A model generated the notes under the pieces. That model made no database searches and was not told the DNA's origin. It was given only the letters and a program-made list of their open reading frames with translations. The translations under genes and the position numbers were made by a program. This document shows positions 1-64,000 of a stretch of 64,000 nucleotides of DNA, piece after piece. Positions within the stretch are counted from its first letter, which is position 1. Each line of letters begins with the position of its first letter. The stretch spans positions 62,001 to 126,000 of the forward strand of contig NZ_SGWV01000008.1 in NCBI RefSeq assembly GCF_004216565.1, written 5' to 3'. This DNA comes from Sphaerotilus mobilis. GTDB taxonomy: Bacteria > Pseudomonadota > Gammaproteobacteria > Burkholderiales > Burkholderiaceae_C.

Positions 1-988
1 CGTTGCCGACCTGGATGGCGCGGGCCTTGGCGGCCAGTTTCTCGACGAAGGCGTCGTAGACGCCTGCCTGCACATAGAGCCGGTTGGCACAGACGCAGGT
101 CTGGCCGGCGTTGCGGTATTTGCTGATCAGGGCGCCTTCGGCCGCGCTGTCCAGGTCGGCGTCGTCGAAGACGATGAAGGGTGCGTTGCCGCCCAGTTCG
201 AGGCTGAGCTTCTTGATCGTCGGCGCGCACTGGCGCATCAGGATGCGGCCGACCTCGGTGGAGCCGGTGAAGCTCAGGTGGCGCACCACGTCGGAGGCGC
301 ACAGGACGTTGCCGATCTCGATCGAGCGGTCGGCGTCGGCCGTCAGGATGTTGAGCACGCCAGCGGGCATGCCCGCGCGCAGGGCCAGTTCGGCACAGGC
401 CAGCGCTGACAGCGGCGTCTGCTCGGCCGGCTTGATGACGACCGGGCAGCCGGCGGCCAGGGCCGGGGCGACCTTGCGGGTGATCATCGCGATCGGGAAG
501 TTCCACGGCGTGATCGCCGCGCAGACGCCGATCGGCTGCTTGAGCACGATGAAGCGCTTGTTCGGATCGGTGGTCGGGATGGTCTCGCCGTAGACGCGCT
601 TGCCTTCCTCGGCGAACCACTCGATGAAGCTGGCGCCGTACATGACCTCGCCGCGCGCCTCGGACAGCGGCTTGCCCTGTTCGGCGGTCATGATGCGGGC
701 CAGGTCATCGGCATGCTGGACCAGCAGGTGGAACCAGCGCATCAGGATCGCGGCGCGTTCCTTGGCGGGCTTGGCCTTCCACGCGGGCCAGGCCGCATTC
801 GCTGCCGCGATGGCCTGTTCGGCGTCGGCCGCGCCGGTGTTGGCGACGTCGGCCAGCCGTAGGCCGGTGGCCGGGTCTTCGACCGCGAAACGCGAAGCGC
901 CCGCAACCCACTCGCCGTTGATCAGCGCATCGGTGCGCAGCAGGGTGGGGTCGGCGAGCAGGGCCAGCGGGGAGGTTTGGGTGTCCAT
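1..988 (-). CDS. gabD: NAD(P)-dependent succinate/glutarate-semialdehyde dehydrogenase (partial, C-terminus off the window)
   Basis: Aldehyde dehydrogenase superfamily enzyme that oxidises succinate semialdehyde (GabD) or glutarate semialdehyde (DavD) to the dicarboxylate in the cytoplasm. About 329 residues are visible and the C-terminal third lies beyond base 1. The start ATG at 988 gives MDTQTSPLALLADPTLLRTD. The NAD-binding stretch ITPWNFP, the general-base Glu in LELGGNAPF and the catalytic Cys in NAGQTCVC are all present. It is the last visible gene of a minus-strand run with the ureohydrolase (88 bases upstream) and the polyamine-type transporter. Together with the aminotransferase at 9284-10582 it would complete conversion of an omega-amino acid to a diacid. 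Glutaryl-CoA dehydrogenase nearby makes the C5 substrate as plausible as the C4 one, and sequence alone does not decide. Confidence 0.9.
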   Translation of the reverse strand, partial: MDTQTSPLALLADPTLLRTDALINGEWVAGASRFAVEDPATGLRLADVANTGAADAEQAIAAANAAWPAWKAKPAKERAAILMRWFHLLVQHADDLARIMTAEQGKPLSEARGEVMYGASFIEWFAEEGKRVYGETIPTTDPNKRFIVLKQPIGVCAAITPWNFPIAMITRKVAPALAAGCPVVIKPAEQTPLSALACAELALRAGMPAGVLNILTADADRSIEIGNVLCASDVVRHLSFTGSTEVGRILMRQCAPTIKKLSLELGGNAPFIVFDDADLDSAAEGALISKYRNAGQTCVCANRLYVQAGVYDAFVEKLAAKARAIQVGN

Positions 989-1075
989 GGTCGTGTGCAG
1001 CGTTGGGCGAAAGCGGGTGGGGAAGGGCGTCGGTCAACTCTACGCGGGGCGGCTAAGCGTTGGCTCACCGGGGGT

Positions 1076-2014
1076 TCAGCGGCGTGGCACGCCGGGCATC
1101 ACGCAGAGCATCTCGTAGAGCAGGTTGGCGCCCAGCAGCGCGGTGTTGCCGCTGGGGTCGTAGGGGGGCGAGACCTCGACCAGGTCGGCGCCGACGAGGT
1201 TCAGGCCGTGGCAGCCGCGGATGATCTCCAGCGCCTGCGGCACGGTCAGCCCGCCGATCTCGGGCGTGCCGGTGCCGCCGGCGTAGGACGGATCGATGCC
1301 GTCGATGTCGAAGCTCAGGTAGCAGGGCGCATCGCCGATGGTGGCGCGCACCTCGGCCATCAGCGGCGCGAGCGACTGCCACCAGACCTCGTGGGCCAGC
1401 ACCAGGCGGAAGCCCTGGCGGCGTGGCCAGTCGAAGTCATCGGCCGCGTAGCCACTGCCACGCAGGCCGATCTGCCAGACCTGCTGGGTGCGCAGCAGGC
1501 CTTCCTCGACCGCGCGGCGGAAGGGTGTGCCGTGGGCGATGCGCTCGCCGAACATGTCGTCGTTGACGTCGGCATGGGCATCGACATGCACCAGCGCCAC
1601 CGGGCCGTGGCGCGCGGCCATGGCGCGCAGGATGGGCAGGGCGATGGTGTGGTCGCCGCCCATCGTCAACGGCCGGCAGCCGGCGGCCAGCACGCGCGCG
1701 TAGTAGGCGGTGATGATGGCCAGCGACTTGTCCAGCGAGTAGGTGTTGATCGGCACGTCGCCCAGGTCGGCGACCTGCAGCGCGTCGAAGGGCGCGGCGC
1801 CGGTGGCCATGTTGTAGGGCCGGATCAGCGCCGACTCGGCGCGGATCTGGCGCGGCCCGAAGCGCGCGCCCGGCCGGTGGCTGGTGCCGATGTCCAGCGG
1901 GACGCCGATGAAGGCGGCGTCCAGGCCCTCGGGCGAGTCCGCCAGCGGCAGCCGCATCATGCTGGCGATGCCGCCAAAGCGCGGCATCTCGTTGCCGCCG
2001 AGGGGTTGGTTCAT
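1076..2014 (-). CDS. Ureohydrolase: agmatinase / guanidinobutyrase family
   Basis: A 312-residue Mn-dependent ureohydrolase of the arginase/agmatinase superfamily, which removes urea from a guanidino compound. The binuclear-metal motifs are intact: GGDHT at about 119-123, DAHADV at 145-150 and SFDIDGIDP at 234-242. The length fits agmatinase or guanidinobutyrase (about 310-320), and HGTPF at about 161 is typical of this branch. It lies between the ABC importer permease genes and the semialdehyde dehydrogenase. The product is therefore probably an omega-amino acid (4-aminobutyrate from 4-guanidinobutyrate, or 5-aminovalerate from 5-guanidinovalerate) passed to the aminotransferase. Agmatine is also possible, but no putrescine-specific enzyme is visible. 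I leave the symbol open because speB and gbuA cannot be separated by eye. Confidence 0.85.
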   Translation of the reverse strand: MNQPLGGNEMPRFGGIASMMRLPLADSPEGLDAAFIGVPLDIGTSHRPGARFGPRQIRAESALIRPYNMATGAAPFDALQVADLGDVPINTYSLDKSLAIITAYYARVLAAGCRPLTMGGDHTIALPILRAMAARHGPVALVHVDAHADVNDDMFGERIAHGTPFRRAVEEGLLRTQQVWQIGLRGSGYAADDFDWPRRQGFRLVLAHEVWWQSLAPLMAEVRATIGDAPCYLSFDIDGIDPSYAGGTGTPEIGGLTVPQALEIIRGCHGLNLVGADLVEVSPPYDPSGNTALLGANLLYEMLCVMPGVPRR

Positions 2015-2103
2015 GTCGAGCCCTCGTCCCGTGGGTGCACGGGCCGATCCCCCGTGGGGATGCGGGCCGGCTTGGGAGCGGCGCGGCGCTCGGCCCGCTG
2101 ATT

Positions 2104-2146
2104 CATGCCCGTCATGCCCGTCATGCCCGTCATGCCCCTCATGCCC
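2104..2146. repeat. 9-bp tandem repeat spanning the permease stop codon
   Basis: Four full copies and one partial copy of the 9-base unit CATGCCCGT (the fourth copy reads CATGCCCCT) lie between the ureohydrolase start and the end of the upstream permease gene. Read on the minus strand the unit is GGGCATGAC-like. Because 9 is a multiple of 3, every copy presents a TGA in the reading frame of the permease, whose own stop is the first of the series. Function is unknown. Slippage here would not alter the permease frame. Confidence 0.85.
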
Positions 2147-2969
2147 TTTTCCCGCGTATCCATTCGAGCACCAGCATCAGTCCGGTCGTGAAGATCGTGA
2201 GCAGCGTGGCCACCGCCGCGATGGTCGGGTTGATGTTCTCGCGGATGCCCGTGAACATCTGGCGCGGCAGCGTCACCTGCTGTGGGCCGGCGATGAAGAG
2301 CGTGACGACGACCTCGTCGAAGGAGGTGGCGAAGGCGAACAGCGCGCCCGAGATCACGCCCGGCGCGATCACCGGCAGCGTCACGCGCCAGAAGGTCTGG
2401 AGCGGCCCGGCGCCCAGGCTCAGGCTGGCGCGCACCAGGTTGTGGTTGAAGCCCTGCAGCGTCGCCAGCACGGTGGTGACGACAAAGGGTGCGCCGAGGG
2501 CGGCATGCACCACGATCAGGCCGACATAGGTGTCGGCTAGGCCGATGCGGGCGAAGAACAGGTAGCAGGCCACGCCGACCACCACGATGGGCACGACCAT
2601 CGGCGCGATCAGCACGCTCATCAGCAGGCCCTTGCCGGGGAACTGGGTGCGCGCCAGGCCGACCGCCGTCAGCGTGCCCAGCACGGTCGCGATCAGCGTG
2701 GCGGCTGGCGCGACGATGAAGCTGTTGCGTGCGGCACGCGCCCAGTCGTCGGAGGTGAACAGGTTCTCGTACCACTGCAGGCTCCAGCCCGGCATCGGGT
2801 AGGCCAGGAAGGAACTGGCCGAGAACGACAGCGGCACGATCACCAGGATGGGCAGCAGCAGGAAGAGCAGCACCGCCACGCCGGTCAGTCGCAGGGCCCA
2901 CCAGCCGAGCTTGTCGAGCGGCGTGTAGTAGGCCGGGAAGATGGGCAGCGCGAGGGCCTTGGGCAGCAT
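2139..2969 (-). CDS. ABC transporter permease, spermidine/putrescine type (PotI-like)
   Basis: Inner-membrane permease of 276 residues, about six membrane segments, in the PotC/PotI group. The EAA-type cytoplasmic loop that contacts the ATPase is visible as SLGAGPLQTFWRVTLP at about residues 185-200. It follows the second permease by 13 bases, so the two are translated from one message and form a heterodimer. With the ATPase (5407-6576) and binding protein (4299-5333) it makes a complete importer. The association with a ureohydrolase, aminotransferase and semialdehyde dehydrogenase suggests that the substrate is a guanidino or omega-amino compound and not necessarily spermidine or putrescine. 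The stop codon lies in a 9-bp tandem repeat. Confidence 0.88.
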   Translation of the reverse strand: MLPKALALPIFPAYYTPLDKLGWWALRLTGVAVLLFLLLPILVIVPLSFSASSFLAYPMPGWSLQWYENLFTSDDWARAARNSFIVAPAATLIATVLGTLTAVGLARTQFPGKGLLMSVLIAPMVVPIVVVGVACYLFFARIGLADTYVGLIVVHAALGAPFVVTTVLATLQGFNHNLVRASLSLGAGPLQTFWRVTLPVIAPGVISGALFAFATSFDEVVVTLFIAGPQQVTLPRQMFTGIRENINPTIAAVATLLTIFTTGLMLVLEWIRGKRA

Positions 2970-2982
2970 GGTCGGTGTCTCC

Positions 2983-4242
2983 TCAGCCCAGGCTCAGCTC
3001 GGACTTGACCAGCCGGCGGTAGACGCCGTAGAGCATCAGCGTGGTCACCAGCAGCACCGCGCCGAGCGCGCAGGCCATGCCCCAGTTGATGTCGACGTTG
3101 GTGTACTGGGCGATGTAGTAGCTCAGCATCTGGTCGTCCGCGCCGCCGAGCAGGGCCGGGGTGACGTAGTAGCCGATGCTCAGGATGAAGACCAGCAGCG
3201 CGCCGGCACCGATGCCGGGATAGGTCTGCGGCACGTAGACGCGGAAGAACGCCGCCAGCGGCGCACTGCCCAGCGACACCGCCGCGCGCAGATAGGTCGG
3301 CGGCACCGACTTCATGACACTGTAGAGCGGCAGGATCATGAAGGGCAGCAGGATGTGCACCATCGCGATGACCACGCCGGTGCGGTTGAACAGCAGCGCG
3401 GCCGGCTCGTTGAGCACCGACAGCGCCATCAGCGACTTGTTGACCAGCCCCTCGCGCTGCAGCAGCACGATCCAGGCGGCCACGCGCACGAGGATGGAGG
3501 TCCAGAAGGGCACCAGCACCAGGATCATCAGCACGTTGGCGCGGCGCGCGGGCAGCGTCGACAGCCAGTAGGCGAGCGGATAGGCCAGCAGCAGGCACCA
3601 GACGGTGACGACCGCGCTGATCTCGAAGGTGCGCAGCAGGATGCGGCCGAAGACGCGCTGGTCGGGCTCGACGCGGGCGATCTCGCCCTCGGGCGTGCGG
3701 CGCAGGTCGACCGAGGTCAGCAGGTAGTCGGGCGTCCAGCGCGAGGCGTTCTTGGCGATCGCCTGCCAGTACTTCAGGTCGGACCAGCGGGCATCGAGTT
3801 CGAGCAGACGCGCGCGGATCTGTTCGGGCGACTGCGTGCCCAGGTCGGCGCCCCAGGCTTCCGGGTTGTGCACGGCCTTGTAGGTGGCCATGACCAGCGA
3901 ACGGGCGCCGGAGGCTTCGGTGTTCAGGCGCCGCGCCAGCGCGCCGGCCTGCGCGCCTTCCTCGATCGCGGCGAGGTCTTGGGCCACGCCGGCAAACGCG
4001 GCAGCCGGCGGCTCGGCCTGGCGGTCCCAGGATGACAGGGCCGCGCCGGTGCGGGACAGGGCGCCAGCCACCTCCGGGTTCTCGACCGCGCGCAGCAGCA
4101 GCGCGCCGATCGGGACCAGCAAGGTGGCCAGCAAGAAGACCAGCAGCGGCAGTGTCAGGCCGATGGCCAGCCAGCGTTGACGCACCTGCACCCGCTTCAG
4201 GGAGCTGCGCAGGGCAGGGGCATCGAGCACGGTGGCGGTCAT
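2983..4242 (-). CDS. ABC transporter permease, spermidine/putrescine type (PotH-like)
   Basis: Inner-membrane permease of 419 residues in the PotB/PotH group, partner of the PotI-like protein immediately downstream. A first membrane segment (about residues 24-48) is followed by a long hydrophilic insert of about 130 residues. The normal core then follows with the EAA loop SLGSAPLAAFFRVYVPQTYP. PotB/PotH proteins are usually about 285-320 residues, so the extra length is this insert, which would lie outside the membrane core. It follows the binding-protein gene by 56 bases in the same direction. Confidence 0.87.
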   Translation of the reverse strand: MTATVLDAPALRSSLKRVQVRQRWLAIGLTLPLLVFLLATLLVPIGALLLRAVENPEVAGALSRTGAALSSWDRQAEPPAAAFAGVAQDLAAIEEGAQAGALARRLNTEASGARSLVMATYKAVHNPEAWGADLGTQSPEQIRARLLELDARWSDLKYWQAIAKNASRWTPDYLLTSVDLRRTPEGEIARVEPDQRVFGRILLRTFEISAVVTVWCLLLAYPLAYWLSTLPARRANVLMILVLVPFWTSILVRVAAWIVLLQREGLVNKSLMALSVLNEPAALLFNRTGVVIAMVHILLPFMILPLYSVMKSVPPTYLRAAVSLGSAPLAAFFRVYVPQTYPGIGAGALLVFILSIGYYVTPALLGGADDQMLSYYIAQYTNVDINWGMACALGAVLLVTTLMLYGVYRRLVKSELSLG

Positions 4243-4298
4243 CGGCGGGGCACTTTCAGGCGGCTGGAAACAGCGTCAGCAGGACGTCGGTCGAGGCC

Positions 4299-5333
4299 TT
4301 ACTGGGCCGCCCACGAGGCGAAGCGCTTTTCGAGTTCCTCACCGGCATCGGCCCAGAACTTGATGTTGAACTGCAGCGCATCACGGCTGTTGGCCGGTGA
4401 GGTCGGCAGCAGGTCCAGCACCTTGGCATCGAGCTTGGCCAGCGCCTTGTTGTTGGTCGGGCCGTAGCTGATGTTGCGGGCGTATTCGGCCTGGGCATCC
4501 GGCGACGAGGCAAAGGCGATGAACTTCAGCGCCGCGTCCTTGTTGGGCGAGCCCTTGACGATGGTCCAGTAGTCCAGGTCATAGATGCCGCCGGTCCAGC
4601 TGATCTTGAGGTTCTTGCCCTCGCGCTGGGCCGCGTCGATGCGGCCGTTGTAGGCGGTGGTCATGGTGACGTCACCGGCGACCAGGAACTGCGGCGGCTG
4701 CGCGCCGGCTTCCCACCACTGGATGCTGGGCTTGAGTTCGGTCAGCTTCTTGAAGGCGCGGTCGGCACCGGCCTTGGTGGCGAGTTCCTTGTAGACGTCG
4801 GCGGACTTGACGCCGTCGGCCATCAGCGCGAATTCGAGGTTGTAGCGCGCGCCCTTGCGCAGGCCACGCTTGCCGGGGTACTTCTTCACGTCCCAGAAGT
4901 CGGCCCAGTTCTTGGGCGCGTCCTTGAGCTTGTCGCCGTTGTAGGCCATGACGGTCGACCAGACGAACACGCCGATGCCGCACTCATGCACGGCGGCCGG
5001 CTGGAAGTCGGCCTTGTTGCCGATTCGGCTGTAGTCGAGCTTCTCGAACAGGCCTTCGTCGCAGCCACGGTTGACGTCCGGGCTCTCGACCTCGACGACG
5101 TCCCAGCTGATCTTCTTGGTCTCGACCATGGCCTTGATCTTGGCCTGCTCGCCGTTGTATTCGACGCCGACGATCTTGGCCACGCCGGTCTTCTCGAAGG
5201 GCTCGAAGTAGGCCTTCTTCTGCGCGGCGCCGTTGGCACCGCCGAAGTTGACGACCGTCAGCGAGGTCTGGGCCAGCGCGGGCAGCGCGAGCAGGGCGGC
5301 GGCCGCGACGGACCAGTGGGCAATCTTCTTCAT
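4299..5333 (-). CDS. ABC transporter substrate-binding protein, polyamine type (PotF/PotD-like)
   Basis: Periplasmic binding protein of 344 residues. I chose the ATG at 5333 (MKKIAHWSVAAAALLALPAL) because it gives a clean Sec signal peptide with cleavage after about residue 21 (ALAQ), and because GAGGAG lies 7 bases upstream. The longer open frame upstream overlaps the ATPase gene and is not credible. The mature protein has the extracellular solute-binding family 1/PotD layout (VVNFGG near the N-terminus, ISWDVVEVESPDV, MAYNGDKL). It supplies ligand to the PotH/PotI-like permeases. The true ligand is uncertain. The neighbourhood argues for a guanidino or amino acid such as 4-guanidinobutyrate, 4-aminobutyrate or 5-aminovalerate. 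Confidence 0.88.
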   Translation of the reverse strand: MKKIAHWSVAAAALLALPALAQTSLTVVNFGGANGAAQKKAYFEPFEKTGVAKIVGVEYNGEQAKIKAMVETKKISWDVVEVESPDVNRGCDEGLFEKLDYSRIGNKADFQPAAVHECGIGVFVWSTVMAYNGDKLKDAPKNWADFWDVKKYPGKRGLRKGARYNLEFALMADGVKSADVYKELATKAGADRAFKKLTELKPSIQWWEAGAQPPQFLVAGDVTMTTAYNGRIDAAQREGKNLKISWTGGIYDLDYWTIVKGSPNKDAALKFIAFASSPDAQAEYARNISYGPTNNKALAKLDAKVLDLLPTSPANSRDALQFNIKFWADAGEELEKRFASWAAQ

Positions 5334-5406
5334 GCGAGCAACTCCTCGGGGTTGGGGATGATCCGGTTGGATCGGGTCAGCGCCTGGCCGGCTCTTGCGG
5401 GCCTGC

Positions 5407-6576
5407 TCAGGCATACACGCGCAGGAACGGTGTGGGGATGTGCAGGCCGATGCGCTGGCCGACCTGCGGATGGGAGGCGCCGGACAGCGGCAGCTTGACG
5501 GTGGCGGGCGCCTGTCCGGCAACACGGCAGCGCAGCCGCAGGTGGTCGCCGAAGTAGATGACGTCGTCGACCTCGGCCGGCAGCGTGTTGGGTGCCAGCA
5601 CGGCATCGGCTTCGGTGCGGACCTCGATGCGTTCGGGTCGCACCGAGGCCAGCACCGCCGCGCCATCGGCCGCGCCGTTGACGTTGATGCCGCTCAGGCG
5701 CGCGCCGCCGTCGAGCCGCAGCTCGCACGGACTGCCGGGTTTGGTGGGGTGGCCGGCGAGGGCGCCCAGCGTGCCGGCCAGCGGCGTGCTGTCGCCGACG
5801 AAGCCGGCGACGAAGCGGTTGGACGGCGTCTCGTAGAGCCGGTCGACGGCATCGAGCTGCTGGATCTCGCCGTCGTTGAAGACGGCCACGCGGTCGCTCA
5901 TCGTCAGGGCCTCGCCCTGGTCGTGGGTGACGTAGACGAAGGTCACGCCAAGCTGGCGGTGCAGCGCCTTCAGCTCGATCTGCATGTGCTCGCGCAACTG
6001 CTTGTCGAGGGCGCCCAGCGGCTCGTCCATCAGCACCAGCTGCGGCTCGAAGACGAGGGCGCGGGCCAGCGCCACACGCTGCTGCTGGCCGCCCGAGAGC
6101 TGCGACGGGAAGCGCTGGTCTCGGCCGGTCAGCTGCACCATCGCCAGCGCCTTGGCGACCCGTTCGGCGATCTGCGCCTTGGGCACCTTGCGCACGGTCA
6201 GGGGATAGGCGACGTTGTCGGCGATCGACAGGTGCGGGAACAGCGCGTAGTTCTGGAACACCATGCCGAAGTTGCGCTTGTGCGGCGGCGTGCGCGTGAT
6301 CGGCTGGTCGTTGAGCAGGATCTCGCCAGCGGTCGGCGACTCGAAGCCGGCCAGCATCATCAAACAGGTGGTCTTGCCCGAGCCCGACGGGCCCAGCAGC
6401 GACAGGAACTCGCCGCGCCGGATGTCGAGGTCCAGGCCACGCACGACCAGCGTTTCGCCGTCGTAGGTCTTTTGCACGCCACGGAACCGCACGAGGGTGT
6501 CGGCATCGGCCGGCGCGGGCGTGGCGGCCGGTGTGATGTCGAGCGTGGGGTGACGAAGGATCGCGGCAGATGGCAT
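5407..6576 (-). CDS. ABC transporter ATP-binding protein, polyamine type (PotA/PotG-like)
   Basis: Cytoplasmic ATPase of 389 residues with Walker A GPSGSGKTT, Q-loop, signature LSGGQQQRVALARAL, Walker B LVLMDEPLGALD and switch His (VYVTHDQ). A C-terminal TOBE-like regulatory domain with VRPERIEV follows. I chose the ATG at 6576 (MPSAAILRHPTLDI) over the longer frame because the length then fits PotA/PotG (about 370-380). It is the first gene of the importer operon. The 168 bases upstream hold a 24-bp palindrome and a decamer shared with the MocR/aminotransferase intergenic region, so the operon promoter probably lies there. Confidence 0.9.
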   Translation of the reverse strand: MPSAAILRHPTLDITPAATPAPADADTLVRFRGVQKTYDGETLVVRGLDLDIRRGEFLSLLGPSGSGKTTCLMMLAGFESPTAGEILLNDQPITRTPPHKRNFGMVFQNYALFPHLSIADNVAYPLTVRKVPKAQIAERVAKALAMVQLTGRDQRFPSQLSGGQQQRVALARALVFEPQLVLMDEPLGALDKQLREHMQIELKALHRQLGVTFVYVTHDQGEALTMSDRVAVFNDGEIQQLDAVDRLYETPSNRFVAGFVGDSTPLAGTLGALAGHPTKPGSPCELRLDGGARLSGINVNGAADGAAVLASVRPERIEVRTEADAVLAPNTLPAEVDDVIYFGDHLRLRCRVAGQAPATVKLPLSGASHPQVGQRIGLHIPTPFLRVYA

Positions 6577-6626
6577 GGTGGTCTCAGGGTGAGCGCGGCG
6601 ATGTTGCGGCCGGGACCTGCGTGGCG

Positions 6627-6683
6627 CCATGTACAGCCGAGCGCAGACAGCGCGATGGCTGTATCGGCTGTGCAGCCGGTACA
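6627..6683. promoter_or_regulatory. Candidate MocR operator region of the importer operon
   Basis: Two signals lie between the CoA-transferase end and the ATPase start. The decamer CCATGTACAG at 6627-6636 also occurs at 10640-10649, between the aminotransferase and mocR genes. An imperfect 24-bp palindrome at 6660-6683 has arms TGTATCGGCTG and CAGCCGGTACA around TG, with one mismatched pair in 11. Shared sequence in front of two operons that appear to form one pathway suggests control by the MocR regulator at 10755-12164. That assignment is inference. Confidence 0.5.
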
Positions 6684-6744
6684 CAGAAACAGGGGGTTGC
6701 GCACGGGCGGCGGGCCGCCTTGGGAACAAGGACGGCTCGCTGGC

Positions 6745-7959
6745 TCATCGCGTGGGCCACCCCTCGCCACGGGCGAGCGCGGCGCGGATCGCGTCGCCCT
6801 GCTGGTCCAGGGCAGGAGGGGCCTGATCGGCCACCACCGCCTGGCCATCGACGCGCATCGGGTTGCGCACCAGTGGCATGGCGGGGTGGTCGTTGGCGGG
6901 GTGGTCGGCGTGGTCAAAGGCCGACCCAGACGGCAGGTCCACACGCAAGCCCCGGGCCAGCACCTGCGGGTGCGTGAACACGCCGGCGATGTCGAGGATG
7001 GGCGCACAGGGCACCGCATGCGGCTCCAGCAGGTCCATCCACGCCTGCGTGGTGCGTGTGCGCAGCCAGTCGGCCAGCAGGGGCACCAGTTCGGCGCGGT
7101 GGGCGACCCGTTGCGGGTTGCGGGCGTAGCGCGGGTCGGTGGCGACCTCGGCATGGCCGGCGAGTTCGCACAGGCGCGTGAACTGGCCGTCGTTGCCGAT
7201 GGCCAGCACGATGTGGCCGTCGGCCGTCTCGAAGACCTGGTAGGGCACGATGTTCGGGTGTGCATTGCCCATGCGGCGCGGCACCGTGCCACCGATCAGG
7301 TGGTTGCTGGCCTGGTTGGCGAGCATGGCGACCTGCACGTCCAGCAGGGCCGCATCGATGTGGCGACCGCGTCCCGTGCGACCGCGTTCGACCAGCGCCG
7401 CCAGGATCGCGGTGCTGGCGTAGACGCCGGTGAACAGGTCGGTGACGGCCACGCCGACCTTCTGCGGCTGGGTGCCGGGCGTGCCCTCGGCCTCGCCGGT
7501 CAGGCTCATCAGCCCGCCGGTGGCCTGGATGGCGAAGTCATAGCCGGCGGCCTGCGCCATGGGCCCGTCCTGGCCGTAGCCGGTGACCGAGCAATAGACC
7601 AGGCGCGGGTTGAGCGACATCAGGCTGGCCGCATCCAGCCCGTAGCGGGCGAGCTGGCCGACCTTGTAGTTCTCCAGCAGCACATCGGCCTCGGCCGCGA
7701 GCTGGCGCACCATCGCCGCGCCCTCGGGCGTGGCCAGGTCGATGGCGACCGAGCGCTTGCCGCGGTTCGCGCTCAGGTAGTAGGCCGACATGCGCGCATC
7801 GGCCGGGCCCCACCAGGGCGGGCCCCAGCCGCGCGTGTCGTCACCCACGTCGGGTCGTTCGACCTTGATGACGTCCGCACCGTAGTCCGCCAGCAGCTGA
7901 CCGGCCCAGGGCCCGGCCAGCACGCGCGACAGGTCCAAGACGCGCATGCCCTGAAGCAT
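6745..7959 (-). CDS. CaiB/BaiF (class III) CoA-transferase, probably glutarate:CoA-transferase
   Basis: A 404-residue family III CoA-transferase. I chose the ATG at 7959 (MLQGMRVLDLSRVLAGPWAG), the typical start of the family. The longer open frame runs through an intergenic repeat into the acyl-CoA dehydrogenase gene. The catalytic Asp expected in this family is visible in VAVTDLFTG, and the NRGKRSVAIDL and GYGQDGP motifs are present. It follows glutaryl-CoA dehydrogenase in the same direction, and gene pairs of this kind are known as succinyl-CoA:glutarate CoA-transferase (SUGCT-like) plus GcdH. The likely reaction is CoA transfer onto glutarate, making glutaryl-CoA. Another short dicarboxylate as acceptor cannot be excluded. 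Confidence 0.85.
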   Translation of the reverse strand: MLQGMRVLDLSRVLAGPWAGQLLADYGADVIKVERPDVGDDTRGWGPPWWGPADARMSAYYLSANRGKRSVAIDLATPEGAAMVRQLAAEADVLLENYKVGQLARYGLDAASLMSLNPRLVYCSVTGYGQDGPMAQAAGYDFAIQATGGLMSLTGEAEGTPGTQPQKVGVAVTDLFTGVYASTAILAALVERGRTGRGRHIDAALLDVQVAMLANQASNHLIGGTVPRRMGNAHPNIVPYQVFETADGHIVLAIGNDGQFTRLCELAGHAEVATDPRYARNPQRVAHRAELVPLLADWLRTRTTQAWMDLLEPHAVPCAPILDIAGVFTHPQVLARGLRVDLPSGSAFDHADHPANDHPAMPLVRNPMRVDGQAVVADQAPPALDQQGDAIRAALARGEGWPTR

Positions 7960-7980
7960 CGCCGGCGGGTCTTTGTCCAG

Positions 7981-8062
7981 CGGACGTCGCGGATCCGGCT
8001 CTGCCGGTCCGCTGACGGCGCCCCCCTGGGGGGGAGCGCCCATGGCGCTCCTGGGGGGGGTC
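7981..8062. repeat. REP-like intergenic palindromic element
   Basis: Between gcdH and the CoA-transferase gene lies a compact run of palindromes. One hairpin has imperfect arms GGATCCGGC and GCCGGTCC. A second has GAGCGCC/GGCGCTC around CAT. G- and C-runs (CCCCCCTGGGGGGG) flank the second. Similar C-run/G-run palindromes are common between genes in Burkholderiales. Only one copy is in this window, so its repeat nature rests on general knowledge. It may attenuate or stabilise the message between the two genes. Confidence 0.55.
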
Positions 8063-9242
8063 ATGAAAAGGCCTGGATGCCGGTGATGGCGCGGCCCAGG
8101 ATCAGCGCATGCACGTCGTGGGTGCCCTCGTAGGTGTTGACCACCTCCAGGTTGACCAGGTGCCGCGCCACGCCGAACTCGTCGGAGATGCCGTTGCCGC
8201 CGAGCATGTCGCGCGCCATGCGGGCGATGTCCAGCGCCTTGCCGCAGCTGTTGCGCTTGAGGATGGACGTGGCCTCGACCGAGGCCGTGCCTGCGTCCTT
8301 CAGCCGGCCCAGCTGCAGACAGCCCTGCAGGCCCAGCGCGATGTCGGTCAGCATGTCGGCCAGCTTCTTCTGGATCAGCTGGTTGGCCGCCAGCGGACGG
8401 CCGAACTGGCGGCGATCGAGCGTGTAGCTGCGGGCCCGGTGGAAGCAGTCCTCGGCCGCGCCGAGTGCCCCCCAGGCGATGCCGTAGCGGGCGCTGTTCA
8501 GGCAGGTGAAGGGGCCCTTGAGGCCGCGCACGTCGGGGAAGGCGTCCTCGTCCGGGCAGAACACCTCGTCCATGACGATCTCGCCGGTGATGCTCGCGCG
8601 CAGGCCCACCTTGCTGTGGATCGCCGGCGTGCTCAGGCCCGCCGCGCCACGGTTGAGGATGTAGCCGCGGATCGCGCCCTCGTCGTCCTTGGCCCAGACC
8701 ACGAAGACGTCGGCGATGGGGCTGTTGGTGATCCACATCTTGGCGCCCGAGAGCTTCCAGCCGCCCGCCACCTTGCGGGCGCGCGTGACCATGCTGCCGG
8801 GGTCGGAGCCGTGGTCCGGCTCGGTCAGGCCAAAGCAGCCGACCCACTCGCCACGGGCCAGCTTGGGCAGGTACTTCTGCTTCTGCGCCTCGGTGCCGAA
8901 GGCCTCGATGGGCACCATCACCAGCGAGGACTGCACGCTCATCATCGAGCGGTAGCCCGAGTCGATGCGCTCGACCTCGCGCGCCACCAGGCCGTAGCTG
9001 ACGTAGTTCAGGCCCGAGCCACCGTAGGCCTCGGCGATGGTCGGACCCAGCAGGCCCAGCTCGCCCATCTCTTGGAAGATGGCGCGATCGGTCTTCTCAT
9101 GCCGGAAGGCTTCGAGCACGCGCGGTGCCAGCCGCTCCTGGCAATAGGCATGGGCGGCGTCGCGCACCGCACGTTCATCGCCGCTGAGCTGCGCGTCGAG
9201 GTTGAGGGGGTCTTCCCAGTTGAAGGCGGCGTGGCTGGCCAT
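8061..9242 (-). CDS. gcdH: Glutaryl-CoA dehydrogenase
   Basis: FAD-dependent acyl-CoA dehydrogenase of 393 residues that oxidises and decarboxylates glutaryl-CoA to crotonyl-CoA, the last specific step of lysine, tryptophan and 5-aminovalerate catabolism. I recognise GcdH rather than a generic family member from long blocks shared with the mitochondrial enzyme: [49 protein letters not shown] and NTYEGTHD. The last carries the catalytic Glu. The ATG at 9242 gives the usual length, and the longer frame overlaps the aminotransferase gene. It sits between the aminotransferase (41 bases upstream) and the CoA-transferase. Confidence 0.95.
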
Positions 9243-9283
9243 GGAGGTCTTTCTGAGGCGGTCGGTGGCTTGGGCGGAACGGG

Positions 9284-10582
9284 TCAGGCCAGCGCGGCGA
9301 AGCAGTCGGCCATGATGGCCAGACCCTCGTCGAGCACGGCATCGGATGCCGTCAGCGGCACCAGCACGCGGATCACGTTGGCATAGGTGCCGCAGGACAG
9401 CAGGATCAGCCCGCGCTTGGCGGCTTCCTTGACGATGGCACCGGTCAGCGCCGCGTCGGGCTGGTGCGCATCGCCGTCCTTGCACAGCTCGATGGCGACC
9501 ATCGCGCCGGGGCCGCGCACCTCGGCGATCACCGGGTGCTTCGCGGCGATGGCCGACAGGCCGGCCTTGAGGCGCTCGCCGACGGCACGGCCGCGTTCGA
9601 GCAGGCCGTCCTGTTCGAAGACGTCCAGCACGGCCAGTGCCGAGGCGCAGGCCAGCGGGTTGCCGGCATAGGTGCCACCCAGGCCGCCGGGTCCGGGCGC
9701 GTCCATCATTTCGGCCCGGCCGATGACGGCCGACAGCGGCATGCCGCCGGCCAGCGACTTCGCCATGGTGATGATGTCGGGCACGGCATCCGGGCCCCAT
9801 TGTTCGCAAGCGAGCCAGGTGCCGGTGCGACCGGCGCCGGTCTGGACCTCGTCGGCGATCAGCACGATGCCGTGCTGGTCACACAGCGCCCGCAGGCGGC
9901 GCGCGAACTCCGGCGGGGCGACGTAGAAGCCGCCTTCGCCCTGCACCGGCTCCAGGATGATGGCGGCGACGCGGGCGGCCTCGACGTCGTACTTGAAGAT
10001 CGCCTCGATCGAGGCCATGGCGTCGTCGACGCTGATGCCGTGCAGCTCGCAGGGGAACTTGGCGTGGTAGACCTCGGCGGGGAAGGGGCCGAAGCCGGTC
10101 TTGTAGGGGGCGACCTTGCCGGTCAGCGCCATGCCCATCATCGTGCGGCCGTGGAAGCCGCCGCCGAAGGCGATCAGCGCCTGGCGCTTGGTGTAGGCGC
10201 GGGCGACCTTGACGGCGTTCTCGATCGCCTCGGCGCCGGTCGTCAGGAAGAAGCTCTTCTTGGCGAAGTGGCCGGGCGCCTTGGCGTTCAGGCGTTCGGC
10301 CAGTTCGACATAGGGCTCGTAGGCCAGCACCTGGAAGCAGGTGTGGGTGAACCGGTCGAGCTGTTCGGCAATGGCCTGGACCAGGCGCGGGTGGCGGTGG
10401 CCGGTGTTGAGCACCGCGATGCCACCGGCGAAGTCGATGTAGCGGCGTCCCTCGACATCCCAGACCTCGGCGTTGTCGGCGCGGTGCACGAAGATCTCGT
10501 GGCTCTGGCCCAGGCCGCTGGGCAGGGCGGCGCGGCGGCGCGCCATCAGGGCAGCGTTGTTGAGGTGGGGTTCGCGTTGCAT
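9284..10582 (-). CDS. gabT: 4-aminobutyrate / 5-aminovalerate aminotransferase
   Basis: PLP-dependent class III omega-aminotransferase of 432 residues that moves the terminal amino group of 4-aminobutyrate (GabT) or 5-aminovalerate (DavT) to 2-oxoglutarate, giving the semialdehyde. Visible features are [12 protein letters not shown] and GGFHGRT (PLP phosphate region), EPVQGEGG, the [11 protein letters not shown] block with the Asp that contacts the pyridine N, and the Schiff-base Lys in [12 protein letters not shown]. The ATG at 10582 gives [16 protein letters not shown]. It heads the aminotransferase-gcdH-CoA-transferase operon and is divergent from the MocR regulator. The gcdH linkage makes a DavT role at least as likely as GabT. 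Confidence 0.92.
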
Positions 10583-10639
10583 CGTGGGACTCCGGGTGGG
10601 CGGGTGACGAGGCAATGTAGGGGCCGCACCCGGCGTCTA

Positions 10640-10697
10640 CCATGTACAGGCAGCCACCCCGCACCGATGCACTGTGCTGGGCCGCCGACCGGCACAG
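10640..10697. promoter_or_regulatory. Candidate MocR operator between aminotransferase and mocR
   Basis: The 172-base divergent gap holds CCATGTACAG at 10640-10649, identical to the decamer at 6627-6636. It also holds a dyad with arms CTGTGC (10672-10677) and GCACAG (10692-10697). MocR-type regulators commonly bind in the gap between their own gene and a divergent target. The role here is inferred from position and the shared decamer. Confidence 0.45.
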
Positions 10698-10754
10698 CGC
10701 CGCGCTGTCTGTCGGTCCCGGCTGGCCCGTTCCACTGCTTGCTCCGTTCCCGCC

Positions 10755-12164
10755 ATGTTCACGCTCAACCCCAAGTCCGCCACCCCGCTGGTGGTGCAGA
10801 TCGTCCAGGCCTTGAGCCGACAGATCGAGGAAGGCGGCCTGCGCGCGGGCACCAAGGTGCCGTCGATCCGCCAGTTCGCGCATGCCCACCAGGTCAGCAT
10901 CTTCACGGTGGTCGAGGCCTATGACCGGCTGGTGGCGCAGGGCTGGCTGGTGTCGCGGCCACATTCGGGCTTCTTCGTGCGCAAGCGCGGCGAGGGCGCG
11001 GTGGCCTCGGTCGATGTGGCCTCGCCGGCCGGTATCGCGGGCACCTCGTTCGACTCGATGTGGTACCTGCGCAAGATCTTCGAGAACCGCCACCTGTCGA
11101 TGAAGCCCGGCTGCGGCTGGTTGCCGGGTGACTGGCTGTTCGAGGACGGCCTCAAGCGCAGCCTGCGCGGCCTGGCCGGCGATGACGTCGACCTCGGCGG
11201 CTATGGCGACCCCAAGGGCTATCCGCCGCTGCGCCAGCTGATCCGCGACACGCTGGCCGAACAGGAGGTGGCCGCGACCACCGAGCAGGTCCTGCTGACC
11301 CAGGGCAGCAGCCAGGCGCTGGACCTGTGCGCGCGCCGCCTGGTGCGGCCCGGCGACGCCGTGCTGGTCGACGACCCGGGCTATGCCAACCTGCTGTTCT
11401 GCCTGCGCTTCCAGGGCGCCCGGCTGGTGGGGGTGCCGCGCACGCCCGGCGGCTACGACCTCGCAGCGCTGGAGGCCGCGCTGGTCGAACACCAGCCACG
11501 GGTGTTCTTCACCCAGCCGCGCCTGCAGAGCCCGACCGGCTCGGTCGCCACGCTGGCCCAGCTGCACCGCGTGCTGCAGCTGGCCGAGAAACACGACGTG
11601 CTGATCGTCGAGAACGACATCTACGCCGACCTGGACCCGGAGCCGCGCCCGTCGCTGGCCAGCCTCGACCAGCTCAACCGGGTCGTGCATGTGGGCAGCT
11701 ACAGCAAGACCATCTCGCCCAACATCCGCGTCGGCCATCTGGTCGCCCACCCCGATCTGGTCGAGGACCTGGCCCAGCTCAAGATGATTGCCGGCCTGAC
11801 CAGCTCCGAGTTCGGCGAGCGCCTGGCCTTTGGTGCCCTCACCGAAGGCCGCTGGCGCAAGCACCTCAAGGCCCTGCGCGAGCGCCTGGCCAAGGCCCAT
11901 GAACGGGTCGCCCAGCGGCTCGATGACCTCGGCTTCGAGATCTTCTGTGAGCCCAAGGCCGGCATGTTTCTGTGGGCCCGCCACGCCGACATGCCCGATG
12001 CCGTGCAGACCAGCAACCAGGCCGCCGAACACGACCTGCTGCTGGGCCCCGGCCACCTCTTCACGACCGACCTGGCCCCGACGCCGTGGATGCGCTTCAA
12101 CGTCGCCTACTGCGACGATGAGCGGCTCTACACCTTCCTGGAAAGCCGGCGTCAGGCGGTGTGA
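10755..12164 (+). CDS. MocR family (GntR DNA-binding + aminotransferase-fold) transcriptional regulator
   Basis: Chimeric regulator of 469 residues. An N-terminal winged-helix GntR domain (about 1-75, with PSIRQFAHAHQVS and GWLVSRPHSGFFV) is joined to an aminotransferase class I fold. The PLP-binding Lys is retained in GSYSKTISPNIRVG, and DDPGYAN and ENDIYADLD are also present. In characterised relatives such as GabR and PdxR, the PLP domain senses an amine or vitamer and switches divergent catabolic genes. The ATG at 10755 starts MFTLNPKSATPL, and the longer upstream frame is not used. Its position back to back with the omega-aminotransferase predicts control of the whole island at 1-10582. 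Confidence 0.88.
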   Translation: MFTLNPKSATPLVVQIVQALSRQIEEGGLRAGTKVPSIRQFAHAHQVSIFTVVEAYDRLVAQGWLVSRPHSGFFVRKRGEGAVASVDVASPAGIAGTSFDSMWYLRKIFENRHLSMKPGCGWLPGDWLFEDGLKRSLRGLAGDDVDLGGYGDPKGYPPLRQLIRDTLAEQEVAATTEQVLLTQGSSQALDLCARRLVRPGDAVLVDDPGYANLLFCLRFQGARLVGVPRTPGGYDLAALEAALVEHQPRVFFTQPRLQSPTGSVATLAQLHRVLQLAEKHDVLIVENDIYADLDPEPRPSLASLDQLNRVVHVGSYSKTISPNIRVGHLVAHPDLVEDLAQLKMIAGLTSSEFGERLAFGALTEGRWRKHLKALRERLAKAHERVAQRLDDLGFEIFCEPKAGMFLWARHADMPDAVQTSNQAAEHDLLLGPGHLFTTDLAPTPWMRFNVAYCDDERLYTFLESRRQAV

Positions 12165-12186
12165 GGCCGAGGCGGGTCGGCACGGC

Positions 12187-12208
12187 TAGAATCTGGTTGA
12201 TTCAACCA
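12187..12208 (+). promoter_or_regulatory. Toxin-antitoxin promoter -10 with palindromic operator
   Basis: A -10-like TAGAAT at 12187-12192 is followed at once by a perfect palindrome at 12194-12208, arms TGGTTGA and TCAACCA around a central T. It lies about 40 bases before the antitoxin start. Antitoxins of this type usually repress their own promoter through such a site, so this is the likely autoregulatory operator. No good -35 hexamer is visible. Confidence 0.65.
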
Positions 12209-12245
12209 ATTCGCGCACGTCCCTCACGCCAGCCTGGAGTACCCC

Positions 12246-12509
12246 ATGGAAACCGTCGGTCTGTTCGAAGCCAAGACGCACCTGTCCGAGTTGATCGCTC
12301 GCGCCGAACGCGGCGAGGAGGTGGTGATCACGCGGCACAACAAGCCGGTGGCCAAGCTGGTGCCGATCAACGAGGTGCCGGCCGATCTGGTGGCTCGGCG
12401 CCGCCAGGCCCTGTCCGAGTTGCAAGGCATCGGACGGCGCATGGCCGAGCGAGGAGGGCCGATCACGGTCGACGAGATCCTGCAGTGGCGCGATGAGGGG
12501 CGCCGGTGA
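12246..12509 (+). CDS. Type II antitoxin, Phd/YefM family
   Basis: An 87-residue antitoxin. The N-terminal half matches the Phd/YefM DNA-binding fold (VGLFEAKTHLSELIARAERGEE, shown as separate short motifs VGLFEAKTHL and LIARAERGEE, then ITRHNKPVAKLVP). The C-terminal part (about 50-87) is charged and probably binds and neutralises the toxin. The toxin gene overlaps its stop codon, so the pair is translationally coupled. The palindrome at 12194-12208 is its probable operator. Confidence 0.9.
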   Translation: METVGLFEAKTHLSELIARAERGEEVVITRHNKPVAKLVPINEVPADLVARRRQALSELQGIGRRMAERGGPITVDEILQWRDEGRR

Positions 12510-12901
12510 TCGTCGTCGACTGCTCCTACACGCTGGCCATGGTGATGCCCGACGAGCAGTTGCCTGTCAGCCTGCATCAGGCCATCGAGGGCCGTCTGGT
12601 GGTCCCCGCGCTCTGGCCCTTCGAGGTGGCCAACGTGCTGCGCCACGTGGTGCGTCGTGGCCGTCTGCGCGGCGACGAGGTGGCCGAGGTCTGTGCCCGC
12701 CTGGACGCCTATGGCATCGAAGTGCTGGGCAGCGCCGACACGTCGGTGCAGCAACGCCACGCGGCCGCCAGCGCCCATGACCTGACCGCCTACGATGCCG
12801 CCTATGTGGACCTGGCCGTGCAGCGCCGCTGCGCGTTGGCCACGCTGGACGCCCGCATGGCGGCTGCCGCACAGCGCGCCGGCGTCATGGTTCTCGATTG
12901 A
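12506..12901 (+). CDS. PIN-domain toxin, VapC-like
   Basis: A 131-residue PIN-domain ribonuclease, the toxin partner of the preceding Phd-like antitoxin. Expected acidic metal-binding residues are visible: Asp5 in MIVVDCSYT, the Glu of FEVANVL, the Asp of YDAAYVDLA and the Asp of ATLDARM. It starts at a GTG (12506) overlapping the antitoxin TGA. In characterised family members the target is tRNA or rRNA, but the target here is unknown. The pair lies just upstream of alaS, with only 47 bases from toxin stop to alaS start. Confidence 0.9.
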
Positions 12902-12948
12902 GCCTCATCCCTTCCAAGTCATTGCCCATCCCGAACCTGACGACGCCC

Positions 12949-15568
<2,620 letters not shown>

Positions 15569-15576
<8 letters not shown>

Positions 15577-16066
15577 GCCCGGCCTTGATGCGGCCGATGG
15601 GCTTGACGACGACTGGGCGCCGGTCCAGTCGCCCAAGCTCTGGCGCGACGCGCTGTGGAGCGCCTGCGTCATCAAGAACGAGGACGACGAGGGCTGGGCC
15701 GTGTCGATGACGCGGCGCGGCGAGTCCGAGCCGGTGCTGGTCGCGCCCTGGACCATGGGGCGCGACAAGAAGAACCCCAAGCCGCTGGACATCAACGCCT
15801 TCAACACCTGGATCAAGACCGCCCACGAGGTCCTGCGCCGGCATGAGCAGCAGCTGCATGCGCAGCTGCATCAGCGCCTGCGCATCGACACGCCGGCTGG
15901 CCGGGTCGAGGTCACGCTGGACATCGAACCGGATGAGGACATGCCCAGCGCCACCCTCAGCGCACACGACGCGGCGGGCGAGCTGCTGGCGCGCAAGAAG
16001 GTCGCTGCAGACTTCCGCCTGAGCGCGCGCAGCGCACAGGCCTGGCTGGAAACCCTGGACGCCTGA
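15569..16066 (+). CDS. Conserved-looking protein of unknown function downstream of alaS
   Basis: A 165-residue protein that I do not recognise. The best start is a GTG at 15569 ([20 protein letters not shown] if read as Met), overlapping the last 8 bases of alaS, which implies translational coupling. The frame remains open upstream only inside alaS. It is soluble, with no signal or membrane segment. It has an acidic N-terminus, a Trp-rich region ([20 protein letters not shown]), a basic [11 protein letters not shown] stretch and a helical region rich in His and Gln ([16 protein letters not shown]). Confidence 0.7.
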
Positions 16067-16168
16067 GGCCCGGCGATGTCCGGCGCACACGCGTCGCGCA
16101 GGCGTCGCACACTCGTCGCATAAACGTCGATTCACCCCCCGATCACTCCACTTTCGCCTGGAACCGAC

Positions 16169-16690
16169 ATGACCATCACCCTGACCTCCGCCTTCCTGCC
16201 GGTCTTCAAGCGCGCCCTGCGCAACATGGACCACTTCCTCGACAAGGCGATCGCCAACGCGGCGGCCCGCAAGTTCAGTCCCGATGTGCTGGCCCAGGCC
16301 CGGCTGGCGCCTGACATGCTGCCGCTGACCTCGCAGGTGCGCATCGCCTGCGACGCGGCCAAGCTCGCGGTGGCGCGGGTCGGTGGCCTGACGGCGCCGA
16401 AGTTCGAGGACAACGAGACCACGCTGGCCGAGCTGAAGACCCGCATCGCCAGCACGTTGGCCTTTCTGGAATCCGTGCCGGCCGACGCGCTGGACGGCCG
16501 CGAGGACGTCGAAGTGACCTTCCCGGTCGGCCGCGACGCCACCCGCACGCTCAAGGGCGCCGACTACCTGCGCCACTGGGCCTTGGCCAACGTGATGTTC
16601 CACACCACGACGACCTATGCGCTGCTGCGCCACAACGGTGTCGACCTCGGCAAGCAGGACTTCCTGCTCGGGTCGGACGAGGCGATCTGA
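16169..16690 (+). CDS. DUF1993 domain-containing protein
   Basis: A 173-residue protein matching the DUF1993 family, a group predicted to adopt a DinB-like four-helix fold. Visible family features are an N-terminal FLPVFKRALRNMDHFLDKA helix, SQVRIACDAAKLAVARVGG and a C-terminal helix YLRHWALANVMFHTTTTYALL. The last includes the conserved His-containing segment. No biochemical role is established for the family as far as I know. It stands alone, convergent with the diguanylate cyclase gene (18 bases between their ends). Confidence 0.8.
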   Translation: MTITLTSAFLPVFKRALRNMDHFLDKAIANAAARKFSPDVLAQARLAPDMLPLTSQVRIACDAAKLAVARVGGLTAPKFEDNETTLAELKTRIASTLAFLESVPADALDGREDVEVTFPVGRDATRTLKGADYLRHWALANVMFHTTTTYALLRHNGVDLGKQDFLLGSDEAI

Positions 16691-16708
16691 TCCGCTCGAC
16701 GGCCAGGC

Positions 16709-17812
16709 CTAGAAGAAGTCCACGCCGCTGCTGACCGGCTCGGGCGCGTTCAGCTTGCCCAGCGCGACCAGCTCGGCGTGTTCGTGGACCTGGTTCCTTC
16801 CCGCCTGCTTGGCGTGATAGACGGCCTGATCGGCGCGGCCAAAGGCGCTTTCGGGCGTGTCGTCGGCGTCGATGTGGGTGTAGCCGATGCTGATGGTCAG
16901 CTGGCCCACCTGAGGGAAGTCGCGTTCGGCGACGCGCCGCCGCAGCCGTTCCAGCGCGGCGCGTGCGCCTTGGCCGTCCGGGCAACGCAGCAGCACGACG
17001 AACTCCTCGCCGCCAAAACGGTAGAGCCGGTCGCTCTGGCGGAAGGTGTCGCGCATCAGCTGTGACAGCAGCAGCAGCACCTCGTCGCCGACCAGGTGGC
17101 CGTAGCGGTCGTTGACACGCTTGAAGTGGTCGACGTCCACCACCGCAAGCCACGATTGCTCACCCGCCGGCCGGCTGCGGCGCTCGTCGTCATCACCGTC
17201 TTCGAGCAGGGGCAACAGCTCCACCGGCTCGACCTGGCGCAGGGGGCCGAGCCGCATGAAGCTCTCGTCGAAGGTCTTGCGGTTGAGCAGGCCGGTGAGT
17301 TCGTCGCACTCGTTGTCATCGAGCAGGCGGCGCAGGTTGCCGTAGAGCCGCAGCAACTGCTCGGTGCGGGCGCGCTCGGCGGCATCGACCGGCGGCTCGC
17401 GCTCGATCTCCACCAGTGCGACCGGCGTGTGCCCGTGCAGCAGCGGCAGCACCCACAGACCGGGATGCTCGGCGGGCTGGGCGCCGCGCTCGGCATGGGC
17501 AACCCAGTCGCGCAGACGGTTGCGCACACGATCGGGGACGGGCAGGGCACCGGCGGACACGGCCCGCGCGAGGCGCCAGCCGGGCGTCGGCAGGGTCTCG
17601 TCGCCGGGGGCGGCCTGGATGTCGACCTTCACGTCGACCTTCATGTCAACCTTCATGTCAACGTCACGGATCCACAGCGCCACCGAGCGAGCCGACAGCA
17701 TCTCGGCCAGGCCGGCGATCAGGCGTTCCTCAAGAGCGCCGCGCTCACGCAGGCCCGAGAGGTCGACCATCGTGGCCGCCAGGTGCCGAAGCTGGGTTTC
17801 AGCGTTCGGCAT
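16709..17812 (-). CDS. Diguanylate cyclase with N-terminal GAF-like sensor region
   Basis: A 367-residue cytoplasmic protein expected to make cyclic di-GMP from two GTP. The C-terminal GGDEF domain (about 165-350) starts at DELTGLLNRKTFDE, carries the active-site motif GGEEF at 267-271, and has an RxxD inhibitory site (RQSD, 258-261) five residues before it. It should therefore be subject to product inhibition. The N-terminal 150 residues contain GAF-like segments (LPLLHGHTPVALVEIER) but no transmembrane helix. Residues 53-64 are a run of MKVD/VKVD units encoded by a 12-bp tandem repeat. Confidence 0.9.
   Translation of the reverse strand: MPNAETQLRHLAATMVDLSGLRERGALEERLIAGLAEMLSARSVALWIRDVDMKVDMKVDVKVDIQAAPGDETLPTPGWRLARAVSAGALPVPDRVRNRLRDWVAHAERGAQPAEHPGLWVLPLLHGHTPVALVEIEREPPVDAAERARTEQLLRLYGNLRRLLDDNECDELTGLLNRKTFDESFMRLGPLRQVEPVELLPLLEDGDDDERRSRPAGEQSWLAVVDVDHFKRVNDRYGHLVGDEVLLLLSQLMRDTFRQSDRLYRFGGEEFVVLLRCPDGQGARAALERLRRRVAERDFPQVGQLTISIGYTHIDADDTPESAFGRADQAVYHAKQAGRNQVHEHAELVALGKLNAPEPVSSGVDFF
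17621..17662 (-). repeat. 12-bp in-frame tandem repeat in the diguanylate cyclase gene
   Basis: Three to three and a half copies of a 12-base unit (GTCGACCTTCAC, GTCGACCTTCAT, GTCAACCTTCAT on the plus strand) encode repeated MKVD/VKVD in the sensor region. The copies differ at single bases. Copy number could vary between strains without a frameshift. Confidence 0.85.
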
Positions 17813-17946
17813 GGCAGGCGGCCGCAGGGCCGACAGGTGGCGACAGGCAAGCGGATGCGTGGGGCATGAAGAAGGGCCGGGTCGGCATCGAAACTGAAAA
17901 ATTCAGCAAACGATGCTAGCCCAGCCCTTCCGATCTGCGCTGTGCA

Positions 17947-17981
17947 GGATGTCGCGCCGGCGGCTGCTCGGCACGACATCC
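17947..17981 (-). terminator. Possible hairpin downstream of the copper operon
   Basis: An 8-bp perfect inverted repeat (GGATGTCG at 17947-17954, CGACATCC at 17974-17981, 19-base loop) begins 9 bases after the last gene of the copper cluster. It has no U-tract, so intrinsic termination is uncertain. The rest of the 177-base gap up to the diguanylate cyclase start shows nothing I can name. Confidence 0.3.
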
Positions 17982-17989
17982 GACAAGGA

Positions 17990-18499
17990 TCAGTGACCCT
18001 TGTGGGCGCCGTGCGCGCCATGGTCACCGTGGCCGGCGGCAGGCATGCCTGCCATGGCGCGAACCGGTGCGTCGACGGTGATCTTCGAGCGCTTCTGGGC
18101 CTTGTCCTCGACCTCCAGTTCCACCTTGACGGTGGCGCCGGCCTTGAGCGGGCTGAACACGTCGATCAGCATGATGTGGTAGCCGCCCGGCTTCAGTTCC
18201 ACGGCCTTGCCCGAGGGCAGGTCCAGCGACGGCACAGCGCGCATCTTCATGATGTCGCCTTCCATCGCCATCTCGTGGATCTCGACCACGCGAGCGGCCG
18301 GCGAGCTGGCGCTGATCAGCTTCAGATCGCTGCTGGCGGTCAGCGTCATGAAGGCGCCGGTGGCCTTCTGGGTCGCGATGGTCTGGCGGACCCAGGGGTC
18401 CTTGGCCTGCACGGCGGCTTGTGCCTGCACGCTGCCGGCGAAGGTCGCCAGGCTCAGGGCCGTGGTCAGGGCGAGGGTCAGGGTCTTGAAGCGGTTCAT
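17990..18499 (-). CDS. Periplasmic copper chaperone PCu(A)C
   Basis: A 169-residue exported copper chaperone (DUF461/PCu(A)C). It has a Sec signal peptide to about residue 26 (QAQA), then the Cu(I)-binding H(M)X10MX21HXM pattern: HEMAMEGDIMKM, followed later by GGYHIML. The C-terminus is His-rich (AGHGDHGAHGAHKGH) and may bind additional metal. In characterised systems PCu(A)C hands copper to the CuA or CuB site of cytochrome oxidase, often with Sco. This is the last of five minus-strand genes and one of two PCu(A)C paralogues in the cluster. Confidence 0.92.
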   Translation of the reverse strand: MNRFKTLTLALTTALSLATFAGSVQAQAAVQAKDPWVRQTIATQKATGAFMTLTASSDLKLISASSPAARVVEIHEMAMEGDIMKMRAVPSLDLPSGKAVELKPGGYHIMLIDVFSPLKAGATVKVELEVEDKAQKRSKITVDAPVRAMAGMPAAGHGDHGAHGAHKGH

Positions 18500-18578
18500 G
18501 TGGGTGTCCTGGAAGGAGGTTGAAGGGTTCTGGAGGGGTTCTGGAAGGGACGAGAAGGATCGAGTGGGGTTGGGGCGT

Positions 18579-19187
18579 TCAACCCGCGCCGAGCAGGATC
18601 TTCAGGTCGTGCGTGATGTCGTCGGCGGTCTGGTTGTGCCGCACGGCCAGGCGCAACTTGCCTTGCGTGTCGTAGACGTAGGACAGCGCGGTGTGGTCCA
18701 TCGTGTAGGTCGAACCGGTCGGCACCTTGCTGTAGAAGACCTTGAAGTCGCGCGCCGTGGCGCGGGTCTGGGCGTCGTCGCCCCGCAAGGCGAGGAAGCT
18801 CGGGTCGAACGCGGCGGTGTAGCCCTTGAGCAGCTCGGCGGTGTCGCGCTCGGGGTCGACGGTGATGAAGATGACCTGCAGCTTGTCGCCCTGCGGGCCG
18901 AGCTGGCGGCGGACCTCGATGGCCCGCGTCAAGGCCGTCGGACAGACGTCCGGGCATTGCGTGAAGCCGAAGAAGACCATCACGAGGCGGCCCTTGAAGT
19001 CGTCGAGCGTCCGGACCTTGCCGTCCGGGTCGCTCAGCGAGAAGCCCTTGGCGTATTCGGCATCGGTGATGTCGATGTTCTTGAACGGCGGTGGGGCCTT
19101 CGTGCAGGCGGTCAGCAGGCCGCCCAGTGCGAGCGTCGCCGTGGTGGCGAGCAGTGAGCGGTTGAAGGTGCGTCGGGCGAAGGTCAA
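18579..19187 (-). CDS. SCO1/SenC-family copper/redox protein
   Basis: A 202-residue thioredoxin-fold Sco protein that assembles the CuA centre of cytochrome c oxidase or acts as a thiol oxidoreductase. The N-terminus is a lipoprotein signal with lipobox LLTAC (Cys about residue 28), so it is probably anchored in the membrane facing the periplasm. The copper ligands are visible: the CxxxC of TQCPDVCPTAL and the distal His of TMDHTALSYV. It lies between two PCu(A)C genes, as expected for a shared copper delivery route. Confidence 0.93.
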   Translation of the reverse strand: MTFARRTFNRSLLATTATLALGGLLTACTKAPPPFKNIDITDAEYAKGFSLSDPDGKVRTLDDFKGRLVMVFFGFTQCPDVCPTALTRAIEVRRQLGPQGDKLQVIFITVDPERDTAELLKGYTAAFDPSFLALRGDDAQTRATARDFKVFYSKVPTGSTYTMDHTALSYVYDTQGKLRLAVRHNQTADDITHDLKILLGAG

Positions 19188-19247
19188 GACGTTTCCAGTT
19201 CGATTCGGGAAGGACGGGCGGGCGGGTGGGCGACCAGCGTCGAAGGC

Positions 19248-19763
19248 TCAGTGACCGGCGTGGCTGCCGTGGTTCTTGTCCATGTCCTGGGTGGCCGTCC
19301 GGGGTTTCTGGACCCAGACCATGACCTCTTCCTTGCCGCCGCGCTCGAAGGTCAGCGTGACCGGGAAACGGTCGCCTTCCTGCAGGGGCTTGCGCAGGTC
19401 CAGCAGCATGATGTGCAGCTCGCCGCCATGGCGCAGCGCGATCGATTGGCCCGGGGCCAGGTCGATCGAGGGCAGGGCGCGCATCTTCATGATGTCGCCG
19501 GCCATCTTCATCTCGTGGAACTCGACCTTGCCGGCCACGGGCGTCTCGGCGGCCAGCAGGCGATCAAGCTGCTTGCCGGTGTTGGCCAAAGCACGGAAGT
19601 AGACCGCGCCGCTGCGCACGCCCGGTGGCGTCGGCGTGGCATAGGGGTGGTCGATGCGGACATCGCCAGCCCGGCTGCCATGGGCGAGGGCGGGCAGGGT
19701 GGTCAGGGCACCGGTCGCCAGCAGGGCGACGCTCAGGGTGCGCAACAGGTGACGCTTGTTCAT
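19248..19763 (-). CDS. Periplasmic copper chaperone PCu(A)C, second paralogue
   Basis: A 171-residue PCu(A)C protein. I chose the ATG at 19763 (MNKRHLLRTLSVALLATGAL), which gives a clear Sec signal ending at ALAHG. The mature protein has HEMKMAGDIMKM and GELHIML, the spaced His/Met copper site. The C-terminus is short and polar with several His (DKNHGSHAGH). It is similar in architecture to the 17990-18499 protein but differs enough to suggest separate roles rather than a fresh duplication. Confidence 0.92.
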   Translation of the reverse strand: MNKRHLLRTLSVALLATGALTTLPALAHGSRAGDVRIDHPYATPTPPGVRSGAVYFRALANTGKQLDRLLAAETPVAGKVEFHEMKMAGDIMKMRALPSIDLAPGQSIALRHGGELHIMLLDLRKPLQEGDRFPVTLTFERGGKEEVMVWVQKPRTATQDMDKNHGSHAGH

Positions 19764-19792
19764 GGTTCGGGCTCCTGGGCGTTGCGGCGCGG

Positions 19793-20374
19793 TCAATGCT
19801 TCGCGGCCTTCGAACCGCCGTGTTGGGCCTTGTGGTCGTCATGGCCTGCGTGCGAGCCATGTGCATCGTGTCCGCCGTGCGCCGCTGCGCCATGTCCGGC
19901 CACCGGGGGATGCTCGCCGTTCGGGCCCATGCGCACGATGCCTTCGAAGCTGGCAAGCCGGGCCAGCGTGGCCTTGTCCAGGCGGGACTCGGCACGTGCC
20001 AGCGCGCCCGACAGGGCCCGCGCGTCGGCAGCGGCCATGCCGGTTTGCTCCAGCATGTGAACGTGCTTGAGGCCATCGCCGGCGCAGAGGTTGATCTCCC
20101 ACTGACGGCCGTCGTCGCTGCGGCGCATCAGCGCGCGGCCACCGCGATCACCCTGTTGCCAGTCGGCGATCGCGTGGTCCTTGTGGATGACGATCGGATC
20201 GACCTGCAGGCGCGCTTCCGGGCGGTCGAAGGTCTTCATCAGGACGTGACGGATGGCCTGCTGGTCATCGGCCGGAGCCGCATGGGCGGCCAGGCTGCCC
20301 ATGCCGAGGGCGGCGGACAGGGTCAGGGTCAGGGCAAAACGGCGGCGCGTGGCCGAGCAGAAAGCGCGTGTCAT
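19793..20374 (-). CDS. Copper uptake system-associated protein
   Basis: A 193-residue exported protein. The ATG at 20374 gives MTRAFCSATRRRFALTLTL and a signal peptide ending near AHAAPAD. The central domain (IRHVLMKTFDRPEARLQVDP, ADWQQGDRGGRALM, WEINLCAGDGLK) resembles proteins annotated as associated with copper uptake systems. The C-terminal 40 residues are very His-rich (HGAAAHGGHDAHGSHAGHDDH), a likely metal-binding tail. It follows the DUF2946 gene and precedes the PCu(A)C/Sco genes. The biochemical function is not established. Confidence 0.75.
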   Translation of the reverse strand: MTRAFCSATRRRFALTLTLSAALGMGSLAAHAAPADDQQAIRHVLMKTFDRPEARLQVDPIVIHKDHAIADWQQGDRGGRALMRRSDDGRQWEINLCAGDGLKHVHMLEQTGMAAADARALSGALARAESRLDKATLARLASFEGIVRMGPNGEHPPVAGHGAAAHGGHDAHGSHAGHDDHKAQHGGSKAAKH

Positions 20375-20538
20375 GGTGTTCAGGCGTGGTGAGCGGCTGC
20401 CGTGCTGTGGCGGGCCGCAGGGGGATGGTCGGTGATCGGGGCCGCGTGCCGGACCGATCGGGGGGATCGGACAGAAGCTGGGCAAAAACAGGGCAGGGCC
20501 GCGCGGACGCCTTCGGCCATGCCGTGTGGCAGGCGCTG

Positions 20539-20970
20539 TCAGGCCTGCCGTGCCGTCACCGCGGGTGGCGCTCGTGCGCCGTGGGCCGACGGCCAGGGGT
20601 GGGCCTGTGTGGCCCGACCCGTGTGGCGTGGCGCAGCATCCGGCAGCAGGGCCGGATCCAGCAGCCCGGCGGGCAGCATCGGGACCGCGCTCAGGCCGGC
20701 CGGCCAGCTGCAGTAGTCGCAGGCCGCAGCCCGGTGTGCAGCGGGCGCTTCGTCCGCAGCCTCCACACCGGCATCGTCGCCGGAGACCTGGGCGGACCCT
20801 TGCGGACTGCACCAGCCGCGGTCGTCCAGACCGACGATCCAGGCCGCCACGGCGGCGTCGCCACCTTGCGCACGCACGACCGCATGGCTGATGGCGGGTG
20901 CCATCAGCGGCATCAGGACCAGCAGGATGCCGAGCCAGACGATGTGGGTGCGCGTGCGCAGGAAATGCAT
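20539..20970 (-). CDS. DUF2946 family protein heading the copper cluster
   Basis: A 143-residue protein starting at the ATG at 20970 (MHFLRTRTHIVWLGILLVLM). The first 30 residues form a signal or membrane anchor. The rest is low-complexity with a Cys pair in AACDYCSW, the feature typical of DUF2946 proteins found beside copper genes. It is probably periplasmic. It is the promoter-proximal gene of the copper cluster, and the following gene starts 164 bases on. Function is unknown. Confidence 0.7.
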   Translation of the reverse strand: MHFLRTRTHIVWLGILLVLMPLMAPAISHAVVRAQGGDAAVAAWIVGLDDRGWCSPQGSAQVSGDDAGVEAADEAPAAHRAAACDYCSWPAGLSAVPMLPAGLLDPALLPDAAPRHTGRATQAHPWPSAHGARAPPAVTARQA

Positions 20971-21057
20971 GAATCGATTGTGCGGGATCTGTTCAAGCCC
21001 GGCGGTCGTGCCTGGCTTGCGAGTGAGGCTGCACCGTGACGAAAGCGGCGCAGGCAT

Positions 21058-21083
21058 AAAAAAACCCGGCCATCAGCCGGGTT
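21058..21083 (-). terminator. Intrinsic terminator of the phasin gene
   Basis: Read on the minus strand, an 8-bp stem AACCCGGC/GCCGGGTT (bases 21063-21083) with a 5-base loop is followed by seven U residues (21058-21064). It terminates transcription coming from the phasin gene, leaving a 3' untranslated region of about 180 bases. Confidence 0.85.
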
Positions 21084-21135
21084 GAAAGGTACCTGGAAAG
21101 AAGACTTTCGCGCGGTACCGAGGAGACAACTTGTG

Positions 21136-21155
21136 GCGCAGACATCGGTCTGCGC
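21136..21155 (-). other. Perfect hairpin in the phasin 3' untranslated region
   Basis: An 8-bp perfect stem GCGCAGAC/GTCTGCGC with a 4-base loop lies between the phasin stop (21260) and the terminator. It has no U-tract. It could protect the abundant phasin message from 3' exonucleases. The rest of 21084-21259 holds no gene I can support. Confidence 0.4.
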
Positions 21156-21259
21156 GGATCCGTCGGGGGACGGTGGCCCGGAAGCCAACCGCCATGACGG
21201 CAGTGTGCTGCAGCAGGCTGAATCCTGGCTTGCGCCAGATCAAGCCCGAGCCGGCCGAA

Positions 21260-21829
21260 TCACGCAGCGGTGCGGCGCTTCGGAGCGGCGGCGGTGGTGG
21301 CGGCCTTGGCGGCGGTCGTCGCGGTCTGGCTCAGTTGCTCGAAGCTGGCTTCGGCGGCGGTCTGGGCTTGCTTGGCAGCCTTCTGGGCCGATTCGACGGC
21401 GTTCTGGCCGGCGCTCATGGCCGACTTGACGAAGGCGACGGCGCCTTCGCTGCCGGCCGGGGCGTTCTTCAGGGCGGCTTCGATCAGCGAGGTGATCTGG
21501 GCCTGGACGGCGCCGAACTGGGCTTCGGCCAGCTTGGCGACTTCGCCCTGGGTCGACGAGGCGATTTCGTAGACCTGGCGGCTGTAGGAGGCGACCTTCT
21601 CGGTGGCCGGCTGAACCAGCGACGATTGCAGAGCCAGCAGCTCTTGGGCGTCCTTGGCGGCCAGCAGGGCCTTGGCGGTCTCGGTCGACTCGGCCAGGGT
21701 GGCGCGGCCGGCTTGCAGGTTCAGTTCGACCAGCTTCTCGACGCCTTCGAAGGCCTTCTGGCTCAGTTCGAGCACGGCTTCGAGGTTGGCCTTGCCGGCG
21801 GCAGCGAATTGCTCAGGGGACGTGTTCAT
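21260..21829 (-). CDS. phaP: Phasin family protein (PHA granule-associated)
   Basis: A 189-residue amphipathic, Ala- and Gln-rich helical protein that coats polyhydroxyalkanoate granules. The ATG at 21829 ([20 protein letters not shown]) is preceded by AGGAG at a good distance. Phasin_2 family features are [25 protein letters not shown] and [14 protein letters not shown]. The C-terminus is Ala/Thr-rich with a basic end (PKRRTAA). No PHA synthase lies in the window. Two inverted PhaR-like operators flank its promoter, and a strong terminator lies downstream. Confidence 0.92.
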
Positions 21830-21870
21830 CGAGGGCTCCTTGGGTGACATGAAGGGGTGCGGCGTGTTTG

Positions 21871-21941
21871 TTGCACTGCAGCAATGGGGTCAGTATAGGA
21901 GCCCGGAACGCAAAAGCAAGCGTCGTTGCTGCAGTGCAGCA
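21871..21941 (-). promoter_or_regulatory. phaP promoter flanked by two PhaR-like operators
   Basis: On the minus strand a -10 TATACT (21892-21897) and -35 TTGCTT (21914-21919) are separated by 16 bases. One operator, TTGCACTGCAGCAA (21871-21884), lies just downstream of the -10. The other, TTGCTGCAGTGCAGCA (21926-21941), lies just upstream of the -35. The first is nearly the reverse complement of the second (13 of 14 bases), with centres 55 bases apart. PhaR repressors bind TGC-rich, GCA-rich sequences before phasin genes, so PhaR control with both sides of the promoter covered is likely. Confidence 0.75.
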
Positions 21942-22010
21942 GAGATTAGGGGGGAAGCTCTAGCCGGCGTCCTTTCCGGGCATCTGGCGGCCTGCAGACA
22001 CAATTCCGCC

Positions 22011-22955
22011 ATGCAATGCCACTACAGCGATCACTTCGTGCTGCCCCTGCCGGAGGGCCACCGCTTCCCGATGCGCAAGTACCGCGACCTGCACGACGCG
22101 CTGGCGGTGGCGCTGCCGCAGGCGCGCTTTGTCGAGGCGCCGTCCGCATCGCCCGGTGAACTGGCACTGGCGCACACGCCGTCCTATGTCGATGCGGTGC
22201 TGCACGGCCACCTCAGCGCCGCCCAGCAGCGTGAGATCGGCTTCCCCTGGTCACCACAGATGGCGGAGCGCTCGCGCCGCTCGGTCGGCGCGACCATCGC
22301 CGCCGCCCGCGCGGCCTTGCACGAGGGCGTCTCCGCCAACCTGGCCGGCGGCACCCACCACGCCAGCACCGATGCCGGCAGTGGCTTTTGCGTCTTCAAC
22401 GACGTGGCCGTGGCCGCCCGGCTGATGCAGGCCGAATGGCACCGCCACCATCGCCGCCTGTTGCGTGTGGCGGTGATCGACCTGGACGTGCACCAAGGCA
22501 ACGGCACCGCCGCGATCCTGGCCGACGACCCGACGGTCTGGACGTTGTCGCTGCACGGCCAGCACAACTTCCCCTTTCGCAAGGTCGCCAGTGACGACGA
22601 CGTGGCCCTGCCCGACGGCTGCGGCGATGCCGACTACCTGGCCGCGCTGGATGCCGCGCTCGACCGTCTGTGGACGGCCCATGCCGATGGCCTGCCCGGG
22701 CTGGCCTTCTACAACGCGGGTGCCGACGTGCACGAGGGCGACCGGCTGGGCCGCCTGAAGCTGACGGCAGACGGCGTCGCCGAACGCGATCGCCGGGTCT
22801 ACGCGGCCTTGCGCCAGCGGGGCATTCCGGTGGCGATCTGCATGGGTGGGGGTTACGGGATCGACCTGGCGCAGACCGTCGCGGTGCAGCGGCGCACGCT
22901 CGAACTGGCCTGGGAAGACTGGCACGCACGGGGCGCCCTGCGTGCTCCCACGTAG
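22011..22955 (+). CDS. Histone deacetylase superfamily protein (acetyl-amide hydrolase)
   Basis: A 314-residue zinc-dependent deacetylase of the HDAC/acetylpolyamine amidohydrolase superfamily. The start at 22011 gives MQCHYSDHFVLPLPEGHRFP. The catalytic and zinc residues are visible: the tandem His in GGTHHASTDAGSGFCVFND, VIDLDVHQGNGT (Asp and His ligands), and the second Asp in NAGADVHEGDRLG. The substrate is unknown. Bacterial relatives act on acetyl-polyamines or on acetylated small molecules or proteins. It is followed by the antiporter gene after 82 bases. Confidence 0.88.
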   Translation: MQCHYSDHFVLPLPEGHRFPMRKYRDLHDALAVALPQARFVEAPSASPGELALAHTPSYVDAVLHGHLSAAQQREIGFPWSPQMAERSRRSVGATIAAARAALHEGVSANLAGGTHHASTDAGSGFCVFNDVAVAARLMQAEWHRHHRRLLRVAVIDLDVHQGNGTAAILADDPTVWTLSLHGQHNFPFRKVASDDDVALPDGCGDADYLAALDAALDRLWTAHADGLPGLAFYNAGADVHEGDRLGRLKLTADGVAERDRRVYAALRQRGIPVAICMGGGYGIDLAQTVAVQRRTLELAWEDWHARGALRAPT

Positions 22956-23037
22956 GGGCGATTGCCGGCGCGGGGCCCGCAGTGCGCCGCTAGCATCGGG
23001 CGCCCCGCTTACCCTCTCCCCACCCGCTGGAGCCCTG

Positions 23038-24462
23038 ATGTCCCTGGTTCGACGCCAACCCCGACTCGCCTGGCTGCTGGCCAGCCTGAGCCTGCTGGTC
23101 ACGCCGCTTGCACACGCGGCCGAGGTCGACGGCAGCACCTTGTCCGCCGCCTGGGCGATCCCGTTTGCCGGCCTGCTGCTGTCGATCGCGCTGTGCCCGC
23201 TGCTGATGCCCGTCGTCTGGCACCACCATTTCGGCAAGATCACGGCCGGCTGGTCGCTGGCTTTCCTGCTGCCCTTCGCGGCGGTGTTCGGCGCCGGCCT
23301 GGCCGGGCAGGGTCTGGTGCATGCGCTGGTGGCCGAGTACCTGCCCTTCATCGTGCTGCTGACGGCGCTCTACACGGTGGCTGGCGGCATCCACATCCGG
23401 GGCAACTTCCACGGCAGTCCGGGTTTCAACGCGCTGCTGATGGTGATTGGCGCGGTGCTGGCGAGCTTCATGGGCACGACCGGCGCGTCGATGCTGATGA
23501 TCCGGCCGCTGATCCGCGCCAACGACAACCGCAAGCACGCGGCCCACGTCGTCGTGTTCTTCATCTTCATCGTCAGCAACGCGGGTGGCTCGCTGACGCC
23601 GCTGGGCGATCCGCCGCTGTTCCTGGGCTTCCTCAAGGGCGTCGACTTCTTCTGGACCCTGGGCCACGTCTTCCCGGAAACGCTGTTCCTTGTCGGCGCG
23701 CTGCTGGCGATCTTCTGGCTCGTCGACACCTGGTTCTACCGCCGTGAAGGCGTCGAGCGCGCCGACCCGACGCCCGACGACGACCGCTTCGCGATCGAGG
23801 GCCGCGTCAACCTGCTGCTGCTGCTGGTGATCGTCGCGCTGGTGCTGATGAGCGGCACCTGGAAGCCCGGCATCCACATCGACGTTGCCGGCTTCCAGGT
23901 CGGGCTCGAACAACTGGTGCGCGACGTCGCGTTGCTGGGCGTGATCGTGGCCTCGCTGCAGCTGACCCATCGCCGCGTGCATCAGGACAACCAGTTCAAC
24001 TGGGCGCCGATGCAGGAGGTGGCCAAGCTCTTCGCCGGCATCTTCCTGACCATCACGCCGGTGCTGGCGATGCTCAAGGCCGGCAGCGCGGGGGCCTTCG
24101 CGCCGGTCGTCAACCTGGTGACCGCGCCCGACGGCCAGCCCATCCCGGCGATGTATTTCTGGGCCTCTGGCCTGCTGTCGTCCTTCCTGGACAACGCGCC
24201 CACCTACCTGGTCTTCTTCAACCTCGCCGGTGGCGACCCGCAGGTGCTGATGACGACCTTGGCACCGGTGCTGGCGGCGATCTCGGCCGGCTCCGTCTTC
24301 ATGGGCGCCAACAGCTACATCGGCAACGCGCCCAACCTCATGGTCAAGGCCATTGCCGAAGATCGTGGCGTGAAGATGCCCAGCTTCTTCGGCTACATGG
24401 CCTGGAGCGGCGCGGTGCTGATCCCACTGTTCATCGCGATGACCTTCATCTGGATGCGCTGA
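23038..24462 (+). CDS. nhaD: NhaD-type sodium:proton antiporter
   Basis: A 474-residue inner-membrane protein of the ion transporter superfamily, most similar in pattern to NhaD. It begins with a cleavable-looking signal segment (MSLVRRQPRLAWLLASLSLL to AHAAE), then about eleven membrane helices. Characteristic segments are MGTTGASMLMIRPLIRAND, SNAGGSLTPLGDPPLFLGF and SSFLDNAPTYLVF. The Asp and Thr residues in these half-helical segments are typical for ion binding in this fold. It would exchange Na+ or Li+ for protons. Another member of the fold, such as an arsenite or citrate carrier, is less likely. Confidence 0.85.
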   Translation: MSLVRRQPRLAWLLASLSLLVTPLAHAAEVDGSTLSAAWAIPFAGLLLSIALCPLLMPVVWHHHFGKITAGWSLAFLLPFAAVFGAGLAGQGLVHALVAEYLPFIVLLTALYTVAGGIHIRGNFHGSPGFNALLMVIGAVLASFMGTTGASMLMIRPLIRANDNRKHAAHVVVFFIFIVSNAGGSLTPLGDPPLFLGFLKGVDFFWTLGHVFPETLFLVGALLAIFWLVDTWFYRREGVERADPTPDDDRFAIEGRVNLLLLLVIVALVLMSGTWKPGIHIDVAGFQVGLEQLVRDVALLGVIVASLQLTHRRVHQDNQFNWAPMQEVAKLFAGIFLTITPVLAMLKAGSAGAFAPVVNLVTAPDGQPIPAMYFWASGLLSSFLDNAPTYLVFFNLAGGDPQVLMTTLAPVLAAISAGSVFMGANSYIGNAPNLMVKAIAEDRGVKMPSFFGYMAWSGAVLIPLFIAMTFIWMR

Positions 24463-24514
24463 CGTCGCGCTGCTGAAATCCCTACTTCGACCCACCCGAG
24501 CCCAGGAAACCGAC

Positions 24515-25513
24515 ATGTCCGCCAAGCCCCGCCTGCTGGTCGCCCGCAATGTCTTCACGCCCGTGATCGACCGCTTGCGTGAGCATTTCGACCTCGAGGT
24601 CAACACCGACGACGCGGTCTGGAGCCGCGACGCGCTGATCGCGCGCCTGCAAGGCTTTGACGCCGTCTTTGTCACCACCAGCGAGCCGATCGACCGCACC
24701 TTGTTGGCGGCTTGCCCGCAGCTCAAGGCGGTTTGCAGCATGGCGGTGGGCTACAACAACATCGACGTGCCGGCCTGCACCGAACACGGCGTGCTGGCCA
24801 GCAATGCGCCGGACGTGCTGACCGAGACCACTGCCGACTTGGGCTTCGCGCTGATGATGGCCGCCGCCCGCCGCCTCGCCGAGAGCGAGCATTACCTGCG
24901 GGCTGGCAAGTGGCAGAAGTGGTCGGTCGACATGATGTGCGGCCAGGACGTGCATGGCCGCACGCTCGGCATCCTGGGCATGGGCCGGATCGGCCAGGCG
25001 ATCGCCCGGCGCGGCGCGCTGGGCTTTGGCATGAAGGTGATCTATCACAACCGTTCGAAGCTGGCGCCCGAGATCGAGCAGCCGCTGGGCGCGCGCTGGG
25101 TCGACTTCGACGGCCTGCTGCAGGGATCCGATCACCTGATCATCGTGTTGCCCTACAGCCCGGCATCGCACCACCTGATCGGCGCGGCGCAACTGGCGAA
25201 GATGAAGCCGACCGCGACGCTGACCAACGTCGCCCGTGGCGGCATCGTCGACGACGCGGCACTGGCTCAGGCGCTGAGCCAGAACGTGATCGCCGCCGCT
25301 GGCCTGGATGTGTTCGAGGGCGAGCCCGCCGTGCATCCGGACCTGCTCACGGTCCCCAACGTCGTGCTGACGCCGCACATCGGCAGCGCCAGCATCCCGA
25401 CCCGCATGGCCATGGCCAACCTGGCCGCCGACAACCTGATCGCCCGCTTCACCGGCGGCCGTCCGCCGACCGCCCTGAACCCCGAGGTGCTGTCCACAGG
25501 CCAGCGCGGATGA
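24515..25513 (+). CDS. ghrB: 2-hydroxyacid dehydrogenase, glyoxylate/hydroxypyruvate reductase type
   Basis: A 332-residue NAD(P)H-dependent D-2-hydroxyacid dehydrogenase that reduces glyoxylate and hydroxypyruvate, or acts as glycerate dehydrogenase. The Rossmann motif is LGILGMGRIGQAIA. The catalytic triad is visible: Arg in NVARGGIVDD, Glu in DVFEGEP and His in TPHIGSAS. The N-terminal substrate domain has SMAVGYNNIDVPAC and the usual TTADLGFALMM hinge. Length matches GhrB (about 324). The next gene starts at an ATG overlapping its stop, so they are co-translated. Confidence 0.88.
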   Translation: MSAKPRLLVARNVFTPVIDRLREHFDLEVNTDDAVWSRDALIARLQGFDAVFVTTSEPIDRTLLAACPQLKAVCSMAVGYNNIDVPACTEHGVLASNAPDVLTETTADLGFALMMAAARRLAESEHYLRAGKWQKWSVDMMCGQDVHGRTLGILGMGRIGQAIARRGALGFGMKVIYHNRSKLAPEIEQPLGARWVDFDGLLQGSDHLIIVLPYSPASHHLIGAAQLAKMKPTATLTNVARGGIVDDAALAQALSQNVIAAAGLDVFEGEPAVHPDLLTVPNVVLTPHIGSASIPTRMAMANLAADNLIARFTGGRPPTALNPEVLSTGQRG

Positions 25514-26415
25514 CGGCCATGCCACGCTGGATCGCCGGCCTCGCGCTGACCGTGTCGACGCTGGCCAGCCTGGCCGCCGAACCGCCGACCTATGCCGACC
25601 TGCAGCCGCTGTTCCAGCAGCGCTGCGTGCTCTGCCACAGCGGCGCGGGCGCGGCGGCGGGCTTGGCGCTGGACACGCTGGCCGGTCTCACCAAGGGCAG
25701 CACACGCGGCGCCGTCGTCGTGTCGGGTCAGCCGGGCAGCAGCGAACTGGTCAAGCGGCTCAAGGGCATCAGCCTGCCACGCATGCCGCTGACCGGCCCG
25801 CCGTGGGTGGACGACGCCGACATCGCCCGCGTGGAACGCTGGATCGCCGCTGGCCTGCCCGCCGGCGGCGCCATCGCGCCAGCTGCGGCCGTGGCTGCGC
25901 CCAAGCCCGCCGCCGGCCAGCCGCCGACCTGGGCCCATGTCGCGCCGATCCTGGCGACCCGCTGTGCCAAGTGCCACAGCCCGCAGGGTCTGATGGGCCC
26001 GGCCCCGGAGGGCTATGTGCTCAACAGCTATGAGGCGACCGTCTCGGCCAATGACCGCGCCCGGGTCGTGCCGGGTCGACCCGAAGCCAGCGAGCTGTCC
26101 CGTCGAGTCAAGGGCCATGCCCGGCCGCGCATGCCCTACGACGGTCCGCCTTGGCTGGGCGCCGACGAGATCAAGCTGGTCGACGACTGGATCCGCCAGG
26201 GTGCCCGGGACGCCACCGGCAAGCCCGCGCCAATCCGGGGCGGTGCCCGCATCCGCCTGCGTGGTGTGATGTCGGCCGACGGCACGCTCGACGGCCTGGT
26301 GCTGCCGCCGGGCGGCCGGCGCGACAAGCAGCCCGGCCCCGGCGACGAGGTCGAACTGCGGGCCTGGTTGATGCCCGACGGCAGCCTCGACGTGGATCGG
26401 CTGCGGCGTCGTTGA
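25510..26415 (+). CDS. Exported duplicated cytochrome c-like protein (two CxxCH modules)
   Basis: A 301-residue periplasmic protein with a signal peptide to about residue 23 (SLAAEPP) and two haem c motifs, CVLCH at 39-43 and CAKCH at 152-156. Each module ends with a similar tail (RMPLTGPPW...ADIARVERWI and RMPYDGPPW...DEIKLVDDWI), so the protein is an internal duplication. The Met in RMP may be the distal haem ligand. The fold resembles the PSCyt1/planctomycete-type cytochrome c domain. It overlaps the hydroxyacid reductase gene (ATGA) and converges with the molybdenum hydroxylase operon. A role as electron acceptor for the latter is possible but unproven. Confidence 0.8.
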   Translation: MTAMPRWIAGLALTVSTLASLAAEPPTYADLQPLFQQRCVLCHSGAGAAAGLALDTLAGLTKGSTRGAVVVSGQPGSSELVKRLKGISLPRMPLTGPPWVDDADIARVERWIAAGLPAGGAIAPAAAVAAPKPAAGQPPTWAHVAPILATRCAKCHSPQGLMGPAPEGYVLNSYEATVSANDRARVVPGRPEASELSRRVKGHARPRMPYDGPPWLGADEIKLVDDWIRQGARDATGKPAPIRGGARIRLRGVMSADGTLDGLVLPPGGRRDKQPGPGDEVELRAWLMPDGSLDVDRLRRR

Positions 26416-26434
26416 AGAGCGACGCTTAAACGAA

Positions 26435-26459
26435 TGAAGGGCGCCAGTGGCGCCCTTCA
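26435..26459. terminator. Bidirectional terminator between convergent genes
   Basis: A perfect 11-bp stem (TGAAGGGCGCC at 26435-26445, GGCGCCCTTCA at 26449-26459) with a 3-base loop sits between the ends of the cytochrome gene and the molybdenum hydroxylase gene. The U-tracts on either side are short, so some termination may need help. Confidence 0.7.
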
Positions 26460-26486
26460 AACCTCATGCGGTGCCCGACCTGAGGC

Positions 26487-28712
26487 TCAGGCCCGACGCA
26501 GCTTGCCCGCGTCGATCGGCAGGCTGCGCAGGCGCTTGCCGGTGGCTGCGGCGATCGCGTTGACCACCGCCGGAGCGACCGGCGGCGTGCCGGGCTCGCC
26601 GATGCCGCCGGGCTTCTCGCTGCTGGCGAGGATGTGGACCTCGACCTTGGGCATCTCGTTCATGCGCAGCATCGGGTAGTCGTGGAAGTTGCTGGTCTTG
26701 ACCCGGCCCGCCTCGATCTCCAGCTTGCCGTAGAGCGCAGCGCTCAGACCGTAGACGATGCTGCCCTCGATCTGGCGCTGGACGATGGCCGGGTTGACCA
26801 CCTGACCGCAGTCCACCGCCGCGACAACCCGGTGCACCTTGGGCGTGCCGTCGGCCGCCACCGAGACCTCGGCCACCTCGGCCACGTAGCTGCCGAAGCT
26901 CTGGCCCACCGCGATGCCACGGAACACGCCCGCCGGCAGTGGCTTGCCCCAGCCAGCCGCCTTGGCCGCTGCCTCCAGCACGCCCTTGTAGCGCGGCTGG
27001 CTGCCCAGCAGCTCACGCCGGAACTCGTACGGGTCACGACCGGCGGCCTGGGCCAGCTCGTCGATGAAGCCTTCCATGAAGAAGATGTTCTGCGAGTGTC
27101 CGACCGAGCGCCAGAACCAGACCTGCGGCCCCGGCTCCTGACGGCTGTAGGCCAGCCGCAGGTTGGGGATGTCGTAGGGCATGTCGGCGATGCCTTCGAC
27201 GGCGAAGTGGTCGACGCCGTTTTCGGGGATCTTCATGAAGCCCGAGCCGCCCATGATCGACGGCGAGGCCACGTCCGCGCTGAGGGCCAGCAGCTTGCCC
27301 GCCGCATCGAGCGCGCCGGTGAAGCGCGCGGCGGCGGCCGGGCGGTAGAAGCCGGCCGCCATGTCGTCCTCGCGGGTGTAGATCAGCTTGACCGGCTTGC
27401 CGCTGAGCTTGGACAAGAGCGTCGCATCGATGGCGAAGTCGGGCGCGAAGCGACGGCCGAAGCCGCCGCCCAGCATCATGGTGTGGACCTTGACCTTGGC
27501 CGGCGCGACCTGTGCCACCGAACCGAGGATGCCCTGGGCCGGGCCCTGGCTCTGGGTGCCGGCCCAGATCTCGACCTCGTCGCCCTTGACCCAGGCGGTG
27601 CAGTTCATCGGCTCCATGCAGGCATGGGCGAGGTAGGGCGCGCTGTAGTCGGCCTCCAGTTGCTTCGTGGCGCCGGAACGGCCGGCGGCCAGATCGCCAG
27701 CGGCCTTGGCCACCGACGGTGCACCGGCCTTGGCCGCGTCGCCCAGCATCTGCTCGACCTTGGCGGTCGTCAGCTCGGCGGTGGCGCCCTGGTCCCAGTC
27801 GATCTTCAGCGCGTCGCGGCCCTTGCGAGCCGTCCAGTAGCCGTCGGCCAGCACGGCCACACCGTGCGGGATGCTGATGACCTGGCGCACGCCGGGCACA
27901 GCCTTGGCGGCGCTGTCATCGAGCGTGCGGACCTTGGCGCCCGGCATCGGTGCGCGCGCCATCACCGCGACCAGCATGCCGGGGACTTGGGCGTCGATGC
28001 CGTACTTCGCGCTGCCGTTGAGCTTGTTGGGCGTGTCCAGGCGTCTCTTGGGCTGGCCCAGGATCTTGAAGTCCTTGCTGTCTTTGAGCACCACATTGGC
28101 GGGCACCGGCTGACGCGCCGCTGCCTCGGCGAGCGCACCGTAGCGGGCGCGGCGGTTGCCCGGTCCGGTGACCACGCCAGCGGCGGTGCGGCACTGCGCC
28201 GCATCGACCTTCCAGCGCTCAGCAGCAGCGGCGATCAGCATGGCGCGGGCCGCGGCGCCGGCCTTGCGCAGCGGCTCCCAGTGGCCGCGCACCGTCGTGC
28301 TGCCGCCGGTGGCCTGCATGCCGAACATCGGGTTGTTGTAGGCCGGATCGGCCGGTGCCTGTTCGACCTTAACGCGGGCCCAGTCGGCGTCGAGTTCCTC
28401 GGCCAGCAGCATCGGGATCGCGGTCAGCACGCCCTGGCCCATCTCGGCCGAGCCGCAGATGACGGTGACCGTGTCGTCGCTGCCGATGCGCACCCAGGCA
28501 TTGAGCACATGACCCTCTGTCATCGACGCCTGGCGGCCGGCGGCCAGCGCGCCGGAGGGCAGCGCGAAGCCCAGCACGAGCGCGCCGCTGGTGCCCAGGA
28601 AGGCGCGCCGTTCGAGCAGCGGCTGGCCGGCGTGCTGCGCCGCCTTCGTGTCGGCGGTGACAGCGGTGTGGGCCGCGTCGGACTTGTCTTGCGGGTGGTG
28701 GATGTGTGTCAT
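26487..28712 (-). CDS. Molybdenum hydroxylase large subunit (IorB/xanthine dehydrogenase family, Tat-exported)
   Basis: A 741-residue molybdopterin-binding subunit of the aldehyde oxidase/isoquinoline 1-oxidoreductase beta type. The N-terminus carries a twin-arginine signal ([19 protein letters not shown], about 34-52), so the folded holoenzyme is probably exported. Cofactor-contacting motifs include [27 protein letters not shown] and the catalytic Glu in [10 protein letters not shown]. It is transcribed with the [2Fe-2S] subunit, whose stop lies a base before its start. The substrate is unknown, probably an aldehyde or N-heterocycle. No FAD subunit, cytochrome subunit or XdhC maturation factor is adjacent. 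Confidence 0.88.
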
Positions 28713-28713
28713 C

Positions 28714-29181
28714 TCAGGCTCCCTTGGCCAGGTTCTGCGCCGCGTCCTTGATGGCCGCGCGGATCTGGTTGTAGGTGCCGCAGCGGCAGATGTTGCCGCT
28801 CATGGCCGCGTCGATGTCGGCGTCGCTGGGCTTGCGCTGGTCTTTGAGCAGGGCGCAGGCGCTCATGATCTGGCCAGACTGGCAGTAGCCGCACTGGGGT
28901 ACGTCCAGCTTCATCCAGGCGGTCTGCACGGCCTTGCCGACCGCTTGCGCGCCGACACCCTCGATGGTGACGACCTTCTTGCCCGCCACCGCCGACAGCG
29001 GCGTCTGGCAAGAGCGCACGGCCTGACCGTCGAGGTGGACGGTGCAGGCGCCACATAGCGCCATGCCACAGCCGAACTTGGTGCCGGTGAGCTGCAGGTT
29101 TTCGCGCAGGGCCCACAGCAGGGGCATCTCGGGGTCGGCGTCGACGCTGCGCGCCTGGCCATTGACCTGGAACTGGATCAT
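28714..29181 (-). CDS. Molybdenum hydroxylase [2Fe-2S] small subunit (IorA-like)
   Basis: A 155-residue iron-sulphur subunit partnering the large subunit just downstream. The plant-type ferredoxin cluster motif CGMALCGAC and the second cluster motifs CGYCQSGQ and NICRCGTY are complete, so two [2Fe-2S] clusters are expected. I chose the ATG at 29181 ([18 protein letters not shown]) because GAGGAG lies just upstream and the length then fits the family. The longer frame adds an unrelated N-terminus. It has no signal of its own and probably travels with the Tat-bearing large subunit. Confidence 0.92.
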
Positions 29182-29347
29182 TCGGGGCTCCTCGTTGTCG
29201 TTCGTGAACGTCGCGGTCGATGCCGGCCGCACCAGACGTGCGGCGCAACATACGCCCCGCACTTGGCAGCGTCAAACGGTCACGGAACGGCCCCTCGACG
29301 AGACGCGGGCTCTGCGGCGTGCGCGTGCGCGATTGGCTTTTCTGGCC

Positions 29348-29917
29348 TTAGGCGCTGAGCAGCTTGTGCACCAGCTCGGGCGTGGTCGACGCCTCGTACT
29401 TGCGCATCAGGCGGGCCCGGTAGACATCGACCGTGCGCGGGCTGATGGTCAGGCGCTTGCCGATCAGCTTGCTGGTCAGACCCTCGATCAGCAGTGCAGC
29501 GATCTCGCGCTCGCGCGGGGTCAGGTCGGCCTTGAGCTGGCGCAGCGCGGACAGGTCCTCGAAGGTCCAGATGCCCGCCGCGTGCGGCTGCGTCGGGTCC
29601 AGCGCGCGACCGGAGACATGGCACCAGAACAGCTCGTCGCCATGGGGCGCGTGCAGGCGCTTCATCACCCGCTCGTCGGCATAGCGGCCATCGCGGTCCA
29701 GGCTGGCCACGATGCGCGCGCCGGTGCGCTCGAACTCGGCCGTGCTGGGGTAGAGCACCTCGAAGCTCAGGCCGATCAGCTGCTCGCGCTGGGCCCCGAA
29801 CATCGCCAGCATCTGGCGGTTGCAATCGACCATCAGGCGGTGGCGCGACAGCACCATGCCGATGGGTGCGAGGTCGAAGGCGGTGCGGTAGTCAAGGTCA
29901 AGATCGCTGGCGGTCAT
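29348..29917 (-). CDS. PAS domain / LuxR-type transcriptional regulator
   Basis: A 189-residue cytoplasmic regulator. The N-terminal PAS domain (about 1-120) has APIGMVLSRHRLMVDCNRQM and WTFEDLSALRQL. It is followed by a LuxR/NarL helix-turn-helix (about 128-189: LTPREREIAALLIEGLTSK, ISPRTVDVYRARLMRKY). The protein has no receiver domain, so it probably senses a small molecule through PAS. It is divergent from the CoA-transferase pair at 30032, with two TACGTA boxes between, so that pair is the likely target. Confidence 0.88.
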   Translation of the reverse strand: MTASDLDLDYRTAFDLAPIGMVLSRHRLMVDCNRQMLAMFGAQREQLIGLSFEVLYPSTAEFERTGARIVASLDRDGRYADERVMKRLHAPHGDELFWCHVSGRALDPTQPHAAGIWTFEDLSALRQLKADLTPREREIAALLIEGLTSKLIGKRLTISPRTVDVYRARLMRKYEASTTPELVHKLLSA

Positions 29918-29947
29918 GCAGGCTCCGGGCTAACCCTGAGTCAATTC

Positions 29948-29964
29948 TACGTATCCACTACGTA
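29948..29964. promoter_or_regulatory. Paired TACGTA boxes, candidate operator for the PAS-LuxR regulator
   Basis: Two identical palindromic hexamers TACGTA (29948-29953 and 29959-29964) stand 11 bases apart, one helical turn, in the 114-base gap between the PAS-LuxR gene and scoA. A further AGTACG follows at 29977-29982. Same-face repeated half-sites suit a LuxR-type dimer. Confidence 0.55.
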
Positions 29965-30031
29965 AGGGCTTAAGTAGTACGCTGCAGGCCGTTCCAAGAT
30001 CCCCTGTGACCCCTCCATCGGAGACCCACGC

Positions 30032-30736
30032 ATGAACAAGGTTTACCCGAGCGCGGCCGCCGCGCTCGACGGCATCGTCCACGACGGCCAGCTGATGGCG
30101 GTTGGCGGCTTCGGCCTGTGCGGCATCCCCGAGGCCCTGATCGATGCGCTGCAGGCCAGCGGCGTCAAGGACCTCACCGTCATCTCGAACAACGCCGGCG
30201 TCGACGGCTTCGGGCTGGGCAAGCTGCTGCAGACGCGCCAGATCCGCAAGATGATTTCCAGCTACGTCGGCGAGAACAAGGAGTTCGAGCGCCAGTACCT
30301 CAGCGGCGAGCTGCAGCTGGAGTTCACGCCCCAGGGCACGCTGGCCGAGAAGCTGCGTGCGGGCGGTGCGGGCATCCCGGCCTTCTTCACCAAGACCGGC
30401 GTGGGCACCATCGTGGCCGAGGGCAAGGAACTGCGCGAGTTCGACGGTCACACCTACGTGATGGAACGTGCGCTGACGCCCGAGGTCTCGCTGGTCAAGG
30501 CCTACATGGCCGACAAGAGCGGCAACCTCGTCTTCCGCAAGACCGCGCGCAACTTCAACCCCAACGTGGCGCAGGCCGGCAAGATCACCGTGGTCGAGGT
30601 CGAGAAGATCGTCGAGACCGGCGCGCTCGATCCGGACGCGGTCCACCTGCCGGGCATCTTCGTGCACCGCATCGTGCTCAACGAGACCCCCGAGAAGCGC
30701 ATCGAACAACGCACCGTCCGCAAGGCGGCGGCCTGA
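30032..30736 (+). CDS. scoA: 3-oxoacid CoA-transferase subunit A
   Basis: A 234-residue alpha subunit of a succinyl-CoA:3-oxoacid (acetoacetate) CoA-transferase. The glycine-rich [16 protein letters not shown] and the stretch [16 protein letters not shown] are typical. With subunit B, 28 bases downstream, it activates acetoacetate to acetoacetyl-CoA using succinyl-CoA. A 3-oxoadipate CoA-transferase is the main alternative. A PAS-LuxR regulator is encoded divergently. A link to PHA or leucine turnover is possible but not shown. Confidence 0.9.
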
Positions 30737-30764
30737 ACCAGGTCCCAGGACCGAGGAGCAAGAC

Positions 30765-31403
30765 ATGGCATGGACCCGAGACGAGATGGCCGCCCGCGCG
30801 GCGCGTGAACTGCAGGACGGCTACTACGTGAACCTGGGCATCGGCCTGCCCACGCTGGTCGCCAACCACGTGCCAGAAGGCATGGAGGTCTGGCTGCAGA
30901 GCGAAAACGGCCTGCTGGGCATCGGCCCTTTCCCGACCGATGACGCGGTCGACGCCGACCTGATCAACGCCGGCAAGCAGACCGTCACGACGCTGCCGGG
31001 ATCGAGCATCTTCAGCAGCGCCGACAGCTTCGGCATGATCCGCGGCGGCAAGATCAACCTGGCCATCCTGGGCGCCATGCAGGTCAGCGAACGTGGCGAC
31101 CTGGCCAACTGGATGATCCCCGGCAAGATGGTCAAGGGCATGGGCGGCGCGATGGACCTGGTGGCCGGCGTCGGCCGCGTGGTCGTGCTGATGGAGCATG
31201 TCGCGACCAAGAAGGACGGCAGCACCGACCTGAAGATCCTGCCCCAGTGCACCCTGCCGCTGACCGGCGTCGGCGTGGTCAACCGCATCATCACGGACCT
31301 CGCCGTGCTGGACGTGACCCCCGAAGGCCTGAAGCTCGTCGAAGCCGCGCCGGGCGTGTCGCATGAGGACATTCAGAAGGCGACGGGCGTGGCGGTGCAC
31401 TGA
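30765..31403 (+). CDS. scoB: 3-oxoacid CoA-transferase subunit B
   Basis: A 212-residue beta subunit bearing the catalytic Glu in [11 protein letters not shown], where the covalent CoA thioester forms. Other family motifs are [33 protein letters not shown] and [20 protein letters not shown]. It forms an alpha2beta2 enzyme with subunit A. The downstream 88-base gap to the convergent gene at 31492 has GC-rich inverted segments but no clear U-tailed terminator. Confidence 0.92.
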
Positions 31404-31491
31404 GCAAGCCGCCGGCGCGGGTGTAGGCGGGCGCGCGCATCGAGCCGCGCCCACCGGCCCGGCGATCCTTCGTGGCGTTCCTTTGTGGCGA

Positions 31492-32820
31492 TCAACCGCC
31501 AGAGGCCGAGCGCCCCGCCGCCCCCATCCGCACGACCAGGCCCCCGTCCAGCAAGACGGCCAGTGCAGCAGCGTCTGGCAAGGCGGCGGTCAGGGTGGCG
31601 CGACCTGGAAGTTCCACCGCCGTCAACTCGGTCCAGTCGGCTGCCGGGTTCAACAGCCGCAGCTGCCTGCCGTCCTGGCTGGGCAAGATCAACAGGCCTT
31701 GCAGCCAAGCCGAGAGGTCGATCTCGCGCGTTCCGATGCGGTGGGTGCTGACATCGGCGAGCAGGCGGCGACGGAGCAGTCGCTCGCCGTCGCTCTGATA
31801 GGCGTGCAGCACGCCACCGATGTGCGGTGTGTGCACCGCCGCCATGTGCTGGCCGTCGGTCGTGGGTGCCAGCCAGCGGTGATGGCCGCCGACGGTGTCG
31901 CCCACCGAGGACAGACGCAGGGACCGGGGCCGTGCCAGGTCGGCTGTCACCAGCGCCAGTTGCCCGCCGTCAGGGCCGGATCGCACCGTGAGCAAGCCGC
32001 GCCCACCCTGCGTGCCGGGCAGCATCACCGGCCGGGGCGCGATGTCTTCGAACACATGCGGTGCGGGCAAGCTCAGTTCGCGCAACACGTCCAGCCCGTG
32101 GCGTTCGAGCCAGAGCACCCGCGTGGCTTCAATCGCATCGCCCAGGACGCCATGGTCGTAGCGGCTGCCGTCCGGGCCGGCCAGCACCACGACGTGGCCG
32201 CCGTCACCGCGGCCATCCAGGTCGACCTGCACCGGTCGCGCGTCGGGCAGCACGGCGTCGCTGGACCGCGCCACTTCGCGCCAGCGTCCAGCCGGGTCGG
32301 GTTCAAATCGGGCCAGTCGATGGCTGAGCGCGTTGGCAGGCTGCGCGCTCGGGTTCACCACCGTCACCACCGCCAGCACCGCCAGCGGCAGGACCAGCAG
32401 TCCCGCATGGACCGACAGGCTCGCCGCCGTCGATGGGCGCGCGTGGCCGCCCCCTCCGCCCCCTTCACTTCCTTCCCAGACCCACAGTCCGCCGTCGGCC
32501 ATCCGCGCGGCGATGCGGCCATGGCCCGTGGCGATGGGCGTGCTCGGGTCGAGCCCATGGGTGATGCGGCGTGGCGCCTGGCCGTTCAGCGACAACGCCC
32601 ACAAGCTGCCGCTCGCGCCGGTGCCCAACAAGCCTGAGGGTCCGCCCGCATGCAGCTGTCGGATCGGTTCGTCTGCCGGCACGGCATGGACCGCCCAGGG
32701 CTTCGGGTCAGGCGACGCGAAGGTCTTCGCGCCGACCCGCCCGCTGACCGTGCTCAGCCCGGCCAGCCCTGCGAACAGGGCCCGGCGCCGGGTGAGACCA
32801 AGCAGGCGCATCTCGTTCAT
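31492..32820 (-). CDS. Tat-signal protein of unknown function, coupled to a peroxiredoxin
   Basis: A 442-residue protein that I do not recognise. It starts with a twin-arginine-like signal (LTRRRALFAGLAGLSTVSG), so it is probably exported. The rest is rich in short beta-strand-like repeats (PSGLLGTGASGSLWALS, TPIATGHGRIAARMADGGLW, PGRATLTAALPDAAALAVLL), which suggests a propeller-like fold. A Gly/Ser-rich stretch followed by a hydrophobic segment (GLLVLPLAVLAVVTVV, about 150-165) interrupts it. VQVDLDGRGDGGHVVVL recalls FG-GAP/VCBS-type repeats. Its start overlaps the stop of the upstream peroxiredoxin-like gene (ATGA), so the two are co-expressed. Confidence 0.65.
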   Translation of the reverse strand: MNEMRLLGLTRRRALFAGLAGLSTVSGRVGAKTFASPDPKPWAVHAVPADEPIRQLHAGGPSGLLGTGASGSLWALSLNGQAPRRITHGLDPSTPIATGHGRIAARMADGGLWVWEGSEGGGGGGHARPSTAASLSVHAGLLVLPLAVLAVVTVVNPSAQPANALSHRLARFEPDPAGRWREVARSSDAVLPDARPVQVDLDGRGDGGHVVVLAGPDGSRYDHGVLGDAIEATRVLWLERHGLDVLRELSLPAPHVFEDIAPRPVMLPGTQGGRGLLTVRSGPDGGQLALVTADLARPRSLRLSSVGDTVGGHHRWLAPTTDGQHMAAVHTPHIGGVLHAYQSDGERLLRRRLLADVSTHRIGTREIDLSAWLQGLLILPSQDGRQLRLLNPAADWTELTAVELPGRATLTAALPDAAALAVLLDGGLVVRMGAAGRSASGG

Positions 32821-33377
32821 ACCGCTCCGATGTACTCGCCGCGAGCCGGGTAGTTCTTGTCGAGCGCAAAGTCCAGCGCCCCCAGAAGGTCGTCGAAGTG
32901 CGGCCGCGCGAAGGGCATGGTCTGCACCGCGCCGTAGTACAGCGTGCCGTCGGGCCGCACGATGAACACGCCGGGCTCGGAGAAGAGCGCCGGTTCCTCG
33001 ATGCCGATGGAGGTGACGCCGCGCGAGGTGCTGATGTACAGCCCCCACTCACGTGCCTTGTCCAGGCCCAGGTCGTGGCCCATCCGCAATTCAGGAGCCT
33101 TCAGCTTGTCGGCCATGGCTTGTGCGCGCTCGCGCCCATCGCTGGAGATCGCGATCACCTTCACACCACGCTTGGTGAACTCGGGCTGCAGGCGGCCGAG
33201 TTCCAGCAGGTACTTCAGGCAGACCGGGCAATGCAGGCCGCGATAGAACACCACCAGCGTGAAGTTCGCAGCGGCGTCCTCCGCCAGGGTAAAGCTGCCG
33301 TGGTCCAGCGTCGGCACCTCCAGGGTCGGCACAGGCTGACGCGGGATCAGCGGGGACGGCAGGGAGGTCGTCGACAT
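32817..33377 (-). CDS. Peroxiredoxin-like (AhpC/TSA) protein
   Basis: A 186-residue thioredoxin-fold protein. The ATG at 33377 gives MSTTSLPSPLIPRQPVPTLE. The redox motif is a CxxC (YRGLHCPVCLKYLLEL) rather than the single peroxidatic Cys of typical AhpC. It therefore belongs to the peroxiredoxin-like family, whose substrates are uncertain. Other features are VIAISSDGRERAQAMADKL and PGVFIVRPDGTLYYG. It has no signal peptide and is cytoplasmic. It is divergent from an AraC-type regulator, and three related half-sites fill the gap. Confidence 0.85.
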   Translation of the reverse strand: MSTTSLPSPLIPRQPVPTLEVPTLDHGSFTLAEDAAANFTLVVFYRGLHCPVCLKYLLELGRLQPEFTKRGVKVIAISSDGRERAQAMADKLKAPELRMGHDLGLDKAREWGLYISTSRGVTSIGIEEPALFSEPGVFIVRPDGTLYYGAVQTMPFARPHFDDLLGALDFALDKNYPARGEYIGAV

Positions 33378-33428
33378 GTCAGGTCTCCAGAAGGCGGATG
33401 GGGGTCGCCGCAATGTAGTGCCTTCAAT

Positions 33429-33474
33429 GAGATGATTGGCATCCGTTCATCTCCAATATTGAACCATTCGTCTC
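33429..33474. promoter_or_regulatory. Three GAGAYGANNGG half-sites between peroxiredoxin and AraC genes
   Basis: The motif GAGAYGANNGG occurs three times in the 110-base divergent gap: plus strand 33429-33439 (GAGATGATTGG), minus strand 33443-33453 (GAGATGAACGG) and minus strand 33464-33474 (GAGACGAATGG). The two minus-strand copies are direct repeats 21 bases apart, two helical turns, as AraC-family regulators often use. A dyad GTTCA/TGAAC (33445-33464) overlaps them. Confidence 0.6.
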
Positions 33475-33487
33475 ATCCGCGTGCGCC

Positions 33488-34414
33488 ATGTCTGACCGTC
33501 TGTCTGCCTTGCTCCAGCGCTTCGAACTGCATGCACGTGTGTTCCACAGCGGCGCGCTGTGCGGCATCACCGACTTCGATGGCGGTGCCGGCATCGGCCA
33601 TTTGCACCTGCTGCGGCGCGGGCCTCTGGGCGTGACCGACACGCTGGGGCGGCACCGTGTGGTCAGCGAACCCAGCGTGCTGTTCTTCCCGCGTGCCGGT
33701 GCGTACCGGCTCGACGGAGGAGAGGGCGAGGGCGCCGATGTCGTGTGTGCGTCGATCGATTTCGGCGCCGGTGACGAGAACCCGCTGCTGCTCGGTCTGC
33801 CGGCCTTGCTGAGCGTGCCGTTGGCCCAACTGCCCGGCCTTGATCTCGCCCAGCAACTGCTGTTTGGCGAGGCGCAGGCCGGCCGCTGCGGACATGGCGC
33901 GGTGGTGGACCGCCTCACCGAGGTGCTGGTGATCCAGCTTCTGCGCCATGCCATGGCCCACCAGTTGGTGGACGGCGGCGTCATGGCCGGCCTCGCCGAC
34001 CCCCGACTGGCCAAGGCCATCAGCGCGCTGCATGCAGATCCCGCGCGTCCCTGGACCCTGGAGGTGATGGCCGAGCAGGCCGGCATGTCGCGGGCCCGCT
34101 TCGCCGCGCACTTCACGCGCACGGTCGGTGTGCCCCCCGGCGAATACCTGACCGGCTGGCGTCTGGGTCTCGCCCGTTCGCTGCTGCGCCAGGGTCTGCC
34201 GGTGAAGCAGGTGGCCGCCGACGTGGGCTATGTCAGCCCTGGGGCCTTCGGGCGCGTCTTCCTGCAACGCCTGGGCATGACACCCTCGCAATGGCAGCTT
34301 CGTGCATCCCCGCGCCCAGGCCAGACAGGGCCCGCAGCACGCGGCCGCGCAAGGCAGCACCTTCACGGGTCACCCGCGTCAGCGCCTAGCCTGGCGATCA
34401 AGCCATTGGGCTGA
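33488..34414 (+). CDS. AraC family transcriptional regulator (cupin-type sensor)
   Basis: A 308-residue regulator. The N-terminal cupin_6-like sensor (about 10-170: ALCGITDFDGGAGIGHLHLL, VLFFPRAGAYRLDGG) precedes two AraC helix-turn-helix motifs (about 175-280: WTLEVMAEQAGMSRARFAAHF and LPVKQVAADVGYVSPGAFGRVF). Relatives with this domain pair often control oxidoreductases or SDRs in response to a small ligand. It is divergent from the peroxiredoxin-like operon, with candidate half-sites 14-59 bases before its start. Its 3' end overlaps the convergent nasA end by 17 bases, and the last 30 residues are low-complexity. Confidence 0.88.
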   Translation: MSDRLSALLQRFELHARVFHSGALCGITDFDGGAGIGHLHLLRRGPLGVTDTLGRHRVVSEPSVLFFPRAGAYRLDGGEGEGADVVCASIDFGAGDENPLLLGLPALLSVPLAQLPGLDLAQQLLFGEAQAGRCGHGAVVDRLTEVLVIQLLRHAMAHQLVDGGVMAGLADPRLAKAISALHADPARPWTLEVMAEQAGMSRARFAAHFTRTVGVPPGEYLTGWRLGLARSLLRQGLPVKQVAADVGYVSPGAFGRVFLQRLGMTPSQWQLRASPRPGQTGPAARGRARQHLHGSPASAPSLAIKPLG

Positions 34415-37259
34415 TGGACCTCGGGCTGCTGGTCCGCGCGGCGCTTGCCACCGCCACCTGCACGACCACCTTCGCTGTCAGGCTGTCCTGCACCAGCGTG
34501 CGCAGCTTGGGCAGACAGCTACCGCACTGCGTGCCGCATTTCAGTTCACCTTGCAGGCGTGCCAGCCGGTCGGCCGGGTCGGCGCTGTGTTCGGGCAGGG
34601 CGCCGAGCGTGTCTTGGATGCGTTGCAGGCTGACGTCCAGGCAGGCGCAGATCTGCGGGCTGCGGGCGGGCAGCGGAGACGGTGAGGTCGGGCTGGCGGC
34701 GAGCAGGGAACGGCCCAGTGCGGCGGCGTCGCCGTCTTGCTGGAGCAGGTCCAGCATCCACGAGGCCGCTCGCGTGTCGCCCGACAGCAGGAAGGCGTCA
34801 AGGCGGCCAGCCTTGTCGAGGTGCATGGCGCGGTCCTGGCCGGCGTGGCGGTCGGCGTAGCGCAGCACGGTGCCGGCGTCCAGCTTCAACAGCGCCTGAA
34901 GCTGGCTCAGCCAGTCCGCTGACAAGGGCTGGTCGGCGGCCACACGCAGCAGCAGGCCGACGCGGCCTTGCGGTTCGCGGCCGAAGGGCACGCAGCTCGC
35001 GTAGGTTTGCCGGGCCATCAGCGCCTGCAGCGCTTCTCGCGTGCTGACCCAGTCGGATTCGGGCAACCAGGCGGCGGCCACCGCACGCCACGGCAGGTCG
35101 ACGGCCTCGACCTGTGCAGCGCTGTGTTTCAGCTCGGGCTGGCCGGATGACGGGCAGCAGATCGGCTGCGTCAGCGTGTTGACGCCCGCGCTGCCGGCAC
35201 CGCCCAGCACCTCACTGCCCCAATGCATGGCCAGATGGACCTGGGCCTCGGCCAGCTCGTCGCTCGCCTGCACCGGCAGGACCAGTTCGCCGCGCCGGGT
35301 CCGCACGCGCACCAGGTCGCCGCCGGTCAGGCCACGCCGTTCGAGGTCGCGCCGATGCATCTGCAGCGCCGGCTCGGGCGTGTGGGCGAGCAGCCGGCCC
35401 AGCGTCCCGGTGCGGCTCATTCCGTGCCACTGGTCGCGCAGGCGGCCGCTGGTCAGGGCCAGCGGGAAGTCGTCGTCGCAGGATTCGGCCGGGCCGCGCG
35501 GGGCCGGGGCGCTGAAACGCGCGCGGCCGTCGCCCGTGACGAAGCGGCCGTCGGTGTAGAGCCGGGCCGTGCCGGTGGTCTGGCCTTGCGGGCACGGCCA
35601 TTGCGCCGGGGCGCGGTCCAGCGCAGCCCAGTCCAGACCGGTGATGTCGAGGTCGCGGCCGCGGGTCATCTCGCGGTGTTCGAGCCAGACCGATTCGGGC
35701 GTCCGGAAATCGAACATCGAACGGCCGGCCGACTCGGGCGTGCGGCGCGAGGGCAGGCGCGCTTCGAGCCGCTGGGCCACGTCGCGGGCGATGAGCCAGT
35801 CGTGGCGGGCCAGGCCGGGCGCATCGATGGCGGGGCGCACGCGGCTGATGCGGCGTTCGCTGTTGGTCACGCTGCCGTCCTTCTCGCCCCAGCTGCTGGC
35901 GGGCAGGACCAGGTCGGCATAGGGCGTGGTGGCGGTGTGGCGGTAGGCCTCCTGCAGCACGACAAACTCGCAGCGTTCCAGGGCACGCCGGACCATGGCC
36001 TGGTCGGGCAGCGATTGAGCGGGGTTGGTGCAGGCGATCCACAGGGCGCGGATCTCGCCGTCGGCCGCCGCCTCGAACATCTGCACAGCCGCCTTGCCCG
36101 GCCGGGCCGGCACATCGGTGACGCCCCACAGGCGGGCCACCTCGGCGCGGTGTTCGGGGTTGCCGAGGTCGCGGTGGCCGCTCAGCAGCGTGGCGAGGCC
36201 GCCCACCTCGCGCCCGCCCATCGCATTGGGCTGACCGGTCAGCGACAGTGGCCCGGCACCGGGCTGGCCGATCTGGCCGGTGGTCAGGTGGAGGTTGATC
36301 AGCGTGGTGTTCTTGTCGGTGCCGCTGCTGCTCTGGTTGAGTCCTTGGCAATACAGGCTCAGGGTCGGGAATCGCCCGCCGTCCGTCGACTGGCCGGCAA
36401 ACCAGCGGGCGGCCTGCACGATGTCTGTTTCTGGCACGCCGCAGATGCGCGCGGCACGGGCCGGGGTGAGGTCGCGCACACGTTCGCGCAGGGCCTCGAA
36501 GCCGTTGGTGTGGGCGGCGATCCAGGCTGCGTCGTGCAGGCCTTCGGCCAGCATGATGTGCAGCATCGCGTGATGCAGCATCACGTCGGTGCCGGGCTGG
36601 ATCGCCAGGTGCAGGTCGGCGACGGCGGCGGTCTCGGTGCGGCGCGGGTCGACCACCACCAGCTTCATGTCGGGCCGGGCGGCTCGGGCGTCTTCGAGTC
36701 GGCGGAACAGCACCGGGTGGGCCCAGGCCATGTTGCTGCCGGTGATGAAGACGGTGCGGGCCAGCGCCAGATCGTCGTAGCAGGCGGGCGGGGCGTCCGC
36801 GCCCAGGCTGGACTTGTAGCCGGACACCGCGCTGCTCATGCACAGGCGCGAGTTGGTGTCGACGTTGTTGCTGCCGATGAGGCCCTTGGCCAGCTTGTTG
36901 AAGACGTGGTAATCCTCGGTCAGCAACTGGCCGGAGAGGTAGAAGCCGACCGCGTCCGGGCCGTGATCGGTGATGGTGGCGGCCAGGCGGTCCGCGACCC
37001 GGTCCAGCGCCGTGTCCCAGCCGATCGGTGCCAGTGGCGCGCCCCGCTGGGTGCGGGCCATCGGGCGGTGCAGGCGGGCGGTCTGCAGCAGCACCGGCGT
37101 GGCCGTCAGGTGCAGCGTGCTGCCCTTGGTGCACAGCCGTCCAAAATTGGCCGGATGGTCAGGATCGCCGCGCACGCCGGTGATCGCACCGGCCTCGTGC
37201 GCGATGACGACGCCGCAGCCGACGCCGCAATAGGGGCAGGTGGAACGGGTCTCGGCCAT
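34398..37259 (-). CDS. nasA: Assimilatory nitrate reductase catalytic subunit
   Basis: A 953-residue molybdenum bis-MGD enzyme reducing nitrate to nitrite in the cytoplasm. The N-terminal [4Fe-4S] ligands are Cys8, Cys11, Cys15 and Cys43 (CPYCGVGCG...RLCTKG). The Mo-binding region has NSRLCMSSAVSGYK, supplying the Cys ligand expected for Nas/Nap-type enzymes. The C-terminus adds a BFD-like [2Fe-2S] domain (about 860-925: ICACLDVS and KCGTQCGSC), as in NasA proteins that take electrons from a flavoprotein partner. It is the last gene of nrtA-nrtB-nrtD-flavoprotein-nasA. No nitrite reductase gene follows. Confidence 0.95.
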   Translation of the reverse strand: MAETRSTCPYCGVGCGVVIAHEAGAITGVRGDPDHPANFGRLCTKGSTLHLTATPVLLQTARLHRPMARTQRGAPLAPIGWDTALDRVADRLAATITDHGPDAVGFYLSGQLLTEDYHVFNKLAKGLIGSNNVDTNSRLCMSSAVSGYKSSLGADAPPACYDDLALARTVFITGSNMAWAHPVLFRRLEDARAARPDMKLVVVDPRRTETAAVADLHLAIQPGTDVMLHHAMLHIMLAEGLHDAAWIAAHTNGFEALRERVRDLTPARAARICGVPETDIVQAARWFAGQSTDGGRFPTLSLYCQGLNQSSSGTDKNTTLINLHLTTGQIGQPGAGPLSLTGQPNAMGGREVGGLATLLSGHRDLGNPEHRAEVARLWGVTDVPARPGKAAVQMFEAAADGEIRALWIACTNPAQSLPDQAMVRRALERCEFVVLQEAYRHTATTPYADLVLPASSWGEKDGSVTNSERRISRVRPAIDAPGLARHDWLIARDVAQRLEARLPSRRTPESAGRSMFDFRTPESVWLEHREMTRGRDLDITGLDWAALDRAPAQWPCPQGQTTGTARLYTDGRFVTGDGRARFSAPAPRGPAESCDDDFPLALTSGRLRDQWHGMSRTGTLGRLLAHTPEPALQMHRRDLERRGLTGGDLVRVRTRRGELVLPVQASDELAEAQVHLAMHWGSEVLGGAGSAGVNTLTQPICCPSSGQPELKHSAAQVEAVDLPWRAVAAAWLPESDWVSTREALQALMARQTYASCVPFGREPQGRVGLLLRVAADQPLSADWLSQLQALLKLDAGTVLRYADRHAGQDRAMHLDKAGRLDAFLLSGDTRAASWMLDLLQQDGDAAALGRSLLAASPTSPSPLPARSPQICACLDVSLQRIQDTLGALPEHSADPADRLARLQGELKCGTQCGSCLPKLRTLVQDSLTAKVVVQVAVASAARTSSPRSISPMA

Positions 37260-37300
37260 GGCTGGGATGCGGTCGGGCGGAAGGTGGGTCGAACGTTCGA

Positions 37301-38542
37301 TCAGGACGCCAGGGCGGCCGCACCGAACATCAGCGCGTGGCGGATGCCGCGCACGTCGCGGCCTTCGCGGATCAGCTGCAGATACCAGGCGCCTTCGGAG
37401 GTGTCGCCATACAGGCAGGCACCGACCAGCTTGTCCCGGTGCAGCACCAGCTTGCGGTAGACGCCTGCTGCGGGGTCTTTCAGCACGATCTCTTCATGGT
37501 CGTCACCGCCGGTGAAGTTGCCGGCCGAATACAGTGCGATGCCGCTGACCTTGAGCTGCGTGCTGACCTGGCTGCCCACATAGCGGCCGATGCCGGACTC
37601 GGCCAGGTGGGTGGCGCAGACGCGGCCTTGTTCGAACACCGGCGCGACCAGCCCGTAGGCGATGCCGCGGTGGGCGGCACATTCGCCAACCGCGTAGATG
37701 CGCGGGTCGGTCACGCTCTGCAGCGTGTCGTGCACGACGATGCCGCGCTCGCAGCGCAGGCCGGCGGCTTCGGCCAGGGCCGTGTTCGGACGGATGCCGG
37801 CGGCCATCACGACCAAGTCGGCGGGGATCTCGCGGCCGTCCTGGAAACGCACGGCACGCACGCGGCCCTGTTCATCGCCCAGCAGGGCCTCGGTCTGCGC
37901 GCCCAGCTCGAAGCGCAGGCCACGCCGTTCCAGTTCGGCCTGCAGCAGCGCACCCGCAGCGGCATCGAGCTGGCGGTCCATCGGCCAGGCGGCGAGGTGG
38001 ACCACGCTGACCGACATGCCGCGCTGGCTCAGGCCGTTGGCGGCTTCCAGCCCCAGCACGCCACCGCCGATGACGACGGCATGGTGGCGCGTTCGCGCCG
38101 CCTCGATCATGGCCTGCGTGTCGGCGATGTTGCGCCAGGCCAGCACGCCGTCTAGCGCACGGCCGGGGATGGGCGGCATGAAGGGTGTGGAGCCGGTGGC
38201 GATCAGCAGCCGCTCATACGGCGCCTCGCTGCCGTCATCGGCCACCACGACCCGTCGAACACGGTCGATGCGCTCGACCTTGCGGTCCAGGTGCAGCGTG
38301 ATGCCGTGGCGCGCGTACCAGTCCAGTGGGTGGAGCACGATCTGCTCGATCGTCTGTTCGCCGGCCAGCACGGGGCTGAGCATGATGCGGTTGTAGTTCG
38401 GATGCGGTTCGGCGCCGAACACGGTGATGTCGTAGCGCTCGGGTGCGATCTTCAGCAGTTCCTCCAGCGTGCGCATGCCGGCCATGCCGTTGCCGACGAG
38501 GACGAGGCGCGGCCGTGGTGCCGGAAGATCGTCGCGTGTCAT
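37301..38542 (-). CDS. NAD(P)H/FAD oxidoreductase, NirB N-terminal-like, probable NasA electron donor
   Basis: A 413-residue pyridine-nucleotide disulphide-type flavoprotein. It matches only the N-terminal flavin half of nitrite reductase NirB or Bacillus NasB: VLVGNGMAGMRTLEELL, HPNYNRIMLSPVLAGE, VIGGGVLGLEAANGL and YAVGECAAHRG. The sirohaem-[4Fe-4S] half of NirB (which would bring the total to over 800 residues) is absent, so this is not a nitrite reductase. Its start overlaps nrtD (ATGA), and nasA follows after 41 bases. The probable role is to pass electrons from NAD(P)H to the [2Fe-2S] tail of NasA. Confidence 0.88.
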   Translation of the reverse strand: MTRDDLPAPRPRLVLVGNGMAGMRTLEELLKIAPERYDITVFGAEPHPNYNRIMLSPVLAGEQTIEQIVLHPLDWYARHGITLHLDRKVERIDRVRRVVVADDGSEAPYERLLIATGSTPFMPPIPGRALDGVLAWRNIADTQAMIEAARTRHHAVVIGGGVLGLEAANGLSQRGMSVSVVHLAAWPMDRQLDAAAGALLQAELERRGLRFELGAQTEALLGDEQGRVRAVRFQDGREIPADLVVMAAGIRPNTALAEAAGLRCERGIVVHDTLQSVTDPRIYAVGECAAHRGIAYGLVAPVFEQGRVCATHLAESGIGRYVGSQVSTQLKVSGIALYSAGNFTGGDDHEEIVLKDPAAGVYRKLVLHRDKLVGACLYGDTSEGAWYLQLIREGRDVRGIRHALMFGAAALAS

Positions 38543-39369
38543 GCCGCGTGCGCCTCGACGTGGGCCTGCTTGGCGTACAGGAACTCCAGCACCGACTCGC
38601 GCGCCTGCAGGTAGCGGGCGTCGTGGGCCATCTCCAGGCGGTTGCGGGCGGCTTCGCGCACCGGCGGCAGCGGCACATTGAGCACCTCGCCGATCGTGGC
38701 GGCCGGGCCGTTGGTCAGCATCACGATGCGGTCGGACAGCAGCACCGCCTCGTCGACGTCGTGCGTCACCATCATCACGGTGGAGCCGGTCGCAGCGACG
38801 ATCTTCATCAGCTCGTCCTGCAGCTTGGCGCGGGTCAGGGCATCGAGCGCGCCGAAGGGCTCGTCCATCAGCAGCATCTTGGGCTCCATCGCCAGCGCCC
38901 GGGCGATGCCCACACGCTGCTTCATGCCGCCGGAGATCTCGCCGGGCCGCTTGTCGCTGGCATGGGTCAGGCCGACCAGGTTCAAGGCGGCGCGGGCGCG
39001 CTCGCGCAACTGGGCCTTCTTCTCGGTCGCGCCGAAGACCCGTTCGACGGCCAGCAGCACGTTGTCCAGGCAGGTCAGCCAGGGCAGCAGCGAGTGGTTC
39101 TGGAACACCACCGCGCGGTCCGGGCCGGGGCCACGCAGCTCGCGGCCGTCAAGCAGCAGCACGCCGCTGGTCGGCGTCGTCAGACCGGCCACGAGGTTCA
39201 GCAGCGTGGACTTGCCGCAGCCGGAATGGCCGATCAACGCGATGAACTCGCCGCGGGCGACGTCGAGGTTGATGTCGCGCAGCGCCACGAAGGGGCCCTT
39301 GCGGGTCGGGAAGGTCATGCCGACCTGGCTGATGCTCAGGAAGCGGCTCTGGTTCACGGAGGCGGTCAT
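38539..39369 (-). CDS. nrtD: Nitrate ABC transporter ATP-binding protein
   Basis: A 276-residue ATPase of the nitrate/sulfonate/taurine (NrtD/SsuB) group. Walker A is GHSGCGKST, the Q-loop VFQNHSLLPW, the signature ISGGMKQRVGIARAL and Walker B LLMDEPFGALD. The ATG at 39369 (MTASVNQSRFLSISQ) gives the usual length. The longer frame reads through the permease gene. It energises uptake with NrtA and NrtB and overlaps the next gene by 4 bases. Confidence 0.92.
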   Translation of the reverse strand: MTASVNQSRFLSISQVGMTFPTRKGPFVALRDINLDVARGEFIALIGHSGCGKSTLLNLVAGLTTPTSGVLLLDGRELRGPGPDRAVVFQNHSLLPWLTCLDNVLLAVERVFGATEKKAQLRERARAALNLVGLTHASDKRPGEISGGMKQRVGIARALAMEPKMLLMDEPFGALDALTRAKLQDELMKIVAATGSTVMMVTHDVDEAVLLSDRIVMLTNGPAATIGEVLNVPLPPVREAARNRLEMAHDARYLQARESVLEFLYAKQAHVEAHAA

Positions 39370-39415
39370 CTCGGGTCCTTGAAGGCGTGGCGACGTGTCG
39401 TGGGGCTCGGTCGGA

Positions 39416-40384
39416 TCAGCGGTACTCGAAGCGGCGGGCGAAGGCCACCAGCAGGGCTTCCAGCAGCAGGCCGACGCCACCGATCACGAAGATGGCGATC
39501 AGGATGTGGGCGACGTTGAGGTTGTTCCACTCGTCCCACAGCCAGAAGCCGATGCCCTGACCGCCGGTCAGCATCTCGGCGGCAACGATCACCAGCCAGG
39601 CGGTGCCGACGGCCAGTCGCACGCCGGTCAGCATGTAGGGCAGCACGGCGGGAAAGAGGATCTTGCGCAGGATCGTCCACTCGCTGAGGTTGAGCACCCG
39701 GGCGACGTTGAGGTAGTCCTGCGGCACCTGCCGCACCCCGACCGCCGTGTTGATCACCATCGGCCAGATCGAGCAGATGAAGATGGTCCAGATGGCCGCC
39801 GGATTGGCGGCCTTGAAGACCATCAGGCCGATCGGCAGCCAGGCCAGCGGCGAGACCGGGCGCAGCAGGCTGATGATCGGATCGAGCATCTGGTTGAGGA
39901 AGCTGAAGCGGCCGATCGCGAAGCCCAGCGGGATGCCCACCAGCGCGGCCAGGCCAAAGCCCAGGGCCACCCGCTGCAGCGAGGACAGCACGTTCCAGCC
40001 GATGCCCTGGTCGTTCGGGCCCTTGACGTAGAAAGGGTCGGCGAACAGCTTGACGGCGGCGTCCCAGGTGGCGATCGGGCCGGGCAGTTGCTTGTCGCCG
40101 GTCTGCGCCACCAACTGCCAGACCAGCAGCATCAGCAGCAAGCCCAGCACGGGTGCGACGACCTTGGTCAGCAGCACCCGGCGTTGTGCCCGCAGCAGCG
40201 CGGCGGTCTGTTCGCGCGCTGCCGTGTCGCCCTGGGAGAGGGCGACGGCCTCGGCCAGGTCCGCCGCAGCCGGGTGGGCCGCGACCACGGCCAGGGGCGG
40301 TGAGGACACCGGGTGGGCCGGGCCGGACTGTGGCGGGGCTGCGGGAGGCGTGAGGCCGGAGATGGCCAGCGTGCTTGCGCTCAT
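39416..40384 (-). CDS. nrtB: Nitrate ABC transporter permease
   Basis: A 322-residue inner-membrane permease of the NrtB/SsuC group with about six membrane helices from residue 75 onward. The EAA loop is seen around YLNVARVLNLSEWTILRKILFPAVLPYM. The first about 70 residues form an unusual Pro/Ala-rich cytoplasmic extension (GLTPPAAPPQSGPAHPV). The start at 40384 (MSASTLAISG) is preceded by AGGAGCGACC. It lies 62 bases after nrtA. Confidence 0.92.
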   Translation of the reverse strand: MSASTLAISGLTPPAAPPQSGPAHPVSSPPLAVVAAHPAAADLAEAVALSQGDTAAREQTAALLRAQRRVLLTKVVAPVLGLLLMLLVWQLVAQTGDKQLPGPIATWDAAVKLFADPFYVKGPNDQGIGWNVLSSLQRVALGFGLAALVGIPLGFAIGRFSFLNQMLDPIISLLRPVSPLAWLPIGLMVFKAANPAAIWTIFICSIWPMVINTAVGVRQVPQDYLNVARVLNLSEWTILRKILFPAVLPYMLTGVRLAVGTAWLVIVAAEMLTGGQGIGFWLWDEWNNLNVAHILIAIFVIGGVGLLLEALLVAFARRFEYR

Positions 40385-40446
40385 CGAGGTCGCTCCTGTG
40401 CGTGTCTGGGGTGCGGGATCGGGCGGCGTGGTCAGGGGGCGACCGC

Positions 40447-41703
40447 TCAGGCGACCTTGATCTTGAAGCCGCTGGCGTACTTGCCTGGGTCCTTGCCATC
40501 CCAGGTCACGCCGTCGACCATCTTGCTGCTGCGCATGTCGCTTTTTGGCAGGTTGATCTTCAGCTGGGTAGCCGCTTCCTTGTAGATCGCCGTCTGGTTG
40601 ATGGCCTTGGCGACACCCAGGTAGTCGATGTCGGCCTTGAGCAGGCCCCAGCGGCGATGCTGGGTCAGGAACCACATGCCGTCGGACAGGTAGGGGTAGT
40701 TGACAGCGCCGTCGTTGAAGAACTTCATGTGGTTCGGGTCGTCCCAGGTCTTGCCCAGGCCGTTCTGGTAGCGGCCCAGGATGCGCTGGTTGATGACGTC
40801 GACGGTGGTGTTGACGAAGGACTTCTCGGCGATCGCCTCGGCCATCTTCATCTTGTTCTGCAGGCCGGTGTCGATCCAGCGGCTGGCCTCGAGAATGGCC
40901 ATGACCATGGCGCGTGCCGTGTTCGGGTTCTTCTGCACGAACTCGGCGGTGGTGCCGAGCACCTTCTCGGGGTGGTCGCGCCAGATGTCCTGCGTGGTGA
41001 TCGCGGTGATGCCGATGCCGTCGGCGATCGCGCGGTGGTTCCACGGCTCGCCCACGCAGTAGCCGTCCATGTTGCCCACGCGCATGTTGGCCACCATCTG
41101 CGGCGGCGGCACGGTGATGACCTTGGCGTCCTGCATCGGGTTGATGCCGTTGGCCGCCATCCAGTAGTACAGCCACATCGCGTGCGTGCCGGTCGGGAAG
41201 GTCTGCGCGAAGGTGTATTCACGCGGCTCGGCCTTCATCAGCTTGGCCAGCCCGGCGCCGTCGACCGCACCCTTGTCGGCCAGCTTCTTCGACAGCGTGA
41301 TCGCCTGGCCGTTGTGGTTGAGCGTCATCAGGACAGCCATGTCCTTTTTTGGCCCGCTGATGCCCAGGTGCACGCCGTAGATCAGGCCGTAGAGCGAGTG
41401 GGCCGCGTCGAGTTCGCCGTTGACCAGCTTGTCGCGCACGGCGGCCCAGGACGATTCCTTGCTCGGGATGATCTTGATGCCGTGCTTCTCGTCGAACTTC
41501 ATCAGCGAGGCCATCACCACCGAGGCGCAGTCGGTCAGCGGGATGAAGCCGATGCGCACTTCCTTCTTCTCCGGGGCGTCGGAGCCGGCCGCCCAGGCAT
41601 GGGTCGACAGGGCCGAGCCCGCCACCACGGCGGCGGACACCGCGGTCGTCTCCTGGATGAAGCGGCGGCGACCTGCGCTGATGAGTCCTTCGGGCTTGAA
41701 CAT
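40447..41703 (-). CDS. nrtA: Nitrate ABC transporter substrate-binding protein
   Basis: A 418-residue nitrate-binding protein of the NrtA/CmpA family. The N-terminus is a twin-arginine-type signal (AGRRRFIQETTAVSAAVVAG) ending near THAWAAG. Family motifs are VRIGFIPLTDCA, GELDAAHSLYGLIYG, FPTGTHAMWLYYWMAANGI and NMDGYCVGEPWN. I chose the ATG at 41703, 6 bases after a GGAGA ribosome-binding site. It is the first gene of the nitrate operon, preceded by a regulated RNA leader of about 160 bases. Confidence 0.93.
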   Translation of the reverse strand: MFKPEGLISAGRRRFIQETTAVSAAVVAGSALSTHAWAAGSDAPEKKEVRIGFIPLTDCASVVMASLMKFDEKHGIKIIPSKESSWAAVRDKLVNGELDAAHSLYGLIYGVHLGISGPKKDMAVLMTLNHNGQAITLSKKLADKGAVDGAGLAKLMKAEPREYTFAQTFPTGTHAMWLYYWMAANGINPMQDAKVITVPPPQMVANMRVGNMDGYCVGEPWNHRAIADGIGITAITTQDIWRDHPEKVLGTTAEFVQKNPNTARAMVMAILEASRWIDTGLQNKMKMAEAIAEKSFVNTTVDVINQRILGRYQNGLGKTWDDPNHMKFFNDGAVNYPYLSDGMWFLTQHRRWGLLKADIDYLGVAKAINQTAIYKEAATQLKINLPKSDMRSSKMVDGVTWDGKDPGKYASGFKIKVA

Positions 41704-41755
41704 GTTCGATCTCCGACGAGTGGAAGGGCTGGAAATGGAAAGGGGGGGCGATGCC

Positions 41756-41822
41756 AAAAAAGGAAAAGGCGTCTCGACCACGCACCCGCGACGTCGTCGC
41801 TGGGAACGGGTCGGACGCCTTT
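41756..41822 (-). terminator. Leader terminator in front of nrtA
   Basis: On the minus strand AAAGGCGTC (41814-41822) pairs with GACGCCTTT (41765-41773). The stem is extended inside by CGACC/GGTCG and a nested GCGAC/GTCGC hairpin, and is followed by a U-rich run (to 41756). It would stop transcription before nrtA. Its 5' arm is part of the second ANTAR-type hairpin, so the two structures exclude each other. Confidence 0.8.
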
Positions 41823-41860
41823 GTCCGATGCCTGTTGCCACCGGTACGCCATTGCACCGG
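41811..41860 (-). promoter_or_regulatory. ANTAR-type dual hairpin antitermination leader (NasT target)
   Basis: Two adjacent stem-loops read on the minus strand. P1 (41841-41860) has a 7-bp stem (one G-U pair) and the hexaloop AAUGGC. P2 (41811-41828) has a 6-bp stem UCGGAC/GUCCGA and the hexaloop AAAGGC. A 12-base linker joins them. Both loops have A at position 1 and G at position 4, the recognised signature of RNAs bound by ANTAR proteins such as NasT and NasR. P2 shares bases with the terminator, so ANTAR binding should allow read-through. Neither nasS nor nasT is in this window. Confidence 0.82.
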
Positions 41861-41875
41861 GGCTTGAAGGAGGTA

Positions 41876-41892
41876 TTGCAGGAGCCGTGCCA
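41876..41892 (-). promoter_or_regulatory. Sigma-54 (RpoN) promoter of the nitrate operon
   Basis: On the minus strand TGGCACGGCTCCTGCAA matches the sigma-54 consensus TGGCACG-N4-TTGCW with one mismatch, and the GG and GC elements have the exact 10-base spacing. Transcription would start near 41866, about six bases before hairpin P1, so the leader begins with the antitermination structure. NtrC is the expected activator. Confidence 0.8.
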
Positions 41893-41950
41893 GCCGGCCT
41901 CAGGGGACGCGCTCAGAGGGAAGAAGCGCCGCGGACGTGGGCGGCGTCCG

Positions 41951-42014
41951 CCGGGCGCACCAGCGCGGCGCGCCCGGCGCCTGTGCTTGGTGCATCGGGA
42001 AAACCCGGATGCAC
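41951..42014. other. Two dyads between the SDR gene and the nitrate promoter
   Basis: An 8-bp inverted repeat (CCGGGCGC at 41951-41958, GCGCCCGG at 41970-41977) is one dyad. The other is a long near-palindrome at 41990-42014 (GTGCATCGGG, AAAA, CCCGGATGCAC, one bulged base). They lie downstream of the SDR stop (42037) and 60-150 bases upstream of the sigma-54 promoter. They could be the SDR terminator or activator-binding sites. Neither matches an NtrC site well, and neither has a U-tract. Confidence 0.35.
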
Positions 42015-42036
42015 GTCGACAGGCGCGCCGAGGTCG

Positions 42037-42831
42037 TCAACCGCGCCCGACAAAGGGCATGCGCGTGGCCATCACGGTGGTGAACAGCACATTGGCCGAC
42101 AGCGGCAGGCGAGCCATGGCCATGAAGGTCTCGGTCACGGCCGACATGTCCATGCGGGCTTCCGGGCGGATGCTGCCGTCGGCCTGCAGGATGCCGGCGG
42201 CCATGCGCTCGGTCATCTCGCTGGCGACGTTGCCGATGTCGATCTGGCCGACCGCGATGTTGAAGGCCCGGCCGTCCAGCGACGCCGCCTTGGTCAGGCC
42301 GGTGATCGCGTGTTTGGTGGTCGTGTAGGCGATCGAGTTGGGGCGTGGCGCATGGGCCGAGATCGAGCCGTTGTTGATGATCCGACCGCCCTGTGGCGAC
42401 TGCGCGCGCATCAGCGCGAAGGCCGCCGACAGGCAGTAGAAGGCGCCGTTGAGGTTGGTGTCGACCGAGCGCCGCCAGGCCGCGCCGTCCATCACGTCCG
42501 GCGTGCCGCCAGGCGGAAAGATGCCGGCGTTGTTGAACAGCAGGTCGAGCCGCCCGTGGCGGTCCCGGATGGCCGCGAACAGTGCGGCGACCGAGGCCTC
42601 GTCGCCAACGTCGACCCCATGCGACCAGGCGCGCTCACCGCAGCCCGCCTGGCTGGCGTCGGCCTGGGCAATCGCGGCCGACAGCGTGGCCGATGTGCGG
42701 CCGGCGTACACGACGGTCCAGCCCTCGTGCAGCAGCGCCTGCGCACAGGCCTTGCCGATGCCGCTGCCGGCGCCGGTGACGAGGGCGATGCGGCCCGGGG
42801 CAGCATCGGTGGGTGAGGAAATCTCGCTCAT
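42037..42831 (-). CDS. Short-chain dehydrogenase/reductase (SDR)
   Basis: A 264-residue classical SDR with cofactor motif TGAGSGIG, NNAG (LLFNNAGIF), catalytic Ser in NNGSISAHAP and YxxxK in YTTTKHA. The ATG at 42831 (MSEISSPTDAAPGRIALV) gives the family length. The longer frame overlaps the divergent cupin gene. The substrate is unknown. It is probably a monocistronic gene upstream of the nitrate operon promoter. Confidence 0.88.
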   Translation of the reverse strand: MSEISSPTDAAPGRIALVTGAGSGIGKACAQALLHEGWTVVYAGRTSATLSAAIAQADASQAGCGERAWSHGVDVGDEASVAALFAAIRDRHGRLDLLFNNAGIFPPGGTPDVMDGAAWRRSVDTNLNGAFYCLSAAFALMRAQSPQGGRIINNGSISAHAPRPNSIAYTTTKHAITGLTKAASLDGRAFNIAVGQIDIGNVASEMTERMAAGILQADGSIRPEARMDMSAVTETFMAMARLPLSANVLFTTVMATRMPFVGRG

Positions 42832-42951
42832 GGTGTCGGTCTTTGGGTGTTGGGCTGAGAGGCCGGATCGAAGGAGGGATCGGGCCGATTCTGGCGCTGT
42901 CACGGCGGGGCTGCGTGCTATGGTCCGCGCCGTTTTTGGCCAGGAGAGACC

Positions 42952-43356
42952 ATGTCCGACACGCTTGACCACACCCTTTATTTCACCCAGGTCCGCCTCG
43001 TCACCGGTGCCGACGGCCGCGCCTGCTGGGAAGAGGCGCAGATCCCGCTGGACCAGGGCAAGCCGCAGGCGCGGCTGTCGGCCCTGATGGCCAGCGGTGG
43101 CTTCCAGTTGCGCGAGAGCCCGGTGGGCTTTCGCAGCGACTTTCACTGCACCGGCGAGCCCCAGTGGCTGTTCGTGATCGGCGGGGCCATGGAGATCGGC
43201 CTGCAGGACGGCAGCACCCGCGTCTTCCTGCCCGGCGACCACTTCTATTCGGCCGACGTGCTGCCGGCGGGCGCCACCTTCGATGCCAAGGTGCATGGCC
43301 ATTGCAGCCGCCAGCTGGGCCAGGTGCCGTTGCGAACGCTGTTCGTGCGGGCCTGA
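42952..43356 (+). CDS. Small cupin-fold protein
   Basis: A 134-residue single-domain protein with a cupin-like beta-barrel pattern. FHCTGEPQWLFVIGGAMEI is followed by GSTRVFLPGDHFYSADVLPAG, the two cupin motifs in shortened form. A His in FHC and in GDHF may bind metal. It stands divergent from the SDR gene (120 bases between) and convergent with bpt (8 bases between). Function is unknown. Confidence 0.75.
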   Translation: MSDTLDHTLYFTQVRLVTGADGRACWEEAQIPLDQGKPQARLSALMASGGFQLRESPVGFRSDFHCTGEPQWLFVIGGAMEIGLQDGSTRVFLPGDHFYSADVLPAGATFDAKVHGHCSRQLGQVPLRTLFVRA

Positions 43357-43364
43357 GGCCCGGC

Positions 43365-44126
43365 TCAGTCGCCGACAGCGTCCAGGCCGACGTGGCGCTG
43401 CCACTGGCCGTCGACCAGGCGTTCGTGCGGGTTGAACTGGGCCTTGTAGGCCATCTTGCGGCTGGCTTCGATCCAGTAGCCCAGGTAAACGTGGGGCAGG
43501 CGCAGCTCACGCGCCTGGGCGATCTGCCACATCACGTTGTAGGTGCCGTAGCTGGCCCGGTCCTCGGGCGCGTAGAAGGTGTAGACGGCTGACAGGCCGT
43601 CGTTGAGCACGTCGAGGATCGACACCATCTTGAGTTCGCCGGGCCGGCCGTCCTCGCTGCTCGGCAGGCGGAACTCGACCAGGCGCGAGTTGACGCGGCT
43701 TTGCAGCAGGAACTGGGTGTACTGGTCGATCGAGTCCTGATCCATGCCACCGCCGGCGTGGCGATCGTTCTGGTAGCGCAGGTAGAGCGCGTAGTGCTCC
43801 GGCACAAAGCCCAGCCGCATGACCCGCGAGACCAGGTTGCCGTGCTGCTTCCAGGCCCGCCGCTGGGCCCGGCGCGGCGCGAAGTCGGCCACGGGGATGC
43901 GCAAGGGGACGCAGCGCTGGCAGCCGTCGCAATAGGGCCGGTAGGTGAACATGCCGCTGCGCCGGAAGCCGGCGGCGACCAGGCCCGAATACGTGTCGGC
44001 ATTGATCAGGTGCGACGGCGTGGCGACCTGCGAGCGGGCCATGCGCTCACTCAGGTAGCTGCAGGGGTAGGGCGCGGTGGCGTAGAACTGCAGCTGGGCC
44101 AGGGGCAGGTCGGTCGGGTGCGTCAC
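43365..44126 (-). CDS. bpt: Aspartate/glutamate leucyltransferase (arginyltransferase family)
   Basis: A 253-residue N-degron enzyme that adds Leu from Leu-tRNA to proteins starting with Asp or Glu, marking them for ClpS/ClpAP. The N-terminal Cys cluster is present (YPCSYL, then [14 protein letters not shown]), as are the GNAT-like blocks [13 protein letters not shown] and [14 protein letters not shown]. It overlaps the end of aat by 4 bases (ATGA), so both N-degron transferases are made together. Confidence 0.93.
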
Positions 44127-44932
44127 GCGGCCTCGGATGTCGGCGGATCGGAACCTGGGGGATCGGTGCGCAGCGCCAGCTGCGACCAGTTCGCCGGATC
44201 ATAGGACCAAGTTTTTGGCATGGGCAGGTCGACCACCTCGACCAGATGGCGTTCAAAGCGCGCACGTGGCACCGGCCGGGCACCCATCGAAGCCAGGTGC
44301 GCGGTCTCCTGCTGGCAATCGATCCAGGCGATGCCTTGGGCGCGACAGAAGGCCACCAATGCGGCCAGCGCGAACTTCGAGGCGTCGGTTCGGTGGGCGA
44401 ACATCGATTCGCCGTAGAACATCCGGCCGATGTTGACGCCATAGAGCCCGCCGACCAGTTCGCCGTCGATCCAGGTCTCGAAGGCATGGGCCCGACCGGC
44501 CCGGTGCAGCCTCAGGTAGGCGGCGCGCACCTCGTCGACGATCCAGGTGCCCGACTGGCCCGCGCGTGGCGTGCCGCTGCAGTGGCGCAGGACCGCCTCG
44601 AACGCGCTGTCGACGCGGATCTCGCAGCCGGGGGTCGCCAGAAAGCGCTGCAGGGTCTTGCGCAGCGAGCGGTGCAGCCGGAACTCAGCCACCGGCAGGA
44701 CCATGCGCGGATCGGTCGTCCACCACAGCACCGGCTGGCCGATGCTGTACCAGGGGAAGATGCCCTGTCGGTAGGCCAGCATCAGGCGGGCGACGCTCAG
44801 GCGACCGCCGGCACAGAGCAATCCCGGCGCATCGGTCTCGGGGCCAAGCGCGGCAGCCGTCGGCGGGAAGGGCCAGATCAACGCGTCCGGCCCGGCGTCC
44901 ACCGGCTCGTCTTCGGGCAGCCAGGGGATCAC
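44123..44932 (-). CDS. aat: Leucyl/phenylalanyl-tRNA--protein transferase
   Basis: A 269-residue transferase that adds Leu or Phe to N-terminal Arg or Lys for ClpAP degradation. Motifs are [62 protein letters not shown] and [10 protein letters not shown] chose the GTG at 44932 ([10 protein letters not shown] if read as Met) because it leaves a 25-base gap after the PurM-like gene. The ATG at 44983 would overlap that gene by 26 bases. The two N-degron transferases overlap. Confidence 0.93.
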
Positions 44933-44957
44933 GGTGTGGCGATCCGGCCGGTTCGAC

Positions 44958-46121
44958 TCAACGCAGCTGCAGGTCTTCGCCACCCCAGCGGATGCCCAGC
45001 GGCTCGATGTCCAGGCACTTGGGGCCCGCCTCGACCGTGCCGGCCACCCAGGCCTCGATGCCCTGGGCTCGCGAGATCTCGACGCAGCGCTGCGCGTCCT
45101 CGGCGGCCACGTAGAGCGCGAAGCCCGCGCCCATGTTGAGCGTGCTGTAGGCCTCGCGGTCGTCCTGGCGGGCTTGTTGCTGGATGAACGTCAGCACCGG
45201 CGGCACGCTGGGCAGCGTGTGGATGCGGTAGCTCAGCTCGGCCGGGTGACGCAGCAGCTTGCGCCAGCCGTGGCCGGTCACGTTGGCGCAGTAGTGCGGC
45301 GTGATGCCGGCCTTCCACAGGGCCTCGGTGACGGGCGAGTACAGCGTGGTCGGGGCCAGCAGCGCATCGCCATAGCTCAGGCCCGGCGCGACCTCGGTCA
45401 GGTAGCCCTGCGGCAGGCGCTCGACCAGCTTGCGTGCCAGGCTCAGGCCGTTGGCATGGATGCCGCTGGAGGCCAGCAGCACGATGGCGTCGCCCGCGCC
45501 GAGCTTGTCGCCCAGGGACAGGCGCTGCTTCGGGTTGACCAGGCCGGTGCAGGAGGCGGCGAGGTCGACCCGGCCGCTCTCGACGATGCCGGCCAGCGCG
45601 GGCGTCTCGCCGCCGCCCCAGGCGACCTGGCAGGTCTCGCAGGCACTCTTCCAGCCGGCCACCAGGGCCTGCGAGCGCTGCGCGTCGCCGAACCAGTCCG
45701 AGCCGCCGGCGGCCCAGTAGGCCTGCACCACCAGCGGCGTGGCGCCAACGGTGATCAGGTCGTTGATCGCCATGGCGATGGTGTCCTGCGCGATCGCGTC
45801 GTAGCGGCTGACGCCGGTCAGGCGGGCCATCTCGTCGGCCACCAGGGTCTTGGTGCCGAGGCATTCGACGATCGAGGCCAGGTAGAAGGGGCCGACGTCG
45901 ACGACATAGGCCGATTCACCACGCGAGGCCAGGATCTCGCTGAAGCCGTGGTGCGCGAGCTGGCTCGCGGTGGACGCCGCCGCACGTTGCGCGGCGATCT
46001 TGAGGGGGTCGATCAGGTCGTAGTTCACGCCGGCCTGGTCGTAGCTGAGCGTGGTCGGGGTCGTGGTCGATGGAGGGGGCTGGGTAGCGTCGGCGTGGCC
46101 GTTCGTCGGTGCGTAATTCAT
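44958..46121 (-). CDS. PurM-like (AIR synthase-related) protein
   Basis: A 387-residue protein of the AIR synthase (PurM/SelD/HypE/ThiL) superfamily. It has the [13 protein letters not shown] start, a GTKTLVAD segment aligned with the nucleotide-binding GTK of Pur[39 protein letters not shown] and [15 protein letters not shown]. It is longer than canonical PurM (about 345) and diverges at the SGTDGVGTK motif. It may therefore be a paralogue with another substrate rather than the purine enzyme. It is co-directional with aat-bpt and divergent from dnaX. Confidence 0.75.
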
Positions 46122-46194
46122 GCGCCGGATTATCGGCCAGCCGATGGCCCGGCCCGTCCGGGCGGGCGTGGCATGACCCCTAGAATCGCCGCCC

Positions 46195-48243
46195 ATGTCC
46201 TACGTCGTCCTGGCCCGCAAGTACCGCCCGCGCACCTTCTCGGAGATGGTCGGCCAGGGCCACGTCGTGCAGGCGCTGACCAATGCGCTGACGCAGCAGC
46301 GGCTGCACCATGCCTACCTGTTCACCGGCACCCGCGGCGTGGGCAAGACCACGGTATCGCGCATCCTCGCCAAGAGCCTGAACTGCACCGGGCCCGACGG
46401 CAACGGCGGCATCACCGCCACGCCCTGCGGCGTCTGCAGCGCCTGCCGCGACATCGATGCCGGCCGGCATGTGGACTACGTCGAACTGGATGCGGCCTCC
46501 AACCGGGGCGTCGACGAGATCAGCCAGCTGCTCGACCAGGCGGTCTACAAGCCGGTGGTCGGCCGCTACAAGGTCTACATGATCGACGAGGTGCACATGC
46601 TCTCGACGACCGCCTTCAACGCGATGCTGAAGACGCTCGAAGAGCCGCCGGAGTACCTCAAGTTCGTGCTCGCCACGACCGATCCGCAGAAGGTGCCGGT
46701 CACCGTGCTGAGCCGCTGCCTGCAGTTCAACCTGCGGCCGATGGCTGGCGAAACCGTTGCTGAACACCTGCAGGCCGTGCTCGGCGCCGAGCAGGTGCCC
46801 TTTGAGGACACCGCGCTGCGCCTGATCGCGCGGGCGGCCCACGGCTCCATGCGTGATGCGCTGTCGCTGACCGACCAGGCCATCGCCTATGCCGGCGGCG
46901 AACTGGCCGAGGCGGCGGTGCGACAGATGCTGGGCGCCGTCGATCGCACCCACGCCGTGCGCATCGTCCAGGCGCTGGGGGCATCGGACGGCGCCGGCCT
47001 GGTCGACGCGGTCGAGCGGCTGCGCGGCCTGGGCTTGTCGGCCGCCGGTCTGCTGGAGGAACTCTCCGACCTGGCCCAGCGCCTGGCCGTGATCCAGGCG
47101 GTGCCGCAGGCGCTCGATCCGGCCGACCCGGACGCCGCGACCTTGCAGGCGCTCCTGCCGCTGCTGTCGGCCGACGAGCTGCAACTGCTCTACAGCATCA
47201 CCTTGCATGGCCGCGCCGAACTGGCGCTGGCACCCGATGAGTACAGCGGCCTGACGATGGTCTTGCTGCGCCTGCTGGCCTTCCGTCCGGCGGGGAAGGG
47301 CGCTGTGACGCCGACATCGCCGTCGACCCCGCACAAGCCGGTCGCCAGCACGACCAGCGCCGTGCGCACCGAGGCGCCGGTCGCCCGCCGCGAGTTGCTG
47401 CGTCCGACCACCGAGTTCCGTGCAGCCCCGGTGGCGTCAACCGCACCCGTTGCGCCGCTCGCAGTCGCACTGCCGCCATCGGCAACCGCATCGGCACCGG
47501 CACCGGCCGCGCAGGCGGCGCCGGGACTGGCTCCCGACACAGCGCCGGCCATGGCGCCCGCCACAGCGCAAACCGCAGCGCCTACCCCAGCGCCCATCGT
47601 TCCGGCGGCTCGCACGGCCGCTCAGCCCGCACGTCCCCAGGTCGCCGATGACGCACCGCCCTGGGAGGAAGTGACTGAGCCCAGCTGGGTGCGCGAGGAG
47701 CCGGCGGACGACGCGGTGGGTCCAGCGCTTGGCCCAGCGATGCGCGAGCCGGCGCGACCGGCCGTGGCCGCGTCGCCGTCGGAAGCCCCCCGCGATGCAG
47801 ATCCGCAGCCCAAGCGCGTCGCCCAGATCACCTTCGATCGCACGCCTGCGCAGGACCGCTGGATGCAGGCCATGGATGCGCTGTTCGAGCGCGGCGCCGT
47901 CGCCGGTCTGGTGCGTGAACTCGCTTGGCAGGCCCAGTGCACCGGCTGCGACGAGGTCGATGGGCAGACGGTCTGGCGCCTCAAGGTCGAACGGGAATCG
48001 TTGCGCCAGGCCAGCCATCGCGAGCGCCTGCAGGCCGCCTTGGCCACGCTGTTTGATCGGCCTCAGCGCCTGGAGGTCGAGGCCGGCGTCGCGATCGACA
48101 GCGCCGCACGCCGGGACAGCGCCGCGAAGGCCTTGCGCCAGGCCGAGGCCGAGGACCTGATCCACGCCGACCCGGTGGTGCGCCAGCTGCTGGCGGCCTA
48201 CCCGTCGGCGCGCATCGTGCCGGGCTCGATCCGGCCGCGCTGA
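46195..48243 (+). CDS. dnaX: DNA polymerase III subunit gamma/tau
   Basis: A 682-residue clamp-loader ATPase. Walker A is GTRGVGKTT (about 45-53), and a zinc-binding Cys set (LNCTG, CGVCSAC) follows. Walker B is MIDEVHML and sensor 1 is VLSRCLQF. Residues about 370-540 are a Pro/Ala-rich linker (AAPTPAPIVPAA) of low complexity. The tau domain V-like C-terminus (about 545-682) contacts the polymerase. I saw no A-rich slippery heptamer of the E. coli gamma type. It begins a plus-strand run with ybaB and recR. Confidence 0.95.
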   Translation: MSYVVLARKYRPRTFSEMVGQGHVVQALTNALTQQRLHHAYLFTGTRGVGKTTVSRILAKSLNCTGPDGNGGITATPCGVCSACRDIDAGRHVDYVELDAASNRGVDEISQLLDQAVYKPVVGRYKVYMIDEVHMLSTTAFNAMLKTLEEPPEYLKFVLATTDPQKVPVTVLSRCLQFNLRPMAGETVAEHLQAVLGAEQVPFEDTALRLIARAAHGSMRDALSLTDQAIAYAGGELAEAAVRQMLGAVDRTHAVRIVQALGASDGAGLVDAVERLRGLGLSAAGLLEELSDLAQRLAVIQAVPQALDPADPDAATLQALLPLLSADELQLLYSITLHGRAELALAPDEYSGLTMVLLRLLAFRPAGKGAVTPTSPSTPHKPVASTTSAVRTEAPVARRELLRPTTEFRAAPVASTAPVAPLAVALPPSATASAPAPAAQAAPGLAPDTAPAMAPATAQTAAPTPAPIVPAARTAAQPARPQVADDAPPWEEVTEPSWVREEPADDAVGPALGPAMREPARPAVAASPSEAPRDADPQPKRVAQITFDRTPAQDRWMQAMDALFERGAVAGLVRELAWQAQCTGCDEVDGQTVWRLKVERESLRQASHRERLQAALATLFDRPQRLEVEAGVAIDSAARRDSAAKALRQAEAEDLIHADPVVRQLLAAYPSARIVPGSIRPR

Positions 48244-48346
48244 TCGCCCCGGCAGCAGCCCGACTTGGCCCGGTCGCCACCAACGTTTTCACGGTTTCTT
48301 TCCTGTTTTTCCCTGACTCCCACCGCTTTCCAAAAGAGGACACACG

Positions 48347-48673
48347 ATGCTCAAAGGACAACTCGCCGGCCTGATGAAACAGGCCCAGGCCATGCAGGAC
48401 AACCTCAAGAAGGCCCAGGACGAACTGGCCCTGGTCGAGGTCGAGGGCCAGTCCGGTGCCGGCCTGGTCAAGGTGGTCATGACCTGCAAGCACGACGTCA
48501 AGCGCATCGCCATCGACCCCAGCTTGCTGGCCGATGACAAGGACATGCTGGAGGACCTGGTCGCCGCCGCCTTCAACGACGCGGTGCGCCGCGCCGAGTC
48601 GGTCAGCCAGGAAAAGATGGGCAAGCTGACCGCCGGCATGCCCATGCCCCCGGGCATGAAGTTCCCGTTCTGA
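48347..48673 (+). CDS. ybaB: YbaB/EbfC family nucleoid-associated protein
   Basis: A 108-residue DNA-binding protein that forms tweezer-like dimers. [39 protein letters not shown] and a Met/Pro/Gly-rich C-terminus are family-typical. It lies between dnaX and recR as in many proteobacteria. The 103 bases upstream carry no gene. Confidence 0.95.
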
Positions 48674-48686
48674 TCGGCTTGCCGGC

Positions 48687-49310
48687 ATGACGCAGGGCCC
48701 TGTCCCGGTCGACGCGATGGGCGCGCTGGTCGAGGCGCTCAAGCGCCTGCCCGGCGTGGGCGCCAAGTCGGCCCAGCGCATGGCCTACCACCTGCTGCAG
48801 CACGACCGACCGGCGGCTCAGCAGATCGCGCATGCCTTGCAGACGGCGGTGGCGCAGGTGCGCCACTGCGCGCGCTGCCACACCTTCACCGAACAGCCGG
48901 TCTGCACGACCTGCCTGGACCCGAGCCGCGACGCGCGCCAGCTCTGCGTGGTCGAGACGCCGGCCGATCAGGCGGCGCTTGAGCGCACCGGCAGCTACCG
49001 CGGCCTCTACTTCGTGTTGATGGGGCGGCTGAGTCCGCTGGACGGCATCGGCGCCCATGCCATCGGACTGCCCGAGCTGATCGAGCGGGTCTGGGACGGC
49101 GAGGGCGCCGGTTCGGGCGTGGCGGTCGAGGAGGTCATCGTCGCGACCAACTTCAACGCCGAGGGCGAGGTCACGGCCCATGTGATCGCCGAGGCGCTCA
49201 AGCCACGCGGCATCCGCGTGACCCGGCTGGCGCGCGGCGTGCCCGTCGGCAGCGAACTCGAATACGTCGATCTGGGCACCATCGCCCACGCGCTCAGCGA
49301 GCGGCGCTGA
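48687..49310 (+). CDS. recR: Recombination protein RecR
   Basis: A 207-residue RecFOR mediator protein. The N-terminal HhH ([20 protein letters not shown]-like stretch, [10 protein letters not shown]) is followed by a Cys4 zinc finger (CARC and CTTC), a Toprim region ([11 protein letters not shown]) and the Walker-like C-terminus ([18 protein letters not shown]). It starts 13 bases after ybaB, so the dnaX-ybaB-recR operon is intact. Confidence 0.96.
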
Positions 49311-49320
49311 GCGGCTGCCC

Positions 49321-51039
49321 TCAGGGCCGCGTGCGGCCAACCTGGGCCGTGCGCGACGGCCTTGCCGCAGCTTTCTTGCGCGTCGCAGGGGCCGCCTGGC
49401 TGCGCTTCTTGCTGACGGGGGCCGCCTGCCAGATCACCAGCTTCTGGCCGGCGCTCAGGCGCGCCTTCTCGGTCATGCGGTTCCACTGCGCGAGCTGCGC
49501 CGCGCTGACGCGATGGCGCTGCGCCAGGCTCGCCACCGTGTCGCCCTTGCGGACCTGGATCGAGACCTTGCGCAGGGGCCGGTCCGGGGCGAGGGCCATG
49601 TGCGCGTGGTCGGCCAGGTGCTCGGGCACGTCGGCCTCGCGCTGGGCGTGACGCGGCACCAGCAGGGTCGAGCCAGCCTTGACCAGCACCCGCGGCGGGA
49701 TGCGGTTGACCTCGCGCAGCGTCGCCTCGGACACGCCGATGCGGCGCGCCGCATCGGCGGGCTTCATCGTCGCGGGCACCACCCAGGCGGTCCAGCTGGC
49801 CAGCGGTCCGACATGGTCATCCAGGCGGCGCTTGAAGCCCTCGGCGTTGTCGTAGGGCAGCAGGATCTGGGGCGTGCCGGCTGCCAGGATGACCGGCTTG
49901 TTCATCGACGGGTTGAGCGCCTTGAACTCGTCGACCGACATCTCGGCGAGGCTGGCGGCCAGCGCCACGTCGATGTCGCGCCGCATCGGCACACTCAGGA
50001 AGTACGGGTGGTTCTCCAGGGCCGGCAGCGTCAGGCCGAAGGCGTCAGGCTGGCGGACGATGTTGCGCACCGCCAGCAGCTTGGGCACGTAATGGCGTGT
50101 CTCGGCGGGCATGCGCAGGCTGGCGTAGTCCGTCGGCTTGCCAGCCTTGCGGTTGCGTGCGATCGCGCGCCGCACATTGCCCTCGCCCCAGTTGTAGGCG
50201 GCCAGCGAGAGTTGCCAGTCGTTGAACTCGGCATTCAGACGGCCGAGGTAGTCCAGGGCCGCACGGGTCGACGCCAGCACGTCGCGCCGGTCGTCGCGGA
50301 AGACGTTCTGTGTCAGGTCGTAGTGGCGCCCGGTAGAGGGGATGAACTGCCACATGCCCGAGGCCTTGGCGGTCGACATGGCCTGCGGGTTGAACGCGCT
50401 CTCGATGAAGGGCAGCAGCGCCAGCTCGGTCGGCATGCCACGCTTCTCGACCTCCTGGACGATGTGGAACAGGTAGCGTCCGCCGCGTGTGGTCATGCGA
50501 TCGACGTAGTCCGGACGGTTGGCATACCAGCGCTCATGTTCGGCCACCAGCAAGGCATGCGCGCCACCCAGGTCGGGGATGGCATAGCCCTCGCGCACCC
50601 GCTGCCAGAGGTCCTTGCGGACTTCGGCTGGCTCGGCCGGTAGGGCACCCGGCACGTCGATCGGCTTGCCGGCTGCGCCCGCACCGGACTCCGGCTGGGC
50701 CGGCAGGTTGGCCGCGCTGGTTGGCGGGGGCGGCAGCGAGCCGACCTCGAAGCCCGGTCCGGTCACGACGTCGGCCGGTGCCGCAAGAGGCGCGGAGGCC
50801 GCCGCCAGCGGCGCCGGGGCAAGCACGGGGCGCACCACCTCGGGCACGCCGGGGATCGGCGCCAAAGGGCCCTCGCGCGTGACCGGCACGCGGGTGGGCA
50901 AGGTCGTGAGTTGCGGTGGCGGCGGGGGCAGGTCCTGCTCCGGGATCGGGCCGGGTGTCGCGCAGGCAGTCAGCAGCAGGGCGGTCAGCGACGTGATCAG
51001 CCCGCGCAGCATGCGTTCGGTCTCAGGGGTGAAAGTCAT
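49321..51039 (-). CDS. mltD: Membrane-bound lytic murein transglycosylase with LysM (MltD-like lipoprotein)
   Basis: A 572-residue (or 563-residue) peptidoglycan-cleaving lipoprotein. The lipobox is LLLTAC. An SLT-type catalytic domain (about 190-310) has the catalytic Glu in ALLPFIESAFNPQAMS, with GMWQFIPSTG and YNWGEGNVRRAI. LysM-like cell-wall-binding segments follow, the clearest at KGDTVASLAQRHRVSAAQLA near the C-terminus. The tail is basic and Ala/Lys-rich. The ATG at 51039 overlaps the gloB stop (ATGA). An internal ATG at 51012 gives a more typical lipoprotein signal, and either start is possible. Confidence 0.88.
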   Translation of the reverse strand: MTFTPETERMLRGLITSLTALLLTACATPGPIPEQDLPPPPPQLTTLPTRVPVTREGPLAPIPGVPEVVRPVLAPAPLAAASAPLAAPADVVTGPGFEVGSLPPPPTSAANLPAQPESGAGAAGKPIDVPGALPAEPAEVRKDLWQRVREGYAIPDLGGAHALLVAEHERWYANRPDYVDRMTTRGGRYLFHIVQEVEKRGMPTELALLPFIESAFNPQAMSTAKASGMWQFIPSTGRHYDLTQNVFRDDRRDVLASTRAALDYLGRLNAEFNDWQLSLAAYNWGEGNVRRAIARNRKAGKPTDYASLRMPAETRHYVPKLLAVRNIVRQPDAFGLTLPALENHPYFLSVPMRRDIDVALAASLAEMSVDEFKALNPSMNKPVILAAGTPQILLPYDNAEGFKRRLDDHVGPLASWTAWVVPATMKPADAARRIGVSEATLREVNRIPPRVLVKAGSTLLVPRHAQREADVPEHLADHAHMALAPDRPLRKVSIQVRKGDTVASLAQRHRVSAAQLAQWNRMTEKARLSAGQKLVIWQAAPVSKKRSQAAPATRKKAAARPSRTAQVGRTRP

Positions 51040-51818
51040 CGGAATTCGTTCTTCCAGGCCCGGATCGTCGCCAGGACGGACACCGGGTCGGCCGGGTTGG
51101 CGCCACGCAGTGCGGCGCTGGCCTGCACCTGGGGCTGGTCGCCGCGCAGGTAGGGGTTGATCTGGCGCTCCAGCCCGATCGAGCTGGGCAGCGTCGGCAG
51201 CAGGTCATCGCGCAACGATAGGCAGCGGGCCTGGTGGGCCGTGATGGCCGGGTTGTCGGGTTCGACCGCGTGCGCGAAGCGCAGGTTGGCCAGCGTGTAT
51301 TCATGGGCGCAGCAGACCCGGGTCTCGGCGGGCAGGCGGGCGAGCCGGCCCAGCGAGTCGAGCATCTGCGCCGGCGTGCCCTCGAACAGCCGGCCGCAGC
51401 CCGCCGAGAACAAGGTGTCGCCGCAGAACAGGATCGGTGCCTCGCCGGCCATGGCCGCCACGACGTAGGCGACATGGCCGGCGGTGTGGCCAGGCACGTC
51501 GATGACGTCGATCATCAGGCCGTCGAAGGCCGCGATCTCGATGCGTTGCCCGTGGCTGACCGCGATGACGGGGATCGGCATTGCCTCGCGTGCAGGACCC
51601 CACACGGTCGCCGGGTGCGAGGCCAGCAGGGCTGCCACGCCGCCCACGTGATCGCCGTGGTGGTGCGTCACTAGAATCCCTGCGAGCTTGAGCTCCAGAC
51701 GTTCGAGCGCGACGCACACCGGGTCGGCATCACCCGGGTCGACCACGAGGGCCTTGTGGCCGTCGTGGAGCATCCAGATGTAGTTATCGTCGAAGGCGGG
51801 TAGCGCGACCAGATTCAT
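51036..51818 (-). CDS. gloB: Hydroxyacylglutathione hydrolase (glyoxalase II)
   Basis: A 260-residue metallo-beta-lactamase-fold enzyme that hydrolyses S-lactoylglutathione. The canonical start [20 protein letters not shown] fixes the ATG at 51818. Metal ligands are in THHHGDHVGG, VPGHTAGHVAYV, FCGDTLFSAGCGR and CAHEYTLANLRFA. Its start codon shares the tetranucleotide CATG with the divergent methyltransferase. A perfect TATAAT lies in the methyltransferase coding sequence just upstream. Confidence 0.95.
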   Translation of the reverse strand: MNLVALPAFDDNYIWMLHDGHKALVVDPGDADPVCVALERLELKLAGILVTHHHGDHVGGVAALLASHPATVWGPAREAMPIPVIAVSHGQRIEIAAFDGLMIDVIDVPGHTAGHVAYVVAAMAGEAPILFCGDTLFSAGCGRLFEGTPAQMLDSLGRLARLPAETRVCCAHEYTLANLRFAHAVEPDNPAITAHQARCLSLRDDLLPTLPSSIGLERQINPYLRGDQPQVQASAALRGANPADPVSVLATIRAWKNEFR

Positions 51819-52647
51819 GGCAAAAGAGTCCGCGATTATAGGGATCGACCACTGGCTGACGACCCCTCCGGGGCGCTACCTGGTGGCTTGGGAACAGGCC
51901 CGCATGGATGCCCTCGTGAGCAACCTGTTTGGCTACCACGCGGTGCAACTGGGCTGGCCGGCCCTGCAGGGACTGCGCTGCAACCGCATGTCGCACCGCT
52001 GGCTGGTGACCGATGGCAGTGGCGACCTGGACCTGGCGACCCTGGCCCCGCAGCCGCAAGACGAGACGGCGATCTTCCCACCCGCCCCCTTGCCCCTGAG
52101 CGTGCTGGCCGAATACGACGCCTTGCCATTCCCCGCCAACAGCCTGGACCTCGTCGTGCTGCCGCACACGCTGGAGCTCGCCGCCGACCCGCACGAGACG
52201 CTGCGCGAGGTCGAACGGGTGCTGATGCCCGAGGGCCGCGTGGTCATCATCGGCTTCAACCCGGCCAGCCTGTGGGGCGCCTACAAGGCCGGTACCGACG
52301 TGGCTTCCCGGCTGGGCTGGATGCAGCCTTCGGTGCCCGGCGGCACCGAGCTGATCGGCTGGCGCCGGCTGCGCGACTGGTTGCGCCTGCTGGGCTTCGA
52401 GCACGAGGGCGGCCAGTTCGGTTGCTGGCGCCCGCCGCTGGCCAGCGCGACCTGGCTGGATCGCACCGCGTGGCTGGACCGTGCCGGGCCGCGCTGGTGG
52501 CCGGTGCTCGGCTCGGCCTACGTCATGGTGGCGGTCAAGCGGGTGAAGGCGATGCGTCTGGTTGGCAAGGCATGGAAGCGTCGTCCCGCGCCCAAGGCGG
52601 CCACGGCGGCCGTGGCTTCGCGTCAGGGTGGTGACGGCCGGGTCTAG
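51817..52647 (+). CDS. Class I SAM-dependent methyltransferase
   Basis: A 276-residue methyltransferase of the methyltransf_11 type. [20 protein letters not shown] and [21 protein letters not shown] are the canonical post-I and motif III blocks. The glycine-rich motif I is replaced by a less typical N-terminal region ([33 protein letters not shown]) that is characteristic of this betaproteobacterial subgroup. The substrate is unknown. The C-terminus is basic. The ATG at 51817 overlaps the gloB start, and rnhA follows after 61 bases. Confidence 0.85.
51835..51862 (-). promoter_or_regulatory. gloB promoter inside the divergent methyltransferase gene
   Basis: On the minus strand a perfect -10 TATAAT (51835-51840) is spaced 16 bases from a -35-like TCGTCA (51857-51862). 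The predicted start is near 51828, leaving only about 10 bases before the gloB ATG, so no room for a normal ribosome-binding site leader. The promoter overlaps codons 7-16 of the methyltransferase. Confidence 0.65.
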
Positions 52648-52708
52648 ATCGGTCAACCGATACTCGCGGGCTTGCCCCGACCCTGATCGACGCTCGATCC
52701 CTGACGCC

Positions 52709-53236
52709 ATGCCCGAACCGACCGCCGCCCCCACGAACCCGCCGTCCGCGAACCCCGCCACCGCAGCGCCCGCAGCGGCCGCAGCGGCCATTGCCTTGCC
52801 GGAGGTGGTGGTCTACACCGATGGCGCCTGCAAGGGCAACCCCGGCCCGGGTGGGTGGGGCGCCTGGCTGGTCAGCGGGGGGCATGAGAAGGAACTGTGG
52901 GGGGGCGAGCCCGGCACCACCAACAACCGGATGGAGCTGACGGCTGTGATCGAGGCGCTGGCCAGTCTGAAGCGGACCTGCCGCATCACCGTCTACACCG
53001 ACAGCGAGTACGTCAAGAACGGCATCACGACCTGGATCCACGGCTGGAAGTCGCGGGGCTGGCTGACCGCCGACCGCAAGCCGGTCAAGAACGCCGACCT
53101 CTGGAAGCGACTGGAGGCGCTGGCCGCGCTGCATCGCGTCGACTGGCGCTGGGTGCGCGGCCACAACGGGGATCCGGGCAACGAGCGCGCCGATGCGCTG
53201 GCCAACCGTGGGGTCGACAGCGCCCGTCAACGCTGA
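52709..53236 (+). CDS. rnhA: Ribonuclease HI
   Basis: A 175-residue endonuclease removing RNA from RNA-DNA hybrids. The four acidic catalytic residues are visible: Asp in [14 protein letters not shown], Glu in NNRMELTA, Asp in [10 protein letters not shown] and Asp in [10 protein letters not shown]. The ATG at 52709 ([14 protein letters not shown]) precedes a 30-residue Ala/Pro-rich extension not found in the about 155-residue E. coli enzyme. The start might lie further in. The 150 bases to the RND adaptor hold nothing I can name. Confidence 0.95.
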
Positions 53237-53386
53237 CGTTCCGAGAGGCGTGCGACCTCGGCCGCCCGTGTTGCAGATGTCGTGCAAGCCCTTGGTCAGG
53301 ATGACATCGACGGCCCCGACAATCCCGCCTTCATCCATCGGCGCCAGGTCGCCGGCTGCCTTCGCTTCCTCCTTGGATCCACGCCT

Positions 53387-54664
53387 GTGAAGATCACGCA
53401 AAAAGCCCTCGCCATCGCCGGTCTGCTCGTCCTCCTGGGCGCCGCCTACTGGGTCCAGAACCGCGGCAACCTGGGCAAGTCGGCTGCTGCCGAGTCGGGG
53501 GCCTCAGGCCCGGTGGCTGCTGCGGGCAGTGGGCCTGCGGCGCCGGGACCAGGCGCCGGCGCTGGCGCTGGCGGACGGCGTGGCGAGGGTGGCCCGGCGC
53601 CGGTCGAGGTCGCCAAGGTCGAGCAGCGCCGCCTGGAGGACGAGGTCCATGCCGTCGGCAGCATGCGATCGAACCAGAGCATCGTGCTGCGCCCGGAGGT
53701 GTCGGGGCGGATCCAGGCGCTCAACTTCCGCGACGGCCAGCGCGTGCGTCGCGGCGAGTTGATGGTCCAGCTCGATGACAGCCTGCAGCAGGCCCAGCTG
53801 GCGCAGGCCAAGGCCCAGGCCGGGATCGCGGCCACCAACCTGCAGCGCAGCCGTGATCTGGCGGCACAGAACTTCCTCAGTCCCAGCGCGGTCGACCAGG
53901 CCGCCGCGACGCTGGCGGTCGCCGAGGCCCAGGTCCGGCTGGCCGAAGCCCAGGTGGCGCGCATGCGCATCGTCGCGCCCTTCGATGCGCTGGCCGGCAT
54001 CCGCACGGTCAACGTCGGCGACTACGTCAAGGACGGCGCCGATCTCGTCGGCCTGGAGGACAACAGCCGGATGTGGCTGGACTTCCGCCTGCCCGAACGT
54101 GTGCTGGGGCGTCTCAAGCCCGGCGCGTCGATCGAGGCCGAACTCGATGCCTTGCCCGGCAAGTCCTTCAAGGGCCAGGTCGAGGCGGTGGATGCGCAAA
54201 TCGATGCCAACGGACGGGCGCTGCTGGTGCGTGCGCGCATGGCCAATCCCGGCCAGGTGCTGAAGTCGGGCATGTTCGCCCGCGTGCGGACCGTCATGGC
54301 CGTGCGTGAGAAGGCGCTGGTGGTGCCCGAAGAAGCCTTGGTGCCGCTGGGCAACAAGCAGTACGTCTTCAAGATCGAGCCGGCCGAGAAGGGCCAGCAG
54401 GCCCGCCGGGTCGAGATCCAGATCGGCATGCGCCTGCCGGGCATCGTCGAGATCAAGGGTGATGTGCAAGCCGGAGATGCGGTCGTGACCGCCGGCCAGT
54501 CGCGTCTTGGCCGTGGTGACGCGCCGGCACCGGTCCGGCTGGTCGACCTGAACCGGCCGGCCGGCCCGCGAGGTGCGGCGTCGGGTGCCGGTGCGGCGTC
54601 GGGCGCTGCAGCCGGCAGGGCCGCCAGCGGCACCGTCGCGGTCGAGGCGGCCAAGTCGCCCTGA
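53387..54664 (+). CDS. RND efflux pump periplasmic adaptor (membrane fusion protein)
   Basis: A 425-residue adaptor of the HlyD/AcrA type. I chose the GTG at 53387 (MKITQKALAIAGLLVLLGAA if read as Met) to give an N-terminal membrane anchor. A Gly/Ala-rich linker follows, then the barrel/lipoyl halves (RPEVSGRIQALNFRDGQRV, RMRIVAPFDALAGI), a helical hairpin and a beta-barrel (LPGKSFKGQVEAVDAQID). The C-terminus is low-complexity Ala/Gly/Ser. It is followed by the RND permease after 42 bases. No outer-membrane channel gene is adjacent. Confidence 0.93.
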   Translation: MKITQKALAIAGLLVLLGAAYWVQNRGNLGKSAAAESGASGPVAAAGSGPAAPGPGAGAGAGGRRGEGGPAPVEVAKVEQRRLEDEVHAVGSMRSNQSIVLRPEVSGRIQALNFRDGQRVRRGELMVQLDDSLQQAQLAQAKAQAGIAATNLQRSRDLAAQNFLSPSAVDQAAATLAVAEAQVRLAEAQVARMRIVAPFDALAGIRTVNVGDYVKDGADLVGLEDNSRMWLDFRLPERVLGRLKPGASIEAELDALPGKSFKGQVEAVDAQIDANGRALLVRARMANPGQVLKSGMFARVRTVMAVREKALVVPEEALVPLGNKQYVFKIEPAEKGQQARRVEIQIGMRLPGIVEIKGDVQAGDAVVTAGQSRLGRGDAPAPVRLVDLNRPAGPRGAASGAGAASGAAAGRAASGTVAVEAAKSP

Positions 54665-54706
54665 GTCCAGCCGTTCCCGGGCCCCATCGCACAGCAGGAG
54701 CGCGCC

Positions 54707-57700
54707 ATGCGTCTGTCAGAAATTTCGATCCGTCGGCCGGTCTTCGCGACGGTGATGTCGCTGATGCTCATCCTGGTGGGCATCGTGTCGTACACCCGGC
54801 TGCAGGTGCGCGAGTACCCGCGCATCGACGAGCCGGTGGTGACGGTGCGCTCCAAGCTCACGGGGGCATCGGCCGAGGTCATCGAGTCGCAGGTCAGCAA
54901 GCCGCTGGAAGATTCGATCGCCGGGATCGACGGCGTCGACATCATCACGTCGATCTCGCGGGCCGAACAAAGCCAGATCACCGTGCGCTTCAAGCTTGAG
55001 AAGAGCCCGGATGACGCGGCGGCCGACGTGCGCGACCGGGTTTCGCGGGTGCGTGGCCGGCTGCCCGATGCGATCGACGAGCCTGTCATCGCCAAGGTCG
55101 AGGCCGATGCGACGCCGACCGTCTTCCTGGCCTTCAGCAGCGCCTCGATGACGGCGCTGCAGATGACCGACGTGATCAACCGCGTCGTCAAGCCGCGCCT
55201 GCAGACCGTGCCGGGCGTGGCCGACGTGACGATCAACGGCGACCGCACCTACGCGATGCGCATCTGGCTGGACCCGGAACGGCTGGCCGCCTACCGCCTG
55301 ACCACCCAGGACGTCGAGGACGCCCTGCGGCGACAGAACCTGGAGGTGCCGGCCGGCCGCATCGAAAGCCGCCAGCGCGAGTTCAACGTCACCTCGCGCA
55401 CCGACCTCAACACCGAGGCCCAGTTCGGCGAGGTCGCGTTGCGGGCGGTCAACGGCTACACGGTGCGCCTGCGCGACGTCGCCCGCATCGAGCAGGCGCC
55501 GGCCAGCGAGCGCTCGATCGTGCGGCTGAATGGCCAGCCGGCGATCTCGACGGGCGTGGTCCGCCAGGCGACGGCCAACCCGCTGGAGGTGTCGGCGGCC
55601 ATCCGGGCCATCCTGCCGCGGGTCCAGCAGGACCTGCCGGGCGATCTGAAGGTGGTGGTGGCCAACGACAACGCGGTCTTCATCGACCGCTCGGTGCAGT
55701 CGGTCTACAAGACCATCGGCGAGGCGGTGGTGCTGGTCGCGCTGGTCGTCTTCGTCTTCCTGCGCCACCTGCGCGCGGCCGTCATTCCGCTGGTGACCAT
55801 CCCCGTCAGCCTGATCGGCGCCTTTGCGCTGATGGCCGCCGCCGGCTTCACGATCAACACCTTGACGCTGCTGTCGCTGGTGCTGGCCATCGGCCTGGTG
55901 GTCGACGACGCCATCGTCGTGCTCGAGAACATCTTCCGCCACGTCGAGGAGGGCCTCGCACCGTTCCAGGCCGCCTTGAAGGGCGCCAAGGAGATCGGCT
56001 TCGCGGTGGTCGCGATGACGATGACGCTGGCCGCCGTCTATGCGCCGCTGGCCTTCACGCCCGGGCGCACCGGACGGCTGTTCGTCGAGTTCGCGCTGAC
56101 GCTGGCCGGCGCGGTGATCGTCTCGGGCTTCGTCGCCCTGACGCTGACGCCGATGATGTGCAGCGTGCTGCTGCGCCACGAGGCCAAGCCGAATGTATTC
56201 GACCGCATCATTGAAGCCGGCCTGACCCGGCTGACACGCGGCTACAGCGCCGCGCTGGGCTTCGTGCTGCACCAGCGCTGGATCGTGCTGCTGGTGATGC
56301 TGGCCTCGGCCGGCGGCAGCTGGTGGCTGTTCACGACCGCCAAGAGCGAGCTCGCGCCGATCGAGGATCGCGGCGTCATCATCACCAACGTCAACGCACC
56401 GGACGGCTCCACGCTGGCCTACACCGCCCGCTATGCGCAGGCGCTCGAACGCATCGTGGAGCAGTACCCCGAGCTGGACCGCAACTTCGTCATCACCGGC
56501 AACCCGACGGTGGCCCAGGCCACCGCCATCCTGCGCACGGTCGACTGGTCCGAGCGCACCCGCTCGACCCAGGAAATCGCCCGCGCGCTGCAGCCGCAGT
56601 TCGCCAACCTGCCAGGTGTCACGGCCTTCCCGATCACCCCGCCCAGCCTGGGCCAGGGCTTCCGCGAACGGGCCATCAACTTCGTGGTCGTCACCAACGA
56701 CAGCTACGCCAACCTGTCGCGTGTGTCGCAGCAGTTCATCGCCGAAATGGGCAAGAACCCGGGCATCGTCCAGCCCGACAGCGACCTGCGGCTGAACAAG
56801 CCGGAGATCGTCATGGAGGTCGACCGCGACCGCGCGGCCGATGCCGGCGTCTCCGTCGACCAGGTGGCGCGCACGGTCGAGACCATGCTCGGTGGCCGCG
56901 CCGTGACCCGCTACAAGCGCGATGCCGACCAGTACGACGTGCTGGTGCAGACGCAGGCCGGCGGGCGCACGACGCCCGAGGACATCGACCGCCTGTTCGT
57001 GCGCGGCCGCAACGACACCATGGTGCCGCTGTCCTCGCTGGTGAAGATCCGCGAGTCGGTCAGCCCGCGCGAGCTGAACCACTTCAATCAGCGTCGCTCG
57101 GTGTCGATCACCGCCAACCTCGCACCCGGCTACTCACTGGGCGAGGCGCTGACCTTCATGGACCAGACGGCGGCTAAGGTGCTGCCGGCGGGCTACACCA
57201 CCGAACTGAACGGCGTCAGCCGGGAGTTCCGCGCCTCCAGCGGCGCGCTGGGGCTGGTGTTCGTGCTGGCGCTGCTGTTCATCTTCCTGGTGCTGGCGGC
57301 CCAGTTTGAGAGCTTCGTCGACCCCTTCATCATCTTGCTGGCGGTGCCCTTGTCGATGGTGGGCGCGTTGGCCGCGCTGCAATGGAGCGGCGGGACCTTG
57401 AACGTGTACTCGCAGATCGGCCTGATCACGCTGGTCGGCCTGATCAGCAAGCACGGCATCCTGATCGTCGAGTTCAGCAACCAGTTGCGCCAGCAGGGCA
57501 AGGCGGTGGTCGAAGCGACGATGGAGGCCGCCACGCTGCGCCTGCGGCCGATCCTGATGACCACCGGCGCGATGGTCCTGGGCGCCTTGCCATTGGCGCT
57601 GGCCAGCGGGGCGGGTGCGGAGAGCCGGCGCCAGATCGGCTGGGTCATCGTCGGCGGGATGTCGCTGGGCACGCTGCTGACGCTGTTTGTTGTGCCGACG

Positions 57701-57784
57701 GTCTACACCCTGCTGGCACGCCGTTCGGTGCCCGGCGAGAAGACCACGCCGGAAACGCTGGAGGCGCCGGTCGCGGTGCACTGA
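54707..57784 (+). CDS. RND family multidrug efflux transporter, inner-membrane pump
   Basis: A 1025-residue proton-driven pump of the AcrB/HAE1 type. There are twelve membrane helices in two halves, with the proton-relay Asp pair in LAIGLVVDDAIVVLENIFRH. The N-terminal start is MRLSEISIRRPVFATVM, and conserved blocks such as YPRIDEP, SQITVRFKLEKSPDDAAAD and LVGLISKHGILIVEFSNQLR are present. Substrates are unknown. It pairs with the adaptor upstream and needs an outer-membrane channel encoded elsewhere. Confidence 0.95.
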   Translation: MRLSEISIRRPVFATVMSLMLILVGIVSYTRLQVREYPRIDEPVVTVRSKLTGASAEVIESQVSKPLEDSIAGIDGVDIITSISRAEQSQITVRFKLEKSPDDAAADVRDRVSRVRGRLPDAIDEPVIAKVEADATPTVFLAFSSASMTALQMTDVINRVVKPRLQTVPGVADVTINGDRTYAMRIWLDPERLAAYRLTTQDVEDALRRQNLEVPAGRIESRQREFNVTSRTDLNTEAQFGEVALRAVNGYTVRLRDVARIEQAPASERSIVRLNGQPAISTGVVRQATANPLEVSAAIRAILPRVQQDLPGDLKVVVANDNAVFIDRSVQSVYKTIGEAVVLVALVVFVFLRHLRAAVIPLVTIPVSLIGAFALMAAAGFTINTLTLLSLVLAIGLVVDDAIVVLENIFRHVEEGLAPFQAALKGAKEIGFAVVAMTMTLAAVYAPLAFTPGRTGRLFVEFALTLAGAVIVSGFVALTLTPMMCSVLLRHEAKPNVFDRIIEAGLTRLTRGYSAALGFVLHQRWIVLLVMLASAGGSWWLFTTAKSELAPIEDRGVIITNVNAPDGSTLAYTARYAQALERIVEQYPELDRNFVITGNPTVAQATAILRTVDWSERTRSTQEIARALQPQFANLPGVTAFPITPPSLGQGFRERAINFVVVTNDSYANLSRVSQQFIAEMGKNPGIVQPDSDLRLNKPEIVMEVDRDRAADAGVSVDQVARTVETMLGGRAVTRYKRDADQYDVLVQTQAGGRTTPEDIDRLFVRGRNDTMVPLSSLVKIRESVSPRELNHFNQRRSVSITANLAPGYSLGEALTFMDQTAAKVLPAGYTTELNGVSREFRASSGALGLVFVLALLFIFLVLAAQFESFVDPFIILLAVPLSMVGALAALQWSGGTLNVYSQIGLITLVGLISKHGILIVEFSNQLRQQGKAVVEATMEAATLRLRPILMTTGAMVLGALPLALASGAGAESRRQIGWVIVGGMSLGTLLTLFVVPTVYTLLARRSVPGEKTTPETLEAPVAVH

Positions 57785-57815
57785 TCGTGGCGCACTGATC
57801 GCGGCGCACCGATCG
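57767..57815. repeat. 14-bp tandem repeat across the RND pump stop codon
   Basis: Copies at 57781-57794 (CTGATCGTGGCGCA) and 57795-57808 (CTGATCGCGGCGCA) differ at one base. A degenerate copy precedes them (57767-57780) and a partial CCGATCG follows. The pump TGA stop lies in the first clear copy. The unit is not a multiple of three, so expansion could move the effective C-terminus. Function is unknown. Confidence 0.7.
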
Positions 57816-57836
57816 ACAGCCCGGCCTGGGCGTCGC

Positions 57837-59864
57837 TCAGGCCGTCGGCCGGGCCTTGTAGAAGGTCATCGGCACGCCCTCGGCCAGGCGCTGGCGTTCT
57901 TCGCGCTTCGCCTGTGCCAGCACATTGGGCTTCATCTTGCCGACCACGTGCATCTCGCAGGGCTTGCAATCGAAGCGCAGCGTGAGCACCTCGTCGCCGT
58001 GACGGATCGTCATCGGCTCGGCCCGCACCGTGCCTTGCACACCTTGCACGCCCTTGGCCTGCTTGGGACACAGGCTCAGCGACCAGCGCACGCAGTGCTT
58101 GGTGATCATCAGGCTGGCCTCGCCCAGGGCCTCGTGGCTCTCGTAGGCCGACTCGATCACCTGCACGCCGTGGCGGGCGTAGAAGTCATGCGCCTTCTGG
58201 TTGTAGACGTTGGCCAGGTAGCTCAACGTGTCCTCGGGATAGGGCACCGGCGGGGCCACCGCCGCGTCACGCGGCAAGGGTTGCAGCGCCTTGGCGCGCG
58301 CGCCATCCAGCGCCTCGACCGCCGCACGCCGCAGCGCATTGAGCGCGCTGGCCGGCACGAACCAGGGCTGGGCGCAGGCGATGCGGATCTCGTGGGCCGC
58401 ATAGACCGTGGTGCCGAGCTTGCCCAGCTGCTCGCGCAAGGTCGACTCGGCGCGTGCCAGGTCGCGTGGCGGCTGGCGTTCCACCGCCAAGGTGGCGACG
58501 GCCTCGGTGCCGGCCTCGTCGACCAGCGTCAGCGCCAGGCCGTCGGTGGTGTCGGACAGGCTCATCCAGACGCCGATGCGGCGTTCGGCCGAAGGCTTGT
58601 CCAGCATCCGGTCCCAGGCCATGTCGCGGTTGCGTCGCAGCGCCAGGTCGCGCCGCAGGTCCTTGTAGGCCGGCAGCGGATCCTTGGGCACCAGCCGCCA
58701 GACACGCCGTGCCGCATCGACACATTCGGCCGTGTTGATCGGCATGCCGACCAGTTCGCCTTGCAGGTCCTGGTAGGTCAGCGCGTCGTTGTTGTTGAGC
58801 GGGCTGACGCCCTCGTCGAGCTGGACCTCCAGGTGGTCACGCGCCACCTTGGTGACCCAGCCCAGCGGCAGGCCGGCGTGCTTGGGCGTGTCGAAGGCGC
58901 CGATGTCGGACTGACGGCCGTTGACGAAGTAGTCGGTCGAGCCACGGTTGAAGTTGCGGTCCGGGTCAGGCGTGAAGGTGTAGCGGCTGTGGCCGTGCGA
59001 GGTACGCGCCAACTCGGGTCGCTGTTCCAGCAGACCGTCCAGCAGCTGGCGGTAGTGGGCGGTGATGTTCTTGACGTAGCCGAGGTCCTTGTAGCGGCCC
59101 TCGATCTTGAAGCTGCGGATGCCGGCATCGACCAGCGCGGCCAGGTTGGCGCTCTGGTTGTTGTCCTTGAGCGAGAGCACATGCTGCTCGTGCGCGACGA
59201 TGCGGCCCTGCGTGTCGGTGACGGTGTAGGGCAGACGGCAGGCCTGCGAACAATCGCCCCGGTTGGCGCTGCGGCCTGTGTGGGCGTGGCTGACGTAGCA
59301 CTGGCCGCTGTAGGCCACGCACAGGGCGCCATGCACGAAGAACTCGAGCGTGGCACGCGGCACCTGGTCGGCAATGGCGCGGATCTGGCCGAGGTCCAGT
59401 TCGCGCGCCAGCACCATCTGCGAGAAGCCGACGTCCTGCAGGAAACGCGCCTTCTCGGGCGTGCGGATGTCGGTCTGCGTGCTGGCATGCAGCTGGATCG
59501 GCGGCAGGTCGAGTTCGAGCAGGCCCATGTCCTGCACGATCAGCGCGTCCACGCCGGCGTCGTGCAACTGGTGGATCAGTCGACGTGCCGGCTCCAGCTC
59601 GTCGTCGCGCAAGATGGTGTTGAGCGTGACGAAGATGCGCGCGTGGTAGCGGTGCGCGTGGGCCACCAGCCGGGCGATGTCTGCCACGCCATTGCCGGCG
59701 TTGTGGCGCGCGCCGAAGTCGGGCCCGCCGATGTAGACCGCATCGGCCCCGTGGTTGACGGCCTCAATGCCGATGTCGGCATCGCGCGCCGGGGCCAGCA
59801 GCTCCAGCTCGTGGGTGCGCGTGCGGATCGGGCCACTGCGCAACGCGGGCTTGGGCTTGGTCAT
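57837..59864 (-). CDS. rlhA: U32 family protein, probable 23S rRNA C2501 hydroxylation enzyme
   Basis: A 675-residue U32 peptidase-family protein in the RlhA (YdcP) group, which forms 5-hydroxycytidine at 23S rRNA position 2501. The N-terminal domain begins ELELLAPARDADIGIEAVNH. The U32 Cys/Asp pattern is visible (CVAYSGQCYVSHAHTGRSAN, GDCSQACRLPY) and Cys residues near the C-terminus (LCPKQAKG, CKPCEMHVVG) may bind a cluster. The ATG at 59864 lies 8 bases after glnS, so they form one operon. Length matches RlhA (about 650). Confidence 0.85.
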   Translation of the reverse strand: MTKPKPALRSGPIRTRTHELELLAPARDADIGIEAVNHGADAVYIGGPDFGARHNAGNGVADIARLVAHAHRYHARIFVTLNTILRDDELEPARRLIHQLHDAGVDALIVQDMGLLELDLPPIQLHASTQTDIRTPEKARFLQDVGFSQMVLARELDLGQIRAIADQVPRATLEFFVHGALCVAYSGQCYVSHAHTGRSANRGDCSQACRLPYTVTDTQGRIVAHEQHVLSLKDNNQSANLAALVDAGIRSFKIEGRYKDLGYVKNITAHYRQLLDGLLEQRPELARTSHGHSRYTFTPDPDRNFNRGSTDYFVNGRQSDIGAFDTPKHAGLPLGWVTKVARDHLEVQLDEGVSPLNNNDALTYQDLQGELVGMPINTAECVDAARRVWRLVPKDPLPAYKDLRRDLALRRNRDMAWDRMLDKPSAERRIGVWMSLSDTTDGLALTLVDEAGTEAVATLAVERQPPRDLARAESTLREQLGKLGTTVYAAHEIRIACAQPWFVPASALNALRRAAVEALDGARAKALQPLPRDAAVAPPVPYPEDTLSYLANVYNQKAHDFYARHGVQVIESAYESHEALGEASLMITKHCVRWSLSLCPKQAKGVQGVQGTVRAEPMTIRHGDEVLTLRFDCKPCEMHVVGKMKPNVLAQAKREERQRLAEGVPMTFYKARPTA

Positions 59865-59872
59865 CGCGGGGC

Positions 59873-61687
59873 TCACTTGGTCCAGCCGTCCTTGAGGCCG
59901 GTGATGCGGTTGATCACCGGGCGGTCGGCGCGGTGGTCGATGCGGTCGGTGACGAAGTAGCCGTGGCGCTCGAACTGGAAGCGCTGGTCGGCCGGCAGGT
60001 CGCGCAGCGACGGTTCCAGGTAGCCGGTGGTGACCGACTTGCTCGCCGGGTTCAGGGCACTCAGGAAGTCCTTGCCGCCGGCATCGGGCTGGGCCTCGCT
60101 GAACAGTCGGTCGTACAGGCGCAACTCGGCGGCGATGCCGTCGTGCACGCCGACCCAGGTGATGACGCCCTTGACCTTGACGCTGTCCGCGCCCGGCGTG
60201 CCGCTCTTGGTGTCGGGCACGACCCGGGCGAGCACGGCGGTGATGCGTCCGTCGGCATCCTTCTCGCAGCCGGTGCACTCGATCACATAGCCGTACTTGA
60301 GCCGCACCTTGTTGCCCGGGAAGAGCCGGAAGAAGCCCTTGGGCGGCTGCTCGGCGAAGTCGTCGCGTTCGATCCAGACCTCACGGCCCAGGCTGAACTG
60401 GCGCTGGCCCAGTTCCGGGCGCTGCGGGTGCGCTGGCGCACTGCAGGCCTCGGTGTGGTCGTCGCTGCCGAAGACCTCGGACCAGTTGCCAAGCACCAGC
60501 TTGATCGGGTCGATCACCGCCATCGCCCGCGCGGCCTTGCCTTCAAGGTCGTCGCGCAGCGCGATGTCCAGCCAGCTGTAGTCGATCCAGCTGTTGGCCT
60601 TGCTCGCGCCGGTGCGCTCGGCCAGCAGCTGCAGGCTCTCGGGCGTGTAGCCGCGTCGGCGCAGGCCGACGATGGTGGGCATGCGCGGGTCGTCCCAGCC
60701 GCTGACGTGGCCCTCGTCGACCAGCTGCTTGAGCTTGCGCTTGCTGGTGATGATGTAGGTCATGTTCAGCCGCGCGAACTCGTACTGCTTGGGCAGCGGC
60801 TGGGCCAGCAGACCGCCTTCGGCGAGGCGTTCGAGCAGCCAGTCGTAGAAGGGCCGCTGATCCTCGAACTCCAGCGTGCAGATCGAGTGCGTGATGCGTT
60901 CCAGCGCGTCCTCGATCGGGTGCGCGAAGGTGTACATCGGGTAGATGCACCAGGCCGTGCCAGTCGCGTGGTGCTCGGCGTGCTTGATGCGGTAGAGGGC
61001 CGGGTCGCGCAGGTTGATGTTGGGCGACGCCATGTCGATCTTGGCGCGCAGCACCATCGCGCCATCGGCATGCTGGCCGGCGCGCATCTCGCGGAAGCGG
61101 GCCAGGTTGTCGGCCGGGCTGCGGCTGCGGAAGGGGCTGTCGGTACCGGGCGTCGTGAAGTCGCCGCGGTTGCGACGCATGTCCTCAGGCGTCTGCTCGT
61201 CGACATAGGCCAGACTGCGCTCGATCAGGTGCTCGGCCGCGCGGTACATGAAGTCGAAATAGCTGCTGGCGTAGAACAGGTGGCTGCGGTTCTGGCCCGG
61301 CGCATGTGCGTCCGGCGCGTCCCAGCCAAAGCCCAGCCAGCGCACGGCATCGAGGATGCCGTCGACGTATTCCTGCTCTTCCTTCTCCGGATTGGTGTCG
61401 TCGAAGCGCATGTGGCAGACGCCACCGAAGTCGCGCGCCAAGCCGAAGTTCAGGCAGATGCTCTTGGCGTGGCCGATGTGCAGATAGCCGTTGGGCTCGG
61501 GCGGGAAGCGGGTGCGCACGCGTGCGGCGTCCAGCGGGCCGGCGGCATGGTGGGTCGCGTCACCGGGCGTGCCGGCGAAATGACGGCCGGCGTAGGTGCC
61601 GGCCTCAAGGTCGCGCTCGATGATCGTGCGCAGGAAATTGGCGGGCTTGACGGCGGCCGGGTTGGCGTCGCTGGAGGGTGCGCTCAT
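59873..61687 (-). CDS. glnS: Glutaminyl-tRNA synthetase
   Basis: A 604-residue class I synthetase charging tRNA-Gln. The HIGH signature is in NGYLHIGHAKS, and KMSKS-like residues (IITSKRKLKQLVDEG) follow. RFDDTNPEKEE, FARLNMTYI and GWDDPRMPTIVGLRRRGYTP are typical GlnRS blocks. The ATG at 61687 gives MSAPSSDANPAA. The longer frame is not used. A TAAAAT -10-like element overlaps the stop of the upstream DUF1499 gene. Confidence 0.96.
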   Translation of the reverse strand: MSAPSSDANPAAVKPANFLRTIIERDLEAGTYAGRHFAGTPGDATHHAAGPLDAARVRTRFPPEPNGYLHIGHAKSICLNFGLARDFGGVCHMRFDDTNPEKEEQEYVDGILDAVRWLGFGWDAPDAHAPGQNRSHLFYASSYFDFMYRAAEHLIERSLAYVDEQTPEDMRRNRGDFTTPGTDSPFRSRSPADNLARFREMRAGQHADGAMVLRAKIDMASPNINLRDPALYRIKHAEHHATGTAWCIYPMYTFAHPIEDALERITHSICTLEFEDQRPFYDWLLERLAEGGLLAQPLPKQYEFARLNMTYIITSKRKLKQLVDEGHVSGWDDPRMPTIVGLRRRGYTPESLQLLAERTGASKANSWIDYSWLDIALRDDLEGKAARAMAVIDPIKLVLGNWSEVFGSDDHTEACSAPAHPQRPELGQRQFSLGREVWIERDDFAEQPPKGFFRLFPGNKVRLKYGYVIECTGCEKDADGRITAVLARVVPDTKSGTPGADSVKVKGVITWVGVHDGIAAELRLYDRLFSEAQPDAGGKDFLSALNPASKSVTTGYLEPSLRDLPADQRFQFERHGYFVTDRIDHRADRPVINRITGLKDGWTK

Positions 61688-61777
61688 GCAGGCTCTGGAT
61701 CTGGTTGGGGGTACGCGGCAAGGGCCCGGAACCGGGCAGGGCAAGGACGTTCCGGTGGGCGAACCAAGCCAAAGATT

Positions 61778-62266
61778 TTAGGGCGCCGACCCTGCACGAA
61801 GGGCCTCGATGCGACGGCGGTTCAAGCCCAGGTCGCCATGGCCCAGGCGCGAGGCCGAACGCACGTGGATGACGCCACTGGCCGCATCGGCCCACAGCTC
61901 GACGTCGTCGACGTAGCGCATCCACGCCGTCGTGAACTCGGCGCGCAGGTAGTCCTCGCGCTGGTCGACGATGCGCGCGCCGGGCTGCGCGGCGATGCGT
62001 GCGGCCCAGTCGGCCATCGCTTCGGCCGGCGTGCCGCGCAGCGGGTAGGGCTCGACCTGGGCATAGGCCCGCTGCGGGTGGTCCGGGTAGAGGCTCGCTT
62101 GGCTGCTGACGCTGTTGGGTGTGGTCGACGGCGGCTTCAGGCGCCCGTCGCGCACGCCCAGATCGCTCGGCGGCCGGCCGCTGAAGGCACCGAGGCGTGC
62201 GGCCACCAGCACCACGCCCGACAAGGCGAGGGCGATCAGGATCAGGCGCAGCAGCAGGGCCATCAC
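61778..62266 (-). CDS. DUF1499 domain-containing membrane-anchored protein
   Basis: A 162-residue protein with an N-terminal membrane segment (LLLRLILIALALSGVVLVAA) and the DUF1499 pattern: NSVSSQAS (a Ser replaces the usual Cys), REDYLRAEFTTAWMRYVDDVEL and HVRSASRLGHGDLGLNRRRIE. The family has no assigned function. Start could be the second Met at 62263. It lies between a HerA-like ATPase gene (12 bases upstream) and glnS, all minus strand. Confidence 0.8.
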   Translation of the reverse strand: MMALLLRLILIALALSGVVLVAARLGAFSGRPPSDLGVRDGRLKPPSTTPNSVSSQASLYPDHPQRAYAQVEPYPLRGTPAEAMADWAARIAAQPGARIVDQREDYLRAEFTTAWMRYVDDVELWADAASGVIHVRSASRLGHGDLGLNRRRIEALRAGSAP

Positions 62267-62278
62267 GTGCGTTGGCGC

Positions 62279-63859
<1,581 letters not shown>

Positions 63860-64000
63860 GGTTGGGTCTCCGGGGGTGAGGCTCAGGGCCAAAAGTAGAA
63901 TGGCAGTCTATCGAAGAAACCCGGGGCACCGGCTCTGAGAGGGAGCGGTCCCGCCAGCCGTTTTCCTCTGCCGTGGCCCATCCGACGACGCATCAGGAGC

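Follow-up and report, generated by a model that had tools for sequence, protein, structure and literature searches.

How does a nitrate assimilation operon come under the control of nitrate and of nitrogen status when no regulatory gene lies beside it? The question is raised by a minus-strand operon in the stretch of 64,000 nucleotides analysed here (the window, C2:62001–126000 of a genome of 15 contigs that is rated 100% complete). The gene order after the leader is nrtA-nrtB-nrtD-reductase-nasA. A domain match (NMT1_2) and its NrtA relatives identify nrtA (40447–41703) as the gene for the nitrate-binding protein, and the products of nrtB (nitrate ABC permease, 39416–40384) and nrtD (nitrate ABC ATPase, 38539–39369) matched TIGR01183 and TIGR01184, respectively, above cut-off. 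The fourth gene (37301–38542) encodes an FAD/NAD(P)H reductase like the N-terminal half of NirB, whose model it matched below its cut-off; by inference, this protein would be a NasC-like electron donor. The last gene (34398–37259), whose product carries a C-terminal BFD [2Fe-2S] domain, scored below the NCBIfam equivalog cut-offs and was named nasA, for assimilatory nitrate reductase, from its context.

A sequence-only reading of this locus had proposed control in two steps, first by NtrC/RpoN for nitrogen status and then by NasT-type antitermination for nitrate, with neither regulator gene adjacent. We consider it highly probable that the nrtABD-reductase-nasA leader combines sigma-54 initiation, most likely activated by NtrC, with antitermination in trans, and that the antiterminator is NasR.

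The promoter and the competing hairpins

The regulatory elements occupy positions 41756–41892 of the window on the minus strand, ahead of nrtA, in the order sigma-54 box, P1, linker, P2 and terminator. The sigma-54 promoter (TGGCACGGCTCCTGCA, 41877–41892), recognised from its sequence and from the pattern in relatives, has GG at −24 and GC at −12. From the spacing usual for sigma-54, transcription is predicted to start at 41866, 12 bases past the −12 C and six before P1. P1 (41841–41860; hexaloop 41848–41853) is a 7-bp hairpin, CCGGUGC-AAUGGC-GUACCGG, supported by folding and by covariation of its stem, and would be the recruitment hairpin. A linker of 12 nt (41829–41840), or 14 nt when P2 is counted as 4 bp, leads to P2 (41811–41828; hexaloop 41817–41822), the putative antiterminator, a 6-bp hairpin, UCGGAC-AAAGGC-GUCCGA, supported by sequence, folding and covariance model. 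Both hexaloops have A1 and G4 and are closed by a C:G pair. The intrinsic terminator, delimited by folding, extends from AAAGGCGUCC (from 41822) to GACGCCUUUUCCUUUUUU (ending at 41756), with a U-rich tail at 41756–41767, and its formation excludes P2. On all of these points, namely the position of the sigma-54 element, the start six bases before P1, the loops AAUGGC and AAAGGC and a terminator with its 5′ arm inside P2, the sequence-only reading was exact or agreed with our prediction.

The 5′ arm of the terminator is made of the P2 loop and the P2 3′ strand, and P2 and the terminator are mutually exclusive through these shared bases. In RNA folding, the full leader adopted P1 plus the terminator at −66.1 kcal/mol (z −5.9; equalled by 0 of 200 shuffles), and forcing P1 plus P2 gave −53.9 kcal/mol, which is 12 kcal/mol weaker. 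When the leader was cut right behind P2, it folded as P1 plus P2. P2 can therefore form during transcription, and the energy order of the folds indicates that the terminator displaces P2 unless P2 is held. A simple sigma-70/terminator scan listed nothing at 41756–41892, presumably because its short-loop rule misses a long, interrupted stem, and Rfam at the gathering threshold returned no match in the window.

Under nitrogen limitation, an activator, most likely NtrC, would allow sigma-54 polymerase to start at about 41866. Without inducer, the nascent RNA would fold into the terminator and polymerase would stop at the U-rich tract, ~100–110 nt past the start. With nitrate or nitrite, NasR, made from its unlinked gene, would bind P1 and then the P2 hexaloop, holding P2; the terminator 5′ arm would stay unpaired and polymerase would continue into nrtA. 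Within this scheme we infer both that NasR is the protein that binds the nrtA leader and that the leader responds to nitrate.

The genes for the initiation step are present and unlinked to the operon (RpoN at C3:457858, NtrC at C4:412103), as are the two ANTAR genes of the genome (C4:576774 and C2:849296), in line with the earlier statement that the regulators are not adjacent. The choice of NtrC draws on pathway knowledge from Klebsiella and B. cenocepacia: in the latter, excerpts of PMC5491218 describe NtrC as required for the nitrate genes and for nasT, and an ntrC mutant that loses nitrate use together with the nitrate gene transcripts. Upstream of the promoter, the best NtrC-like dyad is weak, with 10 of 12 letters, and 38 of 300 shuffles contained one as good; across 76 relatives, the best dyad scored 9.4 on average, modestly above the 8.4 of resampled sequence. 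The weakness of this dyad, and the 13 further places in the genome that match the central domain of the NtrC model, would fit an arrangement in which antitermination is real and a sigma-54 activator other than NtrC initiates transcription. Against the phenotype of the B. cenocepacia mutant, we judge this unlikely, and NtrC is retained as the probable activator.

Between the promoter and the upstream gene, which is short-chain dehydrogenase-like by eye, window positions 41990–42014 hold an imperfect inverted repeat, GTGCATCCGGG-TTT-TCCCGATGCAC, with one bulged C. It could be either a terminator stem or an activator site.

Conservation and covariation of the leader

With NrtA as the query, 48 of the 60 genomes searched within the family of the window gave a match, and the leaders of 42 were examined; the other six genomes, with NrtA matches of 24–35% identity only, were left out. 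A TGGCA-type −24/−12 box, a P2 with a G4 hexaloop and a terminator preceded nrtA in 42 of 42 leaders, the box being there partly by search in the 12 that were located by scanning for a sigma-54 pattern combined with a hexaloop hairpin. An upstream hairpin of at least 3 bp with an A1/G4 hexaloop was present in 41 of 42, the exception (L008) belonging to the same genus as the window. Terminator arm pairing was likewise present in the 42 leaders, an agreement between P2 and terminator that arises partly by construction since P2 was picked by a score rewarding a matching terminator arm. This does not apply to P1, which was located by its loop letters alone.

P1 statistics were taken over 40 of the 42 leaders, L008 and L014 being without an AANGRC loop; where two were present, in four leaders, one was chosen (by hand for L029). 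All 40 usable leaders form stem pairs 1–3, and pairs 2 and 3 each occurred as six pair types, which none of 2000 shuffles reached. Over 23 leaders, the covariation score was 0.540, a value reached by 0 of 500 shuffles (0.128). Of the five covariation measures applied to these 23 leaders, one, the number of pairs changed on both sides, showed no excess over shuffles (6 vs 5.8). The compensatory stem changes that the sequence-only reading had asked for are abundant in P1, in the 40-leader set as in the 23-leader count. The P2 stem was near-invariant over the 23 leaders, with one pair varying on one side only, and contributes little covariation evidence; near-invariance is expected because the P2 3′ strand must also build the terminator.

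A covariance-model search across the nrtA leaders of relatives had also been suggested. We built one model (R1) from 23 of the 42 leaders, chosen for their shorter spacing, and a second (R2) from the same set minus the leader of the window. R2 recovered the site with E 4e-11 in the window and with 47.2 bits and E 2.9e-9 in the genome, where the leader was the only strong match reported and the next had E 0.08 (150 of 12724 first-look candidates scored). In the genome search with R1, 150 of 8751 first-look candidates were scored; the R1 and R2 searches could both miss weaker sites.

Among the matches listed, we also considered 80 named loci, 78 of which have at least 279 bases upstream. The sigma-54 pattern occurred at −300 to −50 in 76 of these 78 relatives, compared with 14 of 1062 downstream control blocks of 250 bases, and a sigma-54-like site was found in all 78. 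A strict test for box, P2 and terminator was passed by 59 of the 80 (58 of the 59 with an upstream A1/G4 hairpin), and 63 of the 80 listed loci had an R1 match at E ≤ 0.1. The named set and the 60-genome set overlap (L150, L158, L211) and are not independent.

The strong terminator-like fold would also be expected of a terminator that is constitutive or that ends upstream transcription, with no ANTAR control and with hexaloops that are coincidental. We regard this as very improbable given the covariation of P1, the near-invariant loops and closing pairs, the location of the site downstream of a sigma-54 start and the linkage of ANTAR genes to the leader in relatives (see below). The leader is confirmed as a real, well-conserved regulatory element.

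The probable ANTAR regulator of the leader

The genome has two ANTAR matches only. The protein encoded on C4 (L005:6718–8019), a NasR, combines a complete NIT domain with an ANTAR domain and matched K. oxytoca NasR (4AKK) with E 6.8e-37. Its gene is on a contig other than that of the window, where it follows nirB and a nirD of the Rieske type (nirB-nirD-nasR). The protein retains the equivalents of K. oxytoca R340, K347 and R176, the last of which is a nitrate-binding residue. Phe replaces W362 in this protein and in the NasR of G039, and four of the five NIT partner residues of the published autoinhibitory interdomain contacts differ. The W362 position is never Phe in NIT-ANTAR proteins according to excerpts of PMC7496416. 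This substitution and the changed NIT partners count against NasR as the regulator of the leader. The C:G-closed A1/G4 hexaloops available to NasR in the leader match the SELEX preference of K. oxytoca NasR, which favours such loops (PMC7496416, from its section 2.1).

The second ANTAR match (C2:849296; L006:6255–7205) belongs to a receiver protein adjoining a likely sensor kinase, the kinase being recognised by eye. It covers profile positions 15–53 only and has lost the RK..ERAKG basic helix and the aromatic residue. Judged by similarity only, weak ANTAR matches of this kind coexist with strong nrtA-linked ones elsewhere (e.g. G005, G034, G036, G007, G028). Neither of the two matches in the genome qualifies as a competent NasT-like ANTAR. 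NrtA as the query for NasS found NrtA alone in this genome, in a search that could miss a strongly diverged NasS. With a NIT-ANTAR NasR present, the receiver-ANTAR eroded and NasS not found, the likely antiterminator of this leader is NasR rather than NasT. Of the earlier proposal, sigma-54 initiation combined with ANTAR antitermination stands, with RpoN and NtrC both in the genome, and NasT as the regulator gives way to NasR; the search for nasS and nasT that it called for found neither, with NasR able to fill the role.

We then compared the genes that adjoin the leader in relatives. By eye, 35 of the 42 leader-bearing genomes have a same-strand ANTAR gene no more than 1 kb upstream of nrtA, the remaining seven being G000, G058, G033, G039, G030, G011 and G022. 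Eight of the 35 were NIT-ANTAR genes and 27 were NasT-like, with an ANTAR frame without NIT. The guess of NasT thus suits 27 of the 42 leader genomes and fails for this one. Each of the 40 genomes that carry a close nrtA (E ≤ 1e-166) also had an ANTAR match, and none of the 14 genomes without an ANTAR match has a close nrtA by the same threshold. When 12 of the ANTAR-less genomes were searched with R1, 11 gave nothing better than E 0.0086.

In the twelfth, G027 (L129, L130), a strong leader near a contig end is followed by an nrtD-like stretch, and the genome has a NIT protein and no ANTAR match. The missing ANTAR is possibly an assembly gap; as it stands, a strong leader without an ANTAR match counts against sigma-54 plus NasR control, as do departures in P1 within the Leptothrix/Sphaerotilus group. 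There, L008 and L144, from the genus of the window, have a P1 loop without A1/G4, and in L143 the sole P1 candidate is an A:U-closed ACGGGG; all three keep P2 and the terminator.

NIT and ANTAR occurred together in 12 of the 60 genomes of this betaproteobacterial family, in 11 as frames of equal length and in G057 split over two contig ends. In G051 (L071), a NIT-domain frame lies just 5′ of a NasT-like gene and is not part of a single NIT-ANTAR frame. G058, of the same genus as the window, may have another sensor fusion: the product of L066:5249–6610 carries a PilJ domain at its C-terminus, behind the ANTAR domain, and its gene lies ~3 kb from one for a reductase resembling that of the window.

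The P2 loop was AACGGC in 8 of 8 nrtA leaders adjoining NIT-ANTAR genes and AAAGGC in 17 of 27 adjoining NasT-like genes. The window has AAAGGC, and sharing this loop with the NasT-like-adjacent leaders counts against NasR. A loop code, with AACGGC for NIT-ANTAR and AAAGGC for NasT-like proteins, was rejected as a rule because AAAGGC also occurs in additional leaders of G020 and G022, which are NIT-ANTAR genomes. These further leaders carry AAUGGC/AAAGGC, as in the window, and precede a NirB-like reductase gene (nasA downstream) and nirB. In the NIT-ANTAR genomes G020, G022 and G003, nirB, nasA or a gene for a NirB-like reductase is preceded by a further leader of ANTAR type (L125, L126, L127, L128), which amounts to a multi-operon regulon.

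The leader before nirB was considered as a second NasR target in the present genome and dropped: neither the bases before nirB nor the candidates scored in the R1 and R2 genome searches gave a strong second site. G039 combines the nirB-nasR neighbourhood with a NasT-like gene at a distance of 2.9 kb from nrtA; NasR proteins of this lineage therefore need not have nrtA as their target and may serve other tasks there.

Could a different ANTAR protein work the same RNA switch, for instance the receiver-ANTAR at C2:849 kb next to a kinase, with NasR serving another target? The NasT-like gene that adjoins the leader in 27 of the 42 genomes and the P2 loop of the window, which is the commonest form beside such genes, speak for it. 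The assembly, rated 100% complete, holds only the two ANTAR matches, and the receiver-ANTAR is partial, lacks its basic helix and aromatic residue and resembles weak ANTARs that elsewhere accompany strong nrtA-linked ones; the genome search, with 150 of 12724 candidates scored, reported no other strong target for NasR. On balance, we think there is only a small chance that a protein other than NasR acts here.

Leader geometry and related systems

The 42 leaders differ in layout. Thirteen have P1 and P2 alone, as in the window, 13 have an additional short hairpin 5′ of P1 (with an A1/G4 loop in 8 of 13), 15 have a folded P1–P2 gap of 36–66 nt (L007–L036, L072–L083) and L008 is without a canonical P1 loop; these classes were set after viewing the leaders and are descriptive, not predicted beforehand. 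The interposed folds beat 95% of mononucleotide shuffles in 11 of 15 leaders (not in L014, L023, L026 and L034). Of the 5′ hairpins, only 1 of 13 stood out by energy against mononucleotide shuffles.

In excerpts of PMC3369931, the linkers of E. faecalis eut leaders are given as 5–12 nt, and PMC8934654, likewise seen as excerpts, reports that a 20-nt linker extension abolished antitermination by EutV and presents a successive-binding model. Because a plain extension of 20 nt has this effect, the interposed hairpins might act as spacers in folded form. Tentatively, and with more doubt than confidence, we suggest that the leader of this family is an ANTAR switch of variable geometry, that NIT, non-NIT and PilJ-fused ANTARs have been exchanged on one RNA, and that the window holds a reduced two-hairpin form, a leader of NasT ancestry taken over by an unlinked NasR. 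If so, the ANTAR protein would cross a folded spacer from P1 to P2. Among the papers listed in a search of the open literature, none joined a 'third hairpin' with ANTAR.

The closest known system is the K. oxytoca nasF leader with NasR (4AKK), which also serves a nitrate assimilation operon and also combines Ntr/sigma-54 and NasR control, as stated in the excerpted text of PMC5424462, with two A1/G4 hexaloop hairpins and an overlap of P2 with the terminator. Here, however, the host is betaproteobacterial, near Leptothrix/Sphaerotilus, nasR is unlinked in nirB-nirD-nasR and nirB lies outside the nitrate operon. In the NasS-NasT systems of Paracoccus and Azotobacter, too, nitrate assimilation is subject to nitrogen control and to antitermination by an ANTAR protein, whereas neither a NasS-like protein nor a competent ANTAR of the NasT type was found in this genome. 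In P. denitrificans, hairpin HI of the nasA leader is described as required for expression and for growth on nitrate (PMC5424462, in excerpt), and NasT as binding that leader (excerpts of PMC3795266). The eut leaders of Enterococcus faecalis with EutV share the dual-hexaloop antiterminator and a short linker but differ in signal, in the sensor domain of the protein and in the operon.

Dual-hairpin ANTAR leaders, their overlap with a terminator and their link to nitrogen genes have already been published, and Burkholderia is among the named hosts of predicted ANTAR sites (PMC3369931, with commentary PMC3369936 for the former points; both in excerpt). Among the papers listed in a search of the open literature, none dealt with the leader in Leptothrix or Sphaerotilus, which is not proof of absence. 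The type of mechanism is already known and its location in this nitrate operon is new.

For the family, the natural spacing variants are ready material for testing successive binding by ANTAR proteins. For the organism, an operon with all of its regulators unlinked would gain control by both nitrate and nitrogen, with the regulator corrected from NasT to, most likely, NasR.
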